Shown in pieces: positions 1 to 64,000 of a stretch of 64,000 nucleotides of DNA (within the stretch, counting starts at the first letter, position 1; every line of letters begins with the position of its first letter). The notes beneath the pieces were generated by a model, which was not told where the DNA came from, made no database searches, and saw nothing but the letters and a program-made list of their open reading frames with translations. Source of the stretch: Candidatus Chloroploca asiatica (lineage in GTDB: Bacteria > Chloroflexota > Chloroflexia > Chloroflexales > Chloroflexaceae); contig NZ_LYXE01000182.1 in assembly GCF_002532075.1 (NCBI RefSeq), positions 1 through 64,000 on the forward strand, given 5' to 3'. The translations under genes were made by a program, and so were the position numbers.

Positions 1-232
1 CCGCAAGGGGTGCCCGTACCGGGGCGGGGGCCGAATCCGGTGTACGGGCACCCCTTGCGGGTGCCCTTGCGGGTGCCCTGGCGGGTGCCCGTACCGTCCG
101 GGGAGCGGCCCGGTGTAGGGGCACCCCTCGCGGGTGCCCTCGCGGGTGCCCTGGCGGGTGCCCTGGCGGGTGCCCGTACCGTCCGTGGGGCGGCCCGGTG
201 TAGGGGCACCCCTGGCGGGTGCCCCTACCGTC
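1..232. repeat. Cluster of GCACCCGCAAGGGGTGC-type hairpin repeats, cut by window edge
   Basis: The first 230 bases are a run of the words GGTGCCCGTACCG, GCACCCCTTGCGGGTGCC and GGCGGGTGCCC. Many pairs can fold as GGCACCC-GCAA-GGGGTGCC stems with a GCAA loop. The same words form the core of the elements at 6902-7038, 17722-17954 and about 63383-63534. The terminal inverted repeats of those elements are not visible here, so this is a partial or differently bounded copy. It has no coding signal. Confidence 0.7.
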
Positions 233-530
233 CCGCGAAGGGTGACGCTCACCGACGCAAAAACCTTTGCGCCTTTGCGTCAAAAGAGCCGCCTTATTTG
301 CGGTGAGCGATGACGGATGAGCAACGTCCAGCGTAGTGCGGTGCGCTGCTGCGCGGCCAATGGTCAGTGCGGCTCGATTGCAGGGTTACAACATGTGATG
401 ACTACTATTTGTATGCGATAATAACATCGTTCTTATCCTCGCTGAGGGCATGGGATTGAGTTTCTCTACGCCCCGTGTTATAGTAGGCGAAACGATAACA
501 TAATGATGGTGCTGCGATGAGGTCACGGCA
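233..530. other. Intergenic stretch with half of a GACGCAAAGGCGC palindrome
   Basis: No gene is supported here. Bases 259-293 contain a decayed half of the palindromic repeat seen complete at 16909-16989 and 19429-19502. Bases 390-510 are AT-richer than their surroundings and could hold a promoter for the downstream genes, but no convincing -35/-10 pair was found. Confidence 0.4.
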
Positions 531-740
531 ATGACATCCGAACAGCCACATTATCACGGCCATCGTCAGCGCCTCCGCAAGCGCTTTCTGCGCTCTGGCC
601 TTTCAGGGTTCGCAGACTATGAGATGGTCGAGTTGCTCCTCATTGGTGCCGTGGATGCGCCGGTGACGATTGACGAAGCCTCGACTGCGCTCGACGAGTG
701 CCAGCGCCTCAAGCAGAAAGAGCTCCCTACAGGTCTGTGA
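531..740 (+). pseudogene. Truncated RadC-type N-terminal fragment
   Basis: The first 40 or so residues match the start of RadC (UPF0758) proteins: an HYHGHRQRLRKRF segment, then a DYEMVELLL helix. Full RadC proteins are about 220 residues and carry a C-terminal JAMM metalloprotease-like domain. Here similarity stops after the LLL and the frame closes at 69 residues, at a junction with GACCTCACAGGTC-type repeats (720-815). RadC genes are often carried on mobile and defence islands, and this one looks like a deletion remnant. It is unlikely to be functional. Confidence 0.6.
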
Positions 741-815
741 GACCTGTGAGGTCTCGCTTTGCCTATCAAGGATCACGCGATGGAAGACCTCACAGGTCTT
801 TTAGCCCGATGAGGT
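720..815. repeat. Inverted/direct copies of GACCTCACAGGTC
   Basis: ACAGGTCTGTGAGACCTGTGAGGTCTCGCT (in two overlapping pieces) and then AAGACCTCACAGGTCTTTT occur between the radC remnant and the methyltransferase. GATGAGGTCTCGCT follows. Similar words occur at 37555-37568 and 47340-47358. They form a small palindromic repeat and mark the radC break point. They could also act as a control site for the methyltransferase operon, but nothing shows that directly. Confidence 0.5.
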
Positions 816-844
816 CTCGCTGCCCTATCATCAAGGAACACCGC

Positions 845-1954
845 ATGGCCCTGAAGCAGAGCATGGCGCTGAGCGACCAACACTATCTTGCGCCTCGCAT
901 CCACCACGCCGACGCCCGCGATCTCGCTTTTCTCGCTGCCACGAGTATCGATCTCATCATCACCTCGCCACCCTACTGGCGTCGGCGCGACTACGGCCAT
1001 CCTGACCAGATTGGACAGGAAACTACGCCGGGCGCGTATATTGAGGCGCTGATAAGCATTCTGCATAGCTGGACGAGGCTGCTGCGCCCACACGCATCCG
1101 TATTCCTCAATCTTGGCGACACCTACCAGGACGGCTTTCTTGCTGGGATCCCAGCTCGTTTTGAGCTTGCAGCCCGTGATGCAGGCTGGAATGTCGTCAA
1201 TCATATTGTCTGGGCCAAGTCGGTTGGTCGCCCTGAGCCGGTTGCGTATCGGCTGTCGTCGCGCCACGAGGCGGTTTTTCAGCTCACACGGGCAAAAAAC
1301 GCCGCCGCGATCTTCTTCGACCGCTATGCTTTAGCGTGTGATCGCGCCAGTGCAGCCAACCCAGGCGATGTCTGGCCGACGGTGTGCGATGATCTGCCCG
1401 CAGATCTCTGGGAGCTCCATGCGACGCGGAGCAAGAGCGGGCATCCGGCGCCGTTTCCGCCGGAATTGGCGCGTCGTGCGATCCTGCTCGCGTGCCCCGA
1501 GCACGTCTGTACGGTCTGTGGTACGCCATATACGCGCCAACTCGTGCCGAGCGCCGAGCTTGATGCAAGCCGTCCGCAGGCGCGTCGCGCAATGGAGCTA
1601 TTTCGTGAACACGGTTTGACTGAGGCGCACCTGGCGGCGATTCGTGCGGTCGGCATTTCCGACGCCGGTCAGGGCAAGTTGATCCAGAAGGGCGCTGGGC
1701 GCAATGCGGCGGAGGTGCAACGGCTCGCCGATGAGGCCAAAGCCGCGCTCGGGGGCTACTTCCGCGAGTTTACGTTTGCGCCAAAGCGGATGGTTGGCTG
1801 GAACCGGTGCGCGTGCGCTGCGCCTACGGTGCCTGGCACGGTGCTCGATCCGTTTATGGGCAGTGGAACGACGCTCGCGGTGGCGCAGGAGTTGGGCCGA
1901 CAGAGCATCGGGGTTGATCTGATTGTGCCAGAAGTGTTGCAGAAAGCAGACTGA
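845..1954 (+). CDS. DNA methyltransferase, probably N4-cytosine type (beta-class motif order)
   Basis: 369 residues. Motif IV (TSPPYW, about residues 40-45) precedes motif I (DPFMGSGTT, about 338-346), the circular order of beta-class amino-methyltransferases. An SPPY rather than DPPY catalytic tetrapeptide favours N4-cytosine methylation. A Cys cluster (CPEHVCTVCG, and later CAC just before motif I) looks like a zinc ribbon, common in stand-alone enzymes of this type. The ATG at 845 is preferred because AAGGAAC lies just upstream and the family N-terminus begins there. The nuclease-helicase gene follows after one base, so the two are surely co-transcribed. The likely role is self-protection in a restriction-like system. 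The recognition sequence cannot be told from the sequence. Confidence 0.85.
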   Translation: MALKQSMALSDQHYLAPRIHHADARDLAFLAATSIDLIITSPPYWRRRDYGHPDQIGQETTPGAYIEALISILHSWTRLLRPHASVFLNLGDTYQDGFLAGIPARFELAARDAGWNVVNHIVWAKSVGRPEPVAYRLSSRHEAVFQLTRAKNAAAIFFDRYALACDRASAANPGDVWPTVCDDLPADLWELHATRSKSGHPAPFPPELARRAILLACPEHVCTVCGTPYTRQLVPSAELDASRPQARRAMELFREHGLTEAHLAAIRAVGISDAGQGKLIQKGAGRNAAEVQRLADEAKAALGGYFREFTFAPKRMVGWNRCACAAPTVPGTVLDPFMGSGTTLAVAQELGRQSIGVDLIVPEVLQKAD

Positions 1955-1955
1955 T

Positions 1956-4900
1956 ATGCCCTCACTGAAAAAGAAAGCCCTCTCGCTCTACCTTCGTACG
2001 GGCTGCCAGCGCCAGCTTGTGCTCAATCTTTACAATGATGCCGAGCGTCGTGCTAACGGGATGCCCGAACGCCAGCAGGCACGCGCTGGCCTCGGCCTGA
2101 CCGGGGCGATGGGCTATGCATGGCAGGACGAGAAGGTCAGCGAACTGGGCGCGGTCTTTGGCAACGATGCCGTCCATATCAACCCGGTGAAAAAAGGCAA
2201 CCGCCCTGGATCGATCCTGCTCGCAACGGTGCTGCCTCGGCTCAAGCCATACCAGTTTGTGGTTGAGGGGCACTATGACGCGGCCACGCAGACCTTCAAG
2301 GACGCAGTCGGGATCGCGACGCTCCAGGATGCCGCTGGCCAGCCGCTTGGTGTTGGCGACGCGCTGCCCGACCTGATCCAGGTGCTGCCACCGGCGGCCC
2401 ATCCTGCTGCGTGTGAACTGGTGGGGCAGGATCTGGGGCCGGTGGCGACGATGCTGGCCGTGCAGCCAAACGGCGATATCGTTGCGCTCGACCCGGGCGA
2501 TCAGCGGCTGCGCCTGCGTGTTATTGACATAAAGCTCTCGGCGGAGCCGGGGGCGCACTACTTTGCCGAGGTGGTGTACTACTCGATTACGCTGGCGGCG
2601 TGGCTGATCGAGCACCACTGGGCTCAGGACTTCGTCGTGGTCGCCGCACCCGCCGTCTGGCCCGGCTCTTACGACGCCTCGCAGATCCGTCAGGTGCATA
2701 ACCAGTGCCAGAAGGAGGGGCGCAACCCAACCGCTGAGGAACTCGCCCTCGCGCTCGAAGATGATATCGAGGTTGCGCCCTTTGATGCTTTTGCCCCGCG
2801 GCTGCGGCGTTTTTTCCAGGAGGAATTGCCGTTTGTCCTCAATACGCCGTGGGATCAACTGCCCTGGCATGTCTCGCATGCCTGCAAAGGCTGTGAGTTT
2901 CTCGGCTACCCCTGGCTCGACAAGGCTGGCAAGCTGACCAACTCGGCGCTCCACTGCTGGCCGACGGCTGAGGCGCGCCATCATCTGTCGCGTGTGGCTG
3001 GCCTCTCCAAGGGCGGGGCCAAGCTGCTGTGTAGCGATGTGGCCGATGTCACACGGCTTGCTTCACTCTCAGCGGGAGATGCCGTGTTTGAGCGTAGTCC
3101 TTCGCTGCGTGCGAAGCGCACGGTCTACCCCCATCGCGCGCGAGCACTTGAGGCTGATCTGACGGGCATTATCCCGAACTCTGGTGGTGATGCGCTGATG
3201 CCGCGCTGGCCCGATCTGCACATCTATCTCTTTCTCGATTATGATCTTTCGAGCGCGATCACGGCGACCTTCAGTCTCCGTGCCTTCTGGAAAGAGCCGC
3301 TCCCGTTTGGCGCGACGCTCGAGGCGCAACGTCAGCGCTGGGCGGCCCGCCACGAGGGCAAGCCCACCGGCTTTCAAGAGGTTTTTCTGGTTGACCAGCG
3401 CAACCTGACGCGCGAGCGCGAGGAGTTGCTCAAGTTTCTGCGTACGCTGCGCGGCATCATTACGACCGTTGAGCAGCATGATGAACGCGATATCAACGAT
3501 ATGCGGCGCGGCGACGTCAATGAGCCGAAAAAGCTCAAGCGCAGCACGTATCAGATCTATCTCTGGGACGAAGCCCAGCGCAAACAGTTGACCCGTGTGG
3601 TCGGGCGGCATCTGCCAGCGATCCTGGCCGATCCCAACGTGCGCGATCTCGCCTGGCTTTTCCCGCCCCCCGAGCTGCTGACGCACGCGGAAGAGGCCTC
3701 GTACAAATCGTCGTTCACCTTTGTCTCTGCCATTGTGCAGAACACCGTGGCCGTTCCGGTGCCGCACCACTATACCCTGCTGGAAGTAGCCCAAACCTAT
3801 CACCCGGCGAACTTTCCTGAGGTCGCGGTGCATCCGCTCTACCGTGAACCACTGAGCGACCTGATCCCCGGCGAGCGACTGCACGACATGTGGACGCGGC
3901 GCGGCAACTACACCCAAACTCAGCGCACGATTGAGGAGACGGCGGGGCGCAAGTTGCAGGCGCTGGCCTATGTGGTCGCGCAACTCGAGCAGGATCTCAA
4001 AGATCTCCTGGTGCGCGCCGCTGCGCCGCCCTTGGTGCGCAACCTGAAGCGGCTCACTGGCGTACCGCCGCGCAGCATGCTCTGGTACGAATATACCCGG
4101 CTCAACCAGGCGCTGGCCGAGCTCGACGAGCATACGCTGCGCGCGATGCCGGCCCACGAGCGTGAGGCGCGCTTCAAGTCGGCTCATCTACACGAACGGC
4201 TCGAAGACCAGGCGAAGCTTGATGCGCATGATCAGCTTCAGAAGACTGTGCAGCACCCGCTTGATCTGCCGTCCAACCTGTTGATCTACCGGCTCAACCG
4301 CGACTCCTACGAGTTCAATGTCCGCCCGCCGGCCATGGGCTACGCGCTCGCCCCCAAGAGCGACCCGGCGTTTCTGAGCCGGTCGGCCTACCCACTCATC
4401 GACGGCACGGGCATCAAGATCAACGGGCGACTCGCGGGCTCAGTTGCCGAGGCCGGCCTGACCAGGGTCTCGGTGGTCGCGATCGACCGGGTGAAGGGCC
4501 TGATTGCCCTCAAGCTCTGGCACGCCAACTGCGCCCTGGATCTAGAGCGGTTGGGCCTCGCTGATTTTCGCACCGACGTGATGCTCGACCCCGTCGGTGA
4601 CGATTATCTCTCGAAAAAGCTCGCGCTCACGCTTCAGGGCATTGGACGCCCCGCCTCGGCTGGCGAGGATGCCCAGGCGGCCCGCGCCCTGGGGTTGACT
4701 GATCCACATGCGTCGACGGCAACCCCTGAAAGCCCCGCCTCCGCGTTCCTCTGGCAAGCGCCGGTTCTGGCCGCGACGCCCGTTACCCGTGCGACGACCG
4801 CTGCCCAGGCGCGATTGAAGGAGCGCGGGGTAAGTCTCAACCCCTCGCAGTGGGCGGCATGGGAAGCCGCCCTGACCCGACGGCTCGCACTGATCTGGGG

Positions 4901-6365
4901 GCCACCAGGGACGGGCAAGAGTCAGACACTGCGCGCGATCATCGCGGGTGCCGTCTGGGATGCCCATCACCACCGGCAACCGCTGCGGCTGCTGATCGCC
5001 TCCAACAACTACACCGCCATCGACAACGTGCTGATTGGCGTCGACACCCTGCTGGCACAGGTGATCCCAGGGCAGCCCTACCGTCTCTTCCGCATCCAGA
5101 GTCAATACAACGCCCCACCCGCCGAACTCCAGAAGCATCCTGCGATCGAGCCGGTCATCGTCAAAACGAAACAGGCCCCGGCTGACGTGCAGAACCTTCA
5201 GACGCTGCTCGATGTCCCAACGGGAATTGTCGTCGTCGCTGGCCCACCGCAGCAACTGCATAACCTCGCCATCGCGACCAAAAACAAGTCAAAGAAAGAG
5301 ACTGCGGATCGCACCCAGCAACGCTGGTTTGATCTCATCATCATCGACGAAGCCTCGCAACTCGGGGTAGCCGAGGCGACACTCGTTGTTTCGAAGGCCG
5401 CCGAGGGTGCCAGTTTCGTGCTCGCCGGCGACGACAAACAGCTCCCGCCGATCCAGCCCGCGACGCCACCCGAAGGGCTGGAACACGTCGTCGGCTCGGT
5501 CTACAACTACATCCGGCACCATCACCAGGTGGCCCCGCTGCCCTTGCAGATCAACTATCGCTCGTGCCAGACGCTGGTCGACTTCACCAAGCATGCCGGG
5601 TATGATCCTGGCCTACGTGCCTACCACGAAGATCTGCGGCTCACGCTTCTGGCCCCTGGCTTCCCCACAGCGCAGCCTGCAGCTTGGCCGAAGGCCCTCT
5701 ACTGGACTCCCGCCTGGGCCCAGTTGCTCGATCCGCAGCATCCTGCAACATGCTTTATCTACGAGGACGATATTGCCGGCCAGGCCAATGCGTTCGAGGC
5801 AGACGCAGTCGCCGCGCTGCTCTGGCTGCTCTATGGCCGCCTCGACCAGCAACTCACCGGCGAGCGCCAGGGCGCGGCGTTTGCCCCGCTCACCGGGAAG
5901 CCCGCCGACGCCCAGCGCTTCTGGGATCTCACCGTGGGCGTTGTGACGCCCCACCGTGCCCAGATGAGCAAAATCGTCAGTCGGCTCCAGGCGATCTTTC
6001 CTGAGCACGACCCAACCGCCATCTGGAATGCGGTCGACACCGTCGAACGCTTCCAGGGGCAGCAGCGCGATGTGATCATCGCTTCCTTCGGCCTCGGCGA
6101 TGCCGACCTGATTCGTAGCGAAGATGAGTTCCTCTACAGCCTCAACCGCTTCAACGTCATGGCCTCACGCGCCCGCGCCAAGCTCATCGTCCTCGTGACG
6201 CGGTCGCTGGTCGACCATCTCGCTGATGATGGCAACGTGCTCCAGGAGTCACGGTTATTGAAAAACTACGCCGAGTCATTCTGCCAGGCTCCCACCTCGA
6301 TCGTGCTTGGCTTGCGCACGAATGGCATGGATACGCTGAGGCCTGGAATACTCAGGGTACAATAG
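1956..6365 (+). CDS. Dna2-like fusion: Fe-S PD-(D/E)XK nuclease + SF1 (Upf1-like) helicase
   Basis: 1469 residues. The N-terminal third resembles RecB/Cas4/TM0106-type nucleases: a VIDIK catalytic motif near residue 190 followed by an AEVVYYSITLA helix, and four cysteines (about residues 17, 309, 312 and 332) in the split pattern that binds a 4Fe-4S cluster in Dna2, AddB and Cas4. The C-terminal third is an SF1 helicase: Walker A GPPGTGKS near 981, Walker B IIIDEAS near 1130, GDDKQLPP, a VDTVERFQGQQ motif and a final NVMASRARAK arginine-finger motif. The middle 500 residues are unassigned. It starts one base after the methyltransferase stop. No specificity subunit is present. The pair is best read as a restriction/defence cassette. 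Housekeeping repair is an alternative. Confidence 0.8.
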   Translation: MPSLKKKALSLYLRTGCQRQLVLNLYNDAERRANGMPERQQARAGLGLTGAMGYAWQDEKVSELGAVFGNDAVHINPVKKGNRPGSILLATVLPRLKPYQFVVEGHYDAATQTFKDAVGIATLQDAAGQPLGVGDALPDLIQVLPPAAHPAACELVGQDLGPVATMLAVQPNGDIVALDPGDQRLRLRVIDIKLSAEPGAHYFAEVVYYSITLAAWLIEHHWAQDFVVVAAPAVWPGSYDASQIRQVHNQCQKEGRNPTAEELALALEDDIEVAPFDAFAPRLRRFFQEELPFVLNTPWDQLPWHVSHACKGCEFLGYPWLDKAGKLTNSALHCWPTAEARHHLSRVAGLSKGGAKLLCSDVADVTRLASLSAGDAVFERSPSLRAKRTVYPHRARALEADLTGIIPNSGGDALMPRWPDLHIYLFLDYDLSSAITATFSLRAFWKEPLPFGATLEAQRQRWAARHEGKPTGFQEVFLVDQRNLTREREELLKFLRTLRGIITTVEQHDERDINDMRRGDVNEPKKLKRSTYQIYLWDEAQRKQLTRVVGRHLPAILADPNVRDLAWLFPPPELLTHAEEASYKSSFTFVSAIVQNTVAVPVPHHYTLLEVAQTYHPANFPEVAVHPLYREPLSDLIPGERLHDMWTRRGNYTQTQRTIEETAGRKLQALAYVVAQLEQDLKDLLVRAAAPPLVRNLKRLTGVPPRSMLWYEYTRLNQALAELDEHTLRAMPAHEREARFKSAHLHERLEDQAKLDAHDQLQKTVQHPLDLPSNLLIYRLNRDSYEFNVRPPAMGYALAPKSDPAFLSRSAYPLIDGTGIKINGRLAGSVAEAGLTRVSVVAIDRVKGLIALKLWHANCALDLERLGLADFRTDVMLDPVGDDYLSKKLALTLQGIGRPASAGEDAQAARALGLTDPHASTATPESPASAFLWQAPVLAATPVTRATTAAQARLKERGVSLNPSQWAAWEAALTRRLALIWGPPGTGKSQTLRAIIAGAVWDAHHHRQPLRLLIASNNYTAIDNVLIGVDTLLAQVIPGQPYRLFRIQSQYNAPPAELQKHPAIEPVIVKTKQAPADVQNLQTLLDVPTGIVVVAGPPQQLHNLAIATKNKSKKETADRTQQRWFDLIIIDEASQLGVAEATLVVSKAAEGASFVLAGDDKQLPPIQPATPPEGLEHVVGSVYNYIRHHHQVAPLPLQINYRSCQTLVDFTKHAGYDPGLRAYHEDLRLTLLAPGFPTAQPAAWPKALYWTPAWAQLLDPQHPATCFIYEDDIAGQANAFEADAVAALLWLLYGRLDQQLTGERQGAAFAPLTGKPADAQRFWDLTVGVVTPHRAQMSKIVSRLQAIFPEHDPTAIWNAVDTVERFQGQQRDVIIASFGLGDADLIRSEDEFLYSLNRFNVMASRARAKLIVLVTRSLVDHLADDGNVLQESRLLKNYAESFCQAPTSIVLGLRTNGMDTLRPGILRVQ

Positions 6366-6441
6366 TGGTACTCTAGGGGCCTGTCTTAGCGAAGCGTGCC
6401 TGCATAGCAGGCTGTCGACACCGAGAAACGGAGACCCGGGA

Positions 6442-6609
6442 TTGAATACCAAAACTCGAGATATCTTGAGCCTTGTGATCGTGGGCTTTTTAATTGCCAG
6501 TCTGCTCTTCGGCTGGAATACGCTCCTCATAGGAGGGTTGGCGATTTTCGGCTTGCTTATCCTTGTGTTGCTCGAGTTGCGTGCTCGTCGGACGCATCCC
6601 CCCTCGTGA
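6442..6609 (+). CDS. Small two-helix membrane protein (TTG start)
   Basis: An unlisted-type small frame of 55 residues begins with TTG at 6442 behind a GGAG at about 6430. It encodes a charged N-terminus (NTKTRD), two hydrophobic stretches (about residues 9-22 and 29-45) separated by GWNT, and a basic tail (LRARRTHPPS). The pattern is that of a short inner-membrane hairpin protein. It follows the helicase by 77 bases on the same strand and could be a third member of that cassette. No family was recognised. The hydrophobicity and ribosome site are the only support. Confidence 0.4.
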   Translation: MNTKTRDILSLVIVGFLIASLLFGWNTLLIGGLAIFGLLILVLLELRARRTHPPS

Positions 6610-6660
6610 CGGCTCCCAGGGCGAAAGGAGACTGCTGAAAAATGTGGCCTGCCGTGTACG

Positions 6661-6783
6661 ATGGACTCCACGCAAGGAGTGCGTCATTCGGAGACCTATC
6701 GCCAGATCCGGCGTGCGCATCCGGCGATTGAACGCAAGCTGGCTGATGTGGTGCGCCGCCTCGCTGGATGGCCTCGCGCACAC
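6661..6783 (+). pseudogene. Transposase C-terminal scar (IS1182/DDE-type-like)
   Basis: In one frame the DNA reads DSTQGVRHSETYRQIRRAHP, then AIERKLADVVRRL. This matches the conserved HPxIERKLxxLVRxxG region near the C-terminus of IS1182-like/DDE_Tnp_1-type transposases. There is no start, no DDE core and no continuation beyond about 40 residues. It is a fossil of an insertion sequence between the nuclease-helicase cassette and Wadjet, which fits a mobile or defence island. Confidence 0.55.
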
Positions 6784-6862
6784 CAAAAAGCGCGACCGTC
6801 ACGGCGTCCTTAACGTCGCGATGGTCGCGCCTGTCGTATGCTTACGACCTGAGCACCGGGTT

Positions 6863-6887
6863 GGTTCCCCCATTTTCAGCGTAGCCC
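6863..6887. repeat. Single arm of the GGGCTACGCTGAAAATGGGGG repeat
   Basis: The sequence here is one arm of the perfect hairpin found at 32676-32726 (25 identical bases). Here only one arm is present and it abuts the mobile element at 6902. Confidence 0.7.
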
Positions 6888-6901
6888 TAAGCCCCACGCC
6901 T

Positions 6902-7038
6902 AGGGCGATTGCATCTTCCGTGTATGCACCCCGCCAAGGCACCCGCAAGGGGTGCCCGTACACCGGATTCGGCCCCCGCCCCGGTACGGGCACCCCTTGC
7001 GGGTGCCCCGTTGTATCCGGTTTCGTATGATGCAATCG
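6902..7038. mobile_element. MITE-like hairpin element, copy 1, with 17-bp target duplication
   Basis: The element begins AGGGCGATTGCATC and ends GATGCAATCG, so its ends are inverted repeats. Inside the ends are CTTCCGTGTATGCACCCC on one side and TTGTATCCGGTTTCGTATGAT on the other (two pieces), around a core of GCACCCGCAAGGGGTGC hairpins. A 17-bp sequence, CCCTAAGCCCCACGCCT, flanks it directly (6885-6901 and 7039-7055), the expected footprint of insertion. It encodes nothing. The copy lies in the opposite orientation to those at 17722 and 63383. Confidence 0.75.
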
Positions 7039-7085
7039 CCCTAAGCCCCACGCCTCCAACACGCGCAACTCGTCTCACCATGCGG

Positions 7086-7091
7086 TACAAT
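7086..7091 (+). promoter_or_regulatory. Possible -10 box (TACAAT) for the Wadjet operon
   Basis: TACAAT lies 38 bases upstream of the JetA ATG and directly after the mobile element's target duplication. No good -35 hexamer is visible at 16-18 bases, so this is tentative. Confidence 0.3.
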
Positions 7092-7128
7092 GAGAGGATA
7101 GCTGGATGATGGGAGTCACGTACCAGGT

Positions 7129-8592
7129 ATGATGGATCACGATCAACTTCAATTTGATCTGCGCCAGGCGGCAAGTGTCCGGATGTTGAAGAGTCCGCAT
7201 GCGCCGTTGATGGTGAGTTTTTTGTATCGTGCCTTTAAGTACGAACAGCACGCTGCGGTGCCCTATGCCACGCTGCTTGATCGGCTGGAGACGGCCCTTG
7301 AGGCGTTGAATGAACGGCATCCTGGGCTCTATCCGCTCAGTGCGGCGGCGTATCTCAAGCAGTGGAGTGATGATGAACATCAGCTCATTCGCATTATTGT
7401 CCGCGGGAGCGACGACGCAACAACCGTTGAATTGACTGCCGAGGCCGAGCGCGCCTTGGGCTGGGTTGAGGATTTGTATCGCCGCGAGTTTGTTGGAACT
7501 GAGTCGCGCTTTTTGTCGATCTTTCAGTTGCTTGAAGAGATCGCGGTGCGGAGTAGCGAAGATGTTGAACAGCGGTTGGCCCAACTCGCGCAGGAGCGTG
7601 CGGCGATTGAGGCCGAGATGACCCGGATCCGTGAGACGGGTCGCGTTGAGGCGCTGACTTCGACGCAGATCAGAGAGCGGTTTCTCCAGGCGGGTGAGGT
7701 GGCGCGCCAGTTGTTGCGCGATTTTGCCGCCGTTGAACAGAATTTCCGGGCGATTGCCCGCAATGTGCAAGAACAACAACTCCATCCCGAGGCCCGCAAG
7801 GGCTCGGTGGTGGGCTATGTGCTCGATGCTGATGAGGCGTTGCACGCTTCTGACCAGGGCCAGAGTTTCTATGCGTTCTGGGAGTTTCTGACGGTGCCCG
7901 ATCAGCAGGATGCGCTGCGCCATTTGCTCGATCAGGTCTATGAGTTGCCTGCGCTGAGCGATCTTGCGCCTTCCCATCCGCTGCTCTATCGGATGACGCC
8001 GGCGTTGCTCGAGGCCGGCGAAAAGATTGTGCAGTCGAACCATCGCCTCGCCGAGCAACTGCGCCGTTTGCTCAACGACCGGGCCCTGGCCGAAAGTCGC
8101 CGCGTGCGCGAGTTGATTGATGCGATCAAGCGGCACGCGGCACGTCTGGCCGATGCGCCACTGCCCGAGGGTGCAGTGCTTGTGCTCGAAGGGGCGCCAG
8201 CGATCAATTTGCCGCTGGAACGCCCCCTCTGGGAGCCGAATGTGGCGACGGTCTTTACGGCGCAGCCCCAGGTAATGGGTGAACTCGACACCGAGATGCG
8301 TATTGATGCGTTGTATCGCCAGTTCTATGTGGATGAGCAGAAGCTCCAGCAGCGCATCGAGACCCTGCTTGCCAGGCAGCCTTCGTGTACGCTCGCCGAG
8401 GTGCTTGTGGCTTATCCCGCTGAAAAAGGGCTGGCCGAGGTGATCGCCTATCTTTCCCTTGCGAGCCGCGATCCGCGTCATTCGATTGAAGATGAGTTTA
8501 CCGATCTGATCACGTTGCCAACGACTCCCGAGCTTGCCGAACGCGAGCTTGCCGTGCCCCGCGTTACCTTCCGGAGTGCCTATGCGTCCTGA
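7129..8592 (+). CDS. jetA: Wadjet subunit JetA (DUF3375, MukF/kleisin-like)
   Basis: 487 residues, the usual size for DUF3375. The opening (MDHDQLQFDLRQAASVRMLK, then SPHAPLMVSFLYRAF) is characteristic of the family. The rest is almost wholly alpha-helical with long charged helices. JetA is the kleisin of the Wadjet SMC complex, bridging the JetC heads and binding JetB. It is the first of four overlapping genes in the canonical jetABCD order and overlaps jetB by 11 bases. The annotation rests on family resemblance plus the diagnostic gene order, which together are strong. The complex cleaves small circular plasmids by loop extrusion in characterised systems. Confidence 0.92.
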   Translation: MMDHDQLQFDLRQAASVRMLKSPHAPLMVSFLYRAFKYEQHAAVPYATLLDRLETALEALNERHPGLYPLSAAAYLKQWSDDEHQLIRIIVRGSDDATTVELTAEAERALGWVEDLYRREFVGTESRFLSIFQLLEEIAVRSSEDVEQRLAQLAQERAAIEAEMTRIRETGRVEALTSTQIRERFLQAGEVARQLLRDFAAVEQNFRAIARNVQEQQLHPEARKGSVVGYVLDADEALHASDQGQSFYAFWEFLTVPDQQDALRHLLDQVYELPALSDLAPSHPLLYRMTPALLEAGEKIVQSNHRLAEQLRRLLNDRALAESRRVRELIDAIKRHAARLADAPLPEGAVLVLEGAPAINLPLERPLWEPNVATVFTAQPQVMGELDTEMRIDALYRQFYVDEQKLQQRIETLLARQPSCTLAEVLVAYPAEKGLAEVIAYLSLASRDPRHSIEDEFTDLITLPTTPELAERELAVPRVTFRSAYAS

Positions 8593-9163
8593 GCAGCTTG
8601 CCCCGTATGCCCCCGCTGTGATTCGCCTGTTGCAGGGCGTCCTTTCCACCGATGATCCTGGTACCTGGAATCTCTTGCTGCACCATGAAACGCCGGTGCG
8701 CGACTATCTGGCGAAGATCGGACTGGAATTGGTGTTGCACGAGACCGATGGGTACGCGTTTTTGCGTCAACCTGAACTCGAGGGTGAAGAGGGCGAGAAG
8801 CTTACGCTGCCGCGCTTGACGCGCCGCGATCGCTTGACCTATTATGTGACCTTGATGTGTGCGCTGTTGCGCGAACGCATTGATCAGTTTGAGGCAAGTA
8901 CGCCCGAGGCCGACCGTCTGATCCTGACGAGCGATGATCTGTATGAGATGATGCGTCCCTTCCTGCGTGAACGCGGCGATGAACGCGCCCTCGTGCGGAA
9001 AATTGACGAAACAGCCAGCCGAGTGGTCGAGCTCGGCTTTCTGCGGCGGCTTGCCAACGAGTCCCGCTACGAGGTTCGGCCTGTCATCAAGGCCCGCATT
9101 GGCTCTGAGATTCTGGCCGAGGTGCTTGCGCGACTGGAGCAGTATGCAGCTACCGATGCTTGA
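8582..9163 (+). CDS. jetB: Wadjet subunit JetB (DUF4194, MukE-like)
   Basis: 193 residues. Features of DUF4194/MukE-like proteins are visible: LLHHETPVRDYLAKIGLELV, a LTRRDRLTYYVTLMCALLRE helix, and paired winged-helix-like segments ending RYEVRPVIKARIGSEILAEV. The ATG at 8582 is chosen because the family N-terminus starts at MRPEQ and it overlaps the end of jetA. JetB is the KITE subunit that binds the kleisin JetA. It overlaps jetC by about 20 bases, so translation is likely coupled. It is intact, with no sign of decay. Confidence 0.9.
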   Translation: MRPEQLAPYAPAVIRLLQGVLSTDDPGTWNLLLHHETPVRDYLAKIGLELVLHETDGYAFLRQPELEGEEGEKLTLPRLTRRDRLTYYVTLMCALLRERIDQFEASTPEADRLILTSDDLYEMMRPFLRERGDERALVRKIDETASRVVELGFLRRLANESRYEVRPVIKARIGSEILAEVLARLEQYAATDA

Positions 9164-12100
9164 CGAACAACCCCCATCACGTGAGGGCTTCCGCCTGCAG
9201 CGCCTTGAAGTCTATAATTGGGGTACGTTTCATGAACGAGTCTGGATCGTTGAACCGCACGGGGGCACGGCCCTGCTGACGGGGGCGAATGGCTCGGGCA
9301 AATCAACGCTGGTGGATGCGCTCTTGACGCTGCTGGTGCCTCCTCGCCCGCGCAGCTACAACCAGGCCTCGGGCTCGCAGAAGAAGGAGCGCGATGAGCG
9401 CACCTATGTCCGTGGCGCGTATGGCCGGATCAAGGATCTTGAGAGCCACCACGGGGTTGTGCAGTACTTGCGCGACAAAAAGAGCTACAGTGTCTTGCTG
9501 GCGTGTTTCAGGAATGAGCAGACTGGGCAGACGGTGACGCTGGCTCAGGTGCTTTTTTTTGGCAAGGATGATGAGCTCAAGAAGATCTATTGTGTTGCGC
9601 CGCGCCCGCTCTCGATTGTTGAGCATTTCCAGCTTGCGAAGGCCGACGAGATCAAGCGCGCCCTGCGCACCCTGGGGGCCGAAGTCTATGACGAGTTCGC
9701 CCGCTACAGCCGCGATTTTCTCAAACGCTTTGGCCTGCGCTCAGAAAAGGCGCTCGATCTTTTCAATCAGACCGTGGCGATCAAAGAGATTGGTGGGCTC
9801 AATGCGTTTGTGCGCCAACATATGCTGGAAAAGACCGACGCCCAGGGGCGCATCGATCTGCTGCGCGAGCACTATAAGAACCTGACCAGTGCCCACGATG
9901 CGATTGCCAAGGCCGAGCAGCAACTTGTGCGCCTGCGTCTGCTGCTGGCCGAGGCCGAACAGCACGCCCAACTCCAGGCGCGCATCGTTGAAGCCGAATG
10001 CTGCGCCGAGTTGGTGCCCCGCTTCTTCGCCCGCCGCAAACTCGATCTGCTCGAACGGGCTCTTGCCGTGGCGCGGGCGGATCTTGCCGAGCATGCCGCG
10101 CACCGGGTAGCCCTCCAGACGCAACTTGCTAGCCAGCGCCAGCAGGAACGCGATCTCTACGCGGCGATCACCAATGATCAGCTTGGGCAACGCCTCGAAT
10201 CGCTTAAGCAGGAGCTAGTTCGGGTGCAGGAGCGCATGGTCGATCGCCAGAAGCGGGCCGACCGCTACAATCGCATCGCTGCGGCTCTCGACATTCCTGC
10301 GCTCACCGATGAGGCTGCCTTTGTGACCATGGTTCGGCTCAGTCGCCAGAAATTACCCCTCATTGATGAAGATCTGCACAAACTCGAAGTTGCGCGGGAT
10401 ACCATCAAGCAAGATGAGGGGCGGCTAGCGGCTGAACGCCAACAGCTTCAGGATGAAATTAGCTCGTTGCAGCAGCGCAAAAGCCGGATTCCGTCAGAGG
10501 ATCTGCGGCTACGGGCCGAACTGGCCCGTGCCCTCGATCTTGCCGAGGAAGAGATGCCCTTTGTCGGGGAGTTGCTGAAAGTCCGGGACAGCGAAAAGTC
10601 CTGGGAAGGGGCGATCGAACGCTTGCTGCGCGGCTACGGGCGGCAATTGCTCGTCACCGAAGCCCACTACCGACGGGTCGCCGGGTATGTTGATGGGGCC
10701 AACCTGCGTGGCCGCCTGGTCTATCATCGCGTCACCGACCGTCGCGTGCCCCCGACGACCGCCGGCCTCGATGCCGCTGCCCTGATCTTCAAACTCGAGA
10801 TCAAGCCTGGCAGCACCCTGCACGATTGGCTCAAAGGCGATCTGATTGAGCACTGGAATTATGTCTGTTGCGATCAGATCGAACAGTTCCAGCGCGAGCG
10901 TCGGGCGCTGAGTCTCAACGGCCAGATCAAGAGCGGGGCTTCGCGCCACGAAAAGGATGATCGTTTTGCCCTGCATGACCGCACCCGGTATGTGCTTGGC
11001 TGGGATAATCGTGATAAGATCGCGGCGCTCAAACGCGAATTACAAGCCCGCGAGCGCGAACTCCAGACGGTACGGGCGGCACTTCAGACCAATGAGCAGC
11101 AGCGCCGCGCATGGCAGCAGCGGCTCCAGGGGTTGCGCGATCTGCTCGCCTTCGACCATTACACCGAACTTGACTGGCGTGCCGACCAGCAGCAGATCAC
11201 TGCGCTTGAAGCACAGCAGCGCGAGCTGGAAGCAAGTGCCGACCACTTGCAACAGTTGCAGCAGCAGCGTGAAGCGCTGATCAAGCAGATTACCGCTGAT
11301 GACCGACAGCTTGAACAGATCCAGCAACTGATCGGCACGCGGGAAAGCGATCTCAAACGCTTTGAGCAGCAGCGTGCCGCCTGTATCGCCCAGGTAGGCA
11401 CCCCAGCGACGGCGCACGAGCCAGCGCTTGCCAGGATCGAGGCGGATCTGAAGGGCAAAACGCTCACCCTCGAGACGATTGACCAGCAACAGAGCGAAAG
11501 CGAGCGCTTCTACAACAACAGCGCCCGCAGTCTCGGGAGCAACCTCAGCAAATTGGAAAACAGCGTCATCGCCCAGATTGTCAACTTCAAACGGGATTAC
11601 CCCGCCGAGACCGTTGACCTCGACAACTCGCTTGCGGCAGTTGGCGAATGTCGGCGGATGTGCGAACGGATCGAACGCGACGACCTGCCAGTCTATCGCC
11701 AGCGCTTCAAACAGTGGCTTGATGGCAAAGTCGTCGACTCAATTATCGGCTTTCACACAGCGCTTGAGCAGCAGACTGATACGATCCGTGCGAGCATCGC
11801 AACCCTCAACCGCTCGTTGCAAATGATTGACTACACCCCGGCGACCTATATCCGCCTGCGTGCCGACCAGACGCGGGACACCGAAGTCCAGGACTTTCGT
11901 CGCCAACTGCGCGCATGCATTCCCGATGTTGGTCAGCGCACTGCCGAGTCCAACGAAATAAGTTTTCAGCGCATCCGCGCCCTCATTGAACGCTTCGAAA
12001 CCGAGGAACGCTGGACAAGCAAGGTCTCTGATGTGCGCAACTGGCTCGATTTTGCCGCCGAGGAGCGGTACCGTGAGGACGATAAGGAGAAGAATTTCTA

Positions 12101-12482
12101 CTCGGACTCATCGGGCAAGTCGGGTGGGCAAAAGGCCAAACTCGCCTATACCATTCTGGCCTCGGCCATCGCCTATCAGTACGGGCTTGGTCAGGACGAA
12201 CGCCGCGCACGCACCTTCCGCTTTGTGGTGGTTGACGAAGCCTTTAGCAAATCCGACGAAGACAACGCACGCTATGCGATGAACCTCTTCAAACAGTTGA
12301 ACCTGCAACTCCTTGTCGTGACACCGCTCGACAAAACCCATGTGGTCGAACCATACATTGAAGCGTGCCACTTTGTCAGCAATACACTTGACGAGAACGA
12401 CTCGCGGGTCGTCAATCTGACGATCCGCGAGTATTACGAACAAAAAGCGGCGTTTGCCCAATTGTCGCGAGCCGAGCGATGA
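9144..12482 (+). CDS. jetC: Wadjet SMC-like ATPase JetC (MukB-like)
   Basis: 1112 residues. The N-terminal half-head has Walker A GANGSGKSTLVDAL near residue 47. Long Gln/Arg/Glu-rich coiled coils follow (about 250-480 and 640-850) with a hinge-like segment between. The C-terminal half-head has the ABC signature KSGGQKAKLAYTILASAIAY and Walker B FVVVDEAFSKSDEDNA. JetC is the motor that extrudes DNA loops. The ATG at 9144 (MQLPM) has a GGAGCAG ribosome site. A second ATG at 9156 is possible. The stop codon overlaps the jetD start (ATGA). All ATPase motifs are intact, so the system looks functional. Confidence 0.93.
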   Translation: MQLPMLDEQPPSREGFRLQRLEVYNWGTFHERVWIVEPHGGTALLTGANGSGKSTLVDALLTLLVPPRPRSYNQASGSQKKERDERTYVRGAYGRIKDLESHHGVVQYLRDKKSYSVLLACFRNEQTGQTVTLAQVLFFGKDDELKKIYCVAPRPLSIVEHFQLAKADEIKRALRTLGAEVYDEFARYSRDFLKRFGLRSEKALDLFNQTVAIKEIGGLNAFVRQHMLEKTDAQGRIDLLREHYKNLTSAHDAIAKAEQQLVRLRLLLAEAEQHAQLQARIVEAECCAELVPRFFARRKLDLLERALAVARADLAEHAAHRVALQTQLASQRQQERDLYAAITNDQLGQRLESLKQELVRVQERMVDRQKRADRYNRIAAALDIPALTDEAAFVTMVRLSRQKLPLIDEDLHKLEVARDTIKQDEGRLAAERQQLQDEISSLQQRKSRIPSEDLRLRAELARALDLAEEEMPFVGELLKVRDSEKSWEGAIERLLRGYGRQLLVTEAHYRRVAGYVDGANLRGRLVYHRVTDRRVPPTTAGLDAAALIFKLEIKPGSTLHDWLKGDLIEHWNYVCCDQIEQFQRERRALSLNGQIKSGASRHEKDDRFALHDRTRYVLGWDNRDKIAALKRELQARERELQTVRAALQTNEQQRRAWQQRLQGLRDLLAFDHYTELDWRADQQQITALEAQQRELEASADHLQQLQQQREALIKQITADDRQLEQIQQLIGTRESDLKRFEQQRAACIAQVGTPATAHEPALARIEADLKGKTLTLETIDQQQSESERFYNNSARSLGSNLSKLENSVIAQIVNFKRDYPAETVDLDNSLAAVGECRRMCERIERDDLPVYRQRFKQWLDGKVVDSIIGFHTALEQQTDTIRASIATLNRSLQMIDYTPATYIRLRADQTRDTEVQDFRRQLRACIPDVGQRTAESNEISFQRIRALIERFETEERWTSKVSDVRNWLDFAAEERYREDDKEKNFYSDSSGKSGGQKAKLAYTILASAIAYQYGLGQDERRARTFRFVVVDEAFSKSDEDNARYAMNLFKQLNLQLLVVTPLDKTHVVEPYIEACHFVSNTLDENDSRVVNLTIREYYEQKAAFAQLSRAER

Positions 12483-13627
12483 TCACGCCCGACGAGATTG
12501 CCGTGAAGGCGAACCGGGCCTATCTCCCGTTTGTGCGGGCCTGGCTCAGCGGCGAACCATTCACCCCGCTCAATCTTCCTGCGGGTGGCCTACCTCCCGA
12601 CTATCGAGCGTTGCAACGCGCCGTAGAAGTATTGTTCCAGGGGGCGAAAGCGCAGCGCGGTGCCGGATACACCGTTGAACTCCAGGTGCGCACAACGCGG
12701 GCCTTCGGCCAACAATCCCTGCCGCACCGCATCAATATCGCCACGGCCGACGACCTCTTATTCCTCGCAGACAAGCGCGAAGAGTTTGCCGCCTTGATGG
12801 ACGACGTGGCCTTGATCCGTGCCACCCTGCCCGAGCTCGAAGCATGGCTCGTTACCAATCCGCAGCATGTGATCGAACACCATGGCCTATGGCCGGATCT
12901 GCTGCGGGTCGGCACCTATTTTCGCGCCAACCCGCGTCCCGAGCGCTACCTCCGCGAACTCCCCATTGCTGTGCATACCAAATTCATCGAACAGCACACA
13001 GGGATCATCGCCCGCTTGCTCGACGTGCTTCTGCCTGAAACCGAGATTGACATAACCAAAAGGCAATTCGAGCAACGTTACGGCCTGCGGTATGATGTGC
13101 CACTGGTTCGCCTCCGCCTGCTCGACCCATCGCTCGGCGTGCGTCTGGGGCTACCGCTCACCGATCTTGCCGCCCCGGTCACCGATCTTGCCGCCCTGCC
13201 ATGCGCTGACCTTGACACCATCATTGTCGAAAACAAAATGGTCTTTCTCACGCTACCGCACCGACCAGCAACCCTCGCCATCTTTGGCAGCGGCTTCCAA
13301 GTCGAACTCCTACAGCAACTCCCCTGGCTCGCCCACTGCCGCATCTGGTACTGGGGCGACCTTGACGCCCAGGGCTTTCAGCTGCTCGCCCGGCTCCGTG
13401 CCCTGTTTCCCCAGGCCTCTTCCCTCATGATGGACGCCGCAACCCTCGAAACCTTCCGCGCCTTTGCCGTCGCCGGAACACCCTCCTCAAGTGCCGACCT
13501 CCCTCAACTGACCCCCGACGAACAAGCCGTCTATGCCAACCTAGTGCAGACAAACCTACGCCTCGAACAGGAACGGATCAGCCACACATATGCCGCCAGG
13601 CAGCTAGAGGCAATCCCTTGCCCATAA
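12479..13627 (+). CDS. jetD: Wadjet nuclease JetD (DUF3322-DUF2220, Toprim)
   Basis: 382 residues. The N-terminal DUF3322-like region (VKANRAYLPFVRAWLSGEPF) leads to a C-terminal Toprim fold. The Toprim residues are visible: the acidic residue in TIIVENKMVF (about residue 253) and the DxD pair in YWGDLDAQGFQLL (about 297-299). JetD is the topoisomerase VI-A-like nuclease that cuts the plasmid once JetABC has extruded it. Its start overlaps the jetC stop by four bases. It is last in the operon. Full length and intact catalytic acids argue for an active Wadjet. It most resembles the type I arrangement, but subtype was not tested. Confidence 0.93.
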   Translation: MITPDEIAVKANRAYLPFVRAWLSGEPFTPLNLPAGGLPPDYRALQRAVEVLFQGAKAQRGAGYTVELQVRTTRAFGQQSLPHRINIATADDLLFLADKREEFAALMDDVALIRATLPELEAWLVTNPQHVIEHHGLWPDLLRVGTYFRANPRPERYLRELPIAVHTKFIEQHTGIIARLLDVLLPETEIDITKRQFEQRYGLRYDVPLVRLRLLDPSLGVRLGLPLTDLAAPVTDLAALPCADLDTIIVENKMVFLTLPHRPATLAIFGSGFQVELLQQLPWLAHCRIWYWGDLDAQGFQLLARLRALFPQASSLMMDAATLETFRAFAVAGTPSSSADLPQLTPDEQAVYANLVQTNLRLEQERISHTYAARQLEAIPCP

Positions 13628-13814
13628 GACGGTTGTTTTGACGCCAAGGCGCCACCGCCGCGCCCCCGTCCACCACACCGCCGCGCCCATCGCTGCTGCG
13701 CCCTACCGTGGGCATGGCACGAGCCCGAGGATCGCCCGTGTCCGGCGTTATCCCACGGGCATGGCGCGATCGCCGGGGCATCGGCACCACGAGCAGCAAG
13801 GAACTGCGGCGTTA

Positions 13815-13823
13815 TGCTACAAT
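13815..13823 (+). promoter_or_regulatory. Extended -10 promoter (TGcTACAAT) upstream of DUF2237 gene
   Basis: TG-C-TACAAT forms an extended -10 box 44 bases before the ATG at 13868. The preceding 180 bases (13628-13814) are GC-rich and hold no gene. Confidence 0.45.
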
Positions 13824-13867
13824 ACGACTGCTAAAGACATCAGGATTGAAGTCAAGGTGAACATGGA

Positions 13868-14296
13868 ATGACAACGCCTCCTTCGCAACGGCAGAATGGT
13901 CGTACTCACTCCTCTACCCCCGCACGCAATGTTTTGGGTGGGCCGCTGGCAACCTGTAGCACCATGCCGCTGACCGGGTTCTTCCGTACCGGGTGCTGCG
14001 AGACGGGTCCCGACGACGTGGGCATGCATGTGGTCTGTGCCCAGGTCACGGACGAGTTCCTGGCCTTTAGTCGGGCGGAGGGCAATGACCTGAGCACGCC
14101 ACGACCTGAGTTTGGCTTTCCGGGGTTGCAGCCTGGCGATCGCTGGTGTCTGTGTGCGGCCCGTTGGCAAGAAGCGCTTGACGCCGGCAAGGCGCCGCCC
14201 GTCGTGCTGGCCGCAACCCACGAAGCGGCCCTCGCGATCGTCCGACGCGAAGACTTGCTCCGCTATGCCCTTGATGTGACCGACGGTCTGGTCTAA
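13868..14296 (+). CDS. DUF2237 family protein
   Basis: 142 residues. From residue 20 the protein matches DUF2237: NVLGGPLATCSTMPLTGFFR, a CCETGPDDVGMHVVCAQVT block, and the C-terminal GDRWCLCAARWQEALDAGKA followed by ATHEAALAIV. The conserved cysteines and the GPDDxGxHxVCA motif are intact. The family is small, widespread and without a proven function. It stands alone with its own promoter, downstream of Wadjet. The ATG at 13868 gives a slightly long, unconserved N-terminal tail of about 20 residues. Confidence 0.85.
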   Translation: MTTPPSQRQNGRTHSSTPARNVLGGPLATCSTMPLTGFFRTGCCETGPDDVGMHVVCAQVTDEFLAFSRAEGNDLSTPRPEFGFPGLQPGDRWCLCAARWQEALDAGKAPPVVLAATHEAALAIVRREDLLRYALDVTDGLV

Positions 14297-14776
14297 GACA
14301 AGGATGGCGCAGCGAGCAAAGAGGAACGCGCCGAGCGCATCAGGAGGCGCTGCACGCCTCCGAACGGGACAGGAGCTTAAACCCTTGCACCCCCATAGCA
14401 ACAAGCGTAATGCGCAACTAGCTTGAGGCCTGTTCGCGCCGTTGGCTGGTTCGACCTGCGTGATCCCGCCAGGTGGAGCCCCGAACTCGCCACAGGCAAG
14501 GTCACGCTTCCCCTGCTGCATCAGTTGCGGGCGCTGCTGGACGATGCCGCCGCCGGTTAGCGCTAAGCCCGTTTGGTAGGGTACGCCCTGTGGCTGCGCC
14601 ATTCAGCGCACGGTGGTTCGCGCAGCGCACCCCTTGCAAATCGCCGCGAAGGCCGCGACTTGTGGCCTGACACGCTGCTGCTGCTGAATACCCGCGTGCA
14701 ATCCACACCCCTCACCGGCGAAAAGGCTGTGGTATAGTGAAATAAGATACACTTTATTCCCTTGCCATAAACATCA
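14297..14776. other. Intergenic, with possible decayed coding scraps
   Basis: No intact gene. Around 14443-14562 (+ strand) one frame reads WFDLRDPARWSPELATGKVT then LPLLHQLRALLDDAAAG and a stop. The GKVTLPLL motif resembles the tail of polyprenyl synthetases, but 39 residues are too few to be sure. TATAGT at 14733-14738 may be the -10 box of the acyltransferase gene. Confidence 0.3.
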
Positions 14777-15670
14777 ATGGACAATCGTCAATCAGCACGC
14801 GCCTATGCGCCGAGTAATGTGTCGGCAGGGTTACCCCCTGCCTCAATTGCCGAGTTAACCCATCTCAATACGTCCGATATTTTGACCGCGTTCGGGGTGC
14901 AACGCGAATGGCCGTTGCGTGGCGTGTTTGAGATCCTCTGTCGCCCGGCGGCACAGCGCTTTGCCCGGGAAATCGTGGCGCTCGACCAGTTGGTGGGTTC
15001 CGCTGGTCTGGTGGTTGGTGGAGCCTGGATGGTTGGTCGGTGGGCTGAACGGTTCACGGTGCTGGGTGCGCCACCACCTGATGGGCCGTTGTTGTTGGTA
15101 GCGAACCATCCCGGTATGCTCGATGCGATGGCGCTCTTTGCCGGGATTCAGCGTGAAGATCTGCGAGTGCCGGCGATTACCCGGCCCTTCCTGCGTTGTT
15201 TGCCAAATATCAGGTCGGTCTTGATCCCGGTGGGTGGGCAGCCGGGTGAGCGGGTGGCGGTGTTGCGCACGGCGGCACGGCATATGCGGGAGGGTGGGGC
15301 GATCCTGACGTTTCCAGCCGGTCGGATTGAGCATGATCCGCTGATCGATGCACGTGCCGTCACGGATCTGGCGCACTGGTCAGAGAGCATTGGCCTCTTT
15401 GCGCGCCTGGGTGGTCAGGTTCCGGTTGTGCCGGTGATTGTGGGTGGTGTGATCGCCCCTGAAGCGCTGCGGCATCCGATCATTCGTTTGCGCCGTCGTC
15501 CCGAAGATCAACGCTGGCTGGCCGCGATTTGGCAGTTGTTGCGCCCACAGTTGGGGCGGGTGCATGTGCGCGTCAGCTTCGGGCGTCCATTGTCGTCGAC
15601 GCTTCCCGACCTTGCCGCTGCCGTACGGGCCGAGGCGCGCCGTCTGATCGAAGGGTTGCGTCAAGCATGA
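14777..15670 (+). CDS. PlsC-like glycerophospholipid acyltransferase
   Basis: 297 residues. The acyltransferase HxxxxD motif is present (NHPGMLDAMALFAG, about residues 112-125). The second block is PFLRCLPNIRSVLIPV and a substrate-binding block is GGAILTFPAGRIEHDP. The third (VPVVPVIVGGVIAPEALRHP) resembles the usual glycerolipid acyltransferase fold. The N-terminal 80 residues are longer than in minimal PlsC and contain one hydrophobic stretch (LVVGGAWMVG). It probably acylates lysophosphatidate or a related lipid at the membrane. The next gene, an MFS transporter, starts inside its stop codon, so the pair is an operon. The exact substrate is unknown. Confidence 0.75.
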   Translation: MDNRQSARAYAPSNVSAGLPPASIAELTHLNTSDILTAFGVQREWPLRGVFEILCRPAAQRFAREIVALDQLVGSAGLVVGGAWMVGRWAERFTVLGAPPPDGPLLLVANHPGMLDAMALFAGIQREDLRVPAITRPFLRCLPNIRSVLIPVGGQPGERVAVLRTAARHMREGGAILTFPAGRIEHDPLIDARAVTDLAHWSESIGLFARLGGQVPVVPVIVGGVIAPEALRHPIIRLRRRPEDQRWLAAIWQLLRPQLGRVHVRVSFGRPLSSTLPDLAAAVRAEARRLIEGLRQA

Positions 15671-16887
15671 AGCATGTTCTTGCCCGTGTTCGGCGTGGCT
15701 CGCCCCTGGCAATTGTGTTCGCTTCCGTTTTCATCGATATGCTGGGCTACGGCATGATTGTGCCGCTGCTGCCGTTTCTGGTGCGTGAATATTCCGCAAG
15801 TGCGCTACTCGTTGGTCTGCTCAGTTCGCTCTATGCGCTGATGCAGCTTTTTATGGCCCCGCTACTTGGGGCTGTTTCCGATCGCATCGGGCGTCGTCCG
15901 GTGCTGATTGGCTGCCTCGCTGGCTCGGGTGTGGCGTACCTGTTGCTCGGGCTATCGAATACGCTGGGGTTGCTCTTTCTAGCGGTTGGTCTGGGCGGCA
16001 TGGCTGGCGCTAGTCTTCCGACCGCTCAGGCCTATATTGCCGATACGACCAAGCCGGAGGATCGGGCGCGCGGGTTGGGGTTGATTGGGGCGGCTTTCGG
16101 GCTGGGGCTCATGATCGGTCCGGCCCTGGGCGGGCTCCTGAGCAGCTACGGCCTGGCTGTGCCAGCCCTGGCCGCGGCTGCTTTTGCCGCGCTCAATACC
16201 CTCTATGCTCTGATCGTTTTGCCCGAGTCGCTCCCACCCGAGCGACGGAGCCATCAGCCCTTGCACTTGCGCAACCTGACTGCGCAACTGGCCGAGGCGC
16301 TGACCCTGCGTCGGATCAGGTTGTTGCTGGTGGCGATCTTTTTGCTGAACCTGGCCTTTGCCGGGTTGCAGAGCAACTTTCCGTTGTTCAGTACGGTACG
16401 CTTCGGTTGGGACGTGCTGCAGAACGGGATCTTCTTTGCGTTTGTCGGTGGGTGTGCCGTGGTGACGCAGGGCTTTCTGATCGGTAAACTTCAGCCGCTT
16501 TGGGGCGAGGCACCGTTGGTGCTGGCAGGGTTGGGGTTGATGACGATCGGCTTGCTGTTGATCGCCCTGGCTCCGCAGGCCTGGTTGCTCTATCCACTGG
16601 TGGGCATCATGGCGGTCGGGTTGGGTCTGGCCATTCCCTCGTTGTCCGCACTGGTCTCACAGCGCGCCGGTGAACATCGCCAGGGGGCGGTTATGGGCGG
16701 AACCCAGGCGCTCTTGAGCCTGACCCTGATTATCGGGCCGCTGCTGGCAGGGTTGGCGTTTGATCTGGCCGGGCCGGGTGCCCCGTACTTGCTCGGCAGT
16801 GGGTTGGCCAGCCTCGCGTTTCTGACCGCAGCTGTAACGTTGCGCCCGCTGCGGTCTCCAAGTGAACAGGTCGCTTCGAAAGGCTAG
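15667..16887 (+). CDS. MFS transporter, multidrug/Tet-type
   Basis: 406 residues, about 12 membrane helices. The N-terminal half holds the MFS signature between helices 2 and 3 (GAVSDRIGRRPVLI, about residues 66-79) and the antiporter-type motif C (GAAFGLGLMIGPALGGLL, about 141-158), both typical of drug/H+ antiporters. The ATG at 15667 overlaps the acyltransferase stop (ATGA). Because the partner modifies lipids, the transporter may export a lipid-like or hydrophobic compound, but this is only inference. No sign of truncation. Confidence 0.8.
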   Translation: MKHVLARVRRGSPLAIVFASVFIDMLGYGMIVPLLPFLVREYSASALLVGLLSSLYALMQLFMAPLLGAVSDRIGRRPVLIGCLAGSGVAYLLLGLSNTLGLLFLAVGLGGMAGASLPTAQAYIADTTKPEDRARGLGLIGAAFGLGLMIGPALGGLLSSYGLAVPALAAAAFAALNTLYALIVLPESLPPERRSHQPLHLRNLTAQLAEALTLRRIRLLLVAIFLLNLAFAGLQSNFPLFSTVRFGWDVLQNGIFFAFVGGCAVVTQGFLIGKLQPLWGEAPLVLAGLGLMTIGLLLIALAPQAWLLYPLVGIMAVGLGLAIPSLSALVSQRAGEHRQGAVMGGTQALLSLTLIIGPLLAGLAFDLAGPGAPYLLGSGLASLAFLTAAVTLRPLRSPSEQVASKG

Positions 16888-16908
16888 CGCCAACGCCTTG
16901 CAAAGAAA

Positions 16909-16989
16909 GTTGACGCAAAGGCGCAAAGGTGCAAAGCTGAGTATGTAGATCCATCAAACCTTCGCGCCTTTGCGCCTTTGCATCAAAAT
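16909..16989. repeat. GACGCAAAGGCGC palindromic repeat, copy 1
   Basis: TTGACGCAAAGGCGCAAAGG begins the copy and TTTGCGCCTTTGCATCAAAA closes it, with a spacer containing GATCCATCAAA. The same element lies in reverse orientation at 19429-19502, and a half copy is at 259-293. The copies flank the ribA-glycosyltransferase-PTPS segment. Confidence 0.75.
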
Positions 16990-17035
16990 TACGACTGTTT
17001 TTTGTCAGAAAGCACAGATGAAATGAGGATCCCCA

Positions 17036-17638
17036 ATGCTTGAGGGTTTGCGACCTATTGTGAACGTTGTTGCCAGCACTACGCTTCCGACCCGTTATGG
17101 CGTATTTCAGATGCATGTGTATGTTGATGATAATGGCTTGGAGCATGTCGCGCTGGTCGTCGGTGAGCTCGCCGGTTCCGCACCGGTGCTGGTGCGGTTG
17201 CACTCTGAGTGCTTGACCGGCGACGTGTTTGGGTCGCAGCGTTGTGATTGCGGCGAGCAGTTGCAGCAGAGCATGAGCGAACTCCAGGCGGCGCAGCGGG
17301 GCGTATTGCTCTATCTGCGGCAAGAGGGGCGTGGCATCGGGTTGGTGAATAAGATTCGTGCGTATGCGCTGCAAGAGACCCAGGGTCTGGATACGGTCGA
17401 TGCCAATCGGGCCTTGGGTTTGCCTGACGATATGCGCGAGTATAGTCGGGCCGCCGCTATTCTAGCCGACCTTGGTGTAGATCGGGTGGCGCTGATGACC
17501 AATAATCCGCTGAAGATCCAGGATCTGCAACAGCACGGGATCGTTGTTGTCGAGCGTTGTGCGGCGCACGTGCTGCCGAATGTCCATAACCAGCCGTATC
17601 TTCAGGCTAAGCGTGAACGCATGGGGCATTTGTTCTAA
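17036..17638 (+). CDS. ribA: GTP cyclohydrolase II
   Basis: 200 residues, the size of stand-alone RibA. The zinc-binding cysteines and active site are intact in HSECLTGDVFGSQRCDCGEQ (about residues 61-80). The substrate loop LRQEGRGIGLVNKIRAYALQ (about 99-118) and the LMTNNPLKI motif (about 154-162) are also present. The enzyme opens GTP to 2,5-diamino-6-ribosylamino-4(3H)-pyrimidinone 5'-phosphate, the first riboflavin step. It is convergent with a minus-strand set holding a RibD-type reductase, FolB and a PTPS homolog, which suggests it could feed a second, pterin- or pyrimidine-like pathway. A strong hairpin terminator begins in its stop codon. Confidence 0.93.
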   Translation: MLEGLRPIVNVVASTTLPTRYGVFQMHVYVDDNGLEHVALVVGELAGSAPVLVRLHSECLTGDVFGSQRCDCGEQLQQSMSELQAAQRGVLLYLRQEGRGIGLVNKIRAYALQETQGLDTVDANRALGLPDDMREYSRAAAILADLGVDRVALMTNNPLKIQDLQQHGIVVVERCAAHVLPNVHNQPYLQAKRERMGHLF

Positions 17639-17668
17639 ATGCGTGCAAGCTGTGCTTGCACGCATTTA
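17636..17668 (+). terminator. Hairpin terminator overlapping the ribA stop codon
   Basis: TAAATGCGTGCAAGC (17636-17650), loop TGT, then GCTTGCACGCATTTA (17654-17668) form a perfect 15-bp stem that includes the ribA stop codon. The T-tract is weak. Confidence 0.65.
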
Positions 17669-17721
17669 GAAGGGAGGGAGGGGGTTTTTCAGGGAGGGCA
17701 AGCCCTCCCTGGGACCCTCCC

Positions 17722-17954
17722 AGGGCGATTGCATCATACGAAATCGGATACAACGGGGTACCCGCAGGGGGTACCCGTACCGGGGTGGGGCACCCGCAAG
17801 GGGTGGGGCACCCGCAAGGGGTGGGGCACCCGCAAGGGGTGGGGCACCCGCAAGGGGTGCCCCTACAGGGCCGGGGGGCGCGCCCGATGTAGGGGCACCC
17901 CTTGCGGGTGCCCTTGCGGGTGCCCTTGCGGGGTGCATACACGGAAGATGCAAT
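17722..17954. mobile_element. MITE-like hairpin element, copy 2, with 17-bp target duplication
   Basis: It starts AGGGCGATTGCATCATACG and ends CGGAAGATGCAAT. The core repeats GGGGTGGGGCACCCGCAA about four times before more GCACCCCTTGCGGGTGCC words. CTCCCTGGGACCCTCCC flanks it directly on both sides (17705-17721 and 17955-17971). The right duplication touches the last base of the glycosyltransferase stop codon, so the insertion fell exactly at a gene end. Confidence 0.78.
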
Positions 17955-17970
17955 CTCCCTGGGACCCTCC

Positions 17971-19017
17971 CTACCGCTGTCGCGCTGCGTGCAACGCATC
18001 CAACACTTGTGCCGCCGTGTCGTCCCAGGTGGGTAGCTGGGCGACACGGGTGCGGGCTGCTGCCGCCATTTGCGTGCGTTGCGCCGGGTCGTTCAAGAGT
18101 TGGCGCAGCGCCGCGACTAGGTGGGTGAGGTTCCCCGGCGCAGTCAGAATGGCTGCCTCGGGGCCGACCAGGCTGGGAACGGGGCCGACGGCATAGGCGA
18201 TAATCGGGAGCCCATGGGCTAGCGCTTCGGCAAAGACCAGTCCGTACCCTTCGTAGCGTGACGGCAGGACGAACAGGTCGGCGCGGCGATAGGCCGCAAC
18301 CAGTTCGTCGTCACTGATCGGGCCGTGTACGACGATTGAGTCTGTTGGTGCGCGCGCAATGGCGGCTTGGACTGTGCGGGTATAGCCCGGGTCAACGTCG
18401 GTCTCCCCGATCAACTCCAGCCGCGCCCCCTCCGGTGCGGCCTGGCTCCACGCTCGTACCAGGTCGAGAATGCCTTTGCGCGGAATCCACTGGGCAACGC
18501 AGAGCGCCGTCAGGGGGTGTTTGCTGGAACCCTCGGCTGGCGGTGCGGCTAGCGACGTGAGCCGATCGTAGCCGCCGGGTGCGACCGTGATCCGCTCTGG
18601 TGCAACCCCCCGATCTTCAAGGATGTGCCGCCCGTGCTCGCTGACGGTGATTAGCCAGTCGGCCCGTAACAGCGGTGCCTCCAGTTCAAGATCGCCGACA
18701 GACACGCCTTCGGCCCCGGCGACGCTGGGGAGTTCGTGAACCAGCGCTACTAGAGGGCGGACGGCGCGCCAGCGATCGGCCCAGTGGGCGCAGAGGCCGC
18801 GTGCCAGGGCATCAATCAGCAGTAGATCGTAGGCGGTCGGGTCGAAGCCGCCAAGTTTCGGGGCCGCAATGAGCTGCGCAGCGAGATCGGCGCCACTCGG
18901 AACAAGCTCAGTGATGGTAACCCCCCCCTTTTGCAAGCGAGCGAAGATTTCACGGTGGTAGAGGTAGCCACCGGTCATACGTTGGGTGTCACCGACGGTC
19001 AGGCATGCAACATGCAT
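17971..19017 (-). CDS. GT4-family glycosyltransferase
   Basis: 348 residues. The C-terminal GT-B half shows the GT4 donor site: LTALCVAQWIPRKGILDLVR, then ADLFVLPSRYEGYGLVFAEA with the family EX7E glutamates (about residues 257 and 265). The N-terminal TGGYLYHREI fits the acceptor domain. It starts inside the stop codon of the PTPS homolog (TGATG overlap), so the two are translationally coupled. The context suggests glycosylation of a pterin or related heterocycle, as in the pterin glycosides known from phototrophic bacteria. A cell-wall or lipid acceptor is equally possible on sequence alone. The enzyme fold is firm, the substrate is not. Confidence 0.82.
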   Translation of the reverse strand: MHVACLTVGDTQRMTGGYLYHREIFARLQKGGVTITELVPSGADLAAQLIAAPKLGGFDPTAYDLLLIDALARGLCAHWADRWRAVRPLVALVHELPSVAGAEGVSVGDLELEAPLLRADWLITVSEHGRHILEDRGVAPERITVAPGGYDRLTSLAAPPAEGSSKHPLTALCVAQWIPRKGILDLVRAWSQAAPEGARLELIGETDVDPGYTRTVQAAIARAPTDSIVVHGPISDDELVAAYRRADLFVLPSRYEGYGLVFAEALAHGLPIIAYAVGPVPSLVGPEAAILTAPGNLTHLVAALRQLLNDPAQRTQMAAAARTRVAQLPTWDDTAAQVLDALHAARQR

Positions 19018-19391
19018 CAGAACTGATCCTCATAGGCGGCATAGGCATCGGGGTTTTCCCAAATGCGTACCGTAAGGGTGACGATTGGACTGCCCTGCAA
19101 GGCCTGGGCCAGCCGCTGCCAGCAATAGTGGGCCAGGTTTTCGGCTGTCGTATTGATCTGCGCCAGCCCGGGCACATCGGCGAGGTCGCGGTAATGCAGG
19201 TCGTTGACGATGGCATCGAGCGCCGTTTGCAGGCGCGTGATATCGATCAGGGTGCCGTCTGGTTGCAAACGCGGCCCGCGGATCACCACCTCAATGCGGT
19301 AGGTGTGGCCGTGCATACGTGTGGCCGGGCCGAAGTCGCCAACCAGGCGGTGAGCTGCTTCAAAACGGGCACTTACACCAATTTCAAACAT
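19017..19391 (-). CDS. 6-pyruvoyl-tetrahydropterin synthase/QueD homolog lacking the catalytic Cys
   Basis: 124 residues. The zinc-binding histidines of the PTPS/QueD fold are intact: AAHRL (His about 16) and MHGHTY (two His, about 28-30). The family's catalytic cysteine, normally four residues before the HGH in the pattern C-x-R-L-H-G-H, is replaced: the protein reads PATRMHGH. It is not the Glu seen in PTPS-III enzymes either. The LHYRDL segment keeps the downstream His. So it is probably not a standard QueD or PTPS. GAGGGGCAAC just upstream supports the ATG. It is coupled to the glycosyltransferase. Confidence 0.82.
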   Translation of the reverse strand: MFEIGVSARFEAAHRLVGDFGPATRMHGHTYRIEVVIRGPRLQPDGTLIDITRLQTALDAIVNDLHYRDLADVPGLAQINTTAENLAHYCWQRLAQALQGSPIVTLTVRIWENPDAYAAYEDQF

Positions 19392-19428
19392 TGTTGCCCC
19401 TCATGCAATAGCTTGCACATAAGACGGG

Positions 19429-19502
19429 TAGTTTGACGCAAAGGCGCAGAGGCGCGAAGTTTTGATGGATCGGCATGCCCAGCTTTGCGCCTTTGCGTCA
19501 AT
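19429..19502. repeat. GACGCAAAGGCGC palindromic repeat, copy 2 (reverse orientation)
   Basis: AGTTTGACGCAAAGGCGCAG opens and CTTTGCGCCTTTGCGTCAAT closes the copy. Reverse-complemented, it aligns along its whole length, including the GATCCATCAAA spacer, with 16909-16989. Confidence 0.75.
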
Positions 19503-19513
19503 GGTGTTGCCCA

Positions 19514-19621
19514 GGCCCGCCCTTGTCACCCCGAACGAACGTGAGGGGTCTTCCATGACGATCAGTGCAGATTCCTCACTGCGCCTGCGGCTTCGTTCGG
19601 CATGACCGCAGAGGCGTTGCG
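19514..19621. repeat. 108-bp dispersed repeat, copy 1
   Basis: GGCCCGCCCTTGTCACCCCG begins a 108-bp sequence that recurs almost unchanged at 49649-49756. Internal words GAACGAACGTGAGGGGTC and GCGGCTTCGTTCGGCATGAC are partly self-complementary. It has no coding potential. Confidence 0.8.
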
Positions 19622-19685
19622 AACGGTCGAAGCCTGAGCCGGTCGAAGCCCCCTTTGGTATCAAAAAACGTAAGTTACACACTAC

Positions 19686-20705
19686 TCAATTATACCTGAT
19701 GACGACCTGCACGACCTGCTCGGGTTGTGCGTCGATCAGCCGGTAGGCATCGGCGATCCGGGCGAACGGTATGTGATGGCTAATGAGCGGTGCCAGTTGG
19801 AGTTGCGGCAACCAGGCGAGCACCGTCTCCCAGCGCCGACTATGATCCCAGCGCGCTGTCACTTCGGGGCTGAGTTGGCCCACCTGCGACGAGCGCAGGG
19901 TGATCCGTCCGCGGTGAAAATGCCCGCCCAGGTCAAGTTGCACTGGTTTGTGTCCGTACCATGAGCCGACGACCACACTGCCCTCGGGCATGACGCATGC
20001 GATGGCCGTCTGGAGTGCCGCCGGTGAGCCGCTGACTTCAACGGCGAGGTCGGCGCCCCGGCCCCCATTCAGTTCGCGGATCTGCTCTGGAAGCGTCGGC
20101 GCCGGCGCCAGTGCAACGTCGGCACCGACCTGCAACGCCAGCGTGCGCCGCGCCGGGACAGGTTCAACCACAATGATCTGGGCCGCACCGGCTCGTTTGA
20201 GCAACTGCACGACGAGCAACCCGACCACGCCTTGCCCAAAGACGATCGCGGTCTCGCCAAGGTTGATCCGTGCATCGTGAACCAGGTTGATGGCGGTTTC
20301 AGTATTGGCGGCGAAAACGCCCAATTCCGGTGTTAGTTGGGCCGGTAAGCGCCGACAGAGATCAGCCCCGATGCAGAAGTGGCTCTGGTGCGGATGCAGG
20401 GCGAAGACACGATCCCCCGTTGCGAGCGACGTCACCGCTGAACCCACCGCCGTGATTTCGGCGACACAGGCATAGCCGAACTTGATCGGGAAGCCGAAAC
20501 CGCCCGCCAGGGTCGGCAGATCCAGCGGCAACTGCGGGTCTACTTCGCCTCGATAGACCAGCATTTCTGTGCCGTGGCTGATCGCCGACGCGCGTACAAC
20601 GGCCTGCACCTGACCGGGGCCGGGCAGGACCAGCGCCTCGTCACGGAACTCAACCTGGCGAGGTGCGCTGAACCAGGCTGCGCGAGCCGTTGTTGGTGGC
20701 GTCAT
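19686..20705 (-). CDS. Medium-chain dehydrogenase (BchC-like variant, no catalytic zinc ligands evident)
   Basis: 339 residues. The MDR Rossmann fold is clear: VFGQGVVGLLVVQLLKRAGA with GxGxxG (about residues 155-160), followed by IIVVEP. The usual zinc ligand region (ICGTDxH) is replaced by SAISHGTEMLVYRG, the SGTE signature seen in BchC-like and related dehydrogenases without a standard catalytic zinc. It overlaps the RibD-type reductase by four bases and is last in a four-gene operon. It may reduce or oxidise the side chain of the pathway's intermediate. BchC itself is less likely, since no bacteriochlorophyll gene is nearby. Confidence 0.75.
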   Translation of the reverse strand: MTPPTTARAAWFSAPRQVEFRDEALVLPGPGQVQAVVRASAISHGTEMLVYRGEVDPQLPLDLPTLAGGFGFPIKFGYACVAEITAVGSAVTSLATGDRVFALHPHQSHFCIGADLCRRLPAQLTPELGVFAANTETAINLVHDARINLGETAIVFGQGVVGLLVVQLLKRAGAAQIIVVEPVPARRTLALQVGADVALAPAPTLPEQIRELNGGRGADLAVEVSGSPAALQTAIACVMPEGSVVVGSWYGHKPVQLDLGGHFHRGRITLRSSQVGQLSPEVTARWDHSRRWETVLAWLPQLQLAPLISHHIPFARIADAYRLIDAQPEQVVQVVIRYN

Positions 20706-21397
20706 GGCGAACCAGTTTCTGTTGCCGAGCCGACGTGCCGGTAGCGTAGATGGCCTTCGATGATCAGATCAACCCCATAGTGCGTCAGCGTGACTCCTTC
20801 CAGCAGACATGCGTCATCCAGGTGCTCAATGCCCAGGTCGCCAACCGCTGCGATCCCCGTGCCGAGGATCTTCGGGGCCACCGTGAGCGCCAGGCGATCG
20901 GCGAGGCGGTGACGCAACAGGCTGGTGATCAACTGCGCGCCGCCCTCAACCATCAGCGTAGCAATGCCTCGTTCGGCCAGGATCGCGAGCAGGTACGCCA
21001 GATCGACCCGCCCATCAGCCAGGGCCGGCGTCTCGATCAGGGTGACCCCGCATTCGGCAAGCTGCACACGGCGTTGCTGCGGTGCAGCACTGGTACAGGC
21101 GATCAGCGTGCCGACAGCGGCCCCGTCGCGCAGAACGGCTGCGTTGTCTGGTAGCCGCAAGCGGCTATCGACAATCACGCGTAACGGATCGGTACCGGGC
21201 ACCAGGCGTACCGTCAGGCGAGGATCGTCGGCCAGCACCGTACCGACCCCGACCATCAGCGCATCGCTCGCCGCCCGCAGTTCATGGCTGAACCGCAACG
21301 ACTCAGTTCCGCTGATCCACTGCGAGCTGCCGCTACGCGTCGCCAACCGCCCATCGAGGGTCTGCGCATAACTCAGCGTGACAAGTGGGCGGCTCAT
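20702..21397 (-). CDS. RibD C-terminal-type reductase (DHFR fold)
   Basis: 231 residues, only the reductase half of RibD. Diagnostic blocks are SYAQTLDGRLATRSGSSQWI (N-terminus), DALMVGVGTVLADDPRLTVR (about residues 46-65), PLRVIVDSRLRLP and LMVEGGAQL (about 144-152). These bind NADPH and the ribosylamino-pyrimidine or a folate-like substrate. The deaminase half of RibD is absent. Overlaps of four bases with both FolB and the MDR gene give tight coupling. Being next to FolB, it may act as a pterin reductase instead of the riboflavin enzyme. ribA on the opposite strand supplies the substrate type this family uses. Confidence 0.85.
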   Translation of the reverse strand: MSRPLVTLSYAQTLDGRLATRSGSSQWISGTESLRFSHELRAASDALMVGVGTVLADDPRLTVRLVPGTDPLRVIVDSRLRLPDNAAVLRDGAAVGTLIACTSAAPQQRRVQLAECGVTLIETPALADGRVDLAYLLAILAERGIATLMVEGGAQLITSLLRHRLADRLALTVAPKILGTGIAAVGDLGIEHLDDACLLEGVTLTHYGVDLIIEGHLRYRHVGSATETGSP

Positions 21398-21765
21398 CCG
21401 CGCCGCCGTACAATCTCGACGACCGAACCGTCGAGGATCGTATCTTCGAGGCGCACCCAGGGTTTCGTAACCTGCACCTGAACGGCCTGAACGCGGAGAT
21501 GGTCGGCGAGCACAGCAGCGGCGATCCGCTCAGCGACAGCTTCGGTCAACTGCAGCGGCTCACCTTCAACAATCTGGCGCGTGCGCTGGTGAACCTGACT
21601 ATAATCAACCGTCTGCTGCAAATCGTCGGTGCGCCCGGCAGCCTGCAGATCAAGAAAAAGGGTCACATCGACCACGAACTGCTGTCCGAGGCTACGTTCC
21701 TCAGGTCGGGTACCGTGGTAACCGACAAAACGCATGCCGCGTAGATGGATTTTATCGAGTTCCAT
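21394..21765 (-). CDS. folB: Dihydroneopterin aldolase family protein
   Basis: 123 residues, the usual FolB length. The signature FVGYHGTRPEERSLGQQFVV (about residues 13-32), VDYSQVHQRTRQIVEG, the LTEAVAERIA helix and the catalytic lysine in VTKPWVRLEDTI are all present. FolB cleaves or epimerises dihydroneopterin in tetrahydrofolate synthesis. No folP, folK or folE is in the window, and the gene is embedded with RibD-type, MDR and methyltransferase genes, so a non-folate pterin is possible. It overlaps the reductase gene by four bases and the methyltransferase by one. Confidence 0.88.
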   Translation of the reverse strand: MELDKIHLRGMRFVGYHGTRPEERSLGQQFVVDVTLFLDLQAAGRTDDLQQTVDYSQVHQRTRQIVEGEPLQLTEAVAERIAAAVLADHLRVQAVQVQVTKPWVRLEDTILDGSVVEIVRRRG

Positions 21766-22619
21766 TATTCAGCCACCAATCCGTACATCAACGGAATCTT
21801 GGGCACATCATCAGGCGGATAATACCGGCGCTGATCATCAAGCCGCATCCGCGCAAAGGGCTTCTCGCCATTCACATAAAAGAACTCTTGCAAGCGGCGA
21901 ATACGCAGACCCGCAGCGGCGAAGGCACTGACGATCTCGCCGATACCCCAGCGATAGAGATGGCACTGGTGTGGATTGACGAAGTCACGCACACCCTCGG
22001 CGAAACCACCAGGACTGAGCCCGCCGCCGGCGGCCCCGACATAGTCGCCGACACCATCAAGTGTCAGCAACTCTCCACCGTGGGGATAGTTATAACGCAG
22101 CCGCCATTCGGGATCGAACATATTCGACGTCGGATGAAACTCAACCAGCACAAACCGCCCCTCCGGTGCCAGGATCGCCGCCACACCGCTGGCGAAGGTG
22201 GCGAGATCGCGGAGCCAGCAGATCGCCCCATACCCGCAGTAGATCCGATCGAAGGAGAGACCCGCATGGGCCGCTGCGCTCAAATAGGCATACACATCGG
22301 CCTGCACAAAGGTGGCCTGTAAGCCGGTCGCCTCAGCCAGGGAGCGAGCATACGCAATCGCGGCATCGCTCAGATCGACGCCGGTAACAGTCGCCCCAAG
22401 GCGATTGAAGCTCAGGCTCTCGTGGCCGGTATTGCAAAACAGATGCAGCAGACTACGGCCCGTCATCTCGCCGAGCAAGGCCAGTTCTTCCGGAAAGACC
22501 GTCAAGCCACCTGTGCGCAGATAGTGCTGCAACCCCGGCCGATGGCTGGCATGGGCCTCAACCGCCGCATTCCATGAATGCCGATTATGTTCGGCTGCAA
22601 CCCCAGAATCCACCGTCAC
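21765..22619 (-). CDS. Class I SAM-dependent methyltransferase
   Basis: 284 residues. The SAM motif I is a variant, LLHLFCNTGHESLSF (about residues 56-70), followed by TGVDLSDAAIAYA (motif II). DVYAYL and a post-motif FDRIYCGYGAICWL complete the fold. It lacks nucleic-acid-binding extensions and resembles small-molecule methyltransferases. It is the first gene of the minus-strand operon MTase-FolB-RibD-type-MDR, with one-base overlap into folB. A methylated pterin or a related heterocycle is the plausible product from context. The ATG at 22619 was taken because no better start follows. Confidence 0.75.
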   Translation of the reverse strand: MTVDSGVAAEHNRHSWNAAVEAHASHRPGLQHYLRTGGLTVFPEELALLGEMTGRSLLHLFCNTGHESLSFNRLGATVTGVDLSDAAIAYARSLAEATGLQATFVQADVYAYLSAAAHAGLSFDRIYCGYGAICWLRDLATFASGVAAILAPEGRFVLVEFHPTSNMFDPEWRLRYNYPHGGELLTLDGVGDYVGAAGGGLSPGGFAEGVRDFVNPHQCHLYRWGIGEIVSAFAAAGLRIRRLQEFFYVNGEKPFARMRLDDQRRYYPPDDVPKIPLMYGLVAE

Positions 22620-22716
22620 GCGTTCTCCTCGTCTTCGCTATGGTCGATAAGCATCAGCATAACTTCATTGTACCACTGATGTGTTAGGCAATCCGAATTG
22701 CCGCCTTTACTCATGT

Positions 22717-22791
22717 TATACTACCAACACGAAGAAGCCACAATGCAAGGTGGTGAGTGGTTTCGGCTCTGCCGAAACCACTCACCACCTT
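22717..22791 (+). promoter_or_regulatory. -10 box and perfect 21-bp leader hairpin before the SDR gene
   Basis: TATACT (22717-22722) is a likely -10 box. AAGGTGGTGAGTGGTTTCGG plus C (22747-22767), loop TCT, then its exact complement (22771-22791) form a 21-bp stem 24 bases before the SDR ATG. The stem ends just ahead of the GGAG ribosome site, so it would sit in the mRNA leader. It could be an attenuator, an mRNA stabiliser or a dimeric-repressor operator. Confidence 0.6.
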
Positions 22792-22815
22792 ATCTCTCTA
22801 TAGGAGTTTTCAACG

Positions 22816-23769
22816 ATGAGCCGGAAATGGACCCAATTGGATATCCCTGATCTTACCGCTAAAGTCGTCGTTATTACCGGTGCCAACAGTGGCCTGGGCT
22901 TTGAGTCGGCGCGCACGCTGGCGTCGAAGGGTGCGACGATCGTGATGGCAGTGCGCACGCCGGCCAAAGGCGAACAGGCTCGCGCCGAGATTCTCAAAGC
23001 TCATCCGAGCGCGGTCATCGAGGTGATGCGGCTCGATATGGCCGACCTGAGCTCGGTGCGTGAGTTTGCCGATGCCTTTGTGGCGAAGTATGAGCGCCTC
23101 GATATTCTGTTGAACAATGCAGGTCTGATGGCGATCCCGCGTCAAGAGACGGTTGATGGCTTTGAGATGCAACTGGGGGTGAATCATCTCGGCCATTTTG
23201 CGCTGACTGGGCATCTGATCGCTACGCTTGTGAAGACCCCGAAGGCGCGGATTCATAATGTCTCTAGTAGCGCCAACTTTGCCGGGCGCATCAACTTCGA
23301 CGATTTGATGGGCAAGCGCAACTATGGGCGTTGGGAGGCCTATGGCCAGAGTAAGCTCGCGAATATCTTTTTTACGTTTGAGCTGCAAAAACGATTACAC
23401 GCAGCCGGGTTTGATACGATCACCAACACATCGCATCCAGGCCTGGTGATAGGGAACCTGCAAGAGAACAGTGTCGCGCAGTCGGGGACGCAGCTGGAGG
23501 CGCTCCTCTATCGGGTGATCCAGCCCATCCTGGCTCAGGATATTCACATGGGCGTATTGCCGATGCTCTATGGCATGACCGCACCCGACGCCAAGGGTGG
23601 TGTCTTCTACGGCCCCGAGACGTTCAATATGCGGGGCTACCCTGCCGAGCAAAAAGCCAACAAGGCCGCCTATGATGCGGCAGCCCTCACGCGCTTCTGG
23701 GAAGTCTCCGAGCAACTGACGGGGGTACGGTACGCTGTGCTGGATAAGGTGGCAACGACGGAGCTGTAG
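22816..23769 (+). CDS. Short-chain dehydrogenase (retinol dehydrogenase/WWOX-like)
   Basis: 317 residues. The NAD(P) site TGANSGLGFESARTLASKG (about residues 20-38), NNAGLMAIP (about 97-105), the catalytic Ser in IHNVSSSANFAG (about 150) and the YGQSKLANIFF tetrad (Tyr/Lys, about 176 and 180) are intact. The long C-terminal region (GPETFNMRGYPAEQKANKAA) is typical of the RDH11-14/WWOX-like branch. AGGAGTTTTC precedes the ATG. The leader hairpin suggests regulation. It is convergent with the frameshifted regulator, separated by seven bases. The substrate is not predictable. Confidence 0.85.
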   Translation: MSRKWTQLDIPDLTAKVVVITGANSGLGFESARTLASKGATIVMAVRTPAKGEQARAEILKAHPSAVIEVMRLDMADLSSVREFADAFVAKYERLDILLNNAGLMAIPRQETVDGFEMQLGVNHLGHFALTGHLIATLVKTPKARIHNVSSSANFAGRINFDDLMGKRNYGRWEAYGQSKLANIFFTFELQKRLHAAGFDTITNTSHPGLVIGNLQENSVAQSGTQLEALLYRVIQPILAQDIHMGVLPMLYGMTAPDAKGGVFYGPETFNMRGYPAEQKANKAAYDAAALTRFWEVSEQLTGVRYAVLDKVATTEL

Positions 23770-23776
23770 AAGTTCC

Positions 23777-26723
23777 TTACGCCACCTCGCGCTGGAGGGC
23801 TGCCCGCGCCCGATCAAGGACAGCGCTGGCGAGTCGTTCCAAGGCGGCGGGTTCGAGGCTGGCGGCGGTGCCCTCACTCCAGAACACGGCGCACTGCTCA
23901 ACGCTCAGTGCGCCCCGCAACTCAGCCAGCCAGGCCTGGTGGGCCTCGCGGTAGACCGGCCAGACCGGGGCCTCGATCACCTCGCCCAGGTGCTCGGCGG
24001 CGGCGGCCAGGCAGGCCGCGTCTTCGACATAACCCTGGCGCTGCGCCAACACGGCGATCCCGCGCAGGCAGAGCAACAGCCCGTAGCGGTCGGCGTGCTC
24101 GGCGTACCACGCCAGGCAGTCGGCGTAGATCGCTGCCGCCTCGTCAACCTCGCCGAGACTGGTGAGGAGGCGCGCTCGTAGGCAGCGGGCTTCAAAAATC
24201 CAAGCTTGGTCGATGGGGTAACCCTGTCCTCCTATTTCGCCGAGCTTGAGCCCCGCGGTCATCAGGATCAGACTGTGCTGCTTGTCACCGCGCAGATCGG
24301 CGATCAGCGCTAGCCCGTGTGCGGCAACCGATGGCAGTGCGAACGCCCTGCTCCTTCGGGGGGACGTCCAGGCTTGCGCTGCGCTGCCTCAAGAAGTGCG
24401 CTTCGGCCTCCACCACATCGCCACGGGCAAGTGCGTGAAGCCCGAGCGAGCTCTCGGTTTTTGGTTCCCAGTGCCAGGGGCTCAGTAAGATCTCACTTTT
24501 GATCCGGTTGGCCCGTTCCAGTTGGGCTGCAGCCTCGTCGAGCCGGCCGCGCCGCAGGTTGACCATACCTAGTCGCTGGCTCACCAGGGCGATGCTATCG
24601 CGATCACTGTACTGCTCATAGATCGCGAGGCTCGCCGCGAGGCTGTCCGCCGCCGCCGGGTGACTCCCCTCGGCGAAGTAGCACATCCCCAACCCAAGGC
24701 GGAACCAGGCTGCACTCCAGTGGTCGCCGGTCGCCTCGCAGAGCGCAAGCCCCTCGTGCACGACTTCCCAGGTGCGCGCATAGTCACCCATGAACCAGCG
24801 GAGCTGGGCAAGATAGGCCAGGGCCCGAGTCTTGCCCCAGGTATCGCCGCAGGCTTGAAAGCGCTCCAGCGCACCCTCCAGGTGCACGAGCATGGCTCCA
24901 TAGTCCTCCTGCGTCCACCCCTCATCACCAAGGCCGAGCATGGCGTAGGCCTGGGCTTGTTGATCATCCCCGGCGACAGCCAGCAGTTCGTCGAAGTAGT
25001 GCCGCGCTACCGGGTCGCGGCGCACCTGCGCCAGGCGCCCGGCCCAGAACAGCGCGCGGTGGCGTGCGGAGTCGACGGGCAGCCCCGCCGTCTGCTCCAG
25101 GCTGCCCCGCAGCAACTGGAAGCCCTCCAGGATATGCGAGCGCATCAGCCAGAAGAGTCCGCAGGCCCCCGCGAACTGGAGCCCAACGACGGCCTGGCCG
25201 CTCTCTGTCGCCCAGTCTAGGGCTGCGCGCAGGTTATCCTCCTCGGCAGCGAGCCGTTGGTACCAGGCAAACTGCTCGTGCCCGCGCAGCCCCCGGTCAC
25301 CCGCCTCGGCAAGCGCGATCATCATCGCCAGGTGTCGGTCACGCGTTGCTGCCAGTTCCTTGCACCGCGCCAGTTGCTCCTCGGCGTACTGGCGCGCCAA
25401 CTCGTGGAGTTCATAACGGCCCGCCGATCCGCGCCGCAGCAAGGTCTTGTCGATCAAGGTGGCGAGCATCGGAAGCGGTGCGTCGGCAACCGCAACCGCT
25501 TGCTCGGCAGTGAAACCACCCCGAAAGACGGCGCAGCGCTCGAGGGCTACCCGTTCGTGTTCGGTAAGCAGCTGCCACGAGTGGGCAAAGACGACGCGCA
25601 TGCTGGCGTGACGCCCGGCGACCGTTGGCGCTGCCGCCGCGAGCAGGTCGATACCCCTGGCAAGTTCGCGGGCAATCTCGGACGGGCTCAAGGTTCGCAC
25701 CCAGCTCGCGGCCAGTTCGATCGCCAAGGGCAAGCCCTCAACCAGTCGGCAGATCGCGGCGATCGCTGGCAGTTCCTCCGGACTGATCGGCGCACCGGCT
25801 CGAGTGCGGCGCGCCCAGTGCGTGAAGAGCGCCACCGCCGGCCAGTCCTCGAGCGAAGGAAGCGGGAGGCGGGAAGGGAGGTCAGGGCGATCAACCGCGT
25901 CCCTGCCCAAATGATCCAGCGTGGCGGCCTGATCTTGCACGAACGTCGTGCCGCCAGGCGGCGGAACGGCCAGGCCGTGCAGATCGAAGACCCACTCGGC
26001 CGAGAGGTGGAGCCGTTCACGCGAGGTGACGAGCAATTGAACACCGGTGGCAGTGACAAGCAACTCCTGCAGCCAGGGAGTCGCCGCACGCAACTGCTCG
26101 ATATTATCCAGCACGAGCAGCAACTGCCGGTGGTGGAGCCAGGCCAGCACCTGGGTACCCGGGTCGGGCTCGGGCGCGAGGCCAACACCGAGGGCGACCG
26201 CAATCGCCTGGGGCAGCAGGGCCGCATCGGTAACCGGAGCCAGGGGAACGAGGCTGATGCCGTCGGCGTAACGGCCACCCACCTCTTCAGCGAGGGCCAG
26301 GGCCAGGCGCGACTTGCCACTGCCGCCGGGGCCAAGAATGGTGAGCAGCCGAACCTGGGGGTCGGCGAGCAGATCCTGCAGCGCGGCGAGCTCGGCCTTG
26401 CGCCCAAGCAGAGGGAGGTTCGAGAAGGGGCCGATCGGTGAAGGCTGAGGCGCTGGCGTGATCAGCGGCGTAGAGGACGCTTCATTGGGGTGGGGGAAAC
26501 GTGTCCCGACGAGGGCAAGAAAAGCGTCGCGTTCATCGCCGACGAGGGCAAGCACCGTAGCGATCTGCTCGGCAAGGTGACGCGAAGGTTGGCGCGCACC
26601 GGTCTCCAACTTCTTGACCGTATCGAGCGAGCAGAAAGCACGCTGGCTTAGCTCACGCTGGGTCACCCCACGGCTGCGGCGGACTCGCCGCATCGCCTGG
26701 TTGAAGCGCTCCGGGGGACTCAT
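23777..26723 (-). pseudogene. XRE-HTH/NB-ARC/TPR regulator, interrupted by a frameshift
   Basis: Two minus-strand frames make one protein of about 970 residues. From 26723: an XRE helix-turn-helix (RRSRGVTQRELSQRAFCSLD), then an NB-ARC ATPase (ILGPGGSGKSRLALALAEEV Walker A, LLLVLDNIEQ Walker B) and TPR repeats. Near 24330-24365 the frame breaks, and the continuation lies in another frame down to 23777 (SVAAHGLALIADLRGDKQHS leads into it). A G6 run at 24358-24363 is the probable indel site. It is either a real pseudogene or a sequencing error, and programmed slippage is less likely. ATG 26723 is preferred because GAGGAACTG lies just upstream. Confidence 0.75.
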
Positions 26724-26747
26724 AGGCGCAGTTCCTCGGTGTTTCAA

Positions 26748-27045
26748 CTGGTAAAAAATAGTTATAGAAGCGAATTATTTACAGGATAGTTCCAGTATAG
26801 CATAACCAGGGAACATGTACCGTGCGGAAGAGGACAGAGCTTTTGTCCACCCGTTTGTGCACCTTCTTCTCTTGCGGCAGCGGGTGTGATCTGATTTACT
26901 GCACATGCTCTACCTGGGTGCCGGAATAGACTGGGAAATGGCGAAAAACTGGTATTCAAGGTGTGATCTGATTTACTGCACATGCTCTACCTGGGTGCCG
27001 GAATAGACTGGGAAATGGCAAAAAACTGGTATTCAAAAGGAGATC
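26748..27045. other. Divergent promoter region with 77-bp tandem repeat
   Basis: It separates the regulator from the hydrolase. Bases 26748-26810 are AT-rich (promoter-like). The 77-bp duplication occupies 26883-27036. No gene is seen. Confidence 0.6.
26883..27036 (+). repeat. Two tandem 77-bp copies upstream of the hydrolase
   Basis: GGTGTGATCTGATTTACTGC starts copy 1 at 26883 and copy 2 at 26960, and both end CTGGTATTCAA. They differ at one position (GGCG versus GGCA). The second copy ends four bases before the ribosome site AAGGAG. This is a recent tandem duplication of a control region. Confidence 0.9.
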
Positions 27046-27936
27046 ATGCGAACCGAGATCACATTCGCTGTTGACGAAAGCCAATGTGCGGCCTGGCTCT
27101 ATGAGCCGGACACAACTGGCCCACACCCGTGTGTTGTTATGGCGCACGGCTTTACCCTGGTTCGTGAGCAGCGGCTCGACGCCTACGCCGAGCGGTTTGC
27201 CGCTGCCGGCCTCGCGGTGTTCCTGTTTGACTATCGCCACTTCGGTGCGAGCCAGGGTGAACCACGACAACTACTCAGCATTCGGCGCCAGTTGCAAGAT
27301 TGGGAAGCGGCGATCGCTGCCGCGCGCGGCCTCCCCGCCATTGATGCAACACGCATTGCCCTGGTCGGCGGATCACTGAGTGGTGGTCACGTACAGACCG
27401 TAGCGGCCCGTGACTCGACGATCGCCGCCGTGGTTGCGCAAGTGCCATGGTGTGATGGCCTACGGAACCTTCCGGCTCTTGGGCTAGGCCCCATTCTGCG
27501 CTTGAGCCTCGCCGGACTGCGGGATGTGATTGGGGCGCTGCTCGGCCAGGCACCCTACTACATCCCTGCAGCCGGGCCACCCGGCGCAGTCGCGGCCATG
27601 ACCACCCCCGATGCGGTTACGGGATTGGCCAAGATGACCCCGCCCGGGTCAACCTGGCGCAACGAAGTTGCGGCGCGGATTGCGCTCACGATTGGCCTGT
27701 ATCGTCCTGGGGCAACAGCGCACCGCATCCGCTGCCCGATCCTCTACATCGCTGCCGAGCAAGATCGGATTGCCCCCGCCCAGTTTGTATATGACACCGC
27801 GAGGCACGCCCCACACGCTGAGCTCAAGCGCTATCCCGGAGGACACTTCGACGTCTTCGTGCCCCCGCTGTGGGACGAGGTCGTGACGGCGCAGGTGGAG
27901 TTTCTGGAGCGCCATCTGGTTCGGCGCAGTGCGTAG
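27046..27936 (+). CDS. Alpha/beta hydrolase (dienelactone hydrolase/peptidase S15-like)
   Basis: 296 residues. The oxyanion region VVMAHGFTLVREQRLDAYAE, the nucleophile elbow GGSLSGGH (Ser about residue 111), an acid in IAAEQDRIAP (about 242-247) and the terminal His in YPGGHFDVF (about 270) form a complete triad. The fold resembles the acetyl-xylan/dienelactone-type hydrolases without a signal peptide, so it is cytoplasmic. AAAAGGAGATC precedes the ATG. Its promoter region is duplicated in tandem. AraC follows 41 bases downstream and may regulate it. The substrate is unknown. Confidence 0.83.
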   Translation: MRTEITFAVDESQCAAWLYEPDTTGPHPCVVMAHGFTLVREQRLDAYAERFAAAGLAVFLFDYRHFGASQGEPRQLLSIRRQLQDWEAAIAAARGLPAIDATRIALVGGSLSGGHVQTVAARDSTIAAVVAQVPWCDGLRNLPALGLGPILRLSLAGLRDVIGALLGQAPYYIPAAGPPGAVAAMTTPDAVTGLAKMTPPGSTWRNEVAARIALTIGLYRPGATAHRIRCPILYIAAEQDRIAPAQFVYDTARHAPHAELKRYPGGHFDVFVPPLWDEVVTAQVEFLERHLVRRSA

Positions 27937-27977
27937 CAAGTACCGTCTTCGACGGTAGTCACCAGAAGGAGCACACA

Positions 27978-28919
27978 ATGAGTAACGCGGTGCAGGCCCC
28001 CCTGGTCTCCAGCACCGACTTCGACCTGGCCAGCGTCGCACCCTTTCAGCTGCTGCACGCCGAGCACGCTGATATGCCCGACGGCATCCAGGTGATGGGC
28101 GCTGAGTTTGTACACCGCGCCCACGGCTTTGAGCTACCGATGTACGAGGAATACACCATCACCTGTCCATTGCGGTCAGTTGTGGAGCTGCGCGGCACCC
28201 TGGGGCGCCCGTTCCACACGACCTTGCAGCCCGGCATGCTGCACATCGTTCCACGCGGTGAGGCGGGCAGTTATCACTACCGCTGCCAGGAACCACCGTC
28301 CATGGGCATCTTCTTCCTTGCGCCGCGCGTGTTGGCGCGGGTCGCTGAGGAGACAATCGAGTGTGACTCGGCCCACCTCAACCTGCTGCCGCGCACGGCC
28401 GAGCCCGACGCACTGCTCTACGAGCTCTGCCAGGCCTTTCTGGGCGAATTGCTGAACGGAGGCATCGCCGGCAAACTGTACCTGGAATCGCTGACCCAGA
28501 CCATGGCGGTGCATCTGCTGCGCCGGCATAGCACCATGGCTTGCCACACCCTGGCGAGGGCAGAGGCGCAGCCGGAACTGCGACTGCGGCGGGTGCAGGA
28601 GTTCATCGAGGCCAATCTGCACCGGCAGATCAGCCTGGCCGACATTGCAGCGGAAGTACACCTCAGCCCGTACCATCTCGGCCGGGTCTTCAAACGGGCC
28701 ACCGGAGTATCATTGCACCAGTACCTGATCGCGCAGCGCCTAGAGCGCGGGCGAGCGCTGCTGGAAAGCGGCGACTACACCATCAACGAGGTCGCCACCC
28801 TGGTCGGCTTTGCCGCTCACAGCCACTTCAACCTGCACTTCAAGCGCCGCTATGGCGTGCCGCCCTCGGCAGTGGGGCCAAAGCGCAGGGTTGGGTTGGC
28901 ACCTCACTGGCCTGGGTAA
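27978..28919 (+). CDS. AraC-family transcriptional regulator
   Basis: 313 residues. The N-terminal half is an AraC-type cupin sensor (LPMYEEYTITCPLRSVVELR). The C-terminal 100 residues carry both HTH units: ISLADIAAEVHLSPYHLGRV and the second with YTINEVATLVGFAAHSHFNL, followed by HFKRRYGVPPSAV. It starts behind AGAAGGAGCACACA. It lies 41 bases downstream of the hydrolase and probably controls it. The first 362 bases, with the leader, are duplicated at 31215-31576. Effector unknown. Confidence 0.92.
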   Translation: MSNAVQAPLVSSTDFDLASVAPFQLLHAEHADMPDGIQVMGAEFVHRAHGFELPMYEEYTITCPLRSVVELRGTLGRPFHTTLQPGMLHIVPRGEAGSYHYRCQEPPSMGIFFLAPRVLARVAEETIECDSAHLNLLPRTAEPDALLYELCQAFLGELLNGGIAGKLYLESLTQTMAVHLLRRHSTMACHTLARAEAQPELRLRRVQEFIEANLHRQISLADIAAEVHLSPYHLGRVFKRATGVSLHQYLIAQRLERGRALLESGDYTINEVATLVGFAAHSHFNLHFKRRYGVPPSAVGPKRRVGLAPHWPG

Positions 28920-29283
28920 TCAGCCGCTGCGCCAGCGCGACTGCATCTGCAAGCGGTAAGACCTGTGCCGCCATGCCGGCTGCCGTAAAGCCCTCCTGGC
29001 CAGGCACACTGAGCAACTGCGCCGGGAGATCGGTGATCTCGGGGAGCTGCAGGAGCCAGTTCCCGTTCGCCGGGCCGAGGTGCGCGCTCACCGCGAGCAG
29101 TTGCGCCGCTGCCTGTGCGTTACCCAGATGCACCAGCAGGAAGTTCGCGACCAGCGGCAAGAGTACCTGCTGCTCTTCCGGCGTGGCTGCGATTGCCAGG
29201 CTCTGCGCGAGCTGGTCGCGCTGTTTCGCGCCGTAGAGCACGAAGAAAAGCTGAGCAGTGGTATTGAGAAAGGAATGCACAAT
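28917..29283 (-). pseudogene. Remnant of a TPR/NB-ARC regulator C-terminus
   Basis: A coherent minus-strand frame without its own start reads EEQQVLLPLVANFLLVHLGN, then AAAQLLAVSAHLGPANGNWL and later AGMAAQVLPLADAVALAQRL. Its residue pattern parallels the last 90 residues of the frameshifted regulator at 23777-24262 (AAxLAAAxxHLG...LPxQL...). It is truncated at one side by the AraC gene and at the other by the RidA gene. It looks like a leftover from rearrangement. Confidence 0.4.
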
Positions 29284-29725
29284 GCGTGAGACGCTCAGTC
29301 CGCAGCCGCGGATGTTGATCAATCCCGCAGGCACAGAGGGATTGTACACGACGTGGCAGTTTTCGCAAGGCGTGCGAGTTGGCGAAATGATCTGGACCGC
29401 GGGCCAGCTCGGGGTTGACGGCGAGGGTCGCTTCGGCACCACGCTTGAAGATCAGGCGCGGCTGGCCTTTATTAATCTGCGCAGCGTGTTGGAAGCCGGC
29501 GGCAGCTCGCCCGCCGACGTCGTCGAACTGGTGACCTATCACCTGGCGATGGATGAACTGCCACGCTTTGCCGCAGTGAAAGCCGAGTTCTTCCCCCAGA
29601 ACTACCCCACCTGGACAGTCGTCGGCGTAACGGCGCTGGCCTTGCCCGAGCTGCTGGTAGAGGTGAAGGCGGTGGCGGTGGTTGGGAGCGGGCTACCGCA
29701 AAACGCGGAGCCCGCCGACGCATAA
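29282..29725 (+). CDS. RidA/YjgF-family protein
   Basis: 147 residues, slightly longer than the usual 125-130. The family pattern is clear: FSQGVRVGEMIWTAGQLGVD (about residues 28-47), LRSVLEAGGSSPADVVELVT (about 68-87) and the VEVKAVAVV strand at the end. The archetypal Arg of the deaminase site (usually in a R..V.V..LP.. segment) is replaced by VGVTALALPELL, so this may be a non-RidA YjgF subgroup. The ATG at 29282 has a weak ribosome site. It sits in the rearranged region between an AraC gene and secreted proteins. Confidence 0.8.
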   Translation: MRETLSPQPRMLINPAGTEGLYTTWQFSQGVRVGEMIWTAGQLGVDGEGRFGTTLEDQARLAFINLRSVLEAGGSSPADVVELVTYHLAMDELPRFAAVKAEFFPQNYPTWTVVGVTALALPELLVEVKAVAVVGSGLPQNAEPADA

Positions 29726-29864
29726 CGCCCGAGCAGGGCAGCACGTTCCATCGACGGGACAAAAGCGCACGATTCCGCAAGGATAGCGCACGATTATTGA
29801 AGGCGCACTGGCATGGGGGGTGGTATAAGTTTGGTACCGATTCTATCAGAATGGAGCACGAGAT

Positions 29865-30821
29865 ATGGTTTGGCTCAGACGGAGTTTGTCCTCCTCGCTT
29901 ATCTTGACAGTGGTTGTCATTGCAATCTTCGCAATCTTCTTCTCCGGGTTCGGCATCGCAGCGAGCCGGGTTCAGGGCACAGTGTCTACAGCTGATGCTA
30001 TCGGGTCAAGCTTCACGTATCGTGGCCAACTCCAAAGCGCCGACGGGCCGGTGTCTACAACCTGCGACTTCCAGTTTGAGCTATGGGATGCAGAGTCGGA
30101 TGGTGCGCAAATTGGTGCGACGCAAAGCATCAACAGTGTCGCCGTCCAGGAGGGCTTGTTTGCGGTCACGCTCAATGGTGGCGGTGAGTTTGGCCCCAAC
30201 GCCTTTTCAGGTGCAGCACGCTGGCTTGAGATAAGTGTTCGCTGCCCTCAGGACGCCCTCTTCACGATACTCGCTCCGCGGCAAGCTCTGACGGCCTCGC
30301 CCTACGCCATCACCAGCGCCTCGGCCAACGGGTTACGGGGGCACCCGGTGGGCGACGCTCAGCCTGCGGAAGGCCAGGTGCTTGGTTGGGATGGCACCCA
30401 GTGGCTACCACAGACTTTGCCGACTGATATCGCGACAACTGCGCTTCTCGAGGGCTCGATCACTACTGCTAGGCCTGGTGAGTTGTGGGTAGGACCACTC
30501 GTGACCGTTACGACGACCGTTAGTCAGCGCATTACGATGAGCGCATCGGTATCTGTAGCCACATTAAGCGATACAGCGACCCTGCTGCTTCTGCTCTGTT
30601 ATCTTCCAGAAGGGTCATCACAAGGTGCTGCAGCTCAATTCATTCAGGAGGTCGAAGTCAGCCCCTCACAGTCACTTCTCCCGGCCGCCACGACCATTAC
30701 GCCTGGCCCTGGTACGTGGCTGGTAGGTATTTGTTTGCAAAACACCGACAACACAGGAGCGCAGCAGTTGGAATTACGCAACAACGGCTTTGTGCATGGG
30801 TGGGTAATGGTGACGAACTAA
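29865..30821 (+). CDS. Secreted/surface protein with FTYRGQL-type domain
   Basis: 318 residues. An N-terminal hydrophobic segment (SSSLILTVVVIAIFAIFFSG) acts as signal or anchor. The next part (SFTYRGQLQSADGPVSTTCD, FQFELWDAESDGAQIGATQS, NGLFAVTLNGG pattern, SARWLEISVR-like) matches a beta-sandwich domain common in secreted proteins of Chloroflexota and relatives, ending in LTASPYAI. The C-terminal half is Thr/Ser-rich and beta-strand-like, with no recognised domain. GGAGCACGAG precedes the ATG. The next secreted gene follows 11 bases later, so they are likely co-transcribed. Function unknown. Confidence 0.7.
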   Translation: MVWLRRSLSSSLILTVVVIAIFAIFFSGFGIAASRVQGTVSTADAIGSSFTYRGQLQSADGPVSTTCDFQFELWDAESDGAQIGATQSINSVAVQEGLFAVTLNGGGEFGPNAFSGAARWLEISVRCPQDALFTILAPRQALTASPYAITSASANGLRGHPVGDAQPAEGQVLGWDGTQWLPQTLPTDIATTALLEGSITTARPGELWVGPLVTVTTTVSQRITMSASVSVATLSDTATLLLLLCYLPEGSSQGAAAQFIQEVEVSPSQSLLPAATTITPGPGTWLVGICLQNTDNTGAQQLELRNNGFVHGWVMVTN

Positions 30822-30832
30822 AGGGGGCTTTG

Positions 30833-31144
30833 GTGAACAAGGCTATTATGTGGCAGACCGTTCTGCTCTCGATGGTTCTGGCAGGGCTCGTGATCTTCGG
30901 TGCGCTGTCAGCCGAGGCCCAGGGCAACAATTTCAGGATCGTCTGGTGGAGCACTGCCGCCGGCGGGGCTAGCGTGAGCGCATCGGAGAAGTATCGCCTG
31001 GATGGTGCTGTGGGCAATGTGAGCAATGAGCAGGCCGCTGGCGGAATCTACCAACTCAGTGAGGATGCCCTGCCACCGCCCCAGGCCAGCAGTGACAAAC
31101 ATCGTCTGTATCTGCCCTTGCTAACGACATCCGCCCCTCAGTGA
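30833..31144 (+). CDS. Small secreted protein ending LYLPLL (GTG start)
   Basis: 103 residues from GTG at 30833, chosen because AAGGGGGCTT sits at 30821-30830 and the signal peptide begins just after. VLLSMVLAGLVIFGALSAEA is the signal, with cleavage likely after AEA. The mature part (FRIVWWSTAAGGASVSASEK, YRLDGAVGN) resembles a small beta-rich segment. The C-terminus is HRLYLPLLTTSAPQ, related to the YLPLVxR tails of larger surface proteins in this window. It follows the previous secreted gene closely. No known function. Confidence 0.65.
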   Translation: MNKAIMWQTVLLSMVLAGLVIFGALSAEAQGNNFRIVWWSTAAGGASVSASEKYRLDGAVGNVSNEQAAGGIYQLSEDALPPPQASSDKHRLYLPLLTTSAPQ

Positions 31145-31214
31145 CGGCGCCCAAGCCCGAGGGCCGGGGCTTCAGAGGACGAGTCAACCAGGTTGGCAGG
31201 CACCGCCACCAACC

Positions 31215-31576
31215 TCGACGGTAGTCACCAGAAGGAGCACACAATGAGTAACGCGGTGCAGGCCCCCCTGGTCTCCAGCACCGTCTTCGACCTTGCCAGC
31301 ATCGCCCCTTACCAGCGTCTGACCGAAGATGCCGAGCATATGCCCGACGGCATCCATGTGTTCGGTGCCGCGTTCCTGCATCGTGATCTGGCATTGCAAC
31401 TGCCGATGCACGAGCAGTACATCATCACCGGCCCGCTGCAGGCAGTGGTCGATCTGCGCGGCACCCTGGGCCGCCCGTTCCACACGACGCTGCGGCCCGG
31501 CACGATCCACATTGTTCCCCGCGGCGAGCCAGCGGCATACCACTACCGGTGCCAGGAGACGCCGACCATGGGCATC
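31215..31576 (+). repeat. Duplicate of the AraC leader and 5' half (source 27949-28310)
   Basis: TCGACGGTAGTCACCAGAAG opens both copies, and both end at ATGGGCATC. Length is 362 bases in each, with scattered substitutions. The copy includes the ribosome site and the AraC start codon. Confidence 0.85.
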
Positions 31577-32146
31577 ATCGATGGCTCCATTGCCCAGACC
31601 CGTGACATGGAAGATACGCTCTGGCACTGCGGCATCACCGAGGGCAACGATATGAGCATCGCCGTTCAGTTGCCCCTCGGCGGGCAGCAGGATGCCACGC
31701 CCGCGCAGTGGGAGGCGACGACCCGCCTATTCGATGAACTCATCGCACATTTCGGCATGGCAGGGCGCCGTAGCGTCCTTGGCCACCAGGAGTGGTCGGA
31801 TAATATTTGCCCGGGACCCAAGTTGATGCCTCGCCTACAGTTCTGGCGGGACAATGAGCAATTTGTCGAGTTGGTCAAGGCGGATAAGTCCCAACAGCCT
31901 CCGCCTCCGTCGGCGGACGGGCCGGAACAATCTTTGCGCTACCTTGTCATATTCGATGAGTTGCACGTCCGCGCCGAACCCAGCGTCGATGCGGTGGTTA
32001 TCATGACTCTGCGCCAGGGCGAAACCCTGGTGGCAAACGGGCTCGTGAGCGGCGAAACCCTTGGCGACAGCGCTAACTGGGTGGCTCTGGCCGACCCGCA
32101 GGGCTTCGTCCACGAGCATCTCCTGCGCCCTCTTGAGCAGGGCTAG
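31244..32146 (+). pseudogene. Chimera: AraC cupin half fused to C-terminal half of a PGRP-type amidase with SH3
   Basis: 300 residues in one unbroken frame. Residues 1-110 copy the AraC cupin sensor (MSNAVQAPLVSSTVFDLASI start). At MGII the sequence changes to amidase_2/PGRP: LWHCGITEGNDMSIAVQLPL, then SVLGHQEWSDNICPGPKLMP, which retains the second zinc His and CPGP. The first zinc His and the catalytic N-terminal part are missing. Residues 230-300 form a bacterial SH3-like domain (YLVIFDELHVRAEPSVDAVV). No signal peptide exists, so the protein would be cytoplasmic. It is a fusion made by a duplication-deletion event and is probably nonfunctional, though the frame is open and the ribosome site is copied. 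Confidence 0.7.
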
Positions 32147-32227
32147 CTTCGATCACGCCGCAATCGTAGGCTCTACCACGGCTAGTCAGGGGTGGGGGAT
32201 GCCTCCACGTTGTGCCTCCCCACCCCT

Positions 32228-32494
32228 ATGCGAGAGCGTACTGGACTGGTGCAGCCCGCTGGTCTGCCGATCCCTGCCGCTGATCGCAGCGCAGACGGCG
32301 CGCTGGTGCGGCGCTGGAGCCTGGCGACCGGGCTGGCTACCCCGGCCAGTGAGTTGCCCGCAAACACGACGATCTTCATCTACCTGCGCCTGCTCGACGG
32401 TGCCGGCAACCCGAGCGAACGTGTGCTGACGCAGCAGATCACCCTGCCCACAGTGACTCTGCCCACCGTAATGCTGCCGCTGGTACGGCGGTAG
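32228..32494 (+). pseudogene. C-terminal fragment of a surface protein ending MLPLVRR
   Basis: About 88 residues (ATG at 32228, or further upstream) without a signal peptide or domain start. The end ELPANTTIFIYLRLLDGAGN then LPTVTLPTVMLPLVRR looks like the tail of a secreted Ig-like protein, including the LPLVxR terminal motif found on the 1535-aa and 1096-aa proteins. It follows the chimera and precedes a repeat cluster, so it fits a rearrangement scar. Confidence 0.45.
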
Positions 32495-32519
32495 ATCGTC
32501 GCGCACCTTAGCGCAGACA

Positions 32520-32660
32520 CCCCCGTAAGGCCGAAGCACGCGCCCACCAGCACCCCGTCAACCAGCCCCCACCCCCGGTGCGCGTGCTTCGGCCCACCCA
32601 CCCTTGCCCCCCCCACGCCCCCACACCCCGCACGCGTGCTTCGGCCCACCCATCCTCGCC
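32520..32660. repeat. GCGTGCTTCGGCCCACCC repeat words
   Basis: GTAAGGCCGAAGCACGCGCC (32526-32545) is followed by direct-strand GCGCGTGCTTCGGCCCACCC (about 32580) and GCGTGCTTCGGCCCACCCAT (about 32634). The same words recur at 63355-63375 and 63577-63616. C-rich spacers lie between them. No coding signal. Confidence 0.65.
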
Positions 32661-32675
32661 CCCGCCACACATCCA

Positions 32676-32726
32676 GGGCTACGCTGAAAATGGGGGAACC
32701 ACGTTCCCCCATTTTCAGCGTAGCCC
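32676..32726. repeat. Perfect 24-bp inverted repeat with 3-base loop
   Basis: GGGCTACGCTGAAAATGGGG plus GAAC (32676-32699), loop CAC (32700-32702), and the exact complement (32703-32726). One arm also occurs at 6863-6887. The hairpin lies just before the TATAAT box of the 1535-aa surface protein gene, so it could insulate that gene from upstream transcription. Confidence 0.85.
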
Positions 32727-32750
32727 CCGCCACAGACCAGCACGGTACGT

Positions 32751-32756
32751 TATAAT
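32751..32756 (+). promoter_or_regulatory. -10 box TATAAT for the 1535-aa surface protein gene
   Basis: A consensus TATAAT lies 55 bases before the ATG at 32812, after the hairpin. No consensus -35 is seen at 17 bases (GC-rich region), so an activator may be needed. Confidence 0.5.
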
Positions 32757-32811
32757 ACCAATGAGCGTTGGTCACCCTGCGTACACCAAACCACGTTGAA
32801 AGGAGCCACCT

Positions 32812-35800
32812 ATGAGCCGTTTGCTTGCCCGGCTGTTGCTGGCGCTGAGCCTCATTCTGGTGGGTCTAGGTTGGCCTGCGCCCAGGGCCAATGCTGCCGT
32901 TAGCATCGTGGTTGATCCAAGTGCCGGGGATGCTGACAACAATAGTGATGGCAAGTGTTCGCTCTACGAGGCGTTGCAGGCCATTGCTGACCAGGGCGTC
33001 TACCATCAGTGCGACGCCAGCGGTAACGGGCCATATGCGATCAGTTTCAGCACCCCTGGCCCGCTTCAATTGAGCGATCCTTTGAAGGATTTGCCCAGCA
33101 TTAGTGCCGATCTTCTGATGATTGGCCCGGTCACCATTGTGGGACGACCCGAGGGAAACAGCCCGATCTTTGTGATCAATGGCGGTGGCAGCCTGAGTCT
33201 TACCAACTTGACGCTGACCAAAGGCGCGCCAGCCATCCGGGTCGCCATTGGTGGCACGCTCAATGCAGCCGGGGTCAGTTTTCTTGATAATGTCGCCACC
33301 GTTGGCGATGGCGGGGCCATTCGCAGCGAGGGGGCCCTGCAGATTGCCGGGAGCCTGTTTACGGGCAATGGGGCCGATGGCAGCGATGGCGGCGGCGCGA
33401 TCTGGGCGGCCGGCAGTGATCCGGCTCGGATTGCCGGGTCGATCTTTTCGGGTAATCGGGCCTTGCGCAGTGGTGGCGCAATCTATGCGATCGCGCCGCT
33501 TGAACTGACCGATGTGATCCTTGATGGCAACCTGGCTTTCGCCAGCGATCCCAATAACAATGGGGTCGAGGGCGATCCCGGTGATAACTATGATGCCCAG
33601 GGCGGCGGCGCACTCTATGTGCGGAACAATGGGGCCAACCCGGATGCCGCGCGCCTTACCCGGGTGATCATGACCGGCAATCTGAGCCTCCGTGGCAATG
33701 GTGGTGGCTTGCATGTCGCCCCCAACAGTGCCGTCACGGTGCGTGATAGTGTGCTGAGTGGCAATATCGCTGGTTCGCCTGGCAATGATCGCCGGGGTGG
33801 GGCCGTAGCCAATTTTGGCGGCCTGACGACCATTGTGCGCAGTGTGCTGCTCAACAATCTGGTGACGGGCAGCGGTGGTGCAATTGCGAACAGTGGCGAC
33901 TTTGGTCTGAGCCTCGCTAATGTGGAATTGACCGCCAATGCAGCGACTGCCAATGGCGGCGGGCTGTTCAATGAAGACCCTGGCGGCGGCGCTGCTATTG
34001 TGGATCTGCGCAACGTGACGATCACCGCCAATAGTGCCGGAGGCCAGGGGGCGGCGCTGTTCAACCAGCCTAGTGGCACGCTGCGGTTGGTGAATACGGC
34101 GCTGGTGGGCGGCTGCGCGGGGGGAAGCCTTACCTCGCTCGGCCATAACCTGGATGATGGCAGCAGTTGTGGGTTGAACCAACCCGGCGATCTGAGTGCG
34201 ACCAGCGCGAGCTTTGAGGCGCCGAGTTTCAATGGCGGCCCGCTCAGTCCGATGCTGACCAGCCGTCCAACGGGGGCCAGTCCGTTGCGTGATGCGGGCG
34301 ATCCGGCCACTTGTGCCAATCCACCGGTTGATAACCAGGATGTGCGGGGTTTTAGTCGCCCCAAAGGCAACCGCTGCGATATTGGGGCCTTCGAACTCCC
34401 TGCCCCGGCCCCGGTAACGAGCCTGACCCCGCTGCCACCCGGGCCGCTCAATTTTGGCAATGTGACGGTGGGCAATAGCCAGCAACTGAGCATCGAGCTC
34501 TCTAATACGGGCGATGCTCCGCTCACGCTGAGCACGGCGCAGCTTAGTGGGCTAGCTGCGGCAAGCTTTAGCGTTATATCGAGCATCCCGCTCACGCTTG
34601 ATCCGGGCACGAGTGGCAGCCTGAATCTGGCTTGTGCGCCAACAGGGACACCGGGGCTGCGTAGCGCGACGCTGAGCTTGAGCAGTGACGACCCGGCTCA
34701 GCCGACCCTGAACTATGTCTTGAGTTGCAACGCCGTCGCCGCACCGACGCCTGGTTTTGCGAGCAATCCGGCGGCTCCTGGCCCGCTTGATGTTGGCCAA
34801 GCTCTGGTGGGTGGCAGCCGTGACCGCAGCCTGAGTCTTCGTGAGGTTGGCGGGGCGAGCCTGACGATCAGTGGCCTCAGTCTGGGTGGGCTCAATCCCG
34901 GCGATTTTAGCCTGGTGGGCTGGAATGGCAATGATCCGATCACCATCCCTGATGGCGGTGCGCCGATGGATCTTGGCCTGCGCTGCACGCCGAGTGCGCC
35001 GGGCCTGCGTGCCGCCACGCTCAGCATGAGCACCAACGACCCGCAACAACCCACGGTCACTTTCGACGTGAGTTGCCAGGGCGTGCGTCCACTGCAACCA
35101 CCGCTGGCCCCGTTCGCCCTTGGGCAGGCCGGCACCGGGGCCAGCAGCGGGCCGCACGGGTTGGCGATCAGCCCCGATGGCCAGCACCTCTATCTGGCAG
35201 CCCAGACCGGCGACCGCTTGATCATGCTGCGGCGCAGTCCCAGTGGGGCGTTGCAAGTCGGGGCCACCTACCAGCACAATGCAACCCTGCCCGAAGGCAC
35301 GCTGCGCCTGGACGGTCCGCGTTATGTGGCGGTCAGCCCTGATGGGCGCAATGTGTATGTGACAGCTAGTGCCAGCGACACTGTCACCGCTTTTGCGCGT
35401 GAGACAACCACCGGGTTGCTGACCCTGATTGATACGGTGCAGCAGGGTGATAGCTATGGTTGCCGCGTGCGCCCGCCGCCCCAGGCCATCGAATGTGCCG
35501 GCACGATCAGCAGCCTCGATAATCCCCAGGGCCTTGTGGTTAGTCCCGACGGGCGCCATGTCATCGTGGCGAGCGCCACCGGCCACCTGACCGTGCTGAG
35601 CCGGGCAGAGAATGGCGGTCTACGCGGCCTCTTCCCCACCGGGCCGCGCTTTGTGATGAGCCTGAATCGTAGTGAGTTGGCCGGGGCACGCGGGCTGGCC
35701 ATCAGCCCAGAGGGGAGCAATCTCTATGTAGCGGGCTATACCAACAATCAGTTGGTTGGCATTACGCGAAACCCGGCCAACGGCCACCTCAGCTTCAACG

Positions 35801-37419
35801 AGGCCCTGAATGATGGCGGGAGGATCGCAGGGCTGGACGGCATCTTTGGGGTGACGGTCAGCCCCGATGGTCAGCACGTCTATGCGGCCAGTCAGCGCGC
35901 CAATGCGGTGGCCGTCTTCCAACGCAATCTGGCCGAGCAAGGCCGCTTGCGTTTCCAGGAAGTCTGGCGTCAGGGTGACACGGTGCTCGATCCCCAAACC
36001 GGTGGCCCACGCACGCTGAACGGGCTGGCGGGGGCACTGTTTGTGGCGGCCAGTACCGATGGGCGCTATGTCTATGTCAGTGGCGAGAGTGCCAATGGGA
36101 TCGCGGCGTTCGCCCGCACGCCGGATGGTACACTCCAGTTTGTGCAAGCCTTGGTACGCGTGCCTGCCAGCGGGATCACCACCGGCCCCTTCCTGGGCGC
36201 GGCGCGCGGGCTGGCCGTTGATCCGCAGGGCGACCAGTTGTTTGTCGCCAGTTTTCGCGATAATGTGGCGCTGACCCTGGGGCCGGTCAATCCGCTGCCC
36301 GCCCTCGAGAGTCTGTTGCCCGCATCCGCCCCCGTTGGCAGCCCCGCGTTGAGTCTGCGCGTGCTCGGTGAGGGTTTTGCGGCGGGGGCGGTGGTGCGTT
36401 GGGCCGGCAGCGATCTGCCCACCGAGCGGCTTGGATCGGGCGAGCTACGGGCCACCGTGGCGGCCAATCTGCTGAGCAGCGCCGGCAATGTGGCCGTGAC
36501 GGTACGCAATCCTAGCCCGGGCGGCGGCGAAAGTAGCGCACGCAGTTTTGTGGTGAGTGCCGCCCAGGCCAATCCGCTGCCCGCGCTGGCGAGTCTTACG
36601 CCCACGAGCCTGCTCGCGGGCAGCGGGTCAGTGCGGATCAGTCTGCAAGGCAGCGGCTTCATCCCCAGTTCGCACGTCGAGTTGAATGGGCAGCAGCGCC
36701 CAACGAGCTACCGCGGGCCAGAACTGCTCGACGTTGACCTGAGTGCAGCCGATCTGGCCCAACCGGGGGCACGGGGCCTGCGGGTCGTCAACCCCGGGCC
36801 GGGCGGCGGCACCTCAGAGGTGCTTACCCTGAACGTGGGCAGCCCCAGTGCGCCACCGCCACCAGGCCTGATCAGCCTGAGTCCTGCCAGTGTAGTCGCC
36901 GGAGCGGGAACCGGTCTTGAGCTGAACCTTCGTGGCAGCGGGTTTGTCGAGAGCACGCAAGGTCAGTGGAACGGGAGCACGCGTCCAACCCGGCTGATCA
37001 GTGCAGACGAAGTCGTGATCAGCCTCTCGGCGGCCGATCTGCTGACACCGGGGGCCGGCGAACTACGGGTGCGCAACCCCGACGGCCAACTCTCCAACGG
37101 ACTGAGTTTCAGCATCGTGGCCCCGGGCAGCAACCCACGTCCGAGTGTGCAGGGCCTGCTTGGTCTGGGGCGCAATGGTGAGCTACTCATCGTGACCTTG
37201 GCGGGCAGCGACTTTGTACCGGGGGCGATCGTACGCTGGAACGGGGTCAGCCGCGCTGCCACCAACGTCACCCCAACCACGCTCCAGGTAGCCTTGCAAC
37301 CCGAAGACGCGCGGAGCTTCGCCCTGGTTCGTGTGATCAATCCAGAGCCGGGCGGCGGCGAGTCGGCAGCGATCGTCGTGCATATCCCGACCGCATATCT
37401 GCCGCTCGTGCGGCGATAA
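32812..37419 (+). CDS. Large multidomain surface protein (beta-helix, anchor-D, beta-propeller, IPT repeats)
   Basis: 1535 residues. A signal peptide (LLARLLLALSLILVGLGWPA) is followed by a right-handed beta-helix with GGAI/GGGL repeats (about residues 50-490, Chlamydial-Pmp/choice-of-anchor-Q-like). Two choice-of-anchor-D (ASPM/HYDIN-like) domains follow (about 535-760), then a lactonase-like beta-propeller with repeated ISPDGQHLY/VSPDGRNVY units (about 765-1155), and four IPT/TIG-like domains of about 90 residues each (about 1160-1520). The protein ends AYLPLVRR. It is exported and likely binds surfaces, polysaccharides or other cells. AAAGGAGCC precedes the ATG. No enzyme active site is evident. 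Confidence 0.85.
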   Translation: MSRLLARLLLALSLILVGLGWPAPRANAAVSIVVDPSAGDADNNSDGKCSLYEALQAIADQGVYHQCDASGNGPYAISFSTPGPLQLSDPLKDLPSISADLLMIGPVTIVGRPEGNSPIFVINGGGSLSLTNLTLTKGAPAIRVAIGGTLNAAGVSFLDNVATVGDGGAIRSEGALQIAGSLFTGNGADGSDGGGAIWAAGSDPARIAGSIFSGNRALRSGGAIYAIAPLELTDVILDGNLAFASDPNNNGVEGDPGDNYDAQGGGALYVRNNGANPDAARLTRVIMTGNLSLRGNGGGLHVAPNSAVTVRDSVLSGNIAGSPGNDRRGGAVANFGGLTTIVRSVLLNNLVTGSGGAIANSGDFGLSLANVELTANAATANGGGLFNEDPGGGAAIVDLRNVTITANSAGGQGAALFNQPSGTLRLVNTALVGGCAGGSLTSLGHNLDDGSSCGLNQPGDLSATSASFEAPSFNGGPLSPMLTSRPTGASPLRDAGDPATCANPPVDNQDVRGFSRPKGNRCDIGAFELPAPAPVTSLTPLPPGPLNFGNVTVGNSQQLSIELSNTGDAPLTLSTAQLSGLAAASFSVISSIPLTLDPGTSGSLNLACAPTGTPGLRSATLSLSSDDPAQPTLNYVLSCNAVAAPTPGFASNPAAPGPLDVGQALVGGSRDRSLSLREVGGASLTISGLSLGGLNPGDFSLVGWNGNDPITIPDGGAPMDLGLRCTPSAPGLRAATLSMSTNDPQQPTVTFDVSCQGVRPLQPPLAPFALGQAGTGASSGPHGLAISPDGQHLYLAAQTGDRLIMLRRSPSGALQVGATYQHNATLPEGTLRLDGPRYVAVSPDGRNVYVTASASDTVTAFARETTTGLLTLIDTVQQGDSYGCRVRPPPQAIECAGTISSLDNPQGLVVSPDGRHVIVASATGHLTVLSRAENGGLRGLFPTGPRFVMSLNRSELAGARGLAISPEGSNLYVAGYTNNQLVGITRNPANGHLSFNEALNDGGRIAGLDGIFGVTVSPDGQHVYAASQRANAVAVFQRNLAEQGRLRFQEVWRQGDTVLDPQTGGPRTLNGLAGALFVAASTDGRYVYVSGESANGIAAFARTPDGTLQFVQALVRVPASGITTGPFLGAARGLAVDPQGDQLFVASFRDNVALTLGPVNPLPALESLLPASAPVGSPALSLRVLGEGFAAGAVVRWAGSDLPTERLGSGELRATVAANLLSSAGNVAVTVRNPSPGGGESSARSFVVSAAQANPLPALASLTPTSLLAGSGSVRISLQGSGFIPSSHVELNGQQRPTSYRGPELLDVDLSAADLAQPGARGLRVVNPGPGGGTSEVLTLNVGSPSAPPPPGLISLSPASVVAGAGTGLELNLRGSGFVESTQGQWNGSTRPTRLISADEVVISLSAADLLTPGAGELRVRNPDGQLSNGLSFSIVAPGSNPRPSVQGLLGLGRNGELLIVTLAGSDFVPGAIVRWNGVSRAATNVTPTTLQVALQPEDARSFALVRVINPEPGGGESAAIVVHIPTAYLPLVRR

Positions 37420-37731
37420 GTTTGCTCGCTGGCTAACCCGTGCGCAGCCGGCCTTTCGCCGACTCGCTCAGGCTACCAAGGTGGCCTGAGCTCCGCAGGA
37501 GCCGAGCCGTTATGGTTTTTCAGTAAATAATCCGCTATGCGTGGCACCGGCTAGACCTCACAGATCTTTCGTTTCGGCGCGCCTGCCCAGCGGGGGAGGG
37601 CGGCCTTTCACACAAGGTCTGGTCGAGCGGATTAATTTCTGGAAGACCATGACGGCGACGGTCGAAGCTTGACATACGCCACCGGCGGGCGTAAGATAAT
37701 CACAAGCCGCAGAGACGTGAAAGGGTATTCC
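37420..37731. other. Intergenic gap with imperfect terminator hairpin
   Basis: No gene. CTCAGGCTACC-AA-GGTGGCCTGAG (37467-37490) is an imperfect stem that could terminate the surface protein transcript. A GACCTCACAGATC-type word occurs at 37555. AAAGGGTATTCC is the ribosome site of the next gene. Confidence 0.45.
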
Positions 37732-38298
37732 ATGACCACAGTGATCATCAACGATGTCCCGATGGAGGCCAAGGTCGGCGAGCGAGTGCTGAATGTCGCC
37801 CGGCGCAATGCCGCGCACATTGGCTTTGTCTGCGACAACAACGGCCTCTGCCAAACCTGCCGCTGCCAGGTGCTCGCCGGTGCCGATCAACTCAGCCCGC
37901 CCAGCGAGATCGAGCGTGCTTGGCTCAGTCCGGCCCAGCTCGATGACGGCACGCGCCTGGCCTGCCAGACAGTGATCCGCGGCACGGGCGAGATTCGCGT
38001 CGAGAGCTTCGCCGAGACCCTGCGCCGCATGGCTCTGGCGGTCATCAGCCCGCCCCAGGGCACCGACCCGGTCAGCAACCTGCTCGGCCTTGGCAGTCGC
38101 CTGGTGAGCCGCGTCTCCGAACAGGTTGTCGCCCTGCCCACCGGCCTGCCAGCGGTGATCGAGCGCAACGGCCTGCGCCGCTCGCTACTCTTCATCCGCG
38201 ACGGTGGCCGCTATCTGGACGATCTGCAGCGCACCGCCGAGCGTATGCGCACCGGCGCCGAGCGCCTGGAGCGTCGCCGCCTTACCGCAGACGAGTAA
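37732..38298 (+). CDS. 2Fe-2S ferredoxin-domain protein
   Basis: 188 residues. Residues 1-90 are a plant-type 2Fe-2S ferredoxin with three cysteines in CDNNGLCQTCRCQV (about residues 33-46) and a fourth in ACQTVI (about 78). The remaining 100 residues (VISPPQGTDPVSNLLGLGSR, VSEQVVALPTGLPAVIERNG) form a hydrophobic-amphipathic C-terminal extension not found in plain ferredoxins. The layout recalls the Fe-S proteins of chlorosome envelopes (CsmI/J/X type), which is a weak comparison. The ATG at 37732 is preferred over an upstream ATG at 37669 because of AAAGGG at 37720. Role: electron transfer. Confidence 0.8.
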   Translation: MTTVIINDVPMEAKVGERVLNVARRNAAHIGFVCDNNGLCQTCRCQVLAGADQLSPPSEIERAWLSPAQLDDGTRLACQTVIRGTGEIRVESFAETLRRMALAVISPPQGTDPVSNLLGLGSRLVSRVSEQVVALPTGLPAVIERNGLRRSLLFIRDGGRYLDDLQRTAERMRTGAERLERRRLTADE

Positions 38299-38864
38299 CG
38301 CGCCCACCCCACGGCCCGGCGAGCGCTCCCCTGGCGCGCCCGTCCTCAGCGCCCGCCAGCCGGCGGGTGCTCTCTATTGGTCGTGTCCGCGATCCGCTGC
38401 GTCGGTCTGCGCAACGCAACTGAGGGCGAGCCTCCAGTCTGGTGGCACGCGCCAAGGCACGCCGTGCCATGGGGGCGCTACCCGCGTGCCACGCTCGCCG
38501 ATTTTCTGGCACTTCCGCCCGAACTGATCCGGCTGCCGAGCGAACCCTAACTCTACCCCTTTACCGTCGACATCCTGCTCTCACTCAGTCGGGATGCACC
38601 CTCCTGGCATTGACAGGAAAACCCTGACCTGGAACACACCATTTGCCTGCTACCTTCTTCTCAAGCCCAGAATTATACTTAAGTTGCGCTACAAGCTTTG
38701 ATCCAAGCACAAGCAGTTATTCTCCTCACCTTCGTCAACCTAATTCATCGGGGCAGTTTGCGCTAGCTATGTGCGGGCCACCCGCACGCTCCGTATCCCC
38801 AGGGTGTGCCGAAAGCAAAGGCGCGTCAGAATGGCGTTTTACCTTTGATTATGCGGTAGATGTG
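38299..38864. other. Intergenic gap with possible coding scrap
   Basis: No intact gene. Near 38465-38550 (+) one frame reads WGRYPRATLADFLALPPELI then RLPSEP and a stop, which looks like the tail of an unidentified protein, but nothing supports more. 38550-38864 is lower in GC and probably holds the promoter of the LPXTG protein, though no clear boxes were picked. Confidence 0.35.
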
Positions 38865-40886
38865 ATGAAATACCTTACTTTTGCCTTCATCTTTGTCCTC
38901 ATCCTCCCGCTCACCATCCTCGTGAGCGGAAGGATGAGGCTGGTTGTTGCGGATGGGCCATCAGATGATGTGATGATGTCGCTGACTAAGGATTGCGAAC
39001 CACTACCATCGACGCTGACCTGTGAACCACTACCATCGACGCCGACCTGTGAACTACCACCATCGACGCCGACCTGTGAACTACCACCATCGACGCCCAC
39101 TGACGAGCCTGCTCCCACGCCCACTGACGAGCCTGCTCCCACGCCCACCGACGAGCCTGCTCCCACGCCCACCGACGAGCCTGCTCCCACGCCCACCGAC
39201 GAGCCTGCTCCCACGCCCACTGACGAGCCTGCTCCCACGCCCACTGACGAGCCTGCTCCCACGCCCACTGACGAGCCTGCTCCCACGCCCACTGACAAGC
39301 CTGCTCCCACGCCCACTGACGAGCCTGCTCCCACGCCCACTGACGAGCCTGCCCCCACCACATCGCCCACCACGTCTACCGCAGTGCCGTCACCTACCCG
39401 CACCCCAGTACCGTCACCCACCGGAGTGCCGTCACCTACCGCAGTGCCATCGCCCACCCCCACCGACGAGCTATCACCTCCCGCCACCGTAGTGCCGTCA
39501 CCCACCGTCGTCCCGTCACCCACCCGCACCGCAGTGCCATCACCCACCCCCACCGTAGTGCCGTCACCTACCCGCACCGCAGTGTCGTCACCCACCGCAG
39601 TGCCATCACCCACCGCAGTGCCGTCAGCCACCCGCACCGCAGTGCCATCACCCACCGCAGTGCCGTCACCCACCGCAGTGCCATCACCCACCGCAGTGCC
39701 GTCAGCCACCCGTACCGCAGTGCCGTCAGCCACCCCCACCGACGAGCTATCACCTCCCGCCACCGGAGTGCCGTCGCCTACCACCGTAGTACCGTCAGCC
39801 ACCCGTACCACAGTGCCATCACCCACCGCAGTGTCGTCACCCACCCGTACCGCAGTGCCGTCACCCACCCGTACCGCAGTGCCGTCACCCACCCGCACCG
39901 GAGTGCCGTCGCCTACCGCCGTAGTACCGTCAGCCACCCCCACCGCAGTGCCATCACCCACCGCAGTGCCATCACCCACCGCAGTGCCATCACCCACCGC
40001 AGTGCCGTCACCCACCCGTACCGTAGTACCGTCACCTACCGCAGTGCCGTCAGCTACCCGCACCGGAGTGCCGTCGCCTACCACCGTAGTGCCGTCGCCT
40101 ACCACCGTAGTACCGTCACCCACCCGTACCGCAGTGCCATCACCCACCGCAGTGCCGTCGCCTACCGCAGTGCCGTCACCTACCGCAGTGCCGTCGCCTA
40201 CCGCAGTGCCGTCACCTACCGCAGTGCCGTCACCTACCGCAGTGCCGTCACCTACCGCAGTGCCGTCACCTACCGCAGTGCCACCGCCTACCGCAGTGCC
40301 ACCGCCTACCGCAGTGCCATCGCCTACCGCAGTGCCGTCGCCTACCGCAGTGCCGTCACCTACCGCAGTGCCGTCACCTACCGCGTTGCCTACCGCAGTG
40401 CCATCACCCACCCCCATCGATGAGCTCTTACCTCCACCCATCGCAGTGCCGTCGTCCACCGCAGTGCCATCACCCACCCCCATCGATGAGCTCTTACCTC
40501 CACCCATCGCAGTGCCGTCGTCCACCCCCACCCAGGTAGCCTCTGCACCTCCGAACATTATGCCGACTGCAGTACCAACTGAGGAAGCGTTACCAACGGC
40601 AATTTCCCCACCCACCGAAGAGACGACTCCGACAACCTTATTGCTCATCCCTGATGTCCCAGCGATATCAACGCCGCAGACAATCCCGACGCTTGCAACG
40701 GGAGGGCAACCAACCTCCGAGGCGTTTACCCCCTCGGACTCGGGCAGAGGCCCAGATAATCCCGACATCGCGGTCAGCTTACCCTACACAGGGCTTGGAC
40801 ACACACGCCCAGGCTATCCTGGTCTCTATGTGCTTGCTGTGAGTCTCATTATGATCGGAGCACTGCTACTATGGTGGCGGCGTTAA
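38865..40886 (+). CDS. LPXTG-anchored proline/threonine-rich stalk protein
   Basis: 673 residues from the ATG at 38865, which begins the signal peptide ([20 protein letters not shown]). Residues 80-165 are about ten PTPTDEPA repeats and 170-550 are more than fifty [12 protein letters not shown]-type hexamers, a rigid proline-threonine stalk without a globular domain. The C-terminus is a sortase signal: LPYTG, then [19 protein letters not shown] and RR. An upstream ATG at 38643 would hide the signal inside the protein, so the later start is preferred. It is likely a cell-wall-anchored spacer or adhesin and could be O-glycosylated. No sortase gene is in the window. Confidence 0.85.
39100..40400 (+). 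repeat. Coding tandem repeats: 24-bp then 18-bp units
   Basis: Bases 39107-39360 carry about eleven 24-bp units of the type CACGCCCACTGACGAGCCTG plus CTCC. Bases 39370-40400 carry 18-bp units close to GTGCCGTCACCCACCGCA with frequent third-base changes. Both keep the reading frame, so unit number can change without frameshift. The array length is likely to vary between strains. Confidence 0.9.
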
Positions 40887-41007
40887 TCCACAAGCAGGAG
40901 TATTGCGCTCTGCACCACCCCACCCTGCTTGTGTTGTTGGTTGCGCTGCCGGTAAGCCTGCATTTGCCAGGATCTACCACCCTCGTCATTAGGGTGCTCA
41001 GCCCTGC

Positions 41008-43908
41008 TCACCCCAAGGACAGTCCAGACAACCTCACCTCAGCATCGGCAGGGCTGAGTACGGGTAACGTCAGGCCGCGAGCCCGTTGTTCGGCCTGCGG
41101 TAAGAGGTGAAGGTCGGTCGCCGGGTGGTGGCGAAGAATGGCGAACAATTCAGCCGCCTGATCCGTTGCCCCCCGCGCAAGCAACAGATTAGCCCAGCCA
41201 TACACGGCGTCGAGCAGGACAGACGGCGCTTGGGTCGTTCGCGCAAGGTTCAACGCCTGCGCTAGCGTGGTTTCCGCAGCCTCATGCTGCCCAAAGGATA
41301 ACTCGGCCATACCAAGGATGCGCAACGCGAGCGCCTGATTGCGCTGATCACCGAATGTTTCGGCAAGACCAACGGCTTCCTGGGCGAGTTTCTGTGCCGT
41401 AAGGGCCTGATCCTGGATGAGCGCGATTTCAGCCAGGTTGTAGAGCGCGACCATACGGACACTCTCGTTGTTGAGTTCAAGACAGAGCTCAGCGCACGCC
41501 TGGTAGTATGTGAAGGCCTCGGCATAGTTCTGTTGCTGGAAATAGGCCAGCCCCAGGTTATTGAGAAAGTGCGTTTCGCCACGCCGATCGCCGATGGTGC
41601 GAGCGAGTTCTAACCCCTCCCCCAGGGTCGTCAAGGCTTGCTCAACTCGGCCCAGCCGTAACAGAAGTGGACCCAGATTGGCGAGTGGCTTTACGATCTG
41701 ACGGTTGTCGCCAGTACGACGATACACCTCCAGGCTCCGCTCGTAGGCTATCAATGCTTCCTGGCTGCGCCCACGCGCGGCATAGAGGATGCCGAGCAGG
41801 TTGGCAGCAAACCCCGCAAGATCCTCCGGTAAAGCGTCGTGAGACGCTTCGCAAGCCTCAATCGCTTCCAGGAGCCGCCCGAGCCGTAAGATCAGGGCGG
41901 CATAGTGAACATTCAGGCGGCTGCGAAGCGCCGGGGTCGTCACCGTCGCGAGCGCACGACGAAAGAGCAACTCTCCTTCGGCATACCGACCCTGGCCTTC
42001 ACAGAATTTGTGGATCGGTTCAGCGGCAGCCTCCAGCCACTTTTCATCAGGTTGGGTACAGGCATACTCCCATGCAACCCGCAGGTTCTCAACGTTGGCG
42101 GCGAGACACTGCAAAGCGCGGACGGTCGTGTCACCTCCCGATAAAAGCCGATTCTGGGTGCCGAGCATGGCCCCAAAGTGTGCAAGCTGTGCCGCGTGAG
42201 CCTGTGCCTGCAAGGTGGGCTGCGCCGCTAATTCGTGCAAGGCAAATTGCCTGACCAACTCGTGCATGGCCAAGGTGGAAGGCGTCGGTCGCTGCAACAA
42301 GGCATGATGCAGCAGCAACGTCACGACCTCGGGCCGGGCTCCACTGACGGCTGCCGCCTGTTCCTCGTCGAAATGGCCGCGCAAGACCGCCAGTTGCGCC
42401 AGAACCTGCTGCGCCCCAGGGGTGAGCAGATGCCACGCAAAGGCAATGATTGCCCGTAAACTCAGTTGCTTCGCAGGAAGATCACGATACACCCCACTCA
42501 GTACCTCACTGTCTTGCGCCACCTGGCTCACAATCGCGTGCAGTGGGTAACCCTCGATCCATGCCGCTGCAAGCTCAAGCGCGAGCGGCATTCCTCCGGT
42601 CAGCCGGATCAAATCCTCAAGCGCCACCTGGTCAAGCCTCGGATCATACCCGGGCTTGATACGCTCGACACAGGCACAAAAGAGCGCCCCTGCCGCTTCG
42701 GGATCAAGTCCTTCCAGCACAAACACTGTCTCGCCACGCATCGCCAGACGCTGGCGTGAGGTAACCAGCAAGGTCAACCCCGGTGCCGCCCTGAGCCACT
42801 CGTTGAGCAACAAGGCATGCTCGTGAACCCCCTCGAAGCCATCAAGGATCACCAGCAGTTCGCGTCCTTGTAGAGCCGCAAGCAGGGTTGTCTCGAGCGG
42901 GACACCGGCCGTCAAAGGGACATTGAGCGCCGTCGCGACTGCCGCTAACAGGCCGGGGGCATCAGTGGAACCCTCCAACGAGACGTACCAGACTCCATGC
43001 AAGAAGGCATGGCGCAAGATCGCGGCGATGTGCAGGGCAAGCCGCGTTTTGCCCATCCCCCCCAGGCCTACCAACGTGACAAGGCGCGTGGAAGGATCGA
43101 GTAGAAGCCGTTGCAACTGGCGCTGTTCAGCAGCACGCCCCACCAGTGGGGTCAGCACCTGCGGCAGATTATCCCGCGAGGCCAGGCCCCGCGCCCACTG
43201 GATCTGTTCGGCTAGGCGGCTTGTCTCAGGCATCGGCGGAACGCCAAGTTCACGGTCGAGTACCAGCACGCACGTTTTGTACTGTGCCAGCGCCTCGGTG
43301 TAACGCCCCGCTCGCGCCAACGCCAACATCAGCGTACGGTGCGCCGTCTCATGCCACGGCTCAATTTCAAGCCAGCGATAGAGGGATGGCACGGCGCGCA
43401 CTGGCTCGCCACTGCGCAAACAAGCCTCGGCAAGCCGTTCACTGACGGCAAACAGAGCTAGACGGATCCGCTCACGGGTCGGGCCAAGCCACTCATCAAA
43501 GAGCGTGGCTCCACTGAGGGTCAGGTCGTGCAGGAAGTCACCCTGCCACAACGCAACCGCCACCTCAAGCTCTTCGAGCGTTGCCTCCGGCTCATGGGCA
43601 AGCGTTTGCAACGCGAGCGCATCGACCCTCACTGGCAGATCTGCCGTAAGCGCTACTGTTGTACGGCCACTCTCCAACACCTCGGGGAGCAGGTTATTCA
43701 GCGTGTAGAGCGCCATCCGCAGGTTTGACTGCGCGCGCGCCGCTGGCATATCCCCCCACAAGAGGGCTGCTAACCGTTCACGCGCATGGGGCCGTCGTTC
43801 GAGCGCGAGGTAGGCAAGCAACGCAAGATTTTTGCCCGCAGGAAGATCCGTCAGCGGTACACCGTCAAACAGAATCCGGGTCGGCCCAAGCAGATGCAAG
43901 ACAAGCAT
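41008..43908 (-). CDS. SARP-type regulator (BTAD) with NB-ARC ATPase and TPR repeats
   Basis: 966 residues. Residues 1-95 form an OmpR-like winged helix as in SARPs (LLGPTRILFDGVPLTDLPAG start). The BTAD runs to about residue 245 (LYRWLEIEPWHETAHRTLML, YKTCVLVLDRELGV). The ATPase has Walker A LVGLGGMGKTRLAL (about 283-296) and LLVILDGFEG. TPR repeats fill residues 590-950. The architecture equals AfsR, which regulates secondary metabolism and development in actinobacteria. It is divergent from the 1096-aa surface protein gene. The 95-bp gap holds a SARP-type operator (43928-43959), so that gene is a probable target. Confidence 0.9.
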   Translation of the reverse strand: MLVLHLLGPTRILFDGVPLTDLPAGKNLALLAYLALERRPHARERLAALLWGDMPAARAQSNLRMALYTLNNLLPEVLESGRTTVALTADLPVRVDALALQTLAHEPEATLEELEVAVALWQGDFLHDLTLSGATLFDEWLGPTRERIRLALFAVSERLAEACLRSGEPVRAVPSLYRWLEIEPWHETAHRTLMLALARAGRYTEALAQYKTCVLVLDRELGVPPMPETSRLAEQIQWARGLASRDNLPQVLTPLVGRAAEQRQLQRLLLDPSTRLVTLVGLGGMGKTRLALHIAAILRHAFLHGVWYVSLEGSTDAPGLLAAVATALNVPLTAGVPLETTLLAALQGRELLVILDGFEGVHEHALLLNEWLRAAPGLTLLVTSRQRLAMRGETVFVLEGLDPEAAGALFCACVERIKPGYDPRLDQVALEDLIRLTGGMPLALELAAAWIEGYPLHAIVSQVAQDSEVLSGVYRDLPAKQLSLRAIIAFAWHLLTPGAQQVLAQLAVLRGHFDEEQAAAVSGARPEVVTLLLHHALLQRPTPSTLAMHELVRQFALHELAAQPTLQAQAHAAQLAHFGAMLGTQNRLLSGGDTTVRALQCLAANVENLRVAWEYACTQPDEKWLEAAAEPIHKFCEGQGRYAEGELLFRRALATVTTPALRSRLNVHYAALILRLGRLLEAIEACEASHDALPEDLAGFAANLLGILYAARGRSQEALIAYERSLEVYRRTGDNRQIVKPLANLGPLLLRLGRVEQALTTLGEGLELARTIGDRRGETHFLNNLGLAYFQQQNYAEAFTYYQACAELCLELNNESVRMVALYNLAEIALIQDQALTAQKLAQEAVGLAETFGDQRNQALALRILGMAELSFGQHEAAETTLAQALNLARTTQAPSVLLDAVYGWANLLLARGATDQAAELFAILRHHPATDLHLLPQAEQRARGLTLPVLSPADAEVRLSGLSLG

Positions 43909-43927
43909 AAGACACTACGCTTCAAGA

Positions 43928-43959
43928 TTGACGCTAGATTGACGCACCTTCAGTATAAC
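43928..43959 (+). promoter_or_regulatory. SARP-type operator: TTGACGC direct repeats at 11-bp pitch, 8 bp before a -10 box
   Basis: TTGACGC at 43928-43934 and 43939-43945 (AGATTGACGC repeated, 11-bp pitch) precede TATAAC (43954-43959) by exactly eight bases. In characterised SARP promoters, heptamer direct repeats at an 11-bp pitch, eight bases before the -10 box, are the binding sites. The arrangement points toward the 1096-aa surface protein gene. A second possible -10 box, TATACT, lies at 43965-43970. Confidence 0.65.
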
Positions 43960-44003
43960 AGCGATATACTACATGTGCCGAAGCTAAGAGAGAGGATGTC
44001 CGT

Positions 44004-47000
44004 ATGGGCTGGCCCTTGCCATCAATTGCGCTCCGTGTCACCTTTGTGGCCCTGATACTCGCCCTGTTGACCGTCATCGTGCCGATCACCCTGCCAGTCG
44101 CGGCCCAAACCTTGCCTGCCCGTTGTGCCAACGGCGGCGATTATGGTACCACGCTGACGACCGATACCACCTGGAATGAGGATGTCTATCTGGGACGAAA
44201 TCTCACCCTCCGCAATGCCACCCTCACCATCGAACCCGGTGTGACCGTCTATTTCTGTGGGGTCTTCAACCTCAAGATCGGCGATCTTTTCCAACCAGGG
44301 CGCCTCGTTGCTGTTGGCACCGCCGAGGCTCCCATTGTCTTTGAACCGGCACCAACCGTTGACGCCTGGGGCTGGCTCTATTTTGAAGATAGCCTTGCAC
44401 AGACCTCATTGCTCCAACATGCGATCCTGCGGCGTGGCGGGGCCAATGCGCCCTCCAATCCGGATGCCGCAACGATCTATATTAGCAACCGGCATAGTCA
44501 GCCAGCGCTTGCCTCACCAGTACTTGACCAGGTGCGCGTCGAAGCCAGCGCCTCCAACGGGATCTTCATCTACCCGAATGTCGAAAATGATCCGACCCCG
44601 CCTGCCCTCTCGCGAGTCACGATTACCAGTAGCGCCCGCGCACCCATCCGCATGGCTGCCGCTGCCGCCAGCGGTCTCGGCGAAGGCATTGTCACCACTG
44701 ATAATGCCATCGAACGCCTGCAAATCCTCGGTGATAATCTGCTCGGCTCGATGTACTTCAATCAGTACTGGCGCAATCACCCGACGCCCTACGAAATCCT
44801 CGGTAGCCTCGCTCTGCGCAATCGCGATCCAGCCCGGGCCTTTAGCACCTGGGAGATCGCGCCCGGCACGACGCTCTTGATCCACGAGAATCGCAACTTC
44901 AGCATCGGGGCGCTCAGCAACGATGCGCGCCTCATCGCCCGTGGCACACCCGATGCCCCCATCACCTTCACCAGGGCCAACGATCAGGTGGCCCAGTGGG
45001 GCCAGATCAGTTTCAATAATTTCTCTACCGCCGACAGCGAGCTCCACTGGGTGAACTTGCTCTACGGTGGTGGCGTCCCCAACGAGAGCCAGAATTACGG
45101 CGTCTTGAATCAGACTGGCACTGGTACGCTGACCCTTGACCACGTCACCATCAAGTTCAGCAAGAATGCGGCCCTCTATGCGGGAGGCAATGCAAAAGTG
45201 GGGGGCTTCCAGATCAGTGACAGCGTCTTCGAGTTCAACCGGATCGGCCTGAATCTCTGGGATGCCCGTGGGGTGGTGCGCGGATCGCGCTTTAGCAACC
45301 ATAGCGAAGATGCTATTCGCAACAATCGGGCCAACACGCTATGCTTCGATGCCGCCGGCAACTGGTGGGGTACCGCCACCGGCCCCGTTGATGCCTCGGC
45401 CTCGACCCGTGACGCCTGCGCACCTGGCGGGCGCAGCAATGCCGGCAACGGCGAAAGGGTAAGTGATGGGGTCATCTACTGGCCCTGGCTGCAGGATGTC
45501 GATGGCGTGCCGCAGGATCGCAGTTCGATCACCCCCGACGGCGGCTTCTGGATCATCGCCGACGGCCAGGATCAGGGGCAACTGACGGTGACCCTCCGTG
45601 ATGCCGAAGGTGCACCGCTCGTGGGTAAAGAGGTTCGGCTCGAAACAACCCGCGGTCTGCTTGCGCAACCAGAAGCACCAACGGATACCAACGGGCGCAC
45701 CACCGCGACGATTACCAGTACCACGGCAGGCGAGGCAACGATCACTGGCTTTAACGTCACCGACAACACTAGCCTTGAAACCCAAACCTCGGTAGTCTTC
45801 TGGCAAGGTTCGGGTAATACCGGCGGTCTCGTGCAGGCCGGTGGCACACCCTATGCTCGCCCCGACTTGCTCGTTGAAGGTGAACCTTTTGAAGTCGGCT
45901 TTCCCATTACTTTCCGCCTGCCATTGCGCAATACCAACAGTACGCCGCTCGATGTCGAGGTCGCCTTCCGCGTCAGCAACTTTGGCATCGGCCAGGTGTG
46001 GACGCCCGTCGTGACACGGAGCTACACGCTCGCGCCGGGTGAAAGCTGGAATGCCCAGGGCGGCTACCTCCCACCTGATACGGCCCACCGCTGTGTTGCC
46101 TACGAAGTCAACTTTACCACAACCACCAGCCAGGCTTTGCTCGCGAACAGCGGGCGCTTCGCGGGGCAACGCAACCCCAAGAGCACCGCCCCACCCAAGG
46201 CACCGCCACCAGAGTGTAACACCGACGCGACCAAACTCATCCCGCGCAGCACCGGTTTGAAGGGCGTGCGCAAACATGGCAAAAATATGCAGCAACAGAT
46301 GCAACAGGTCATCTGTGTCGTCAAGCGCAATCTGAACATCGGGGGGAATCTGCTCGCCAGCAGCCGTATGTACGAAACGCTCGTCACGCCACGCAGTTTT
46401 GAAGCACAACCGTTGCTCGCCGACGACGAAGTGACGGCGGCCCAGGCCCAGGCCGGAACTGCGATCGCCAATACGGTGGCCCAACTCAATGGGCTGGAAT
46501 CTGCCCTGCTCGCAACCTACGAACGCATGCAACAGGCGAGTCAGGCGCAAGACTGGCAGGCCGCCCTGCGCCAGACCGAAGCCTACCGGGCTTTCCAGGT
46601 TGAACGCGCTACGCTGCTCGACCAGCTTGCTACCGCTGCCGATGATCTGGTGAGCGCCAATCTCGCGGCAGGGGAAGATCCCGGCTTTAGCCCCGACGAG
46701 TACCGCGCCTATCTGGCTGAACTCAAAGCTGACGGCTACGACGCCGAAACCATCGCCTTCCACCGTGCCAGTGGCCTCAGCGAAGCCGAGATCACGGCGA
46801 TGCTCCAGACCGAGATCGCAACGCTCGAACAGGGCCTACCAACCACCAGCACCAGTCTCAACGGCATTCTGCGCAACCTGGCAACCGAAAGCCGCGCAAC
46901 AGCCCAGGCGTTGCGAATCTTCTTGCAGCCAGCCACCCTCGCCGCTGATGCGACAACCCTGACCACGGTTGCCAGCAACAGCATTCCCTTTGTGGTAGGC

Positions 47001-47294
47001 AACCCGACTGATAGCGAGGCTACCGTCACCCTCGTCATCAGGCCCGTCGATCTCCCATTGCACTGGCGGGCTTCGCTCAACCAGACTGCCCTCAGACTAG
47101 CCGCGGGCGAACAAAGCCAGGCCATCCTGACCCTCGACCCAGGCGGGCAACCTGTCCTCCAGGACACCGATCTCCAAGTCGCCGTCGAGGGCTACATCAA
47201 CGGCGAATTGATCGGCGGCGTCCTCATCAGCCAGCGCGTCCCAGGCAACGTCACCACCACCAATCGCGTCTATCTCCCATTGGTCCAACGGTAG
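44004..47294 (+). CDS. Large secreted surface protein (beta-helix, Ig-like, coiled coil, YLPLVQR tail)
   Basis: 1096 residues. A signal peptide (VTFVALILALLTVIVPITLP) is cleaved near AAQ-TLP. Residues 35-475 are beta-helix/parallel-strand repeats with right-handed helix features. A Big_1-like Ig domain is near 510-610 (LTVTLRDAEGAPLVGKEVRL) and a CARDB-like domain near 620-720. Residues 790-960 are helical and likely coiled-coil. The end is NRVYLPLVQR. GAGAGAGGATGTCC lies before the ATG. The SARP gene is divergent with an operator in between. Likely a cell-surface or matrix protein. No enzymatic motif. Confidence 0.83.
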   Translation: MGWPLPSIALRVTFVALILALLTVIVPITLPVAAQTLPARCANGGDYGTTLTTDTTWNEDVYLGRNLTLRNATLTIEPGVTVYFCGVFNLKIGDLFQPGRLVAVGTAEAPIVFEPAPTVDAWGWLYFEDSLAQTSLLQHAILRRGGANAPSNPDAATIYISNRHSQPALASPVLDQVRVEASASNGIFIYPNVENDPTPPALSRVTITSSARAPIRMAAAAASGLGEGIVTTDNAIERLQILGDNLLGSMYFNQYWRNHPTPYEILGSLALRNRDPARAFSTWEIAPGTTLLIHENRNFSIGALSNDARLIARGTPDAPITFTRANDQVAQWGQISFNNFSTADSELHWVNLLYGGGVPNESQNYGVLNQTGTGTLTLDHVTIKFSKNAALYAGGNAKVGGFQISDSVFEFNRIGLNLWDARGVVRGSRFSNHSEDAIRNNRANTLCFDAAGNWWGTATGPVDASASTRDACAPGGRSNAGNGERVSDGVIYWPWLQDVDGVPQDRSSITPDGGFWIIADGQDQGQLTVTLRDAEGAPLVGKEVRLETTRGLLAQPEAPTDTNGRTTATITSTTAGEATITGFNVTDNTSLETQTSVVFWQGSGNTGGLVQAGGTPYARPDLLVEGEPFEVGFPITFRLPLRNTNSTPLDVEVAFRVSNFGIGQVWTPVVTRSYTLAPGESWNAQGGYLPPDTAHRCVAYEVNFTTTTSQALLANSGRFAGQRNPKSTAPPKAPPPECNTDATKLIPRSTGLKGVRKHGKNMQQQMQQVICVVKRNLNIGGNLLASSRMYETLVTPRSFEAQPLLADDEVTAAQAQAGTAIANTVAQLNGLESALLATYERMQQASQAQDWQAALRQTEAYRAFQVERATLLDQLATAADDLVSANLAAGEDPGFSPDEYRAYLAELKADGYDAETIAFHRASGLSEAEITAMLQTEIATLEQGLPTTSTSLNGILRNLATESRATAQALRIFLQPATLAADATTLTTVASNSIPFVVGNPTDSEATVTLVIRPVDLPLHWRASLNQTALRLAAGEQSQAILTLDPGGQPVLQDTDLQVAVEGYINGELIGGVLISQRVPGNVTTTNRVYLPLVQR

Positions 47295-47401
47295 GAAGCA
47301 TCTCCATTTATGGAGTTCCAGAAATGAATCCGCTCTTCCAGACCTCACAGGTCTCGCAGCAATACGTTTCAAAGAAGGACGAGAAGAGACCTCTATGTCG
47401 T
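47295..47401. other. Short convergent gap
   Basis: CTCCATTTATGGAG (47305-47318) is a small hairpin, and GACCTCACAGGTCTCG is a copy of the repeat word near 720-815. No gene. It may act as a bidirectional terminator. Confidence 0.35.
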
Positions 47402-49510
47402 TCACACCTGACGCACCAATAGCACACAACTCGCAAAATCGCCGAGATGCAGATCCAGCCCGAGGTGCATCCATGCCGCGCCTGAGCGCACTTCGGGTTG
47501 GCCTTCAATCGTGTAGTGCCGCTGCGGGTCAAGCCCTTGCAAGCGCAACGGTGGTAGCCGCGTCTGCGCCGGTAGGTGGGTGCGGAAGGCAAACAGGACT
47601 GCTTCGGAGCGATCAGGCGCGACGTATAGCACCGCCGCGAAGGCATGGCGCTGCGGTGAGCGTAGCCGGTATAATTCGCCGAACTGGACGATTGGGCGGA
47701 TCGTTTTGTACTGCGCGATCAATGCCGCCGCTTCCGCCCGCTCCTCCGCCGTCCAGCGCGCCAGGTGCCCACCAAGGCCCAGGATGCCGCACATGCCGAC
47801 ATGGAAGCGGAACCGCAGTGAGAGATGCGAGGCAGGCAGATCGGCGACCCAGGCGTGCATCGTGTTCGCCGGAAAGATCTGTGAAAACCCTTCCTGCATC
47901 GCCAGGAAGCGCGTCGGATCGATGTTGTCGCTCAGTTGGAACTGATCGGCCAACCGCATCAAGCCGAGATCGACCCGCCCTCCACCGCCTGAGCAGTTCT
48001 GCCAGACAATCTGTGGGTGCCGCTCACGCAATGCCCCCCAGACCCGGTAGAGGCCTTCGATGTAGCGTACCCACACTTCACGCGGTTCGCCCGGCGCATC
48101 GTGCCAGCCTGGCTCGCTGATGTTGCGGTTCATATCCCATTTGATGAAGTCGATCGGGTGTTCGGTCAGCAGGCGATCGAACTGGGCGATCAGGTAGTCC
48201 TGCACGTCGGGCCGAGCCAGATTGAGGATCAGTTGATGGCGGCTCTCGGTGCGGGCACGGGTCGCAAAGTGGAGCACCCAGTCGGGATGCGTGCGATAGA
48301 GTTCACTCTTCGGGCTGACCATCTCGGGCTCGATCCAGAGGCCAAACGCCATGCCGAGTTCATGCACTCGCCTGATCAGCGGCGTCAGGCCGTGCGGAAA
48401 CTTGTGCGGATCAGGGCGCCAATCGCCCAGCGCCGCTGTGTCATCGTTGCGCCCCGCGAACCAGCCGTCGTCGAGCACGAACACCTCAATGCCGAGTGAG
48501 GCGGCGATCTCAGCCAGATGCACCTGCGAGGCCTCGTCAACGTCAAAGTGCGTCGCCTCCCACGAGTTGTAAAAAACCTTCTGCACTTGCCGCTCACCGG
48601 GCAAGATCACCTCACGGATAAAGGTATGCCAGCAGCGGCTCATTGCGCCAAAGCCAGCAGCGGTATAACCTGCGTAGCTCACGGGTGTCGTGAAGGCCTC
48701 GCCCGGGTCGAGGCGCCAGGCGAAATCCCAATCATTCAGGCCAATGCCGATGCGTGTCGAGCCGAAATCGGTCACTTCAGCCGCGATCTGCCAGTTGCCG
48801 CTCCAGGCTAGCGCCCCGAACCAGACCTCCCCACCGCATTCATCGGCCCCTTGCCCCAGATCGGCGTCCGGATCGCGATCGACCGCAAACCAGGGGCTAT
48901 GGTGGTGGCTACTCGCCAGCCGACGACTCTCCAGGCGCTTGACCCCTTCGCTGAGCGGCTCGTGCCGCAGGATCCCTTCGTCCATATGGCGACCGACCAT
49001 ATGGCGCAGCCGGTAACGTCCATGCTGCGGCAGATGCCAGAGCGCCGACCAGATCCGCTCGATCAGCATCGGTTCCGTCCCGAGGTTCTCGATCCGCACC
49101 GCTCGCTCAAGCAGATCATAGGCTTCATAGAGTCGATACAAGAGCGTGACGCGCAACGGGTAGAACCCATCTTCGAGCGTGATCGCCAGCGTAGGCAGCG
49201 GCTCTGACTCTACGGTCGCCCCCACATAACCGAGCACCACATTGCGGACACCGTCGGCAAACGTCACTTTCAGACATGGCTCAACAAAGGTGTTCCCGGT
49301 ATAGCCGGGGTACTCTTCAGGCGTCAGTTGGGCCGGAGGGTTAAACGAGCTCCAACCGTCAGGACTCGGCGGCGGCGGATAGTCGGCCAGCGCGGGGAGC
49401 CGTGGTCCCCAGTAGCAATGCGTGAGCACCCCGGCGTCATTCAAGCCGAGCGCATACGCAGTTGACGTCGTTGCCAAGATCCAGCCGGTCGCGTTGGTAA
49501 AAATAGGCAT
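47402..49510 (-). CDS. Alpha-galactosidase, GH36
   Basis: 702 residues, the normal GH36 size. The N-terminal beta-supersandwich is followed by the barrel: EVFVLDDGWFAGRNDDTAAL (about residues 342-361), the nucleophile Asp in DFIKWDMNRNI (about 457), the CSGGGGRVDLG motif and the acid/base Asp in FQLSDNIDPTRF (about 525). It hydrolyses alpha-1,6-linked galactose from raffinose-type oligosaccharides or galactomannan. No signal peptide, so it acts in the cytoplasm. It stands alone on the minus strand. GAGGCACTTTG precedes the ATG. No transporter or sugar regulator lies beside it. Confidence 0.93.
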   Translation of the reverse strand: MPIFTNATGWILATTSTAYALGLNDAGVLTHCYWGPRLPALADYPPPPSPDGWSSFNPPAQLTPEEYPGYTGNTFVEPCLKVTFADGVRNVVLGYVGATVESEPLPTLAITLEDGFYPLRVTLLYRLYEAYDLLERAVRIENLGTEPMLIERIWSALWHLPQHGRYRLRHMVGRHMDEGILRHEPLSEGVKRLESRRLASSHHHSPWFAVDRDPDADLGQGADECGGEVWFGALAWSGNWQIAAEVTDFGSTRIGIGLNDWDFAWRLDPGEAFTTPVSYAGYTAAGFGAMSRCWHTFIREVILPGERQVQKVFYNSWEATHFDVDEASQVHLAEIAASLGIEVFVLDDGWFAGRNDDTAALGDWRPDPHKFPHGLTPLIRRVHELGMAFGLWIEPEMVSPKSELYRTHPDWVLHFATRARTESRHQLILNLARPDVQDYLIAQFDRLLTEHPIDFIKWDMNRNISEPGWHDAPGEPREVWVRYIEGLYRVWGALRERHPQIVWQNCSGGGGRVDLGLMRLADQFQLSDNIDPTRFLAMQEGFSQIFPANTMHAWVADLPASHLSLRFRFHVGMCGILGLGGHLARWTAEERAEAAALIAQYKTIRPIVQFGELYRLRSPQRHAFAAVLYVAPDRSEAVLFAFRTHLPAQTRLPPLRLQGLDPQRHYTIEGQPEVRSGAAWMHLGLDLHLGDFASCVLLVRQV

Positions 49511-49889
49511 ACAAAGTGCCTCACAAAAGAAGCTTACCGGAATCGTTTGATCCCTAACCCCATGTACCGTTCAGTAGGCCACCTTGTCACCCTGAGTACC
49601 ACATGGCCCGCGGGCCAGTGACACCGTGAGAAACCAGTTTGTTGCACCGGCCCGCCCATGTCACCCCGAACGAACGTGAGGGGTCTTCCATGACGATCAG
49701 TGCAGATTCCTCACTGCGCCTGCGGCTTCGTTCGGAATGACCGCAGAGGCGTTGCGCTCCGACTATGAGATTTGTTGCTCAGGAGCGGAGCGAACGGTCT
49801 CAGGGGTCCCAACGGCAGCGATGCTTCGCTCCGCTCAGCATGACCATGTGGCACCTTCAAGTGTAATTGGTATAACCCGGAACGGTTGC
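49511..49889. other. Intergenic gap with 108-bp repeat copy 2
   Basis: No gene. Apart from the repeat at 49649-49756, it carries C-rich words and CTCAGCATGAC. The flanking genes run in the same direction. Confidence 0.55.
49649..49756. repeat. 108-bp dispersed repeat, copy 2
   Basis: Nearly identical over 108 bases to 19514-19621 (only a few substitutions such as CATGTC for CTTGTC and GGAATG for GGCATG), in the same orientation. Confidence 0.85.
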
Positions 49890-50879
49890 TTAAAAGATCA
49901 CCCCAATCGCCCCCAGGGTGAGGCCCGCCCCCGTGCCAAGTAGAACTACCCGGTTGCCCCGGTCGATCCGTCCGTCGGCAACTGCTTCGGCGAGCGCCAG
50001 TGGGATCGAGGCGGCAATGCAGTTGCCCCGAGAGGGCAGGTTGATGATCAGTTGCTCGCGGCGAAAGCCGTAACGCCTGGCAAGGATTTCCAGCGCATGG
50101 CCGCTGGCCTGGTGCGGTACGGCCGCATCGATCTCTTCGCGCGCCCAGCCAGTGCGTACAAAGAAGCTGTCTAAGAAGAGCTCAGAGATCCGCGCTGCTT
50201 TTTTGTAGATCGCTGATCCGTTCATCGCAAAGGTGTTCATCTCGGGGGTCGTCGTCGGGTCGTTGGGATGGTGCAGCGTGCCACCCCCCAAGATCGTCGT
50301 CAGGTCGGCTCCGCTGCTGTAGGTGGCAAATTGCTCCCAGACAACCGCACTCGCTTCGTTGACTGGGGTACGCACGATCACAGCGGCAGCGGCGGCGTCG
50401 CCAAAAAGCACGGCACTTTCGGGTTGGTTGGGGTTGAGTGCGTAGCCCGTGCGCTCACTAGTGATGATCAGCGCCGTCCGGTAGCTCCCGGCGGCTACCA
50501 GGTGCGCAACGCTTTGCAGGGCCACCAGAAAGCTGAGACACGTGGCATCGATGTCAAAACAGGTGCTGCCTCCGTCGGGTGCGCCAAGTTCGCGCTGCAG
50601 ATAGGCGGCGGTGCAGGGAATCGCCTGTTGGCGCCCGCTCGCTGCGGCGACGATCAGGTCAACGTCATCAATGGCAAGCCCTGCAGCCGCCAGCGCACGC
50701 TGCCCCGCTATGGCCCCCATGTGTACCGTTGTCTCGTGGGTCGCCCGTCGCCGTTCTTTGATGCCCGTGACCCGCTCGATCCACCCTGTTTCGAGGCCGT
50801 AATCAGCTTCAAGGTCGGCATTGGTAACGATGCGTTCGGGAAGGTAGTGACCAAGACCTGCGATTTTGACATGCAACAT
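49890..50879 (-). CDS. FabH-like 3-oxoacyl-ACP synthase III
   Basis: 329 residues. The thiolase-fold triad is intact: Cys in IDATCLSFLVALQ (about residue 113), His in VPHQASGHALEI (about 255) and Asn in SRGNCIAASIPLAL (about 285). The N-terminus is typical (KIAGLGHYLPERIVTNADLE). FabH starts fatty-acid chains with acetyl-CoA, but homologs also make polyketide or hydrocarbon starters. It follows mutS by 18 bases, likely in the aroK-mutS operon. No acpP, fabD, fabG or fabF is nearby, so a specialised role is quite possible. Confidence 0.88.
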   Translation of the reverse strand: MLHVKIAGLGHYLPERIVTNADLEADYGLETGWIERVTGIKERRRATHETTVHMGAIAGQRALAAAGLAIDDVDLIVAAASGRQQAIPCTAAYLQRELGAPDGGSTCFDIDATCLSFLVALQSVAHLVAAGSYRTALIITSERTGYALNPNQPESAVLFGDAAAAAVIVRTPVNEASAVVWEQFATYSSGADLTTILGGGTLHHPNDPTTTPEMNTFAMNGSAIYKKAARISELFLDSFFVRTGWAREEIDAAVPHQASGHALEILARRYGFRREQLIINLPSRGNCIAASIPLALAEAVADGRIDRGNRVVLLGTGAGLTLGAIGVIF

Positions 50880-50897
50880 AGAATGGTGTCTCTGCTT

Positions 50898-53800
50898 CTA
50901 GGACCGGTGCTCTTCGCCGGCAAGGCGCTGTAACTCGGCAAGCCGGTTGAGCGCGTCGAGTGGCGTCAATTCGTTGATGTTGAGCCGACGGAGGTAGGCG
51001 ATCACGGGACTCGGCGCAAGGTCAAAGAGACTCAATTGCCCTTCGTAGGGCGGTGCACTGAGCGCGACCGGCGCTGGTTCCAACACTGTTTCAGCAGGCC
51101 GCGTCGTGGGTCGTGCGCTTGGCGCTACTGCTGTCTCATCGTGGGCAGGGCGCTCGTCGCCTGGCGCTTGCTCCACTGACAGACTCGGCCCGGTCGCGCC
51201 GTCGCTGCGCCCTCGTGACGGCGATGCCCCACTCGCTGCCGAGTCGGTAGGCGTCGGTTCAGCACCTGCTTCGCCGGGGGCAAGCGGCTCTCCGGACTCT
51301 TTCCCCAGTTGCTTGCTCCGCTCTCCTTCGAGTTCACGCAGCAACGCGCTCGCCCGTGCGATCACGGCCTGGGGAATGCCGGCCAGTTGCGCGACATGAA
51401 TGCCGTAGGAGCGATCGGCCCCGCCTCGCCGGAGTTCGTGCAAAAAGACGACCTGGCCCTCTTTTTCGACCGCCGCCATATGATAGTTGCGCAGGCGCGG
51501 CAAAACCGCTTCTAGCGCGGTCAATTCGTGATAATGGGTCGCAAAGAGCGTACGGCAACGCAGGCGCGGTTCGTTGTGAATGTATTCGACGACGGCCCGC
51601 GCAATCGCCATGCCATCGTAGGTCGACGTCCCGCGCCCAACCTCATCGAGAATGATCAGGCTCCGCCGGGTGCTCTGCAAGAGCAACGCTGCCGTTTCGG
51701 TCATCTCGACCATAAAGGTGCTCTGGCCGGTCGCGATGTCGTCTTGCGCCCCGATCCGCGTGAAGATTCGGTCAACTAGGCCAATCGTTGCGGCTTCAGC
51801 GGGCACAAATGAGCCTATCTGCGCCATCAAGACGATCAAGGCCACCTGGCGCAGACAGGTCGAGTTGTGGCTCACCAGGCCGTTGGCGAGATAGGCGTGA
51901 TCGTGGTCAACCGACAGATCATAGACCTCGGCCTCGCCGGGGGTCAGGCTGACCACCGGGTCGTAGAACGGGCGTTGCTTTGGCACGCGAAGGCTGCGCT
52001 TGGGATGCAAAAGCACGTCATTCGGCAACGCATCGAGCGGCAACCCGACCATCGTACCTTCGACTGTCGCAATGAGGCCCAGGTTGAGCAACAAGAGTTG
52101 CACCTGCTGCGCAATGGTTGTTGAAGGCATAAGCCAGTGAAGCATGCCGGAGGGTTGGAAGGAGGCGAATTTGCTCGCACAGAGCCCCTGCAAAAAGGCG
52201 ACAATCGTCTCGCGGGGCGCACCGAGCAGCGCATCCGGGAGGGTGCAGGCACACTCGGCAGAGGCGGTCGCCGTGCAACAAGCTTGCTCTGGATGGGCCT
52301 GGGCAAGGCTGTCATCAGCCGCCGTAGGCAAGGTCGCATCCCCCTGTGAAGTGTTGGGGCACTGGTGCGACCTTGCGTCCTTCATACAGCGCCCACCCAT
52401 CACCGTCGGGATCGTGCCCCGGCTCCCGAGGTTATACCCAAGCTGATAGGCCTGGGCCGGGGCGATCGTCGGATCGCGCCCCCAAAGATTGACGCCGCAG
52501 ATGATGGCAAGCCGATCACCGGGTTGCAGATCACCGAGGCAACGCCACACCTCGTGGCCGTCGGCTTGCCGCACGCGCACGCGATGCTCGGGCGTGCCCT
52601 CAAGCGTAAAGCCGTGCTGGGTGGTCAGCCTGATGGTGGCCTGACACCCCCCGCGATAAAAATGAGTCGCCTCGCGGGGTTGCTCAAGGCCTTGCACTAC
52701 CCTTCCGAGGGGCGCAAATGTGCCTTCGACAGCCCCAGATGGCATCAGATCGGCGATGCGCACCAGGCCGTGCTCACTATAGACCAGGGTCGCGCCAACG
52801 ACACACTTGCCCGCCATATTGGGGCCAGTGATGATCAGCAGTTGCGCCTCGTCGGTATCGAGCCCCAGATCATTCGGGACAAACGCATCTTCGAGGACCT
52901 GCTCGACGACGGGATGGCGCCCGGCGGTAATCTGGAGGCGCGTACTTGCTTCAAGGTTCGGACGGGCATAACGCCCGCGCACCGCAGCCTCGGCGAGCGA
53001 GGCTATCGCATCGAGGTGCGCCAACGCTCGCGCCGCTTTGCGCAGCCGCTCGACGCCTTTGCTCAGCGCCTCGCAGAGCCGCCCGAAGGCATCGCGTTCG
53101 AGATCGGTCAGTTGCAACCTGGCCCGATCAATGATCTGCTCGTACTCTTTCAGTTCAGCCGTAATATAGCGCTCGGCACTGACCAGCGTCTGTTTCCGCT
53201 CATAATCTTTTGGAATCAGCCGCTCATCCACGTTGCGCGAGAGCTCGATATAGTAGCCAAAGACATTGTTATACCCAACCTTGAGCGCTTTGATCCCGGT
53301 ACGCTCGCGCTCTTTGCCTTCCAGTCGATCAATAAATTCCTGCGCATGACGACTCGCCTGCACCAGCGCATCCATCCGTGGGTCAAAACCGGGGCGGATC
53401 ACGCGCCGCGGGCGTTCGCCGCCCTCTTCGGCAGCGCGCAAATAATTGGAAGCCCCAAGCAGCGCTGGCGGATCATCATCAAGCCCCGCCTCGAGCAGAG
53501 CCAGCAGATCGCCACATGGATCAAGCAGCGGCTGCTGCGCCACCACCGCGTCTTCAGCGTCCCCAAAGAGATCGTCCTCGCCTGCTGCGGACGCCGCTGC
53601 TCCCGCGTGCGCAGGGTCAGCGTGGCCCGCAGCGAAGAGCGCTGCCTCCGCTGGCAACAGCTCAGCGAGGGCACCGTCAGTCGCTGCGAGCACCGCCGGC
53701 AGCGCCCGCAGCGAACTGCGCAGTTGCACAAGGTCACGCGGGGTTGCCACACTGATGCCCTGGGCAATGCGATTGAGCGCACGTTCCATGTCACCCACCG

Positions 53801-55052
53801 GGCCGAGCGCCTCACGCAACGTAGCGCGCAGCACCGTTGCTTCGACCAACCGGGCCACCGACGCCTGGCGGGCCAGCAGCGGCTCCAGTTCCAGCAACGG
53901 CTGATTGAGCCAGCGGCGCAAGAGGCGCGCCCCCATTGGCGTACGCGTACGGTCGAGCACACTGATCAGGGCCGTTTTCGCCCCCTGGCGCTGTGGCTCA
54001 AGCAACTCAAGGTTGCGCCGGGTCTGGGGATCCAGCAGCATAAAACTGCTCGTTGTATAGACGCGCAGCGTATTGAGTTGGGCCGCATAGTGGCGCTGCG
54101 TCTCGTGGACATATTGGAGCAACGCACCGGCAGCGCGGGTTGCCAGGGGGTGCGCATCGAGGCCAAAGGCGGCCAGCGAACCAACGCGCAACTGACGTAG
54201 CAACACCTCGGTCGCCTCACGCAGATCCCAGCGCCAGGCTGGCCAGGCCGTCACGTGGCCCTGTGTCCAGCGCGCCTCACTCGCCTGGTCAAGCCGTCGG
54301 GCGACCCGCTCGTGCGGCAAAAGCATGTCGCGCTCATCTTTGGTCATCGGCGCGAGATCCTGGGTCAAACGGGATTGCGACGGGGCAAACTCGGGCAGGC
54401 GCAGATTCTCAAGATCGGGTACCAGCACCTCGGCAGCCTGGAGGCGCGACAACTCACCGTGCAACTGGGCTGCGCTCCGCTCGCCGTGAAATTCAACCGC
54501 CGCAAATTCACCCGTACTCAGATCGGCATAGGCCAACCCAATCGCCTCACCTTCCACCAGGGCTGCAGCAAGATAATTATTTGTGGTCGCAGCCAGCATC
54601 GAGCTATCAACGACGGTGCCGGGCGTAATCACCCGGACAATCTCGCGATGCACCATCTTGCTGCCGTGTTCAGTGGGCGTCGTCTGTTGCAAACCCGAGG
54701 CAAAGACCGAGCGCGGGCGCGTATCATTGCGCGATGCCTCGGTCTCCGTCATCTGCTCGGCAATCGCCACCCGATAGCCGCGCCCAACGAGATCGGTCAC
54801 ATAGCGCTCAACCGCGTGGTACGGCATCCCCGCCATTGGCGCATAGAGCTTCTGCTGCTCACGGGGCTTGCTCTTATCAACCGCATAATCTTTGCGGGTT
54901 AGCGTCACATCAAGCAACTCGGCGATCAGCTTGGCATCATCATCAAAAGTCTCATAAAAATCGCCAAAACGAAAGAGCAAGATCGCATCAGCCGCCTGAT
55001 CCTTTAGCTTGCGATACTGGCGATACCAGGCATGAATCTCAATCCTCGCCAT
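50898..55052 (-). CDS. mutS: DNA mismatch repair protein MutS with intein inserted in the Walker A P-loop
   Basis: 1384 residues including a 314-residue intein, so 1070 after splicing. The mismatch-binding domain starts at once (LLFRFGDFYETFDDDAKLIA, Phe-x-Glu), followed by connector, lever and clamp. The ATPase reads GPNMAGK just before the intein and STCLRQVALI after it, so splicing restores GPNMAGKSTCLRQ. Walker B LIILDEVGRGTSTYDG and the HTH end follow. The host is longer than usual owing to an acidic insertion (about residues 480-540) and a low-complexity linker near the C-terminus. The ATG at 55052 (MARIE) is chosen over one at 55145 because it starts the family N-terminus and follows aroK by four bases. 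Confidence 0.93.
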   Translation of the reverse strand: MARIEIHAWYRQYRKLKDQAADAILLFRFGDFYETFDDDAKLIAELLDVTLTRKDYAVDKSKPREQQKLYAPMAGMPYHAVERYVTDLVGRGYRVAIAEQMTETEASRNDTRPRSVFASGLQQTTPTEHGSKMVHREIVRVITPGTVVDSSMLAATTNNYLAAALVEGEAIGLAYADLSTGEFAAVEFHGERSAAQLHGELSRLQAAEVLVPDLENLRLPEFAPSQSRLTQDLAPMTKDERDMLLPHERVARRLDQASEARWTQGHVTAWPAWRWDLREATEVLLRQLRVGSLAAFGLDAHPLATRAAGALLQYVHETQRHYAAQLNTLRVYTTSSFMLLDPQTRRNLELLEPQRQGAKTALISVLDRTRTPMGARLLRRWLNQPLLELEPLLARQASVARLVEATVLRATLREALGPVGDMERALNRIAQGISVATPRDLVQLRSSLRALPAVLAATDGALAELLPAEAALFAAGHADPAHAGAAASAAGEDDLFGDAEDAVVAQQPLLDPCGDLLALLEAGLDDDPPALLGASNYLRAAEEGGERPRRVIRPGFDPRMDALVQASRHAQEFIDRLEGKERERTGIKALKVGYNNVFGYYIELSRNVDERLIPKDYERKQTLVSAERYITAELKEYEQIIDRARLQLTDLERDAFGRLCEALSKGVERLRKAARALAHLDAIASLAEAAVRGRYARPNLEASTRLQITAGRHPVVEQVLEDAFVPNDLGLDTDEAQLLIITGPNMAGKCVVGATLVYSEHGLVRIADLMPSGAVEGTFAPLGRVVQGLEQPREATHFYRGGCQATIRLTTQHGFTLEGTPEHRVRVRQADGHEVWRCLGDLQPGDRLAIICGVNLWGRDPTIAPAQAYQLGYNLGSRGTIPTVMGGRCMKDARSHQCPNTSQGDATLPTAADDSLAQAHPEQACCTATASAECACTLPDALLGAPRETIVAFLQGLCASKFASFQPSGMLHWLMPSTTIAQQVQLLLLNLGLIATVEGTMVGLPLDALPNDVLLHPKRSLRVPKQRPFYDPVVSLTPGEAEVYDLSVDHDHAYLANGLVSHNSTCLRQVALIVLMAQIGSFVPAEAATIGLVDRIFTRIGAQDDIATGQSTFMVEMTETAALLLQSTRRSLIILDEVGRGTSTYDGMAIARAVVEYIHNEPRLRCRTLFATHYHELTALEAVLPRLRNYHMAAVEKEGQVVFLHELRRGGADRSYGIHVAQLAGIPQAVIARASALLRELEGERSKQLGKESGEPLAPGEAGAEPTPTDSAASGASPSRGRSDGATGPSLSVEQAPGDERPAHDETAVAPSARPTTRPAETVLEPAPVALSAPPYEGQLSLFDLAPSPVIAYLRRLNINELTPLDALNRLAELQRLAGEEHRS
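51864..52805 (-). other. Intein in MutS, degenerate LAGLIDADG type
   Basis: 314 residues, from Cys1 (CVVGATLVYSEHGLVRIAD, block A) to the terminal HN (DHDHAYLANGLVSHN, blocks F/G), with Ser as the +1 residue. Block B has GTPEHRV with the TxxH residues. The middle shows LGYNLGSRG and FLQGLCASKF where LAGLIDADG enzymes have LGxLLGDG and FLRGLFDADG, so both catalytic acids appear lost. A Cys- and Ala-rich stretch between them is unlike known endonucleases. Splicing residues look intact; homing activity looks lost. Its insertion site between Lys and Ser of the P-loop makes MutS inactive until splicing. Confidence 0.9.
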
Positions 55053-55056
55053 GAAG

Positions 55057-55605
55057 TCAACTCCGTCTCCCACGCACCAGTGCATCTGTATACGCAGCGA
55101 CAATCTGATCGGTAATCGTCTCAGGCGTGAGGCCACTCGTTTCAACCGTCACATGGGCAACCTCGGCATACAAGGGGCCCCGGGCCGCCCGCATCGCGGC
55201 GAGGCGCGTTGCTGCCTCATCGCCAAGGAGCGGGCGTTCTTCAGCGTCGGTGCGTAGGCGCGCCAGCAGCAACCGATCGGGTGCATCAAGCCAGACGACA
55301 AAGGCATGCTCGCGCAGCAACTGACGATTCGCGGGTCGCAACACAATGCCGCCGCCCGTCGCCACAACGGCCAGTTCACCCGCAAGCGCCTCAGCGAGCG
55401 CCTCAGCCTCGCGCTCACGAAACGTCGCCTCGCCGTGGGTCGCAAAAATCGTCGGCACCGGCATCCCCGCCGCGTGCGCCACCAGCACATCGGTATCACA
55501 CAGCGGACGCCCAAGCCGCGCCGCCAGCACCGGCCCCACCGTAGACTTGCCCGCCCCGCTCAGCCCCACCAGCACAAGTGGGCATTCAGGTGACCCCTGC
55601 GTCAT
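55057..55605 (-). CDS. aroK: Shikimate kinase
   Basis: 182 residues. Walker A GLSGAGKSTVGPVLAARL (about residues 13-30), the shikimate-binding Asp in LCDTDVLVA, Arg in FREREAEALAEAL, and VVATGGGIVLRPANRQLL are typical. It phosphorylates shikimate in the aromatic amino acid pathway. No other aro gene is in the window. It starts an operon with mutS (four-base gap) and fabH-like. The ATG at 55605 is used; the N-terminal extension is a few residues only. Confidence 0.93.
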   Translation of the reverse strand: MTQGSPECPLVLVGLSGAGKSTVGPVLAARLGRPLCDTDVLVAHAAGMPVPTIFATHGEATFREREAEALAEALAGELAVVATGGGIVLRPANRQLLREHAFVVWLDAPDRLLLARLRTDAEERPLLGDEAATRLAAMRAARGPLYAEVAHVTVETSGLTPETITDQIVAAYTDALVRGRRS

Positions 55606-55665
55606 GCCGTCCTCTCACCTTCTTGAAGCTTCCGCATATGATAGCACATTCTGTCCAAAACATTC

Positions 55666-56298
55666 TTACGGCGACAGCAGAATATGCAAGCGCCCTCTAC
55701 CCGCCTGGCGCTCATCAACAAAAATACGAAGCTCGTACTCGCCGAGGGGAAGCGGAGCCCCCGTGCTGAGCGTGATGCCACTGAGATAATTGCCCCCTTC
55801 CGGCTGCGGCAAGAGGCCACTCCGGTCAAGCGTTGGTTGGTGCTGCCCGTTGATGATCCATTCTTCGCGAAAGCGGCCCTCGCTGCTATCGGTGATGTTG
55901 ACAGCATAGTAGAGGGTCGTCAGCCCAAAGCTGAAGCTTGTGCCTTCTTCAAGCAGTTCGTCACCATTGCGACCTGCACCAAAACGCACCCTCGCACTTG
56001 GCCCTGGCTCCTCCGCTATCACTGGGAGCCACACCTGGAAGGATTGCTCATTCAGCCCTCGTCCCGCTGTCCCCCTGGTCGACCGCGAAGGTGGCGCGGT
56101 TTGCCCTGGGGTCGTGCTCAAGAGCGTGGGGCGTTGTTCGGTGGAGTGAAGAGCCGCACGCTGCCAGACAAGCGGCAGGTTCATCAAAGATGCACTGGAA
56201 CCAACACTATCTTGACTCCTACTTAGCAGAGCAAATAGGATCACGAGGGTGCCATAGCGCCACAGACGCAACCATCGGTACCTGTTTTGATGCTTCAT
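55666..56298 (-). CDS. Secreted protein of unknown function
   Basis: 210 residues. A hydrophobic signal-like stretch lies near residues 16-28 (TLVILFALLSRS). Residues 85-210 form a beta-rich domain (SFSFGLTTLYYAVNI, EEWIINGQHQPTLDRSGLLP, GEYELRIFVDERQAGRGRLH), similar in feel to DUF11/CARDB-like or carbohydrate-recognition sandwiches, but not assigned. An internal FQVWLPVIAEE resembles the LPLV tails in this window. It is downstream of the terminator hairpin that follows the LPXTG gene, so it likely has its own promoter. Confidence 0.6.
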   Translation of the reverse strand: MKHQNRYRWLRLWRYGTLVILFALLSRSQDSVGSSASLMNLPLVWQRAALHSTEQRPTLLSTTPGQTAPPSRSTRGTAGRGLNEQSFQVWLPVIAEEPGPSARVRFGAGRNGDELLEEGTSFSFGLTTLYYAVNITDSSEGRFREEWIINGQHQPTLDRSGLLPQPEGGNYLSGITLSTGAPLPLGEYELRIFVDERQAGRGRLHILLSP

Positions 56299-56336
56299 CG
56301 TTGCCCTCCTCCGCCCTAGCCTTCCTCCTCAAGCCT

Positions 56337-56393
56337 GGGCGCGAGAGCGTCTCGCCCTCGCATGCACCCCGAGGGCGAGACGCTCTCGCGCCC
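56337..56393 (-). terminator. Very strong terminator hairpin after the LPXTG gene
   Basis: A perfect 24-bp stem (left arm 56337-56360, right arm 56370-56393) with a 9-base loop lies two bases beyond the stop codon of the LPXTG gene. GCGAGAGCGTCTCGCCC is the start of the stem. It also separates the next secreted protein gene. Confidence 0.8.
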
Positions 56394-56395
56394 GG

Positions 56396-57829
56396 TTACC
56401 CCTGTTGCCGCATTGCGTAGCGCAAGGCAACTCCGGCGATCAGGATCAGCACAGCAATGAAGACCGGTGCCGTCGTCACCCCACGGCTCCCCGTCACCGG
56501 CAACGTCGTAGGCTGGCCCGCAGCCTCCGTCGGCGTTGTCTCGGCACTGCCTTGCGTTGGCTCCGTTGTCGGCGTTGGCGTCGTCGTCACCAGGGTTAGC
56601 GTAGGGGTAACCGTGCTCGTTGCCGTCGCGGTCGCGCTGACCGGGGTCGGTTGATCTTCTTCGATTGGCGCAACGACTGAGGTTGGTGTCGGCAACTCGG
56701 CCCCACCCGGCCCGCGCAGGCGAATGCGTACCTCGGCCTCGCGGGGTGACACGACAGCATTGCCAAACTCGTCGGCCACATTGACGGCATTGGCCCGATT
56801 GACGACGGCATCTTCAATCGGCCCGTTGACCCGATAGGCCGTCGTAAACGCAACCCTCGCTTGCGGGGCCAGACGTTCGATGCCGAGGCTTGCCAGCAGA
56901 TCATTCCAGCGCAACTCGCCCGTCACGGGATTATGGAAATCGGGCGGCACACTTGACCCAAGGAAACTGAGTAGATCGGGGCGGTAGAAATCCACGACCG
57001 GCGCACGGACAATATCGGCGAAGCCGTCGTTGCGCAGCGAAAGCGTAAAGCTAATCACGGGCGTATCAAGTTGCACAAAACTCTCGACAAGGGCCTTCTC
57101 GATCACAATGCGTCCACCCTTGATTGTACCCCCCGCATTATCTTCAGCCGCCGCACCTCCTTCGCCCCCCAGTCCCTCGCCAGCCTCGACGCGCACCCGA
57201 TTGATGACCTCTTCCTCGATCGTGATTGCCCGAAAGACGACGATTACTTCGATAGTCTCACCAGGTGCAAAATCACCAAAAGTGTCGCTCAGGTTTGCCC
57301 AGCGCAGTACACCTGGTTCTTGACTCGTCGGTGGCGGCACCATCAACGCAACCACCGGGTCAAGGATCGCGGTCTGATACTCATCAACGAGCGGCAGTTC
57401 CGTGATCACCGTTGAACCAGTATTGCGGATTTGGATGGTAAAAGTGAGGTACTGGCCGACCTGAACTTCATCACTACCAAGCAGTGTCTTGCTGATCTCA
57501 AGGCCTACCTCCTGTACCGGTTCCGGCAGCGGCGTTACGGTGCCACTCGTTGCCTCAGGTGAAGGCATCGTCATCGTAGGCAGAATCGTAGCTGTTGCCG
57601 AGGTAGTGATCGTCGCAGTTGAAGGCGGTGATGAGGGAAGCGTTGGGCTAGGGAGAACGGTGGCAAAGCGTGTCGGCACCGTATCTGGTGAAGGGGTAAA
57701 TGATGGCGTTGGGGTGGAAGTGAACGTGGGAAGCGCCTGGGCGAACGGTGCGGCCCGCACATGGGTACCGGTCAGCACAAGCAAGCCAATACTTACGCAG
57801 CAAACAACAAGAGCGTGGAGTCTCGACAT
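56396..57829 (-). CDS. LPXTG-anchored surface protein with DUF11-like domains
   Basis: 477 residues from the ATG at 57829, chosen because the signal peptide (MSRLHALVVCCVSIGLLVLT) begins there. A proline/threonine-rich linker (about residues 35-110) is followed by two conserved-repeat (DUF11-like) domains (LEISKTLLGSDEVQVGQYLT and VIEKALVESFVQLDTPVISF). A second linker and the sortase signal LPVTGSRGVTTAPVFIAVLI end with ALRYAMRQQG. It is cell-wall anchored if a sortase is present elsewhere. The very strong terminator lies directly downstream. Confidence 0.85.
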   Translation of the reverse strand: MSRLHALVVCCVSIGLLVLTGTHVRAAPFAQALPTFTSTPTPSFTPSPDTVPTRFATVLPSPTLPSSPPSTATITTSATATILPTMTMPSPEATSGTVTPLPEPVQEVGLEISKTLLGSDEVQVGQYLTFTIQIRNTGSTVITELPLVDEYQTAILDPVVALMVPPPTSQEPGVLRWANLSDTFGDFAPGETIEVIVVFRAITIEEEVINRVRVEAGEGLGGEGGAAAEDNAGGTIKGGRIVIEKALVESFVQLDTPVISFTLSLRNDGFADIVRAPVVDFYRPDLLSFLGSSVPPDFHNPVTGELRWNDLLASLGIERLAPQARVAFTTAYRVNGPIEDAVVNRANAVNVADEFGNAVVSPREAEVRIRLRGPGGAELPTPTSVVAPIEEDQPTPVSATATATSTVTPTLTLVTTTPTPTTEPTQGSAETTPTEAAGQPTTLPVTGSRGVTTAPVFIAVLILIAGVALRYAMRQQG

Positions 57830-57984
57830 CGTCAACCTCCCGTCTTTGCAAAGGATCCTCGCACCCCCCCTGTCATTCCCGCACACGCGGGAACCCAGAC
57901 CACCGTCCCGCTCCAAACGTTGCGCCATTGCGCCATTGCGTCAAAAGGTAGTGGCCCTCACCCCCACCTTGACGCGTATGCACG

Positions 57985-58317
57985 TCAATGTGAGTGTTGC
58001 GCAATTTCAAGCCCCACGAGTACCCGCTCGGTATTCGAAAGATCGCCGATGATTTTCCGGACGGGCGGTGGCAACGCACGAATTAGGGTTGGCAAGGCCA
58101 GGATCTGATCCGTACTGGCCCGCTCAGGATCCTCGATCACATCGATCACCTCGATATGATACCGGTCAGGCAGATGCTCTTCGCAAAGGGCCTGCAAATT
58201 GGCAATCGCCGTCAGTGAGCGCATCGCATGCCCCGCGACATAGAGCCGAAGGATCCAGAATTCACTCTTGTCGGTGGGAAGATCCGGTAGCGGCTTGGAG
58301 ACATTTTGCTCACTCAT
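57985..58317 (-). CDS. kaiB: KaiB-like clock protein
   Basis: 110 residues. The thioredoxin-like KaiB core is plain: [20 protein letters not shown] (about residues 21-40), [20 protein letters not shown] (about 44-63) and the [20 protein letters not shown] (about 70-89) block with the LPTLI core. KaiB binds KaiC and drives the clock's night phase in cyanobacteria. It follows kaiC after nine bases with AAGGAGG in the gap. No kaiA is in the window, as is typical outside cyanobacteria. Confidence 0.92.
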
Positions 58318-58326
58318 CGATCCTCC

Positions 58327-59781
58327 TTATGATGTTAGCTGCAGGCTGGCAGAAGGTATTTCGATCAGACTGATGCCCTCCGACGAAAGGACGAGTTTGC
58401 GAATTTGATTGGAATGCTCCATACCCCGTGATTTCAGGATATACAACCCACGATTGCGTTTCCCGTGCATCTCTAGGTTACGCACGAGCAACCACGTATC
58501 CACCAGCGACGAAACGCCGATATCGGTTCCTTCGGGATCCTGTCCCATCCCACTCAGGCTAGTCAGCAAGAGCGTGATGCCGTGTTGTTTGCAGAAATCA
58601 ATGAGCCGGGTGAAGAGGGCGCGTATTTCGCTGTTGAAGCCCTGGGAGATCAGGCTGGTGATCGGATCAATAATGACGACAGACGGTTTGATGCGGGCGA
58701 TCTGGTCGGTAATCGTCGCAAGATGCAATTCTAGGCCAGCGAGTGTCGGGCGTACGGCGTGGAAATGCAAATATTTCTCGGTAAACGCAGGCTTCAGATC
58801 GATCCCAATCGAGCGTACATTGCGCATGATCTGCGCGGGCGACTCTTCAAACGCAACAAAGAGCGTATGTTCGCCACGGGCACATGCCGCTGCCGCAAAC
58901 GCTGACGAGAGACTCGTCTTCCCCGTCCCGGCCGTCCCCGAAATCAAGACCGTACTCCCTTTATAATAACCACTCCCCCCGAGCATCTCGTCCAACCCGT
59001 CCACACCCGTGCTGATCCGCTCGGTGCCTACATCATAGTCAAGCCCGAGCGCCGTGATGGGAAAGACGGTGAACCCATGTTGATCAATCAAAAAAGGATA
59101 TTCATTCGTGCCATGCATTGTGCCGCGATATTTGACAATGCGGATCCGGCGGGTCGAGAGCTGCGCGGTGACGCGGTGATCAAGCACGATGACACAATCC
59201 GCGACATATTCCTCGAGCCCGTGACGGGTGATCGTGCCGTCGCCGCGTTCGGCGGTGACCACCGCAGTTACGCCGCGCTCTTTGAGCCAGCGAAAGAGGC
59301 GGCGCAACTCGGCGCGGATCAGCGCTTCGTCGCGGAGCCCGCTGAACAGCACTTCCAGGGTGTCGAGCGCTACGCGTTTGGCCCCAATGCGGTCAAAGGC
59401 ATACCCAAGTCGAATGAAGAGCCCATCAAGCGTATAGGCCCCGACCTCCTCAATTTCACTCCGCTCTAGGTAGATATGTTCAATCCACAGCAAGCCACGC
59501 TCGCGCAGATCGTCGAGATCAAAACCTAGCGAGGCCACATTGTTCATCAGTTCATCCGGGGTCTCTTCAAAGGTCACAAAGACCCCTGGTTCGTTGTAGA
59601 GGGTGGCCCCACGTACGAGAAATTCCATTGCCAGAAGCGTTTTGCCGCATCCTGCGCTACCAGCAACGAGTGTCGGACGCCCCTCCGGTAGACCTCCAGT
59701 CGTGATTTCATCAATCCCATCGATGCCCGTTGGTGTCTTTGCAAGGTGGCGAGGGGTTGAAGTAGAAATGGTGTTGCTCAT
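58327..59781 (-). CDS. kaiC: KaiC circadian clock ATPase/kinase
   Basis: 484 residues from the ATG at 59781, which has GAGGAGAATCTT ahead of it. Both RecA-like domains are intact: CI Walker A GSAGCGKT and EE in VFVTFEETPDEL; CII Walker A GTAGTGKT and EE in LFVAFEESPAQI. The phosphosite pair is Ser-Ser (residues about 424-425, in GTDIGVSSLVDT), where cyanobacterial KaiC has Ser-Thr. The linker HGKRNRGLYILKSRG matches KaiC CII. It is followed by kaiB and preceded by a cyclase-family gene at 43 bases. It suggests a KaiA-independent timing or stress system. Confidence 0.95.
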   Translation of the reverse strand: MSNTISTSTPRHLAKTPTGIDGIDEITTGGLPEGRPTLVAGSAGCGKTLLAMEFLVRGATLYNEPGVFVTFEETPDELMNNVASLGFDLDDLRERGLLWIEHIYLERSEIEEVGAYTLDGLFIRLGYAFDRIGAKRVALDTLEVLFSGLRDEALIRAELRRLFRWLKERGVTAVVTAERGDGTITRHGLEEYVADCVIVLDHRVTAQLSTRRIRIVKYRGTMHGTNEYPFLIDQHGFTVFPITALGLDYDVGTERISTGVDGLDEMLGGSGYYKGSTVLISGTAGTGKTSLSSAFAAAACARGEHTLFVAFEESPAQIMRNVRSIGIDLKPAFTEKYLHFHAVRPTLAGLELHLATITDQIARIKPSVVIIDPITSLISQGFNSEIRALFTRLIDFCKQHGITLLLTSLSGMGQDPEGTDIGVSSLVDTWLLVRNLEMHGKRNRGLYILKSRGMEHSNQIRKLVLSSEGISLIEIPSASLQLTS

Positions 59782-59824
59782 AAGATTCTCCTCTTTGTCC
59801 ACGATGACGCTGGGTGATGCGCTG

Positions 59825-60460
59825 TTACCCCTCAACTAAAACTGCTCGTACCGGTGCGCCATCAACACCTTGCAATTTGAGCGGTAGGCAGAGAAGCGTT
59901 GAATGTCCCGGTTGCACATCAGTCAAGACGACACCTTCGAGGATCAGAACGCCATGCCCCAGCAAGATATGATGCGCAGGCAGGGCCGGCGTATGCGGAG
60001 GGTCGACCGATAGATAATCAATGCCCACAAGCCGGACTTTCTGCTGCACCAGGTAGGTCGCAGCCTCGGGGGTTAAATAGACATAATCATGACAAAACGC
60101 AGAGCGCTCAAGCAAGCCATCCCTGGTATTGCGGGTACGGAAGAGTACCATCTCGCCGGGTTTGAAGCGATGACGGGCAACCTCCTCAACGCTAATCGTG
60201 GTTGGATGCTCAATTGCGATAATCTGCACAGGCCCACACAGATCGGCGAGGGGCACGTCATCGAGGCTCGCCCCATCGGCAAAAATGTGCCGTGGCAGAT
60301 CGATATGCGTCCCGAAGTGGGTGGTTGCGTTCTTGATCGCCGTAATATTGACACCGTCGGCAGCAATGGTGCAGTGCGGTTCAAGGCACACCGGTGCGTC
60401 GCCCGCATAGACCGGCATGGTCGCATTGATCAACATCGAAAGATCCTGGAGGATTTTCAT
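59825..60460 (-). CDS. Cyclase/kynurenine formamidase-family protein
   Basis: 211 residues. The metal-binding signature HFGTHIDLPRHIFADG (about residues 48-63) equals the HxGTHxDxPxH motif of this family, and the His in HHILLGHGVLI is a likely ligand too. Members hydrolyse N-formylkynurenine or act as cyclases in antibiotic synthesis. No other kynurenine gene is near. It lies 43 bases upstream of kaiC, in the same direction, so it may be co-transcribed and clock-regulated. The substrate is not predictable. Confidence 0.85.
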   Translation of the reverse strand: MKILQDLSMLINATMPVYAGDAPVCLEPHCTIAADGVNITAIKNATTHFGTHIDLPRHIFADGASLDDVPLADLCGPVQIIAIEHPTTISVEEVARHRFKPGEMVLFRTRNTRDGLLERSAFCHDYVYLTPEAATYLVQQKVRLVGIDYLSVDPPHTPALPAHHILLGHGVLILEGVVLTDVQPGHSTLLCLPLKLQGVDGAPVRAVLVEG

Positions 60461-60539
60461 TCCCTGCCTCCCTTTTGCCCATTCTGCCTTGCCTAGATTG
60501 TACCCTGGATTGCACGATTCTGCTGAACGCAGTTGTCAC

Positions 60540-63272
60540 CTACTGGGCAATCACCCCCGTTAAGGGCAAGACGACAATCTGCGCCTGCTGTAGCACCCCT
60601 CCCACAAGCTGAAATTGCGCTACAGGAAGCCCCTGGTCATCGGGGTCGTCAGGGTTCACCAGATACGCGATGTACCGACCATCCTCAGGTTTCCCACGCT
60701 CAGTCATCCAGGCAGCCTGAGGGTTGAGCAGATCAACCTCAAACCGCACCCGCCCATCATTCACCGGCAGAGCGCCCTCGACCAGGCGGATCGGGCGATC
60801 ATCGTAGGCCGCCGCTCCACGGATGCGCAACCCAAGGGTGGCGGTGCCACTTGCGGTCTTCTCGATGATGAGCGAGGAACCGACAAAAGCGCCAGTACTG
60901 GTAAGTACTCGCCCTGGGATGCTCTGAACGGTTGCCGGTTGCTGATCATGCAGCAGGCGTACGCGCAGGAACACCGCATCAGGGGCAAGGTGCAAGGCCG
61001 TCAACCCGGGGGTAAGTGGCAAACGAAGCCGACTCAGCCCCGACGCATACTTGAGGATCGCGTTGCCCCCGGTGAGTTCGCCGTCCCGTTGCGCTGCAAT
61101 GTCGAGCTCGACCATCATTGGTTCGGCAGTGCGACGGGGCACCGTCACTGTGCCGAGTTGGATCCGGTTCTCCTCCACCTTGATCGTTACCTGGTTCGGA
61201 TAGGTGGGGTGAAACATGCCGGACGCAACCACTCCCAGTTCCAGGTTTGCCACCACGGTTGGATCAGCCGCATACAACGTCAATCCGTGCGCACGCCACA
61301 CCTGATTGGTCGCCCGATAGCCGTAGCGTTCAGGATCTTCGGCACTGGCAAGCAACGCATACGAAGGGATCATGCCAACCGGAAGCGGCGCGAAACTTCC
61401 ATAGTAGCGGAGCCGCCCCGGCCCATAGAGAGTACTCCCGGCCTCTTGCCAGGCCCGGCTTAGACTGAGTACCGCCAGCCCTGGCATGCGTTCGTCGTTG
61501 CTGATCAGCAGATGGGGCGGGGGCCGAGTCGCATCGAGGGGAAGGCTCCGCCGTGGATCAGGGGTGAGCCGATAGAGCAAGGCTGCACCGATCTGCCCAC
61601 GCAGCGTCACCTCAGGCTGTGCTTCGAGCCCGCTTGTCAACGCGGCGAACGCCTCTGGGTTGTACTGGTCGGCATGGATCACAAGCGTATCCACACCAAG
61701 CAAGCGCAGATAATCAACAATCTGCGGGTTCGGTAAGCTCTGCAGGCTTCGCAAAAGATCGAGCGTCCCAAAGGGAATCAGCGCGCCATAGGCAATGGGC
61801 AACTTCTTCCAATGCAACAGCGAGGCAAAATGGCGCTCGGTCGTGCGTTGCAGGTCATCGCCACGCGCTAGCGCACCAACGGGCAACTCGATCATCACCT
61901 GCACATCCGCATACTCTGGTGTCCCCAGGGTTGCATAGAGCGGATCAAGCCGCCCGAGCGCTTGCTCGCGAAGCGTCAACGGGGCCACCCCGTGCTCGCC
62001 AAGGATCAGCACACTACAGAGCGTAACCAAGCCAAGCTGTTGCCTGGATGGTCGTCGTGCGATCAGGCGCCCCAGGCTTAGTGCAGCAAGTGGTGCAAGC
62101 GCAAGCAACGCGATCAACCCCCAGCGCGACGGTACGCGCATCGCACCAAACCCGGGGATCATCTGGTACAACAACGGGTAGGGTGTCGGCACCGGCAAAG
62201 GCGGATCGCCACGTTCCCAGCGCAACCCAGTGCCAAAACTGAGCAAGACCGCGACGACCAACGTCAGCCACCAGAAGCCCGTCTGCCACGAACGCCGTAC
62301 GAGCAAGGGGCTCAGCAAGGCAAGCCCGAGGGTGACAAAACCCGCAAAGAGCGCGAGTTCGTGCGGTGCCTGCGGCAACAACCCGGTGCGCCCATAGAGC
62401 CAGTTCTCGGGCAGAACAGCAAAAAAGGCCGACAAGGGGGCTGACCAGTGATCAAGCTCACGGATGGTGCGGACGATCCCCAGAGTACGATAGATTGCGA
62501 GATAGGGCAGCAAGAAGGGCACACACACAAGCAGCGCAAGCACGCCCCCGGCGCTGAGCCGACCGAGATACCTCCACGGGAACGCCGTGCCCGTCCGCAC
62601 CTGTGCCCAGAGCGCAGCAAGCACCCAGAGCCCTATATACCCAAGGATCAAAGGGGCCAGAAAAAAGCCATAGTAAAACGCATTTGCCGCTTGCAACCCT
62701 GACCAGAACCCGACCCTCAACGCATCGCGCCAACTTCCCCCACCGGCTTCCTCGGGCTGCAAAAAGCGCACCAACGCCGCCATCGCAAGAGCCATCCAGC
62801 CACTCTGCAACAAATTCAGTTGCATAATATGGGCGAAGCGATAGGTCGAAAAGGCAAAAATAAGGCCACCGACAAACGCAACCCCGGGCTGCGCCCCAAG
62901 GGCGCGGCTCAACGTGTACCCACCCCACCCGGCTACCACAAAACTCAGCAACACCAGCAGATTATGCGCCAGCACAGGATTATTGCTCAGCCAGATCACC
63001 GGAGCGGCCAGCAGCGAAAGGATCAAATGATGGTCGTGGTACGCCGCCGTCGAGGGATAAGGATAAAAAATTGGCGCATGCCAGACCTGCAACGGATCAT
63101 GCGCCAGGGCATGCGCATTCCAGGCCAGAATCCAGGTTTGCTGCAGCGTATCAGCATTCTCGGTGAGCGCACTATCGAGGTGCAACGCCAGCGGCCAGGT
63201 CATCCCAATGGCGATCACCACATAGAGCAGGGACATCAACCAGAATTGATGAGAGAAAGAAAAATGTTTCAT
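60540..63272 (-). CDS. Large multi-pass membrane protein (GT-C-like glycosyltransferase layout)
   Basis: 910 residues. About ten to twelve membrane helices fill residues 1-440 (SLLYVVIAIGMTWPLALHLD, LILGYIGLWVLAALWA), and the C-terminal 470 residues are extracytoplasmic, mostly beta-rich. An acidic loop after helix 1 (LHLDSALTENADTLQQTWIL) and AYHDHHLILSLLAAP resemble the acceptor loops of ArnT/PMT- or YfhO-like GT-C enzymes. No kinase or transporter motif was seen. It probably moves or attaches a sugar on the outer membrane face, and transport is an alternative. It is upstream of the cyclase-kaiC-kaiB set. Confidence 0.65.
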   Translation of the reverse strand: MKHFSFSHQFWLMSLLYVVIAIGMTWPLALHLDSALTENADTLQQTWILAWNAHALAHDPLQVWHAPIFYPYPSTAAYHDHHLILSLLAAPVIWLSNNPVLAHNLLVLLSFVVAGWGGYTLSRALGAQPGVAFVGGLIFAFSTYRFAHIMQLNLLQSGWMALAMAALVRFLQPEEAGGGSWRDALRVGFWSGLQAANAFYYGFFLAPLILGYIGLWVLAALWAQVRTGTAFPWRYLGRLSAGGVLALLVCVPFLLPYLAIYRTLGIVRTIRELDHWSAPLSAFFAVLPENWLYGRTGLLPQAPHELALFAGFVTLGLALLSPLLVRRSWQTGFWWLTLVVAVLLSFGTGLRWERGDPPLPVPTPYPLLYQMIPGFGAMRVPSRWGLIALLALAPLAALSLGRLIARRPSRQQLGLVTLCSVLILGEHGVAPLTLREQALGRLDPLYATLGTPEYADVQVMIELPVGALARGDDLQRTTERHFASLLHWKKLPIAYGALIPFGTLDLLRSLQSLPNPQIVDYLRLLGVDTLVIHADQYNPEAFAALTSGLEAQPEVTLRGQIGAALLYRLTPDPRRSLPLDATRPPPHLLISNDERMPGLAVLSLSRAWQEAGSTLYGPGRLRYYGSFAPLPVGMIPSYALLASAEDPERYGYRATNQVWRAHGLTLYAADPTVVANLELGVVASGMFHPTYPNQVTIKVEENRIQLGTVTVPRRTAEPMMVELDIAAQRDGELTGGNAILKYASGLSRLRLPLTPGLTALHLAPDAVFLRVRLLHDQQPATVQSIPGRVLTSTGAFVGSSLIIEKTASGTATLGLRIRGAAAYDDRPIRLVEGALPVNDGRVRFEVDLLNPQAAWMTERGKPEDGRYIAYLVNPDDPDDQGLPVAQFQLVGGVLQQAQIVVLPLTGVIAQ

Positions 63273-63664
63273 GCCGAACGAGGCAGGTTAAAAAAGAGTA
63301 AAAGACGAGTATACCACATGACTCAAAAACCGCTGGGTGTGACCTAACGCCCCGTAAGGCCGAAGCACGCGCCCCCCAGCCTAGGGCGATTGCATCATAC
63401 GAAACCGGATACAAAAAGACGCTCTATCAGGGTACCCGCAAGGGGTGCCCCTACAGGCCGGGGGCCGAACCCGGTGTACGGGCACCCCTTGCGGGTGCCC
63501 TGGCGGGGTGCATACACGGAAGATGCAATTGCCCTGCCCCGCCAGGCGCGCGTCAACGGGCCAGCATGCATAGCGCGTGCTTCGGCCCACCCAGCGCGTG
63601 CTTCGGCCCACCCAGCGCACTGTTGATCTATAATGGAGCAGTAGCACAACAAAGGAGGAAGCTC
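63273..63664. other. Intergenic gap holding repeat element copy 3
   Basis: The gap contains the mobile element (63383-63534) and the GCGTGCTTCGGCCCACCC words (63355-63375 and 63577-63616). AAAGGAGGAAG at 63651-63661 is the ribosome site of the CIA30-family gene. No gene is seen in between. Confidence 0.6.
63383..63534. mobile_element. MITE-like hairpin element, copy 3
   Basis: It starts AGGGCGATTGCATCATACG with GAAACCGGATACAA and ends CGGAAGATGCAATTGCCC, around a core of GCACCCGCAAGGGGTGC hairpins. It shares ends with the copies at 6902 and 17722. No exact flanking duplication was found here, only loosely similar C-rich sequence. Confidence 0.7.
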
Positions 63665-64000
63665 TTGCCACCACCCCCCTACCTCATCAGCGACCTGCAC
63701 GATCCGGCGGCCCCCGACCAGTGGCGCGGGTTTAGTGATCGCGTCATGGGTGGCATCTCACGGGAAGAGATCACCATTGACACCATCGAAGGGCAGCGCT
63801 GTCTCCGCTTACGCGGCGAAGTTCGCCTCGAAAACCAGGGTGGCTTTGTGCAGATGGCCTTGCCCCTTGACGCAACAGGGCACCCGCTCGATGCACAGGC
63901 ATATACGGGCCTACGCCTGAGCGTATGGGGTAACGGCGAAACCTACCGGGTTCACCTGCGCACCAGTGCCTGCCGTCGGCCACAGCAATTCTACTGGGCC
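63665..64000 (+). CDS. CIA30-family protein, N-terminal part, cut by window edge
   Basis: 112 residues are seen from a TTG start behind AAAGGAGG. WRGFSDRVMGGISREEITID and LRLRGEVRLENQGGFVQMAL match CIA30 (NADH:ubiquinone oxidoreductase intermediate-associated protein 30), a beta-sandwich with the DxVMGGxS motif. The frame is open to the end of the window. Bacterial CIA30 proteins have no firmly proven function. Its frame is not ATG-initiated in the visible sequence. Confidence 0.8.
   Translation, partial: MPPPPYLISDLHDPAAPDQWRGFSDRVMGGISREEITIDTIEGQRCLRLRGEVRLENQGGFVQMALPLDATGHPLDAQAYTGLRLSVWGNGETYRVHLRTSACRRPQQFYWA

Follow-up and report, generated by a model that had tools for sequence, protein, structure and literature searches.

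In Candidatus Chloroploca, nine genes may constitute a dedicated route by which GTP becomes a pterin-type compound carrying sugar and methyl groups and perhaps an acyl group, without any need for GTP cyclohydrolase I. That the genes form one pathway is strongly supported; for the route as a whole we put the prospects at about even. We infer that the product is a pterin, that the reductase and the MDR dehydrogenase jointly perform a reduction and reoxidation, and the order in which PTPS-IV and FolB act on the side chain.

Organization and distribution of the gene set

The window (the whole stretch of DNA analysed, 64,000 nucleotides) contains the following genes.

14777-15670, + strand: PlsC/OlsF-like acyltransferase (PF01553), a probable accessory gene and the first of an acyltransferase-MFS-RibA trio
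15661-16887, + strand: MFS (DHA1/Tet-like) transporter (PF07690, 214 bits), putative product exporter, second in the trio
17036-17638, + strand: GTP cyclohydrolase II (RibA), proposed first step (PF00925, 225 bits; TIGR00505 above cut-off)
17971-19017, - strand: GT4-family glycosyltransferase (PF00534, 94 bits; PF13692)
19017-19391, - strand: PTPS of the PTPS-IV subfamily, QueD fold, without the catalytic Cys (PF01242, 114 bits; FGPAT motif)
19686-20705, - strand: MDR dehydrogenase that lacks the catalytic-Zn ligands and is proposed to oxidise the ribityl 2'-OH (PF00107, 82 bits)
20702-21397, - strand: stand-alone, deaminase-free RibD-type reductase (PF01872, 178 bits; TIGR00227 above cut-off; TIGR01508, 149 bits)
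21394-21765, - strand: FolB, dihydroneopterin aldolase (PF02152, 117 bits; TIGR00525 above cut-off)
21765-22619, - strand: class I SAM-dependent methyltransferase with a GTG start, conserved operon gene 1 (PF13649/PF08241)

The genes and coordinates named in the original prediction are all there, each gene matching its own Pfam family. The last six form a minus-strand operon (17971-22619) convergent with ribA, which sits 3' of the acyltransferase and MFS exporter genes. Overlaps of 1-4 nt join methyltransferase to FolB, FolB to RibD_C, RibD_C to MDR and PTPS to GT4, which makes the six genes appear to be a single coupled unit; a scan for promoters and terminators gave nothing above shuffles. 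The GT4 enzyme and the methyltransferase point, by sequence, to glycosylation and methylation as parts of the pathway, as had been proposed. The methyltransferase matches only generic families in profile comparison, which does not narrow its substrate.

Sought in other genomes, the set recurs in close order variants. The order methyltransferase-FolB-RibD_C-MDR-PTPS-GT4 converging on RibA, or a near variant of it, is found in many genomes at about 50-97% protein identity, a recurrence of gene order that rules out chance clustering. The set is present in Chloroflexus, Oscillochloris and Rubrobacter, and the core also in Rhizobiales and on haloarchaeal plasmids; since the core extends to Rubrobacter, Rhizobiales and haloarchaea, the link to phototrophy suggested earlier is weak. 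Three closed Chloroflexus-group genomes keep the acyltransferase-MFS-RibA trio at a site away from the six-gene operon, and we therefore count the acyltransferase and the MFS transporter as members of the set. In Rubrobacter the acyltransferase adjoins the core, and in some members of this genus GT4 and methyltransferase are fused; a CDP-alcohol phosphatidyltransferase joins the core in Rhizobiales, one Anaerolineae MAG and haloarchaea.

Nor do the genes occur independently in relatives: the presence of FolB, RibA and PTPS/MDR is statistically linked, which agrees with the earlier view of one dedicated pathway separate from the synthesis of folate and of queuosine. When 90 Chloroflexota genomes lacking lumazine synthase are divided by the operon MDR, 19 of the 20 that have it carry RibA, versus six of the 70 that lack it (Fisher p = 2e-13, phylogeny ignored); phylum-wide counts take in every genome having a match. 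Similarly, 10 of 11 genomes with FolB have the operon PTPS (41 relatives; p = 9e-6). The operon RibA is the sole RibA in three Chloroploca genomes, in all of which a search for lumazine synthase (PF00885) found none.

Properties of the enzymes

RibA scores 241 bits against TIGR00505 (cut-off 205.85), which identifies it as a GTP cyclohydrolase II, and the three Zn Cys and the catalytic Tyr, which we take to be Tyr105 of the Escherichia coli enzyme, are kept in all 30 aligned sequences. The RibD-type reductase (231 residues) consists of PF01872 only, with its conserved residues intact in the alignment, and lacks the N-terminal deaminase domain of bifunctional RibD. Seven loci encode RibA and RibD_C as a single-ORF, deaminase-free fusion, and in at least three haloarchaeal plasmid clusters GTP cyclohydrolase III (GCH III) replaces RibA upstream of MDR. 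There is strong support for assigning RibA and the reductase to consecutive, dedicated steps, and good support both for the dedication of RibA to the operon pathway and for entry of GTP via opening of the imidazole ring.

The window PTPS has the motif FGPATRMHGH, which reads AxxxHGH when aligned to canonical QueD-type sequences; the loss of the Cys described in the original prediction is genuine (GPATRMHGH versus CxxxHGH in QueD). Without CxxxHGH and with 62.6 bits against TIGR03367 (cut-off 89.25) the protein falls outside QueD/PTPS-I, and GPATRMHGH contains neither the PTPS-II (biopterin, CxxxxxHGH) nor the PTPS-III (folate, ExxHGH) motif. It carries the PTPS-IV signature (FGPAQ-type, no CxxxHGH), and the neighbours that characterize this subfamily, GCH II and RibD_C, are found in the window and in relatives. 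In most operon homologues the residue after FGPA is T, Q, S or N. Alignment reveals that the Zn His and pterin Glu are kept and the relay residues replaced; the pterin-binding Glu is found in 62 of 62 aligned sequences covering that position, and divergent PTPS-IV members have lost one Zn His, as shown by HGA in SCO6650 and the Rhizobiales proteins. The predicted model (pLDDT 96) is closest to PDB 3D7J (Z = 19.0, 1.3 Å over 124 residues) and also superimposes on QueD with sepiapterin (Z = 17.4, 1.6 Å over 115 residues). The 3D7J structure is SCO6650 from Streptomyces coelicolor, listed as uncharacterised and the closest solved relative of the window PTPS (36% identity, FGPAQ motif), from which it differs in having HGA rather than HGH, with one Zn His gone. 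A GCH II paralogue of S. coelicolor, SCO6655, stops at the formamidopyrimidine; the window RibA carries the normal Tyr.

PTPS-IV (COG0720, AGeNNT cluster 62) has been delineated by its FGPAQ signature and its PF00925 and PF01872 neighbours, and the accessible parts of the two papers concerned establish no function for it (PMC5445326, PMC5041015). Those parts describe no pathway and do not mention dedication of RibA, the fusions, the exchange with GCH III, the FolB, methyltransferase, acyltransferase and MFS partners or the absence of FolE. In the same portion of PMC5445326, 561 sequences were counted in 2017 and PF00925 is called FolE2, whereas Pfam defines PF00925 as GTP cyclohydrolase II.

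The MDR dehydrogenase has Ser43, Tyr78 and Ala79 at the catalytic-Zn ligand positions (Cys/His/Glu in polyol dehydrogenases), with Ser43 and Tyr78 invariant in 77 of 77 sequences. Its leading structural neighbours include iditol, sorbitol, arabinitol and xylitol dehydrogenases, in a closely spaced ranking (Z = 33-36; iditol/sorbitol dehydrogenases 34-36, other MDR 33). As all the catalytic-Zn ligands of the polyol dehydrogenases are lost, alcohol oxidation is not assured. FolB is a predicted aldolase (TIGR00525, 105 bits versus 72) that keeps E23, Y55, E75 and K101 in 35 of 35 aligned sequences. Other lineages and some Chloroflexales have a core without FolB, whose step is therefore optional.

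Proposed route from GTP

RibA would open GTP to 2,5-diamino-6-(phosphoribosylamino)pyrimidin-4-one, whose ribosyl chain the RibD-type reductase would reduce to ribityl (2,5-diamino-6-ribitylaminopyrimidinone phosphate). Since the stand-alone reductase does not deaminate, the pterin-type 2-amino group would be retained. The MDR enzyme, possibly from the polyol-dehydrogenase branch, may then convert the 2'-OH into a keto group. The result would be the same 1-amino-2-ketose as GTP cyclohydrolase I forms via an Amadori shift; closure of this ketose on the 5-amino group would yield 7,8-dihydroneopterin phosphate. The side chain would be reshaped by PTPS-IV, which has a pterin pocket but lacks the cysteine relay, and in this lineage also by FolB; GT4 and the methyltransferase would decorate the pterin. 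The acyltransferase and MFS transporter may acylate and export the product. A broader version has bacteria and archaea sharing a FolE-free pterin route (RibA product reduced and reoxidised) to a pterin glycolipid that is associated with the membrane and acylated or phospho-linked. It draws on the joining of lipid-type enzymes (PlsC-like, CDP-alcohol phosphatidyltransferase) to the core in unrelated lineages, and we regard it as improbable.

Alternative explanations and known pterin systems

The same RibA/RibD_C pathway might never build a pterin ring, its product being a glycosylated, methylated 2,5-diaminopyrimidinone whose polyol chain is modified, a deazapurine or another heterocycle. The relay residues that the characterised PTPS types possess are missing from PTPS-IV, a deazapurine route also uses a PTPS-fold enzyme, QueD, and FolB-free core clusters are common, so that no pterin-specific enzyme is universal. 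However, FolB with intact catalytic residues belongs to the Chloroflexota/Rubrobacter version and known FolB enzymes use dihydropterins, PTPS-IV retains the Glu that anchors the pterin and, in most cases, the Zn site, and no QueE or QueC was seen in the clusters inspected; we consider a product without the pterin ring unlikely, though a serious contender. It is less probable still that the pterin derives from dihydroneopterin triphosphate made by FolE, with RibA and RibD_C supplying a separate pyrimidine part or signal. The original prediction held that folate partner genes are lacking; this stands for the window, where there is no FolE, but the Chloroploca genome has FolE elsewhere, together with a weak HPPK-like gene, so a FolE-derived substrate is possible there, and most operon genomes likewise have FolE outside the operon. 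Against such an origin, the clusters inspected contain no FolE; what recurs beside MDR-PTPS is RibA, a RibA-RibD_C fusion or GCH III. Furthermore, FolE and FolE2 are both missing from six related genomes that carry FolB and the operon, although many FolE-less genomes are MAGs without a completeness figure; one operon genome with FolB and without FolE and FolE2 is 98% complete and also lacks HPPK.

Several of the host lineages make F420, and deazaflavin is fed by RibA and RibD_C intermediates. A link of PTPS-IV to F420 is stated as unpublished in the accessible part of PMC5041015. A cluster for F420 or another deazaflavin is nevertheless very unlikely: deazaflavin requires a deaminated pyrimidine and there is no deaminase in the cluster or fusions, no FbiC/CofG-like gene lies in the annotated neighbourhoods, and GT4, methyltransferase and FolB are not F420 enzymes. 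RibA, RibD_C, FolB and PTPS do come from vitamin- and queuosine-pathway families, but that these are ordinary riboflavin, folate or queuosine genes clustered by chance is hardly credible. Lumazine synthase is absent from the genome, the PTPS departs from QueD in motif and score, most genomes of the order that have FolE/HPPK do without FolB, and Chloroflexus-group genomes have a separate long RibBA-type gene besides the stand-alone RibA. Motif, genome content and co-occurrence lead us to reject a role in supplying queuosine, folate or riboflavin.

The proposed route from GTP to a pterin resembles the Chlamydia-type FolE bypass, in which RibA plus TrpF yield a pterin from the RibA product instead of through FolE; there an isomerase makes the 2-ketose, whereas here a reductase and dehydrogenase pair would do so. 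In cyanobacteria and Chlorobium, pterin glycoside synthesis has a GTP cyclohydrolase I entry and a Cys-containing PTPS; the window instead has a proposed RibA, RibD_C and MDR entry and a type IV PTPS. The nearest analogue in function is the pterin glycosyltransferase of those organisms (cyanopterin, limipterin, tepidopterin; PMC3546692, PMC5683033). The earlier suggestion that the enzymes are unlike known sets thus holds against the FolE/PTPS-II pterin glycoside pathway but not for the PTPS subfamily, whose RibA/RibD_C neighbourhood is already published in the parts of PMC5445326 and PMC5041015 cited above. Literature on pterin glycosides, RibA-to-pterin conversion, Chloroflexus pterins, SCO6650/SCO6655 and S. 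coelicolor GCH II yielded no description of the pathway, and the available portion of a 2026 review of bacterial pterins gives FolE entry only.

If true, the proposal would define a second route to pterins and assign a role to a large PTPS subfamily that is still an orphan. The pathway would also explain the retention of ribA in genomes without riboflavin synthesis, and the presence of the operon in three closed Chloroflexus-group genomes makes identification of the product feasible in a cultured organism.

Gene layout and recurrence of the set

The window belongs to a 5.84 Mb Candidatus Chloroploca genome (G000), and its operon proteins are ~90-98% identical to those in Ca. C. mongolica and strain Khr17.

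Features assigned with Pfam and NCBIfam
22619 down to 17971, minus strand: class I methyltransferase (MT), FolB, reductase without deaminase (RibD_C), MDR dehydrogenase, PTPS homologue and GT4 glycosyltransferase, in that order
14777-17638, plus strand: acyltransferase (AcylT), MFS transporter and ribA, heading towards the minus-strand six

The coding sequences overlap at MT/FolB, FolB/RibD_C, RibD_C/MDR and PTPS/GT4; the sole separated pair is MDR and PTPS, whose 294 nt gap contains an interspersed repeat. This palindromic repeat, TTGACGCAAAGGCGCAAAG and its reverse, lies at 16910-16986 (upstream of ribA), 19433-19501 (the MDR-PTPS gap), 265-283 and 57926-57944, with 6 matches across the window against 0.02 expected, and resembles a small mobile or REP-type element. 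In the interval on which ribA and GT4 converge, positions 17764-17913 hold about 4-5 units of an 18-nt tandem repeat, GGGGTGGGGCACCCGCAA, accompanied by a 26-nt perfect inverted repeat.

The gene set singled out by the original prediction is confirmed as a unit that recurs in relatives with the same order or content. Comparison of the regions around the PTPS orthologue shows the operon order kept, with RibA converging, in several genera. An MDR profile scan of 84,980 species returned 80 loci, at most of which PTPS, GT4 and RibD_C adjoin MDR; mis-binning of MAGs could alter single organism names among the 80, and the main conclusions rest on isolate plasmids and closed Chloroflexus-group genomes. 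Rubrobacter has largely unchanged gene content in an altered order (AcylT and FolB divergent, MT after GT4), and in the MDR tree its group is nested within the Chloroflexales group (support 100/99), which suggests transfer of the whole set. Three closed Chloroflexus-group genomes carry the operon genes together and in order (one with a second PTPS-GT4 copy) and the AcylT-MFS-RibA trio at a separate site; the trio thus ties acyltransferase and exporter to the pathway, and its position shows that there are two units. One Chloroflexales genome (G020) has the module at three sites (L036, L152 and L158, holding AcylT-MFS-RibA; MT, RibD_C and MDR; and PTPS-GT4) and has no FolB; the genes thus need not be clustered.

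RibA and the opening of GTP

RibA serves the operon pathway, not riboflavin synthesis. The three Chloroploca genomes have no GTP cyclohydrolase II other than this one, and none of them has lumazine synthase. A sample of 251 Chloroflexota genomes, each at least 90% complete, includes 90 without lumazine synthase; of these, 19 of the 20 with the operon MDR (called at E below 1e-100) retain RibA, versus 6 of the 70 without it (Fisher p 2e-13, ignoring shared ancestry; the 20 span about ten genera). Among the six, G279 does show an MDR match, but a truncated one. Every catalytic residue checked in RibA is conserved in 30/30 sequences, including the tyrosine that we take to be Tyr105 of E. coli. 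Closed genomes of the Chloroflexus group do have lumazine synthase, and in most of them a second gene, long and of RibBA type, accompanies the stand-alone RibA. The single-contig genome G030, from the same order, has lumazine synthase, and a PF00925 GTP cyclohydrolase II was not found in it. A relative without PTPS-IV or lumazine synthase (G016) has FolB, FolE and a stand-alone RibA within ~3 kb (contig C79, 5513-8726); this is a cluster of another kind, folate-type, in which RibA occurs as well.

Gene fusions and an enzyme replacement link the first steps and give good support to an entry into the pathway that opens the ring of GTP. RibA and RibD_C share a single open frame, with no deaminase domain, at seven loci (L072, L086, L088, L089, L092, L109 and L114). 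On haloarchaeal plasmids a GTP cyclohydrolase IIa/III precedes MDR in three clusters (PF05165, 276 bits in Haloarcula pelagica), two of which also show PTPS and MT in their gene tables; this cyclohydrolase is unrelated to RibA, yet likewise opens the imidazole ring of GTP. The Haloarcula marismortui plasmid (L134) has a creatininase-family gene at 2230-2988, near an MDR-GT4-MT cluster; the archaeal formamide hydrolase ArfB is of the creatininase family. Palleronia carries RibA, MDR, PTPS, MT and a RibD-family gene consecutively, with an inositol-monophosphatase-like gene close by.

FolB follows the operon rather than folate synthesis, since it tracks the operon PTPS (FolB occurs in 11 of 41 relatives, 10 of which carry this PTPS; p 9e-6) while FolE is widespread (35/41). 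G027, 98% complete with the full operon including FolB, lacks FolE, FolE2 and HPPK, and five genomes with the same gene order, of completeness not established (G069, G071, G072, G074 and G077), lack FolE and FolE2; in these genomes FolB should therefore draw its substrate from the RibA branch. FolB is itself an add-on, being absent from some Chloroflexales (G020, G037) and from the archaeal and rhizobial clusters inspected.

Active sites of MDR and PTPS

The structures nearest to MDR are polyol and threonine dehydrogenases (iditol, sorbitol, arabinitol, xylitol; Z 34-36, 2.1-2.5 Å, ~310 residues), with other MDR proteins close behind (Z 33). At the catalytic-zinc ligand positions it has Ser43 and Tyr78 (both 77/77) and Ala79 (69/77); as all three ligands are replaced, MDR is a zinc-free variant, with conserved residues of its own (Glu47, His106, His264, Arg267 and Gln274). 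We infer that MDR would oxidize the ribityl 2'-OH; the resulting ketose would be the one that GTP cyclohydrolase I reaches through an Amadori rearrangement, and its cyclization would then give 7,8-dihydroneopterin phosphate. Such an oxidation after reduction would explain why reductase and dehydrogenase both accompany RibA.

The FGPAT motif places the window's PTPS in PTPS-IV. With residue roles taken from established QueD/PTPS work, the zinc histidines are kept across the family (His14 65/66, His27 66/66, His29 57/66), as is the pterin-ring-anchoring Glu112 (62/62 aligned sequences covering that position). Alanine replaces the cysteine, and the window has His66-Tyr67 for the Asp-His pair of QueD. 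The predicted model (pLDDT 96) is closest to SCO6650 (3D7J; Z 19.0, 1.3 Å over 124 residues), followed by QueD with bound sepiapterin (Z 17.4, 1.6 Å over 115). The simplest reading is a pterin-type pocket that carries out other chemistry.

Late steps and novelty

The sequences of GT4 and MT are generic; single-ORF fusions of the two at three Rubrobacter loci (L055 9394-11289, L059 6029-7927, L071 9289-11313) link glycosylation and methylation as late steps. A CDP-alcohol phosphatidyltransferase occurs in clusters of Rhizobiales (L119, L122), an Anaerolineae MAG (L105) and haloarchaea (L134, at 3685-4458 near the MDR-GT4-MT cluster; L138, L140, L143), and a PlsC-like acyltransferase in the Chloroflexales and Rubrobacter versions. 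The addition of unlike lipid-type enzymes in different lineages hints, weakly, at a membrane-linked product.

The original interpretation, synthesis of a glycosylated, methylated pterin or related heterocycle, stands in part. The PTPS-IV subfamily and its core neighbourhood were already known: PMC5445326 has GTP cyclohydrolase II and RibD_C as neighbours of PTPS-IV, and PMC5041015 mentions a PTPS-IV-F420 link as unpublished. Added here are the dedication of RibA to the conserved set, the RibA-RibD_C fusions, the replacement by GTP cyclohydrolase III, operon genomes that have FolB but no FolE, a larger gene set and a concrete route that can be tested.

Follow-up and report, generated by a model that had tools for sequence, protein, structure and literature searches.

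An intein at the MutS P-loop of Chloroploca retains a constrained half of its decayed homing endonuclease

The mutS gene of Candidatus Chloroploca asiatica is split by an intein of 314 residues, which sits between the Lys and the Ser of the Walker A motif and runs on the minus strand from position 52805 down to 51864 of the 64,000-nucleotide stretch analysed here (the window). Our joint reading, to which we give a probability of about 0.85, is that this is a self-excising class 1 intein at the K/S site of the MutS P-loop, that its family has spread between phyla by homing, and that this copy has lost both endonuclease acids and kept the second half of the nuclease, most likely as support. The insertion site leaves unspliced MutS without an intact ATP-binding loop. 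The constraint on residues 190–274 of the dead nuclease is newly described here and provides a testable case in which a host protein comes to need what is left of a mobile element.

Anatomy of the intein and its host protein

The minus-strand open reading frame that ends at 50898 reads ...ITGPNMAGK/CVVGATLVYSEHG...LANGLVSHN/STCLRQVALIV..., with the intein boundaries at GPNMAGK/CVVGATLV and ANGLVSHN/STCLRQ (slashes mark the junctions). The gene is taken to begin at 55052, the first ATG compatible with the MutS profile, with a TTG further upstream at 55145. The sequence flanking the intein matches NF003810 (892 bits, E = 3.6e-268) and TIGR01070 (E = 6.3e-252), and all five Pfam MutS domains (I to V) score above cut-off, identifying the protein as MutS1. 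Certain intein-bearing proteins have “exception” models in NCBIfam; the matches here included no such model for MutS. A sequence-only reading of this DNA had proposed a 314-residue intein that splits the Lys/Ser pair of the MutS Walker A motif and has intact splicing ends. Its coordinates are exact to the base, the split is read directly in the frame and the flanks on both sides fit the two MutS models, and Cys1, GTPEHRV, the terminal HN and Ser+1 are all present.

Table 1. Coordinates of the intein-bearing mutS gene and its parts in the window
Feature	Coordinates	Strand	Evidence
mutS, intein-bearing precursor	50898..55052	-	five MutS Pfam domains, NF003810, TIGR01070
N-extein: MutS domains I–IV and Walker A through GPNMAGK	52806..55052	-	translation, profiles
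Intein, Cys1 to Asn314	51864..52805	-	translation, profiles, alignment
N-terminal splicing part, residues 1–118, including Cys1 and T71..H74	52452..52805	-	dN/dS 0.13–0.21; predicted model, pLDDT block means 90–98
Remnant of first nuclease motif and predicted disordered, Cys-containing loop, residues 119–189	52239..52451	-	acid position Ser; dN/dS 0.15–0.50 in two sub-blocks; pLDDT <50 at 133–185
Second nuclease half, residues 190–274	51984..52238	-	acid position Lys; dN/dS 0.09–0.12; predicted folded to about residue 260
C-terminal splicing part, residues 275–314, HN end	51864..51983	-	dN/dS 0–0.07; TIGR01443
C-extein: Ser+1 and remaining part of MutS domain V, stop codon included	50898..51863	-	PF00488 positions 10–188

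Splicing residues are fully preserved. Across 19 MutS inteins, namely that of the window and 18 loci found by the genome scan described below, C1, T71, H74, D296, H303, H313 and N314 are invariant, and Ser+1 is found in every case; block names and residue roles follow the class 1 scheme (block B TxxH, block F/G, C-terminal His-Asn). On the window protein, TIGR01443 (intein_Cterm) reaches 30.4 bits, its cut-off being 15.6. Pfam Intein_splicing, with a gathering score of 35.8 bits, gives 30.3 bits for the whole precursor and 35.4 bits (E = 1.1e-8) for the isolated intein, which thus falls 0.4 bits short, and TIGR01445 (intein_Nterm) gives 19.4 bits, under its cut-off of 24.5. The closest PDB relative by sequence is the GyrA intein of M. 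xenopi (E = 1.2e-5).

The AlphaFold model of the intein has a mean pLDDT of 79.3, with block means of at least 90 in the splicing part, for which a HINT fold is predicted. This part of the model lies nearest the GyrA intein of M. xenopi (Z 21.6 over 144 residues, 1.8 Å), and the whole model nearest the VMA intein of Thermococcus litoralis with its nuclease domain (7qsu; Z 25.2 over 265 residues, 3.5 Å). As judged from its sequence, the insert is a class 1 intein, splicing-competent by anatomy. We propose that the MutS precursor would be translated without an intact P-loop, that the HINT domain and the half nuclease would then fold and pack against each other, that Cys1 would undergo an acyl shift followed by transfer to Ser+1, and that Asn cyclisation would release the intein and leave normal MutS. 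Acyl shift, transfer and Asn cyclisation constitute the chemistry of class 1 inteins.

Inteins are classically inserted between Lys and Ser/Thr in P-loops, as set out in the accessible parts of PMC5050341 and PMC5874633. The MutS intein shares its placement with the P-loop inteins of RadA, DnaB and the phage terminase TerL1-a, which according to the same sections and to those of PMC6195587 are likewise inserted between the invariant Walker A Lys and the Ser/Thr that serves as +1 nucleophile. It differs from them, on the same partial accounts, in that its host is the mismatch-repair ATPase MutS and in that its nuclease is half decayed, rather than absent or whole.

Selection on MutS and its dependence on splicing

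In a profile search of the window genome (5,839,665 bases in 199 contigs), the interrupted mutS was the sole MutS_I match, and MutL was found as well. With a single MutS_I protein whose P-loop is split by the intein, mismatch repair, if active, needs splicing, in agreement with what the sequence-only reading had claimed. Elsewhere in the genome, at G000:C165:3075-3641, a MutS domain V match contains two in-frame TGA codons and is perhaps a decayed MutS-like gene.

Among the three Chloroploca species, dN/dS is 0.09–0.12 for the N-extein and 0.14–0.20 for the C-extein (0–0.06 for its first 200 codons). Such strong purifying selection on both flanks, in a precursor that has no intact P-loop, argues that splicing works, and the constraint on the flanking sequences implies that the intein splices in the cell. 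We consider it very improbable that splicing has failed, leaving MutS dead and the genus without mismatch repair; the modest profile scores for the N-terminal splicing part would fit such a failure, but the flanks and the splicing residues alike are under strong purifying selection in all three species.

Splicing might also answer to DNA, redox or temperature, with unspliced MutS giving rise to a temporary mutator state. The host is the sole mismatch-recognising MutS of the genome, P-loop inteins of RadA and DnaB behave in this manner according to the available portions of PMC5790916 and PMC6195587, and the intein carries 11 Cys in 314 residues, compared with 5 in the 1102 residues of the exteins. 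Most of the extra Cys, however, lie in a predicted disordered and weakly constrained loop, and MutS evolves at a dN/dS of 0.09–0.20, as in species that need it; we regard a conditional switch as unlikely, though a legitimate hypothesis given those analogous inteins.

Constraint on the endonuclease remnant

The remnants of the two LAGLIDADG motifs read LGYNLGSRG and FLQGLCASKF, as had been reported from the sequence; Ser occupies the first acid position and Lys the second, the catalytic Asp positions being assigned as is usual for the family. At E 0.01, no LAGLIDADG family profile matches the window intein; PF14528 matches 16 of the 19 MutS inteins. Because both acids are lost, homing looks dead in this copy. 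To that extent the earlier view of a dead endonuclease stands, but it gave an incomplete picture, since the second half of the nuclease (residues 190–274) is under strong purifying selection.

We compared the three Chloroploca inteins using Nei–Gojobori counts; as the species are closely related, their pairs are not independent. The whole splicing domain has a dN/dS of 0.12–0.17 and the nuclease remnant 0.18–0.26, and within the remnant the values are 0.15–0.50 for residues 119–138, 0.32–0.47 for residues 139–189 and 0.09–0.12 for the 85 codons of residues 190–274. In a neutral simulation with transition bias (1000 replicates, window versus C. mongolica), median dN/dS was 0.78–0.81. Values as low as those observed were reached in none of the 1000 replicates for residues 1–118, in none for residues 190–274 and in 25 for residues 119–189. 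Residues 190–274 are thus under purifying selection as strong as that on the splicing domain, and these two measures indicate that they have been kept and that the preceding loop is much freer. In the predicted structure, residues 133–185 have a pLDDT below 50, and a segment from about 190 to 260 is modelled with confidence. Within this segment the second LAGLIDADG position falls on a helix, after which come strands and another helix. Purifying selection together with this predicted fold suggests that residues 190–274 are a splicing scaffold, and we think that the constrained half of the dead nuclease has probably been kept because it supports the splicing domain structurally.

Precedents among archaeal inteins point in both directions. 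The model resembles the VMA inteins of T. litoralis (7qsu, Z 25.2) and Pyrococcus horikoshii (7qst, Z 21.4). The accessible text of PMC8966425 describes the P. horikoshii VMA intein as likewise without both LAGLIDADG acids; the hosts differ from ours, being V-ATPase subunits, and in P. horikoshii the architecture of the nuclease domain is retained. The T. litoralis VMA intein loses most of its splicing when the nuclease domain is removed (PMC8966425, same portion), and in P. horikoshii RadA a vestigial endonuclease loop is required for splicing in the native flanks, as reported in the part of PMC5790916 available to us. A scaffold role is nevertheless not the rule, since the P. horikoshii VMA intein splices without its inactive nuclease domain according to that same text of PMC8966425.

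It is possible, if rather doubtful, that this is an ordinary decaying intein whose nuclease is drifting to loss after fixation, and that the constraint on residues 190–274 stems from the stable folding of the precursor, or from a sample of too few species, these residues having no part in splicing. The homing-cycle model, as presented in the accessible sections of PMC8966425 and PMC1654191, fits such a course, both acids are lost in 6 of 19 family members, and the loop of residues 119–189 is weakly constrained (the 25 neutral replicates above) and in the copy of Candidatus Chloroploca sp. Khr17 has taken in a genomic repeat. Against this, the 85 codons have the same low dN/dS as the catalytic splicing parts, a value never reached in the neutral replicates. 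It is also conceivable, but improbable, that the half nuclease has been co-opted as a regulatory element that couples MutS splicing, and with it restoration of the P-loop, to DNA binding or redox state. If so, these filamentous phototrophs would be able to switch mismatch repair, and hence the mutation rate, at the post-translational level.

The Khr17 loop holds 30 more codons than the others, which form part of a dispersed palindromic repeat; this copy lies in frame within the MutS intein at L036:6188-6311. The repeat measures about 65–120 bases and has at least 72 matches in Khr17, at least 56 in C. mongolica and at least 27 in the window genome, both strands of the palindrome being counted. 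We claim no frameshift origin for residues 119–189: in a tblastn search with the nuclease parts of other MutS inteins against the three Chloroploca inteins, the strong ones among the matches listed were all in frame +1, and the best off-frame match among them had an E of 0.031, uncorrected for many comparisons. Synonymous divergence (dS) among the Chloroploca genomes is 0.35–0.50 in the nuclease remnant (51984–52451), 0.17–0.25 in the exteins and 0.14–0.34 in neighbouring genes; in one pair the splicing part has a dS of 0.17, which is not raised. The higher value in the remnant could stem from recombination or from a different codon constraint.

Distribution, mobility and known relatives

All three Chloroploca genomes examined carry the intein, the sister genomes Candidatus Chloroploca mongolica and Candidatus Chloroploca sp. 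Khr17 having the insert in frame at 89–90% identity. We surveyed the family with a query that combined the intein end and the MutS ATPase, which matched 38 of 41 genomes. Four of these 38 hold the intein: the three Chloroploca (open reading frames of 1416, 1416 and 1444 residues) and one further genome, G370 (1454 residues). Empty alleles, put forward earlier as a check on the intein interpretation, are common among relatives: the remaining 34 matches have reading frames of intein-free length (927–1135 residues), and in all seven of them that were read directly GK and ST are joined, as GPNM[AS]GK/STV[LM]RQ. Among the congeners of G370, three have a MutS match and no intein, and one has no match.

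Beyond the family, 326 of 400 genomes drawn from the phylum had a MutS match, and at least 8 had an intein at the identical site. Two peptide patterns, a design that may miss other MutS inteins, were then used to scan the genome collection and yielded 28 loci. Eighteen are MutS inteins at the identical K/S site, distributed over four phyla (13 in Chloroflexota, 2 in Latescibacterota, 1 in Poribacteria and 2 in Parabeggiatoa); seven of them are the same contigs as those of seven phylum-sample genomes other than the window's own. Nine loci have other exteins (L083 and L086 among them), and L084, which shares its assembly with L070 and represents a fragment with the C-junction of MutS, was left out of all counts. 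Apart from L083 and L086, we take the other exteins to be ribonucleotide reductase, RadA/Sms and DnaB, as named from their motifs. In two Anaerolineales, L080 and L081, inteins occupy the corresponding K/S position of the P-loop of other proteins near 4001, which by their motifs are presumably RadA/Sms-like. The suggestion that an intein in this gene and site might be rare did not hold: with the identical site filled in at least 18 further loci across four phyla, the MutS intein is not a rarity.

The 19 inteins represent different states of the nuclease. Asp is present at both LAGLIDADG positions in nine, at the first only in three, at the second only in one and at neither in six, the last group comprising the three Chloroploca, L072 (the G370 contig) and two Herpetosiphonaceae. 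Full-length members such as L059, L060 and L062 have 437–438 residues and Asp at both positions. They share with the window copy the insertion site and homologous splicing and nuclease parts, and differ from it in that the window copy lacks both acids; those that keep both are, on their sequence, presumably still mobile. The MutS inteins are a homing family whose members appear to range from live through half-dead to dead, in a gene that guards the mutation rate. Within this one gene and across four phyla, they offer a natural succession of steps in the homing cycle.

Sequence identities point to past homing of this family. The inteins of the Anaerolineae genome A05DMB and the Latescibacterota genome B68 are 73% identical and their MutS proteins 50%, and since the intein identity exceeds that of MutS, the intein appears to have moved between these phyla. 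Only some of the pairs speak for transfer, because intein identity exceeds extein identity in just 66 of 171 and the intein tree has little resolution, with stars on 4 of its 16 inner branches compared with 10 of 16 in the MutS tree. As far as identities can tell, inteins crossing phyla explain the pairs in which the intein is the more similar; nuclease decay inside lineages may account for a large share of the others.

No vector emerged from our searches. The tblastn search found no match in plasmids, and phages were rejected as a vector, with just 12 phage records of 26–33% identity over 32–40% of the query. The viral contigs of P0002 gave no relative, and in those of A1 the MutS junction, searched as one fixed pattern that would miss a junction of another form, was present in none of the best 80 of 138 relatives.

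A survey of eukaryotic and eukaryotic-virus inteins includes, in the portion accessible to us, two MutS-like inteins in Mimiviridae (PMC5784728); these too reside in a MutS-family protein, the hosts being giant-virus MutS-like proteins. The authors of a 2024 review state, in its available text, that they are aware of no intein-bearing eukaryotic MutS gene except in nucleocytoviruses (PMC12292046). For inteins of filamentous gliding sulfur bacteria, the accessible parts of two papers name other host genes (PMC6390638, PMC4853749). No bacterial MutS intein was found among the papers listed by our searches of freely available literature, and the phrase “MutS intein” occurs in none of the papers covered. 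The MutS P-loop allele therefore appears not to have been described from bacteria within that literature, which does not prove its absence from print.

The window genome holds a second intein at L167:1163-3736 (minus strand, G000:C23), located between ...NEGWA and SYWHS... of a protein that we take, from its sequence, to be SpoVR-like. Inteins precede the same SYWHS junction in L013, L014, L019, L021, L023, L024 and L029.
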